Shown here: one piece after another, positions 1 through 13,823 of the stretch | Numbering within the stretch: position 1 is the first letter of the stretch | Layout of the letters: each line of letters begins with the position of its first letter | Origin: Fibrobacterota bacterium | GTDB taxonomy: Bacteria; Fibrobacterota; Chitinivibrionia; Chitinivibrionales; FEN-1185 | Direction of reading: 5' to 3' | Assembly (NCBI GenBank): GCA_003165595.1 | Contig: PLWQ01000005.1 | Location: forward strand, 65,204-79,026 | DNA length: 13,823 nt | Made by a program: the position numbers and the translations under genes | Notes under the pieces: generated by a model | Told to the model about the DNA's origin: nothing | The model's input: only the letters and a program-made list of their open reading frames with translations | The model's database searches: none

Positions 1-119
1 CGATTACAACCGGATGTACGCCCGAGTGAGCAGCCTGTAATCCGCAAACGGTGGGATTGACACAGGAAAAGGCCGGGCGCCGCGATCCAGTGGAAACCAT
101 TGAACAACGCGGTAACCAT
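1..119 (-). CDS. Possible 5' end of a gene overlapping the murB stop (partial)
   Basis: An ATG at 119-117 shares one base with the murB TGA stop (TGATG arrangement, typical of translational coupling), and the frame stays open for 39 codons to the window edge. The visible N-terminus begins MVTALFNGFHWIAAPG and resembles no family I recognise. It has no separate Shine-Dalgarno sequence, and about 60% of its third codon positions are G or C, which decides nothing. A short frame can stay open by chance at this G+C, so the call rests mainly on the stop/start overlap. Otherwise these bases are simply the 3' flank of murB, with no terminator visible. Confidence 0.25.
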   Translation of the reverse strand, partial: MVTALFNGFHWIAAPGLFLCQSHRLRITGCSLGRTSGCN

Positions 120-1012
120 CACGGCGCGAACAGTGGTTCCTCAAATTCTCCCACGAAAACGACCTCGGGTTCAAGCAGCACGCCCGTCTTGTCGTACACG
201 CTCTTCTGGACATGCACGATAAGCGAGCGAACGTCGGCCGCCGAGGCGTTGCCGCGGTTTACCATGAAATTTGCGTGCTTGTGCGACACCTCGGCGCCGC
301 CGCGCGTTGCGCCTTTGAGCCCGGCCTTTTCGATAAGCCTGCCCGCGGTCTCTCCCGGCGGGTTTTTAAAAACACTGCCGCAATTGGGGAGATCGAGGGG
401 ATGGCGGGACTTACGTTTCGCGAGGACCTCGTCGAACGCCCGTCGTACCTCGCTGGCCAGGTCCTTGGCAAAACAGAATGTCGCTTCGAGGATCAGTTCG
501 TTCGCAGACGCAAACCGCGTGCGCCGGTACGACGCGGCCACGGCCGACGCGTCGGCCGTATGCACGTCGGCCGACAAGAGATCGATGAACCGCACGCTTC
601 GCAGGCAATCCGAGACGCTCTGTCCGAATGCCCCCGCGTTCATCACCACAGCCCCGCCGACGCTGCCGGGAATTCCCGCGAGCTTCTCCAGGCCGCCAAG
701 CCCGCGTTCAACCGCATCCTTGACAAGAGCATGAAGCAAAGTGCCGCTTTTCGCTACGGCGCACTCACCGGTCCATTGCACGCCCGTCCATGCCGACGAT
801 ACGTCGACAACCAGGCCGCTAAAACCCGTGTCGCTCACCAGCACGTTGGTGCCCCTGCCGAGCACAAAGATTCGGTCGTTTCGGACGCGCGCCGCTGCCA
901 ATGCATCGAATATGTCGTCCACGCCAGCCGGCTCGCAATATACGCGGGCAGGGCCGCCGATCCTTAAGCTCGTCTTGTCCCGGAGGGAAACGTTATTGAG
1001 GAGTTGGGCCAT
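119..1012 (-). CDS. murB: UDP-N-acetylenolpyruvoylglucosamine reductase (MurB)
   Basis: MurB is a cytoplasmic FAD enzyme that uses NADPH to reduce UDP-GlcNAc-enolpyruvate to UDP-MurNAc, the second committed step of peptidoglycan precursor synthesis. The 297-residue product has the family motifs in order: an FAD-binding start with SLRIGGPA (15-22) and GRGTNVLVSD (52-61), then AGIPGSVGG (112-120) and MNAGAFG (124-130), then YRRTRF (162-167, active-site Arg expected at 163), then CGSVFKNP (211-218, catalytic Ser213), KHANFMVN (245-252), and LEPEVVFVGE near the C-terminus (catalytic Glu expected at 283). The length fits the shorter, type II-like MurB. The frame extends upstream, but homology begins at MAQLLNN, so I start at the ATG at 1012. 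That start lies 20 nt inside the end of the HD-GYP gene and has no strong ribosome site, so it is probably translationally coupled. Confidence 0.96.
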   Translation of the reverse strand: MAQLLNNVSLRDKTSLRIGGPARVYCEPAGVDDIFDALAAARVRNDRIFVLGRGTNVLVSDTGFSGLVVDVSSAWTGVQWTGECAVAKSGTLLHALVKDAVERGLGGLEKLAGIPGSVGGAVVMNAGAFGQSVSDCLRSVRFIDLLSADVHTADASAVAASYRRTRFASANELILEATFCFAKDLASEVRRAFDEVLAKRKSRHPLDLPNCGSVFKNPPGETAGRLIEKAGLKGATRGGAEVSHKHANFMVNRGNASAADVRSLIVHVQKSVYDKTGVLLEPEVVFVGEFEEPLFAP

Positions 1013-2933
1013 CTGATGCTTGTTCGTCAAGGAAAATCCTGTAGGTGCCGCTGGAGACAAAGAATTCCACGATCGCTGAGTCGAGGTGGTGAGCCGCTGC
1101 CTCGGCCCGCAGGATTTCAATGGCCTTCCGGGGCGGCATTTTGGGTTTGTACGGCCTGTCCTGCGCCACCAGCGCTTCATAAATGTCGAGGACGGCAAGC
1201 GCCTTGCTCTCAAAGCTGAGCTGATGCTCCGTGAGTCCGTCGGGATAGCCGGATCCGTCGAGGCGTTCGTGGTGATGGCTTGCTATTTCGGGAATCAGCT
1301 CCAGTTCGCGGGTCCACGGGATCCTGGAGAGGATGCGTCGCGTGGCCTGCGCGTGAGAATTGACCCGCTCCCGTTCCTTCTGGGTGAGATTGCCTTTGCG
1401 AACGCTTAGGTTTTCGAACTCGAGATCCGTGACGAACGGCTGCCTTGTTCCGGCGGAATCCGGGTATGTTTTCCCCCGTACTGCCTGCAAACGCGAAAAA
1501 GTCTCATCCGGAATAGAGCCCGCCTTGTTCACCGTTTCGAGAAATGCGACGTCGGCGTCGATGTCCGCGGAGGAATTCCAGGTAAACGGTCCGGCCGAGG
1601 CGCCGCGAGGCATCACCGCCTTGATGTACTCCGCCCGTGCCCGTATCACGGCCATGGCGTCTTCCGAAAGCCTGCGTTCCTTTGCGAGCAGGGCCTCGGG
1701 CACGCCGATCTTCCCGATGTCGTGCAGGAGCGCGGCGAACCGAAACCGGTTCTTGCGGTCCTCGGAAAAGTGCAAGGGAGCAAACGGCCCGCCGTCTTCC
1801 CTGTTTATCGCGTCGGCAAACGCCATGGCATAACCCATCACCCTCCGTGAATGACCGTAGGTGACCCTGTCTCTTTCGTCAATTGCCGCGATCGACGAGC
1901 GCAAATAGCCCTCGAAAATGTCCTTGATCTCCTGATACAGCTGCACACGCTCAATCGACACCGCGGCCTGCGAGGCAATGGAAAGCACGAAGTCCTCGTC
2001 CGAAAGCGTGAACGGAACAACGCATGCCTCCGCGTCTTCTCTGGTGTGGAGCCTGCTATTGGGGTCCGACTTCTTGTTCATGAGCTGCAGGACGCCCGCG
2101 ACCTCGCCGCTCAGGTTTGTGAGCGGAACGGTGAGCATCGATTTTACCCGGTATTCAAACCGATCTTCGTACTCCTTGCGCGATTTCTTGTAGGGAAGGG
2201 TGTCGCTGAGCGTGAAAACATCCTCAATGTTGAGCGGCTTCCCGTGAAGCGCAACGAACCCGGCCACCGAGGTCTCGTCTATGGGGACCGAGAATTCTCG
2301 AGACGTACGCCCGATGTCCACCGAATCGTTCTGTGAGATCTTGAATCTAATTCTGTTTGTAAATGCCCCGCCCGGCGATGTCTTTTCCCTTATGTAAATA
2401 CTTCCGGCATCCGCGGACACTACGTCGCGGCTTTCGGCGAGAATGAGCGCCAGGAGCGTACCCAGGTCGTTTTGGTGCGAGAGCGCGGTACCGATGGTAA
2501 TGAGCTGGTGTTTCTGCTTTCGGTATTTCTTGATCTCGCCCACGAGCTCGCGTTTCTGCTGCCTGAGAGAGCCGTTGCGCACGATGGCAAGCATGATATT
2601 CCGGCACTCGAACGCCGACAGCGGCGAACGGAAGCAGCCGGCAACAGGCATGTCGGCGAGAAAGCCGGGGTATTCTTGTGTGTCAATTCTCTGAAAGAGC
2701 GGTATTTCCTGGCCGAGCCCGATGGGCATAACCCCGAACAGGTCGAGCAGGGCCTGACGCGTGCAGGAAACAAACGACAGGCACCCCGCAGGCGGCCCCT
2801 CGCCGGGCATTATCGACAGCGGCTGGAGCGCCGCATGCGTCTTTGTCTGCATGCCGAATTCAGCCGCCGTCGTCCGGACCAGGTCGAGGTCCTGCGCGGG
2901 AGCGTCGCCGAGGATAATAAGAGTGGGGTCCAT
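993..2933 (-). CDS. GAF / HD-GYP domain protein (putative c-di-GMP phosphodiesterase) with pseudo-receiver N-terminus
   Basis: This 646-residue soluble protein has three parts. Residues 1-125 look like a response-regulator receiver fold (LIILGDAP at the start, FRSPLS near 101 where receivers have the conserved K-P), but the central strand CLSFVSC (51-57) lacks the phosphoacceptor Asp. A short basic helix (125-142) leads to a GAF domain (about 145-330, SADAGSIYI at 173-181). Residues 340-625 form an HD-GYP domain: YGHSRRV (His361), LLHDIGKIGVPE (His404-Asp405), NSHAQATRR (His527), HHHERLDGSGYPDG (553-566) and DRPYKPKMP (592-600). HD-GYP proteins hydrolyse c-di-GMP (or cGAMP) at a two- or three-metal site, and all these residues are present. 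About 100 residues separate the HD helix (412) from the next conserved helix (517), far more than usual. No membrane segment. The ATG has no clear ribosome site. Activity is inferred. Confidence 0.9.
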   Translation of the reverse strand: MDPTLIILGDAPAQDLDLVRTTAAEFGMQTKTHAALQPLSIMPGEGPPAGCLSFVSCTRQALLDLFGVMPIGLGQEIPLFQRIDTQEYPGFLADMPVAGCFRSPLSAFECRNIMLAIVRNGSLRQQKRELVGEIKKYRKQKHQLITIGTALSHQNDLGTLLALILAESRDVVSADAGSIYIREKTSPGGAFTNRIRFKISQNDSVDIGRTSREFSVPIDETSVAGFVALHGKPLNIEDVFTLSDTLPYKKSRKEYEDRFEYRVKSMLTVPLTNLSGEVAGVLQLMNKKSDPNSRLHTREDAEACVVPFTLSDEDFVLSIASQAAVSIERVQLYQEIKDIFEGYLRSSIAAIDERDRVTYGHSRRVMGYAMAFADAINREDGGPFAPLHFSEDRKNRFRFAALLHDIGKIGVPEALLAKERRLSEDAMAVIRARAEYIKAVMPRGASAGPFTWNSSADIDADVAFLETVNKAGSIPDETFSRLQAVRGKTYPDSAGTRQPFVTDLEFENLSVRKGNLTQKERERVNSHAQATRRILSRIPWTRELELIPEIASHHHERLDGSGYPDGLTEHQLSFESKALAVLDIYEALVAQDRPYKPKMPPRKAIEILRAEAAAHHLDSAIVEFFVSSGTYRIFLDEQASDGPTPQ

Positions 2934-2969
2934 ACCGGTAAATTAGGTCCGGCAGGAACGGCTTGACAA

Positions 2970-3000
2970 GGGAATTCTGCGCCGCAGATTCCCCGGCGCA
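2970..3000 (-). other. Two overlapping, mutually exclusive hairpins between ferredoxin and HD-GYP genes
   Basis: Stem 1 pairs 2970-2975 with 2988-2993 and 2977-2980 with 2984-2987 (10 bp, one bulged T, 3-nt loop). Stem 2 pairs 2978-2984 (TGCGCCG) with 2994-3000 (CGGCGCA) around a 9-nt loop and uses bases of both arms of stem 1, so only one can form. Neither is followed by a T run on the minus strand, so it is not a classical terminator. It could be an RNA switch, an mRNA-processing site or a protein-binding palindrome. Confidence 0.4.
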
Positions 3001-3055
3001 GACACTTCCCGTAAGAAAAAGGGATCTCCCCGGTACGAACCGGCATTCGGAGGAT

Positions 3056-3223
3056 TTAGCCCTTTATTGCTTCCGCGGGACACGCCGTCGCGCACGCGCC
3101 GCAATCGGTGCATTTTGCGGCATCGATGACGTAAATGGGATCACCTTCGCTGATCGCCTCAACCGGGCACTCGGGGACACAGGTTCCGCATGCTACACAA
3201 GCATCGGTAATGACGTGGGCCAT
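3056..3223 (-). CDS. 2[4Fe-4S] ferredoxin, clostridial type
   Basis: This is a 55-residue low-potential electron carrier of the bacterial 2[4Fe-4S] family, acting in the cytoplasm with partners such as pyruvate:ferredoxin oxidoreductase, hydrogenases or Rnf/Nfn complexes. Two CxxCxxCxxxCP motifs are complete: Cys9, 12, 15, 19 followed by Pro20, and Cys38, 41, 44, 48 followed by Pro49. Each is followed by the usual acidic VEAI or AEAI turn, giving the family's pseudo-twofold repeat. Length is typical. The ATG at 3223 has a strong upstream GAGGAG with good spacing, and a promoter candidate lies at 3271-3299. The HD-GYP gene starts 122 nt downstream, so the two may or may not be co-transcribed. 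It points to an anaerobic metabolism. Confidence 0.95.
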   Translation of the reverse strand: MAHVITDACVACGTCVPECPVEAISEGDPIYVIDAAKCTDCGACATACPAEAIKG

Positions 3224-3270
3224 TGCTTTCTCCTCAAGAAGAGTGGAAGAAACGTTGGAATTTTGCTCTA

Positions 3271-3299
3271 AAATTATTTGATCGTTTGAGAACGGTCAA
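3271..3299 (-). promoter_or_regulatory. Candidate sigma70-type promoter for the ferredoxin gene
   Basis: On the minus strand TTGACC (3299-3294) is followed after 17 nt by TAATTT (3276-3271), or after 15 nt by AATAAT (3278-3273), in a locally AT-rich stretch unlike its surroundings. The predicted start of transcription would leave a leader of about 40 nt including the GAGGAG ribosome site. Confidence 0.5.
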
Positions 3300-3408
3300 G
3301 GGAAATTTTGGCGTGCGCCCGATTTTACTTTCCGCTTCGCCTGCCCGCCGGCTTCACCCGGCAGTGCCGGAGAATTTCGCCAGGAGCAGTCGGTCGCCAT
3401 TTTTTTCT

Positions 3409-3425
3409 GTGCAGCGGAATTGCAC
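3409..3425. promoter_or_regulatory. Inverted repeat GTGCA-N7-TGCAC in the divergent intergenic region
   Basis: Two 5-bp arms separated by 7 nt lie in an AT-rich patch between the divergent ferredoxin gene and the orphan gene starting at 3511. Its spacing suits a dimeric regulator, but five-base arms can occur by chance. The rest of 3224-3510 holds the ferredoxin promoter and a pair of competing GC-rich stems around 3349-3370. Confidence 0.25.
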
Positions 3426-3510
3426 GTATTCTATTTTTTGTCGTGAGGCTTCATGTGCGTTAACCGAGGCCAAAGAATTTGCGGCCGGATCAATAGGGAG
3501 GAAGGCCAGC

Positions 3511-4023
3511 ATGACGATCAAGTATGAGGAACCTGCATCTCTCAGAACGGCAAACGGCGGTGCCCCGGCCCGCACAAAATCCCGGGAACCCGTCGTTACG
3601 GCCCTTGTGATCGAATCGCCCGATCTTGAGCTCCACACATCGATCCTTAACCTTCTCTGGTATTCGGTGGAATGCATAAATTCGCTGCCCAGCATTTCGG
3701 GCAAGAATAAGCGCAACAGCGAACATTTTATCCGGTGCGTTTCCCAGTTGGGAACGCTTGCCGCGAAGAATTCCTCCTCCATGGATTCACGCGTGCGCAA
3801 ACAGTTGTTTCAATTTCTCGAAGAGGCGGAAAAGGCCTCGGAGATGCTGCGAGAGTTTCTTGACAAAGAGAAATCACGGTCCGCCTCCGACAACGAAGTT
3901 GTGCCGTTGTCGGCAAGCGGGGAGATTTCGGCAAAGGCCACCTACCTTCAATGGCTTGCCGTCTGCATGTCGGAGGATCTCAGGCTCCCGTGCGGAGAGC
4001 CGGCCCCTCATCATACCGCGTGA
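3511..4023 (+). CDS. Hypothetical protein, 170 residues, no recognised family
   Basis: The frame is open from 3223, but the ATG at 3511 is preceded by a very strong GGGAGGAAGG ribosome site, so I start there. I do not recognise the product. Residues 1-26 are polar and probably disordered. Residues 27-65 contain VVTALVIESPDLELH and a hydrophobic segment around LLWYSVECINSL, which resembles an alpha/beta start but shows no motif I can name. Residues 68-125 are strongly helical and charged (QLFQFLEEAEKASEMLREFLDKE). The tail is polar and ends with a Cys-containing segment. There is no signal peptide or clear membrane helix. It lies 137 nt upstream of glnN on the same strand, with a hairpin between, so a joint transcript is possible. 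A helical regulator or partner of GlnN is speculation. Confidence 0.7.
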   Translation: MTIKYEEPASLRTANGGAPARTKSREPVVTALVIESPDLELHTSILNLLWYSVECINSLPSISGKNKRNSEHFIRCVSQLGTLAAKNSSSMDSRVRKQLFQFLEEAEKASEMLREFLDKEKSRSASDNEVVPLSASGEISAKATYLQWLAVCMSEDLRLPCGEPAPHHTA

Positions 4024-4111
4024 TCCGGCCGGCGCCGCCGGAAAACCCGCGCGGCAGACGGCAGGTCGTTTTGAGCAGCAATCAGGAACGCCTTACGTGT
4101 GAGCTTGCAAG

Positions 4112-4144
4112 AGCGGCCGGATTTGTCGCCGCTACTTTTCTTTT
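4112..4144 (+). terminator. Terminator-like hairpin in the glnN leader (possible attenuator)
   Basis: AGCGGC (4112-4117) pairs with GCCGCT (4128-4133) around a 10-nt loop and is followed at once by ACTTTTCTTTT (4134-4144). The glnN ribosome site begins at 4148 and the start codon is at 4161. No promoter fits between the T run and the start codon, so any glnN transcript must pass through this hairpin. It is therefore either a leaky terminator for the upstream gene or an attenuator. The stem is only 6 bp. Confidence 0.45.
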
Positions 4145-4160
4145 CGCAAAGGAGAACCTC

Positions 4161-6353
4161 GTGAGCAAAAGAACCGACATCACGCTTGCCATCGGCTCTT
4201 CCCCGATTACCAAGCGGGAAACCATCGCCAACGTTGCAAGCTATTACGGCAGCAACACCTTCTCGGAGGCCGTCATGAAGAAGATGGTCTCCGAAAAGAC
4301 CTTCAATGGCTTCAAGCAATGGCAGGAAGACGGCGTCGTCATTACCGAAAAGCAAGCAAACGAGATTGCCAATGCCATGAAGGAATGGGCGATCTCCAAA
4401 GGCGCCACATCCTACACGCACTGGTTTCAGCCCATGACCGGCCTTACGGCCGAAAAGCACGACAGTTTTATCGCTGTCAACGGCAAAGAGCAGGTGCTGG
4501 AAAAATTCTCCGGCTCCAAGCTAATCCAGGGCGAACCGGATGCCTCGTCGTTCCCATCCGGCGGCATCCGCGCAACGTTCGAGGCGCGGGGCTACACGGT
4601 GCTGGACCCGTCATCGCCAGCGTTTATCTCCGAGGTGGAACTCGGCCGCACCCTGTGCATCCCCAGCATCTTCATCTCATACACCGGCGAAGCGCTCGAT
4701 AAGAAGCTTCCTCTCCTGCGCAGCGATGCCGCGGTGAGCAAGGCAGCGGTGAATCTGCTTAAGGTGCTGGGGCACGAGTCGCGCCAGGTGTTCTCGACCT
4801 GCGGCCCGGAACAGGAGTATTTCCTTATTGACGAATCGTACTACCGGCTCAGAACCGATTTGCAGCTTGCCGGCCGGACACTGATAGGCGCCCCCTCCCC
4901 AAAAGGCCAGCAGCTGGAAGACCAGTATTTCGGCTCCATCAAGGAGCGCATTCTCAATTTCATGATTGAGGTTGCCGAAGAATGCTACAAGATCGGGATC
5001 CCGGTAACCACCCGTCACAACGAGGTCGCGCCCCACCAATACGAATTCGCGCCTATTTTCGAGCGTTCCAATCTTGCCGCCGACCACAACCAGCTCCTGA
5101 TGGACCTCATGAAGAAAGTTGCCCGCCGGCACGGCCTCGTGTGCTTACTTCACGAGAAGCCCTTTGCCGGCATCAACGGCAGCGGCAAGCACCTCAACTG
5201 GTCACTCGCAGACGACAAGGGCAACAACCTGCTCAATCCAGGCGAAACGCCGGAAGCGAATCTGCAGTTCCTCACCGTCCTGGTTTCGGTGATCCATGCC
5301 GTTTACTCCCATGCCGACCTGCTTCGCGCATCGGTGGCAACGGCAGCTAACGAACACCGGCTCGGCGCCAACGAGGCCCCGCCCGCGATCATGAGCGTTT
5401 TCCTCGGGGAGCAGCTCACCGAGATTCTGGACCAGATCGAAAAGGGCAAGATCAAGAAAGTGAAGAAACTCGACGCCGTCGATCTCGGCCTCGGCCTGCT
5501 TCCCCGCTTCATTAAGGATACGTCGGACCGGAACAGAACCTCGCCCTTTGCGTTTACAGGCCAGAAATTCGAATTTCGCGCGCTCGGCAGCTCGCTCAAC
5601 ATCTCCACATCGATCGCCGTTGTCAACACAATTGTTGCTGACTCCATGAACCAACTGGCGTCCCTCATCCGTGGCGAACTCAAGAAGCAGGGCAACTTCG
5701 AAGCCGCGGTCCTTACGGTGCTTTCCAGAGTGATCAAGGATTCGCGCCCGATTCTGTTTGAAGGCAACAACTATTCGCAGGACTGGGTGGAAGAAGCGGC
5801 GCGCCGCGGGCTTGCCAACGAGCCCTCAACTCCCGAGGCGCTCAAGGCTTTTATCAACGCCGCCAATATCGACCTTTTCGAGCGCCATGGCGTGCTCTCC
5901 AAGGTGGAAATGGTCGCGCGGTACCATATCTGGACCGAAATGTACCAGAAGATCATCGAGATTGAAGCCCGCACTCTCGCGGAAATGGTAAACACGCAGG
6001 TGCTCCCTCCGGCATACGGGTTTCAGGGAGAGGTCGCCAATTCGCTGGATATGCTTATCGACTACTCCGGCGACAAGAGCATCGGCATTCCGGACGGAGC
6101 CGTCGCCGACCGGAAGGAGCTTTTTATCGACATCAGTTCCGGCATTCTGTACATCCGGAAGAACAGCAAGGAAATGATGGAGCTTCTCAAACGGTCCGAA
6201 TCCTTGGAGCTTGCGGAGAAATGCCGTGTTTACTTCAGCGAACTCAAGCCGCTCATGGCACACATACGGAAGCACGTGGACGACCTGGAATCGAAAATGC
6301 CCGACGAAGCCTGGCCGCTGCCGAAATACAAAGAGATGCTCTTTATCTGTTGA
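4161..6353 (+). CDS. glnN: Glutamine synthetase type III (GlnN)
   Basis: This enzyme makes glutamine from glutamate, ammonia and ATP in the cytoplasm, the entry step of nitrogen assimilation. Type III enzymes are large (about 700-730 residues, double hexamers) and are known from Bacteroidota, cyanobacteria and various anaerobes; the 730 residues fit. Family motifs in order are FPSGGIRATFEARGY (131-145), DPSSPAFI (149-156), FSTCGPEQEYFLID (211-224, metal-ligand Glu region), HNEVAPHQYEFAPIFE (286-301), AGINGSGKHLNWSL (336-349, GSGKHLN with the metal-ligand His), NEHRLGANEAPPA (397-409) and FEFRALGSS (470-478). The start is GTG at 4161 with AAAGGAG at 4148-4154; the frame extends upstream to 3951, but that overlaps the previous gene and lacks homology. 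A strong terminator follows. No adenylylation loop of type I is visible, as expected for type III. Confidence 0.97.
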   Translation: MSKRTDITLAIGSSPITKRETIANVASYYGSNTFSEAVMKKMVSEKTFNGFKQWQEDGVVITEKQANEIANAMKEWAISKGATSYTHWFQPMTGLTAEKHDSFIAVNGKEQVLEKFSGSKLIQGEPDASSFPSGGIRATFEARGYTVLDPSSPAFISEVELGRTLCIPSIFISYTGEALDKKLPLLRSDAAVSKAAVNLLKVLGHESRQVFSTCGPEQEYFLIDESYYRLRTDLQLAGRTLIGAPSPKGQQLEDQYFGSIKERILNFMIEVAEECYKIGIPVTTRHNEVAPHQYEFAPIFERSNLAADHNQLLMDLMKKVARRHGLVCLLHEKPFAGINGSGKHLNWSLADDKGNNLLNPGETPEANLQFLTVLVSVIHAVYSHADLLRASVATAANEHRLGANEAPPAIMSVFLGEQLTEILDQIEKGKIKKVKKLDAVDLGLGLLPRFIKDTSDRNRTSPFAFTGQKFEFRALGSSLNISTSIAVVNTIVADSMNQLASLIRGELKKQGNFEAAVLTVLSRVIKDSRPILFEGNNYSQDWVEEAARRGLANEPSTPEALKAFINAANIDLFERHGVLSKVEMVARYHIWTEMYQKIIEIEARTLAEMVNTQVLPPAYGFQGEVANSLDMLIDYSGDKSIGIPDGAVADRKELFIDISSGILYIRKNSKEMMELLKRSESLELAEKCRVYFSELKPLMAHIRKHVDDLESKMPDEAWPLPKYKEMLFIC

Positions 6354-6390
6354 TGTTTCGCGCCGCTTCGCGCTCACTTATTTTCAAAGG

Positions 6391-6422
6391 CCGCCGGGGG
6401 TTATTCCGGCGGTTTCTTTTTT
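6391..6422 (+). terminator. Intrinsic terminator downstream of glnN
   Basis: CCGCCGG (6391-6397) pairs perfectly with CCGGCGG (6406-6412) around an 8-nt loop and is followed by TTTCTTTTTT (6413-6422). It starts 38 nt after the glnN stop and separates glnN from glgA. Confidence 0.92.
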
Positions 6423-6456
6423 CCGGTTTGATACGTTCGCCGAACGCCGAAATCCG

Positions 6457-6485
6457 TTGACTATCGGCCGGATTCTCAATAAGAT
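6457..6485 (+). promoter_or_regulatory. Candidate sigma70 promoter for glgA
   Basis: TTGACT (6457-6462), a 17-nt spacer, then TAAGAT (6480-6485). Transcription would start near 6492, leaving about 35 nt before the ATG at 6527. An 11-bp palindrome, GTTCGCCGAAC (6435-6445), sits just upstream of the -35 box and could be an operator. Confidence 0.55.
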
Positions 6486-6526
6486 TAGACGATGTTTTGA
6501 ACCTGATACCATTCGCCGCGGAAACC

Positions 6527-8107
6527 ATGAGACAGCACCAGCGACCAAAATCCACCGTTCCCCCAAAAACGCGCCGCACCACATCGCCGCCAGCGTCCGC
6601 AGTCCACGACGACGCCCGGCCGCTCAAGATTCTGATGGTCGCATCGGAGATGGTACCCTTTGTAAAGGCGGGCGGACTCGGCGACATCATAGGGTCGCTG
6701 TCGGGTGATCTCAAGCGTCTCGGGCACGACGTCCGTGTCGTTATTCCCCGGTACTCTTCCCTCGCCGTCCAGGGACGCCCCGTCAAAATGGTGTTTCCGT
6801 CCATGGGCGTGTGGATGGGCGGCATCTGCGAGTGGTGCTCGGTGCAGTCCATTGAGACCGACGCAGACGTTCCCGTCTACCTTATCGAACACCACCTGTT
6901 TTTCTCACGGGAAGGCATTTACCACGATCAATCGATGCAGGATTATCTCGACAATCCCAGGCGCTTCGCGTTTCTGTCACGCGCCGCGCTTCAACTGTGC
7001 CTCGACACCGGCTTTGCGCCCGACATTGTCCATGCTAACGACTGGCAAACAGCGCTCACGCCCGCGTACCTCAAGGTGTGGCATTGGAATAGTTCCACGC
7101 TCGGCGGCACCGCCTCGGTGCTCACGGTCCACAACCTTGCCTACCAGGGCGTGTACGGGCGCGACAACTGGCCCTACATCGGGCTGGGAGACCAGAACTT
7201 TACAGAAGATAAATTCGAGTCGTACGACAGGATAAACCTGCTCAAAGGCGGCATCCATTTCGCCGACACGGTCAATACCGTGAGCCCCACCTATGCGCGG
7301 GAGACTACCACGCCGCAAGGCGGGTTCGGCCTCGCCCCATACCTTAACAACAAAGGCGAAAACTACAGCGGTATCCTCAACGGCGTCGACTACGGCATCT
7401 GGTCGCCGGAGAACGACGCCCTGATCGCGAAACGGTATTCCCCGGCCGCCCTCAAAGGAAAGGCCGACTGCAAGCGCGCGCTTCAAAATGAATTTCTCCT
7501 TCGTGACGAACCGAACGTCGCCGTTATCGGCGCGGTGGGAAGGCTGGTTCATCAGAAAGGATTCGAGCTCATCGCGCGCTGCATCGAAAACGTGCTCGAA
7601 ACCATGGATGTCCAGTTCGTCGTCCTCGGGACCGGCGAGAGTTGGCTCGAAAACTACTTCGGCGAGCTGCCCAAGCGCTATCCGGGCCGGGCCGGATCGT
7701 TTATCGGTTTCAACAACCGGCTGGCGCATATCATTGAGGCGGGGAGCGATTTCTTTCTCATGCCGTCAATGAACGAGCCGTGCGGGCTCAACCAGATGTA
7801 TTCGCTGAGGTACGGCACGCTGCCGATCGTCCGGGCAACCGGCGGCCTCGACGACACGGTGGCAAATTACGATGAAGCAACCTGCACCGGCTCCGGGTTC
7901 AAATTCTGGGAACCGTCGCCCAGGGCCCTCTACTACACCGTGGGCTGGGCGATTTCCACGTACTACGACCGCAAACACCATATGGCGCGGCTCATTGCCA
8001 ACGCAATGAGCCAGGACTTCTCGTGGAAGCGCAGCGCACAGGAATATGTGAAGCTGTACAGGAAGGCGATTGATAATAAAAAGGTGTACGACGGAAAGCA
8101 CAGGTAG
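6527..8107 (+). CDS. glgA: Glycogen (starch) synthase, GT5 family
   Basis: GlgA transfers glucose from ADP-glucose (sometimes UDP-glucose) to the non-reducing end of alpha-1,4-glucan and is the chain-elongating enzyme of bacterial glycogen storage in the cytoplasm. The 526-residue product shows the GT-B fold. The N-terminal half has KAGGLGDIIGSL (47-58, the nucleotide-sugar KxGGL loop), HANDWQTALTPAYL (169-182), TVHNLAYQGVY (200-210) and ILNGVDYGIW (283-292). The C-terminal half has IGAVGRLVHQKG (334-345), FLMPSMNEPCGLNQMYSLRYGT (starting 410, with the catalytic-site NEPCGL at 416-421) and the ATGGLDDTV loop (437-445). The frame can begin with TTG at 6497, but the promoter position favours ATG 6527. 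About 33 basic, Pro/Thr-rich residues precede the usual KILMVASE start. It appears monocistronic; no other glg gene is in the window. Confidence 0.95.
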   Translation: MRQHQRPKSTVPPKTRRTTSPPASAVHDDARPLKILMVASEMVPFVKAGGLGDIIGSLSGDLKRLGHDVRVVIPRYSSLAVQGRPVKMVFPSMGVWMGGICEWCSVQSIETDADVPVYLIEHHLFFSREGIYHDQSMQDYLDNPRRFAFLSRAALQLCLDTGFAPDIVHANDWQTALTPAYLKVWHWNSSTLGGTASVLTVHNLAYQGVYGRDNWPYIGLGDQNFTEDKFESYDRINLLKGGIHFADTVNTVSPTYARETTTPQGGFGLAPYLNNKGENYSGILNGVDYGIWSPENDALIAKRYSPAALKGKADCKRALQNEFLLRDEPNVAVIGAVGRLVHQKGFELIARCIENVLETMDVQFVVLGTGESWLENYFGELPKRYPGRAGSFIGFNNRLAHIIEAGSDFFLMPSMNEPCGLNQMYSLRYGTLPIVRATGGLDDTVANYDEATCTGSGFKFWEPSPRALYYTVGWAISTYYDRKHHMARLIANAMSQDFSWKRSAQEYVKLYRKAIDNKKVYDGKHR

Positions 8108-8334
8108 GAATACGCCGGCCGCTGCTAGAGTCTTTCCCCGAACTAGTCAAATGCGATTCTGGGTTGCGCACCCTAGAAATACCCGGTCAGAGTCTCAACG
8201 GTATATATTCACAGCCTGGCTGCCAAACCTGTTTTGGATTGCGGAATTCAGATTGAAATGTAGATTGCCGCCAATGTTGCTTCCGCAGAAGCGATAGGCG
8301 GTCTTGACAATTGTGGCAAAAGATCCTCTGCCCA
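8108..8334. other. Gene-free stretch after glgA
   Basis: I see no supported gene on either strand; the short open frames lack ribosome sites and recognisable products. A hairpin at 8158-8177 pairs TCT-GGGT with ACCC-t-AGA around a 5-nt loop but has no T run, so it is at best a weak end signal for glgA. A TTGACA at 8304-8309 has no acceptable -10 box 16-18 nt downstream. The box TTGTGGCA at 8311-8318 recurs upstream of the second copy of the structured repeat (10648-10655). Confidence 0.6.
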
Positions 8335-8471
8335 GCGCCAGGCTGGACCGAAAGGTGCGCTGGAGTGCAGGGCCGGCCGACCCCGGCCGCAGGCCGTTAG
8401 GGCGGTCCGGCACCGAGGCCGACCGGCCGAGCCTGCAGGGAGAGCCGCCGCTGCAAAGCAGCGGGGCGCCC
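8335..8471 (+). repeat. Structured repeat, copy A (candidate non-coding RNA)
   Basis: This 137-nt GC-rich element matches copy B at 10704-10831. Shared blocks in order include GCGCCAGG, GCCGGCCGACCC, AGGGCGG, CCGGCACCGAGGC, GCCGAGCCTG and GGCGCCC. It folds as a closed multi-branched structure: GCGC(C) at 8335-8339 pairs with GGCGC at 8465-8469; CAGGC 8339-8343 with GCCTG 8431-8435; hairpin TGCGC 8356-8360 / GTGCA 8365-8369 with a TGGA loop; a long arm GCCGG 8372-8376 / CCGGC 8407-8411 continuing CC/GG and CCC/GGG to an apical CGGCC-GCA-GGCCG; hairpin GGCC 8417-8420 / GGCC 8425-8428; and a 3' hairpin CCGCTGC-AAA-GCAGCGG. It ends 44 nt from the aspS stop. Strand is assigned from one G-U pair that forms only in plus-strand RNA. 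It matches no RNA family I know. Confidence 0.7.
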
Positions 8472-8489
8472 AACAGACTACTCTCTGTT
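8472..8489. other. Perfect 6-bp hairpin beside copy A
   Basis: AACAGA (8472-8477) pairs with TCTGTT (8484-8489) around a 6-nt loop, directly after copy A and next to a run of six A (8490-8495 on plus). On the plus strand it is followed by A, not T, so it does not terminate plus transcripts. Confidence 0.4.
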
Positions 8490-8515
8490 AAAAAATTCTC
8501 AAGCACGCCTTCTTG
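8490..8515 (-). terminator. Weak terminator candidate for aspS
   Basis: Reading the minus strand just after the aspS stop, CAAG (8515-8512) pairs with CTTG (8503-8500) around 8 nt, followed by AGAA and then TTTTTT (8495-8490). The T run is good but the stem is only 4 bp, so termination may instead depend on the repeat structure that follows. Confidence 0.35.
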
Positions 8516-10285
8516 CTAGCTGTGCTCAACCACCTTTATATGCAACTCCCGAAGCTGCTTCTGAGTCACCGTTGCCGGCGCGTTCATCATGAGGTCCTGG
8601 GCGCGCTGGTTCATGGGAAAAGCGATGATCTCGCGGATATTCTGCTCGTCGGCGAGCAGCATCACGATGCGGTCGACGCCGGGTGCGATGCCGCCGTGAG
8701 GCGGCGCGCCCAGCTTGAACGCGTTGATCATGGCGCCGAACCGTTCGTCAACGGTTTCCTTCGGGTAGCCCGCAATCTCGAAGGCGCGGTACATGATTTC
8801 CGGCTGGTGGTTGCGGATGGCGCCGCTGGAGAGCTCGATGCCGTTGCACACGATGTCGTACTGGTATGCCAATATGTCGAGCGGTTGCTTGGAGCTCAGC
8901 GCCTCCATGCCGCCCTGCGGCATGGAAAAGGGATTGTGTGAAAATGCCACGCACTTGTTTTCCTCGTCCCATTCGTACATGGGAAAATCCACGATCCAGC
9001 AGAACTTGAAGGCGTCAGGGTCGATCATGCCCAAGTCTTTGCCGAGCTTGACGCGGAGTTCCCCGGACAATTTGTTGGTGGTTTGCGGCGTGTCACAGAT
9101 GAAGAAGACCACGTCGCCCAGGCCCACGCCGCACAGCGCCTCAATGCTCTTCACTTCTTCCGGCGTAAGGAATTTGAGGAGCGGTCCCTTGACGCCCGCG
9201 TCGAGCCACTGCAAATAGGCAAGCCCTTTCGCGCCGATGGTCGTTGCGTGATCCACCATTTTGTCGAAGAAGTTCCTTGGGTTTTTGGCAATACCCTTCA
9301 CCGGGATCGCCCGCACAACGGCGCCCGTTTCGATAGCGCCGCGGAACACCTTGAATCCCGACTGTGCAAAGATTGCGGTGCAGTCGCGCATCTCGATCGG
9401 AATACGCAGGTCGGGCTTGTCGGTGCCGTACTTGATCATCGATTCCCTGAAGGGTATCCGGACGAACGGCGGCGCGTCCATTGTCTTCTTTGAAAACTCG
9501 GCAAAAATGCCATGAATCAGTGATTCAACGACTTTGAAGATATCGTCCTGGTTTACAAAAGACATTTCGATGTCGAGCTGATAGAATTCGCCGGGTGAAC
9601 GGTCGGCCCGAGCGTCCTCGTCACGGAAGCAGGGCGCAATCTGGAAATAGCGGTCGAACCCGGATATCATGAGCAGCTGCTTGAACTGCTGCGGCGCCTG
9701 CGGCAGCGCGTAAAACTTTCCCGGGTGGATGCGCGACGGCACAAGGTAATCGCGCGCGCCTTCGGGCGAGGAGCTGGTAAGGATGGGCGTCTGGAATTCC
9801 TTGAATCCCAGGTCCCACATCCTTCTCCGCATGCTGGCGATAACGTCACTGCGCAGCATGATGTTCTGATGCAGTTTACTCCTGCGAAGGTCGAGGAACC
9901 GGTACGTGAGCCGCAGGTCTTCGGGAGCATCGTCCTCCGGAAACACGTTGAGGGGCAGCGCGTCGCACGTGCCCAGCACTTCAAAGGAATCGGCAACGAC
10001 CTCTATTTCGCCCGTGGGAAGCTTGGGATTGACGTTCTCTTCGGACCGGAATGCCACTTTCCCGCCGAAGCGGATCACGGTTTCCTTGGGGAGCCGCGAA
10101 ACTTCGTCGAGAAAAGCGACGGCCGGATACACCACCACCTGGGTGAGCCCGTAGTTGTCCCGCAAATCAATAAAGAGCACGCCGCCGTGATCGCGGCGCG
10201 AATGAATCCAGCCGGCAAGGTAGACGTTCTTGTCGATGTCGGTTTTCCGCAGTTCACTACAGGTGTGGGTTCGGTACTGCTGCAT
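8516..10285 (-). CDS. aspS: Aspartyl-tRNA synthetase, bacterial type, probably non-discriminating
   Basis: AspRS, a dimeric class II enzyme, charges tRNA-Asp with aspartate using ATP. The 589-residue length matches bacterial AspRS. Residues 1-110 form the OB-fold anticodon-binding domain ([19 protein letters not shown], 25-43). The catalytic core starts near 125 ([10 protein letters not shown]), with [17 protein letters not shown] (164-180), motif 2 at [21 protein letters not shown] (from 220) and motif 3 at [12 protein letters not shown] (532-543). The bacterial GAD insertion spans about 285-425. His33 in RRDHGG matches the residue typical of enzymes that also charge tRNA-Asn, whereas E. coli has Leu there. 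The frame can start at a TTG at 10333, but homology ([12 protein letters not shown]) and the promoter at 10336-10367 favour ATG 10285. It is monocistronic, between two gene-free stretches. Confidence 0.97.
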
Positions 10286-10335
10286 TGCAAAGGCCTTTTC
10301 TGCTGAGGGTTTCGGGGTAAACGGGACAATCAAAA

Positions 10336-10367
10336 ATAATATTGCCGCGGGGTGTTAGTTTTGTCAA
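10336..10367 (-). promoter_or_regulatory. Candidate sigma70 promoter for aspS
   Basis: On the minus strand a perfect TTGACA (10367-10362) is followed after 18 nt by AATATT (10343-10338), or after 20 nt by TATTAT (10341-10336), in an AT-rich patch. Transcription from here would start near 10330 and give a leader of about 45 nt before the ATG at 10285. I see no T-box motif in it. Confidence 0.6.
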
Positions 10368-10394
10368 TAATTGGAGTGTTCATGTCTCTGGTAA

Positions 10395-10590
10395 TTGGTC
10401 CTTTGGGTGGGGACACCACTGCGTGGTTTCCCCTGGGGTGCAGCTTCCTCCCGCCGAAGAATCGCCGGGAGGCGAGCTGCACCCACACCCTTTCCAGCGG
10501 AAACATGCGCCAAGCGTACCGCTTGCGCGGTGCGCGCGTCACGTTTCCGCAACGCCTTCATGTCGGAATGCCGCTTCGCGGCGGTAAAAA
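10395..10590. other. Gene-free block of dense, nested hairpins upstream of aspS
   Basis: No supported gene lies between the aspS promoter and copy B. The core is an almost perfect hairpin, 10436-10484: GGGTGCAGCT pairs with AGCTGCACCC, CCTCCCG with CGGGAGG, and CGA with TCG around an AGAA loop. Outside it GTTTCC-c-CTGG (10426-10436) pairs with CCAG-c-GGAAAC (10494-10504). The same GGAAAC, as GCGGAAAC 10497-10504, can instead pair perfectly with GTTTCCGC 10543-10550, enclosing a 9-bp hairpin (10507-10528). Further hairpins are CCAC-TGC-GTGG (10416-10426) and GCCGC-TTC-GCGGC (10570-10582). No T run follows on plus. Open frames cross the block on both strands, but none has a ribosome site and their products look like translated repeats. 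Confidence 0.5.
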
Positions 10591-10703
10591 AGCAATGGCA
10601 CTGGCAGCGCCGATTCTTGCCCGCGGGCCGCAATTTACGAAGGATATTTGTGGCAGAAAGCGGTCGCATTCGGTAAGAGCAAGGGATGCAGGCGGAGTTT
10701 CCT

Positions 10704-10831
10704 GCGCCAGGGGCGACGGAAGGTGTGCCGGAGCACAGTGCCGGCCGACCCAGCCGACAGGCAGAGGGCGGACCGGCACCGAGGCGAATAGCCGAGCCTG
10801 GAGAAGAACCGGTGCCGCAAGGCAGGCGCCC
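10704..10831 (+). repeat. Structured repeat, copy B (candidate non-coding RNA)
   Basis: This is the second copy of the element at 8335-8471, in the same orientation, 128 nt. Matching pairings are GCGCC 10704-10708 / GGCGC 10825-10829; CCAGG 10707-10711 / CCTGG 10797-10801; hairpin TGTGC 10724-10728 / GCACA 10733-10737 with a CGGA loop; long arm GTGCCGG 10738-10744 / CCGGCAC 10773-10779 with apical GCC-GACA-GGC; hairpin GGC 10783-10785 / GCC 10791-10793; and a 3' hairpin TGCC-GCAA-GGCA with a GNRA-type loop. Compared with copy A, the third pair of the TGTGC/GCACA arm changes from T-A to C-G on both sides. Upstream it has the shared TTGTGGCA box (10648-10655) plus an extra hairpin GCAGG/CCTGC (10688-10705). 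It ends 56 nt from the tatD stop. Confidence 0.7.
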
Positions 10832-10887
10832 GGATTTAAGGAGGTTACGAGACAATCTCAACTTCCCCCGCCAATATCTTGAATTTG

Positions 10888-11679
10888 CTACCGCTTAACG
10901 CAAAATATCCTTGACGCATTCTTAAATGTTAATTCCGCAATCTCCCCTACCGAAACTCCTCGTATCTCGGCGGCTGCCATTGCCACTGCCAGAATATTCG
11001 CCGGCTCGTTGACCGATGCGCCGCAGCCGAACGGGACGATGTCCGGGCTGTCGGTTTCGATGCACAGGCGGTCCGGGGACACCACGGCAATCGAAGCGCG
11101 GGCTCTTTTGCTCCCGGGGAATGTGACGGAACCGGAAAACGAAATGGACAGGCCGAGATCCTCGAACGTTTTCACCAGCTCGGGCGGCCCCGAGTACGAA
11201 TGAACAATCCCGCCCTGGAACACGCCGTCCGCCAGCCTGAGCAACTCGATAACCCGCCCGAAGGCGCGCCTGCAATGGATGGAAACGGGCCTGGCCAGGC
11301 GTGAGGCGATGTCGAGCTGCCGCACAAGCGCCGTCTCCTGATCGGCAAACGTGGCCTTGTCGAGCGCGTGATCGAGCCCGATTTCACCGACGCATGCCGC
11401 CGGGTTTTCCGCGAGACGGGCGACAAGTTCCTCGTGCCACGTCGGGGTCCGCTCCGAAAGGTACCAGGGATGCAGGCCGAACGATGGAACGACCTGCGGG
11501 TTGACTACAGCGATATCGTGTACAATCTGCCAGTCGCGCTGGCAGCTGCCGCAGCACATCATGCCGCGAACGCCGGCGTTGCGGGCGCGGCCAAGAACGC
11601 CGGAAATATCGGGCAGGAGCCGATCATCCTGGAGGTGGCAATGCGAATCGAAGTACGATATGCCAGCGGCCGGTTCCAT
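10888..11679 (-). CDS. tatD: TatD-family metal-dependent deoxyribonuclease
   Basis: TatD proteins are cytoplasmic TIM-barrel hydrolases with 3'-5' DNase or RNase activity, linked to DNA repair and RNA quality control; they are not part of Tat export despite the name. The 263-residue product has all metal ligands: His13 and His15 in DSHCHL, Glu99 in GEIGLD, His135 in SIHCRRA, His160 in VHSYSG and Asp210 in ETDSPDIVP. GLHPW (68-72) is also typical. The ATG at 11679 follows GGAAAGGACG and lies 19 nt after the SGNH gene stop, so it is the last gene of a three-gene operon. Subfamily (TatD, YcfH or YjjV) cannot be settled here, so the symbol is a family label. No terminator is visible before the repeat element downstream. 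Confidence 0.92.
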   Translation of the reverse strand: MEPAAGISYFDSHCHLQDDRLLPDISGVLGRARNAGVRGMMCCGSCQRDWQIVHDIAVVNPQVVPSFGLHPWYLSERTPTWHEELVARLAENPAACVGEIGLDHALDKATFADQETALVRQLDIASRLARPVSIHCRRAFGRVIELLRLADGVFQGGIVHSYSGPPELVKTFEDLGLSISFSGSVTFPGSKRARASIAVVSPDRLCIETDSPDIVPFGCGASVNEPANILAVAMAAAEIRGVSVGEIAELTFKNASRIFCVKR

Positions 11680-11698
11680 GCATCGTCCTTTCCCGATA

Positions 11699-12334
11699 TT
11701 ACCCTATATCAAGAACGTGTTTGAGCCATGCGTGAGCGATGAGCGCGTGACCCGCGGCGGTGGGATGCACCCCGTCTTCGGCCCAGTAATCCGGAGAAGT
11801 CGCCGCTGCGGCCGCGGAAAAGATTTCGTCGAGCGGCACCAGAACGGCGTCGAATTCGCGTGCAAGACTGCGCACAACCGCGATTTTGGGATCCAGATCG
11901 TCCCGCCATTCCCGGGTGACAAGCCCGCAGGGCAGCAGGAATGGTTCGCAGAGCACAAGTGTGGCAACGGTTTCTCGCCGCGTTGTTTCCAGGATGCGGC
12001 GGTAGGCCGTTCCAAATTCCTGCGTCGAGGTCGGATCGCCGCTGTCGAACCGCCGCCACGTGTCGTTGACGCCAGCGAGCAGGGAGACGAGCGACGGACG
12101 CAGCGCAACGGCATCCCTGCTCCACCGCGCCGCCAGATCCTCCACCCTGTCTCCGGAAATTCCCCTGTTGAAGAACGACAATTGCTGCTCCGGAAATTTC
12201 GCGGACAGCAACGAGGATAGCAGGAAGGCATACCCGCGGCCCATGGGTCCAACCTGGTGCACGCGCCTGCCGCAGTCGGTGATGCTGTCGCCGATAAAGA
12301 GGATGGAGTCTCCGCCCTTCAGGGTCACTGCCAC
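11699..12334 (-). CDS. SGNH/GDSL-family hydrolase (putative esterase)
   Basis: SGNH hydrolases cleave ester bonds, often acetyl groups on sugars or lysophospholipids, using a Ser-His-Asp set. The 211-residue product has block I FIGDSITD (13-20, nucleophile Ser17), block II NRGISGDR (56-63, Gly58), block III LAGVNDTW (86-93, Asn90) and block V EDGVHPTAAGH (186-196, Asp187 and His190). No signal peptide is present, so it should act in the cytoplasm, unlike many secreted family members. The start is GTG at 12334, with TAGGAGG just upstream; this ribosome site overlaps the stop codon of the glycosyltransferase gene, so the two are probably translationally coupled. Acting on acetylated sugars made or moved by that glycosyltransferase is a reasonable inference. 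The substrate is unknown. Confidence 0.93.
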   Translation of the reverse strand: MAVTLKGGDSILFIGDSITDCGRRVHQVGPMGRGYAFLLSSLLSAKFPEQQLSFFNRGISGDRVEDLAARWSRDAVALRPSLVSLLAGVNDTWRRFDSGDPTSTQEFGTAYRRILETTRRETVATLVLCEPFLLPCGLVTREWRDDLDPKIAVVRSLAREFDAVLVPLDEIFSAAAAATSPDYWAEDGVHPTAAGHALIAHAWLKHVLDIG

Positions 12335-12343
12335 GCCGGCCTC

Positions 12344-13783
12344 CTAGGAAATGCCATACAGCTTTCGAAGGGTCGATGCCTCTTTGTCGATTTCTTTGCG
12401 GTCTATTTCCGCGGGGACCTGCGCGCGGCCGGCCGGGCCCGCAAGAATCTCCCAAAATGCCCAGTACATGGGCCGCGCCCCGAACAGGGGTCGTATGCCG
12501 GCCATTGTTTGCACGGCGGTTTCCTTGCGGCTTGCCAGTGAGTAAATGCGGCTCAGGCCGATGTATGCTTCAAGGTTGGCATCGGTGTTTTCCGCCAGGC
12601 TTTGTTCGAATGCGTGCAGCGCGTCCATAAGAAGATTGCTCTTGAGGAAGACGCGGCCTGCCATATCGAGGATTTCGGGACGCTTGGGCAGTGCCCGCAC
12701 CGCATCTTTGGCCATGGCAAGCGCCTCGGCGCCCAGGTTCAGGTCGAACAAGACACGCTCAAGCCGCAGGTACGCCTTGATGCGGGATTCCCGTACGTCA
12801 ACACCAACGATACGCGTTTTTCCGGCGGCGCTCGACACGATGGTTCTCAGCGTTGCGGCCGAGGCTTCGAGGTTTCCCGCAAGATCCTGCGCCACGGCCA
12901 GAGAAAAGAGCGCATCGGATCGGTTCGGGCACAGGACAAGCGATTCGTTGAGCCAGCGAGCAGCTTCCTCGTACTTCCCGTCGCCGTTGCTGATATTGCC
13001 CAGACCGAGACAAGCCTGACTGGCGATTTCGGGCTGCACCTGCCGGTGCCCGGGAATTTCCAGCACGATCCCGTACCAGTGTGAAGCCTTGGGAAAGTCT
13101 CCGAGCATCGAATACGAATCGGCAATTTCGAGCGCCATCACCGGGTCGGGGCGGGCATTGTCCCATTCGGCAAGCAGGAGGCCCACATTTCGACCCGCCT
13201 TTGCGCGAACCGTCTGCGGATCGGCGTATCCGTGGTGCTCGATCACGATATCAGTTTCGAAAAGCCTGAGCCCGGCCCGAAGCGCGCTCGGCATCACCTG
13301 CTCGTGAATGCGGCGTTCGAAGAAGATGTCCTTGCGATTGGGGAACATCCGGGCCTGCATGAATTCGGAACCGGTGTTGCCGGGCCTCTCGTTCTTTACG
13401 ATAAACCCGAAGACCCTGGCGGGCTCGGCGAGCTTCAGCTCGTTGATTTTCGGGATGGAAGCCGGGGGAACGACGTCGTCGGCGTCGAGCCAGAGGATCC
13501 ACGCGCCCGACGCCCGGCGCACCGAGATGTTCCTGGAGTAGGAGAAATCGCCGCGCCAGTCCGACTGAACCACCGTGGCGCCTTCACCGCGTGCCACGGA
13601 CACCGTATTGTCGGTGGAGCCGGTGTCCACCACAACTATTTCGTCCGCGCAACCGGCCACGCTCCTGAGGCACCGCCCGAGGAGGGCGGATTCGTTCTTG
13701 ACGATCATGCAAACGGAAAGACGGTTGGGTGCGCGGTCCAAGAAAGTGTTCATGGCGTTCCCCGGTTCGTTCCTTGTTTGCAT
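12344..13783 (-). CDS. Family 2 glycosyltransferase with C-terminal TPR-like repeats
   Basis: This 479-residue protein begins with a GT-A glycosyltransferase domain: LSVCMIVKNES (22-32), EIVVVDTGSTDNT (48-60), DFSYSRNISV (79-88), LWLDADDVV (97-105, the DxD metal and sugar-nucleotide site) and IEHHGYADP (181-189). From about 205 to 460 it continues as helical tetratricopeptide-like repeats, such as ALEIADSYSMLGDFPKAS and AGRVFLKSNLLMDALHAFEQ, which usually bind a protein or peptide acceptor. This domain order is known from protein- or peptide-modifying and envelope-glycan transferases, including SunS-like enzymes. No membrane segment is seen. The ATG at 13783 has GGAG 5 nt upstream; a second ATG at 13753 also has a possible site (GGGGA), so the first 10 residues are uncertain. 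It is the first visible gene of the operon with the SGNH hydrolase and TatD. Donor and acceptor are unknown. Confidence 0.92.
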   Translation of the reverse strand: MQTRNEPGNAMNTFLDRAPNRLSVCMIVKNESALLGRCLRSVAGCADEIVVVDTGSTDNTVSVARGEGATVVQSDWRGDFSYSRNISVRRASGAWILWLDADDVVPPASIPKINELKLAEPARVFGFIVKNERPGNTGSEFMQARMFPNRKDIFFERRIHEQVMPSALRAGLRLFETDIVIEHHGYADPQTVRAKAGRNVGLLLAEWDNARPDPVMALEIADSYSMLGDFPKASHWYGIVLEIPGHRQVQPEIASQACLGLGNISNGDGKYEEAARWLNESLVLCPNRSDALFSLAVAQDLAGNLEASAATLRTIVSSAAGKTRIVGVDVRESRIKAYLRLERVLFDLNLGAEALAMAKDAVRALPKRPEILDMAGRVFLKSNLLMDALHAFEQSLAENTDANLEAYIGLSRIYSLASRKETAVQTMAGIRPLFGARPMYWAFWEILAGPAGRAQVPAEIDRKEIDKEASTLRKLYGIS

Positions 13784-13823
13784 TTGCGCTCCGGGAGTGA
13801 AGAACCCCGCAGCACCACGACTA

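What the first reader, a model, noticed from the sequence alone, without database searches (positions are those of the whole stretch)
8335..10831. Duplicated structured element flanking aspS, with a compensatory base-pair change: candidate new non-coding RNA
Copies at 8335-8471 and 10704-10831 share a closed, multi-branched fold (outer stem, second stem, three inner arms, 3' hairpin). In the short arm, TGTGC/GCACA in copy B is TGCGC/GTGCA in copy A: one pair changed from T-A to C-G on both sides and one from G-C to G-U, so pairing is kept. The G-U pair forms only in plus-strand RNA, which hints at plus-strand function. Loops and spacers vary in length while stems persist. Both copies lie in gene-free DNA and both are preceded by a TTGTGGCA box. 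I cannot match it to tmRNA, RNase P, SRP, 6S or a riboswitch I know. It might be a dispersed genomic repeat family, a regulatory RNA or a minimal mobile element.
Basis: partly seen in the sequence, partly recalled or inferred. Interest (0 to 1): 0.75.

Follow-up and report, generated by a model that had tools for sequence, protein, structure and literature searches.

The report
Folded mobile repeat from IS1182 lineage
Two folded DNA stretches beside a bacterial gene belong to a previously uncatalogued family of more than a hundred dispersed, precisely folding repeats in an uncultured Fibrobacterota bacterium, and the same fold sits at the ends of one lineage of jumping genes (IS1182 type), so it looks like part of a mobile element rather than an ordinary regulatory RNA.

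Summary
A covariance model finds at least 139 copies in this genome, at least 55 in a congener, and fewer in ten more of 167 Fibrobacterota genomes; Rfam has no match. In 125 distinct copies 94.7% of paired positions pair, with 690 two-sided changes against 208 in shuffles. No copy overlaps a predicted gene, and orientation to neighbouring genes is nearly random, so it is not a riboswitch-like leader. At the aspS locus the congener lacks copy A and has a different, opposite-facing element where copy B lies, so copies turn over. Copy B is the right half of a ~470-bp element whose left half is a second covarying module; its ends resemble the terminal repeats of an IS1182-family insertion sequence. 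In this genome remnants of that transposase lie between two such modules; in another family of the order an intact 469-aa IS1182 transposase is followed, 19 nt after its stop codon, by the module. Best reading: GC-rich MITE-like elements from an IS1182 lineage that carries a folded end module. How the TIR-less A type moves, whether the fold acts as RNA, and what it does remain inferred.

The parts
8304..8334 (+). A-type conserved 5' flank, TTGACAATTGTGGCA...CTCTGCCCA; TTGAC starts 29-31 nt before the fold in 38 of 93 A-type copies; promoter-like -35 without a good -10
   Evidence: flank logo and TTGAC positions; alignment
8335..8471 (+). Copy A: 137-nt folded core module, solo (A) type. P1 8335-8339 with 8465-8469, P2/P3 stem, arms P4, P5, P6, 3' hairpin P7
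   Evidence: (130.3 bits)
10405..10595 (-). Left end module 'X' of the element that contains copy B; read on the - strand it is three hairpins ending ...GGTGTCCCCACCC, i.e. GGGTGGGGACACC at 10405-10417 as the terminal-repeat-like outer end
   Evidence: repeat hits; 18-sequence alignment with 31 of 46 pairs doubly changed; same X+B arrangement in L164
10704..10831 (+). Copy B: 128-nt core module, B type (the type found as the right end of the IS1182 remnant elements)
   Evidence: (83.8 bits)
10832..10873 (+). B-type tail: short hairpin (GAGGTT...AATCTC) and outer end ACTTCCCCCGCCA, matching the terminal repeat TGGTGGGGGAAGT of the IS remnants in inverse orientation

Best explanation
Copies A and B are members of a dispersed family of GC-rich, non-coding, MITE-like mobile elements. 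Each full element (about 0.4-0.6 kb) consists of two different folded end modules whose 3' ends point outward, with a short spacer between them. One IS1182-family insertion-sequence lineage carries the core as its right end, just after the transposase stop codon, and in this genome on both ends. Elements such as the one containing copy B are deletion derivatives that kept the ends and lost the transposase, and were probably moved in trans by that transposase. Shown: copy number, fold, covariation, intergenic placement, turnover between congeners, terminal-repeat-like ends of the B/II/X/Y modules, and core modules next to transposases of one IS1182 clade. Inferred: mobilisation in trans; that the A type (which lacks a right terminal repeat) spread the same way; and that the fold works in outgoing transcripts of the element, as a stable 3' structure that shields or ends element transcripts, rather than in DNA.
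For: >=139 copies at E<1e-4 in the own genome, >=55 in the congener, 12 of 167 Fibrobacterota genomes. Covariation; even closest copies change stems 3-7 times less than loops. 0 of 125 copies overlap a predicted gene. Same-locus comparison: glgA-aspS-tatD are syntenic in the congener, copy A is absent and copy B is replaced by an opposite-facing element of another subtype; a second site is empty in one genome and filled in the other. Divergent core pairs with inverse ends TGGTGGGGGAAGT. IS1182-type transposase remnants lie between a type-II and a B-type core in G000. Intact 469-aa IS1182 transposase (NF033551, 347.5 bits, cut-off 270) with the core 19 nt after its stop in G032, and three of three G032 cores beside such a transposase or its remnant. 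The G000 remnants are closest to exactly these transposases (48-62% identity; those without a core <=37%).
Against: A-type copies, the majority, lack the right terminal repeat, and no target-site duplication could be identified. The congener has >=55 copies but no IS1182 transposase domain. Most IS1182 transposases in the phylum, and three tested on plasmids, have no core beside them, so the link is to one lineage only. Stem conservation in nearly every copy would also fit individually functional copies.
Confidence: 0.62

Rival explanations
1. A multicopy family of host small RNAs: each copy is its own transcription unit (TTGACA element about 30 nt upstream, T-rich tract after the 3' hairpin) and acts in trans; it merely hitch-hikes on mobile DNA.
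For: Stems conserved in almost every copy, also in the congener; TTGAC at about -30 in 38 of 93 A-type copies and a T-rich 3' tail, strongest in the congener; one conserved U.G pair on this strand.
Against: No convincing -10 box; upstream flank differs between subfamilies; copies are not positionally conserved; cores sit inside IS1182 ends; G-U and A-C are nearly balanced elsewhere.
Confidence: 0.18
2. A single-stranded-DNA element of the REP/BIME or IS200/IS605 kind, spread by a Y1 (HUH) transposase that reads hairpins in ssDNA.
For: Hairpin-rich, intergenic, often in divergent pairs; pairing is strictly Watson-Crick with few wobbles; one intact Y1_Tnp gene is in the genome.
Against: The Y1 gene has no core within 1.5 kb; cores are several times longer than REPs and are linked to a DDE transposase instead.
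Confidence: 0.07
3. A cis-regulatory RNA (riboswitch or leader) of neighbouring genes.
For: Conserved multi-branched RNA-like fold.
Against: A-type copies lie in the orientation of the next gene 41 times and against it 55 times, and avoid rather than favour divergent promoters; no shared neighbour; not conserved at aspS.
Confidence: 0.03

Closest known systems
MITEs in general, and BOX / Correia / ERIC elements (PMC3049150, PMC10969869)
   Same: Short, non-coding, intergenic, high copy number (Correia >120, ERIC up to hundreds), stable folds in transcripts, partly with terminal repeats of a resident IS; BOX is also modular.
   Different: GC-rich (core mostly 70-80% G+C; MITEs are typically AT-rich), each end is a multi-branched module with strong compensatory change, several interchangeable end modules; related by sequence to none that I know.
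IS1182-family insertion sequences (NF033551)
   Same: The linked transposase is a full member; inverted terminal repeats GAAAGAGGGAACAGAGGCTGTCTCAAAAC / GAAGAGGGTGTTCAGACTGTCTCAAAAC read here in G032.
   Different: A ~147-nt covarying folded module between stop codon and right end; not found beside other IS1182 transposases tested.
IS110/IS1111 seekRNA or bridge-RNA elements (PMC11187229)
   Same: An IS with a structured non-coding region next to the transposase gene.
   Different: Those use a DEDD transposase and an RNA that reads the target; here the transposase is DDE (IS1182) and no guide function was tested.
REP/BIME repeats with RAYT
   Same: Many intergenic hairpin repeats, often in inverse pairs.
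   Different: Size, multi-branched fold, no linked Y1 gene.

Membership tests
MITE | Short, non-coding, dispersed in many copies | tested here: met
   >=139 copies, no overlap with predicted genes
MITE | Terminal inverted repeats | tested here: inconclusive
   Present in II/B, X and Y ends; absent at the right end of A-type copies
MITE | Target-site duplication | tested here: inconclusive
   Paired ends listed, none evident; congener sites too diverged
MITE | Ends shared with an autonomous IS of the host | tested here: inconclusive
   II/B ends enclose IS1182 remnants; intact copy with the core only in another family of the order (G032); not shown for the A type
IS1182 family (linked transposase) | NF033551 above cut-off, DDE_Tnp_1_6 and DUF772 domains | tested here: met
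   347.5 bits vs 270; Pfam
Any Rfam RNA family | Covariance-model match at gathering score | tested here: not met
   No match in the window; none to the core up to E=5 in four loci
IS110/IS1111 seekRNA element | DEDD transposase | tested here: not met
   Transposase is IS1182-family DDE
IS110/IS1111 seekRNA element | RNA stretches that match target and donor | not tested
   Complete left ends and insertion sites of the intact element not available (contig break)
REP/RAYT | Y1 transposase gene flanked by the repeats | tested here: not met
   No core near the Y1 gene at C33:25060
Riboswitch / cis leader | Consistent sense orientation upstream of genes | tested here: not met
   41 sense vs 55 antisense to the next gene
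Transcribed small RNA | A discrete strand-specific transcript | not testable with these tools
   No RNA-seq data available

The most novel reading that the evidence does not exclude
A DDE insertion-sequence lineage (IS1182) encodes a structured RNA at its end that its transposase needs in order to work or to choose its target, as the seekRNA does for IS110/IS1111, and the >100 dispersed copies are this RNA's mobile derivatives.
Probability: 0.1. Interest if true: 0.92.

Novelty: new variant of a known kind. Interest (0 to 1): 0.6.

Why it matters
Bacterial MITE-like repeats are usually described as simple hairpins. Here one family keeps a seven-helix fold by compensatory change across more than a hundred dispersed copies and several bacterial families, and the fold is physically tied to one DDE transposase lineage. 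That makes a testable case for selection on a single-stranded structure inside a DDE transposon, where none is required by textbook transposition, and gives a ready covariance model for finding more.

Tried and rejected
Rfam at gathering score and with relaxed E-values: nothing. Plasmid and phage blastn: none. A motif scan of viral contigs gave 33 matches, about what chance predicts, and none contained the fold. Reverse transcriptase as mover: only one in the genome, beside a restriction gene. Y1 transposase: not linked. An extra 5' hairpin before the core: no better than shuffled flanks in this genome, weak in the congener. Integron attC: the outer stem has GTT/AAC in half of the copies only, GCC/GGC in the others; rejected on established knowledge of attC. 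G-U asymmetry as proof of the RNA strand: does not hold. Two searches outside the phylum failed for want of a handle, so absence elsewhere is not tested. One region call was mistyped (28), one read ran past the locus end (72), and one script broke off after giving the G001 numbers (79).

Full report
What was checked. The genome is a 5.39-Mb MAG in 42 contigs; the nearest named aspS is 70% identical, from a Chitinivibrionales MAG. I fetched these with flanks, aligned them and found a shared core of about 130-140 nt beginning GCGCC or GCGTT and ending GGCGCCC or AACGCCC. The outer stem covaries: GCGCC goes with GGCGC, GCGTT with AACGC.

Structure. From 22 copies of one class I wrote the consensus by hand and tested it: P1 closes the element; P2 and P3 form a stem with an internal loop rich in G and A; P4, P5 and P6 branch from P3; P7 is a 3' hairpin. 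Model R1 finds at least 139 places below E=1e-4 in the own genome, with only 150 candidates scored, so 139 is a lower bound. On 125 distinct copies 94.7% of cells pair (shuffled 81.5%), 690 cells have two-sided changes (shuffled 208, sd 23), the covariation score is 0.328 against 0.122 shuffled and at most 0.057 when the partner strand is slid. A second model across genomes repeats this: 427 two-sided cells against 117. These alignments are fitted to the model, which favours the structure; but the covariation is already in plain MAFFT alignments (13 of 28 pairs). Between each copy and its closest relative, loops differ at 8.0, 14.6 and 21.0% of sites and stems at 1.2, 4.7 and 6.4% in successive divergence bins. 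In the congener the figures are 13.1% and 5.7%.

Spread. R1 and R2 find the family in the congener G001 (at least 55 copies), and R2 in 12 of 167 Fibrobacterota genomes: G003 at least 17, G022 at least 13, G028 five, G032 and G165 three, others fewer, G020 only marginal. Sequences show the same frame, with P4 or P5 shortened or replaced in some lineages. 155 genomes give nothing at E<=0.01, which argues that false matches are few. Rfam gives no match.

Context. With a simple hexamer gene finder that recovers the expected genes of the window, none of 125 copies overlaps a predicted gene. The gene beyond the 3' end is close (median 64 nt in the A type), the one before the 5' end farther (280 nt). 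Orientation to neighbours is near random and convergent gaps are used more than divergent ones. This is the pattern of tolerated insertions, not of leaders.

The larger unit. Many copies have further repeated sequence upstream. Three recurrent left modules (X, Y, Z) or another core in opposite orientation occupy this place. X is itself a covarying set of hairpins, 31 of 46 pairs doubly changed in 18 sequences, whose outer end is TGGTGGGGAAACC. Copy B has X on its left (window 10405-10595) and the tail ...ACTTCCCCCGCCA on its right (to 10873), so B belongs to an element of about 470 bp, like L164. Copy A has only the A-type 5' flank TTGACAATTGTGGCA...CTCTGCCCA and no recognisable left module.

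Link to an IS. In G000 several divergent pairs combine a type-II core and a B-type core with inverse ends TGGTGGGGGAAGT. In two long pairs the interval translates into broken pieces of a DDE transposase, and a search with its C-terminal piece finds four places, all within such pairs. A phylum-wide search for the transposase domain followed by R2 shows cores beside the transposases of G032 and the remnants of G000, a very weak one in G022, and none beside the others. In G032 an open 469-codon gene, assigned to the IS1182 family by NCBIfam, ends 19 nt before the core; beyond it comes a terminal repeat, GTTTTGAGACAGTCTGAACACCCTCTTC, with its inverse counterpart upstream of the gene. All three strong G032 cores lie in this position. 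The G000 remnants are most like these G032 proteins (48% and 62%), then the G022 remnant, and at most 37% like the rest. So the core travels with one IS1182 clade.

Turnover. In the congener glgA, aspS and tatD are syntenic, with 75%, 81% and 67% DNA identity. Copy A has no counterpart there. Between aspS and tatD the congener has one core of the GCGTT type on the opposite strand, ending upstream of aspS. Another intergenic stretch is 138 bp without a core in G000 and 467 bp with one in G001. In other shared stretches the two genomes carry different modules.

Mechanism. The most economical account is a MITE-like family: ends of an IS1182 lineage that lost the gene and were moved in trans, with end modules exchanged between elements. 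For the II/B and X/B elements this rests on ends and remnants. For the A type it is inference: no right terminal repeat, no target duplication. What the fold does is open. All modules point outward, so they are in sense in transcripts that leave the element; I think a stable 3' structure that ends or shields such transcripts is most likely. The conserved TTGAC at about -30 and the T-rich tail after the core, strongest in the congener, fit a transcript of the core itself, but no -10 box is evident. The near balance of G-U and A-C outside one pair (61 to 52) means that action as single-stranded DNA is not excluded.

Comparison with known kinds. The family works like MITEs such as BOX, Correia and ERIC, which are intergenic, multicopy and folded (PMC3049150, PMC10969869). 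It differs by G+C content, by the multi-branched covarying fold and by the exchangeable end modules. The presence of a structured non-coding end beside a transposase recalls the seekRNA of IS110/IS1111 (PMC11187229), but that system's DEDD transposase is not met here and guide matching was not tested.

Noticed in passing
L109, L121, L123, L125, L145, L160, L166, L178 (P5 and P7 loops): Small hairpins of the form TGTAGAGGCGCA...TGCGCCTCTACA are inserted exactly in the apical loops of the fold, so another palindromic repeat uses these loops as landing sites without breaking the structure.
   Followed up: partly
L092:3137-3215 and the 3' flanks in L117, L146, L147, L163, L179: The last 14 nt of the core (GCAGCGGGGCGCCC) recur once or twice downstream at a spacing of 33-36 nt, each followed by a tail like AnATTCTTATCTTGAT; a sign of repeated insertion at, or replacement of, older copies.
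   Followed up: no
window 10405-10595 (minus strand) and about 30 further places: Module X, a second covarying structured end module with an ACCA-like outer end; Y-like ends in G032 (L288) start with bases matching that genome's own terminal repeat.
   Followed up: partly
L196 (G001), about 440-520 nt right of the core: A mini core with P3-P6 deleted (GCGTTAGGAAGGAGGGCCGACCCCG...GGGGAAACGCCC) still keeps P1, P2 and P7.
   Followed up: no
L205 (G000 C29:18058): The only reverse transcriptase of the genome (517-aa open frame) lies directly after a gene that looks like a type I restriction subunit; possibly a defence RT.
   Followed up: no
L191 8003-8188 and 8862-9077 (G001): Intergenic gaps of about 200 bp with imperfect inverse repeats ('...caccacagggacacggagagcacagag...'), absent from the congener, look like yet another repeat family.
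   Followed up: no
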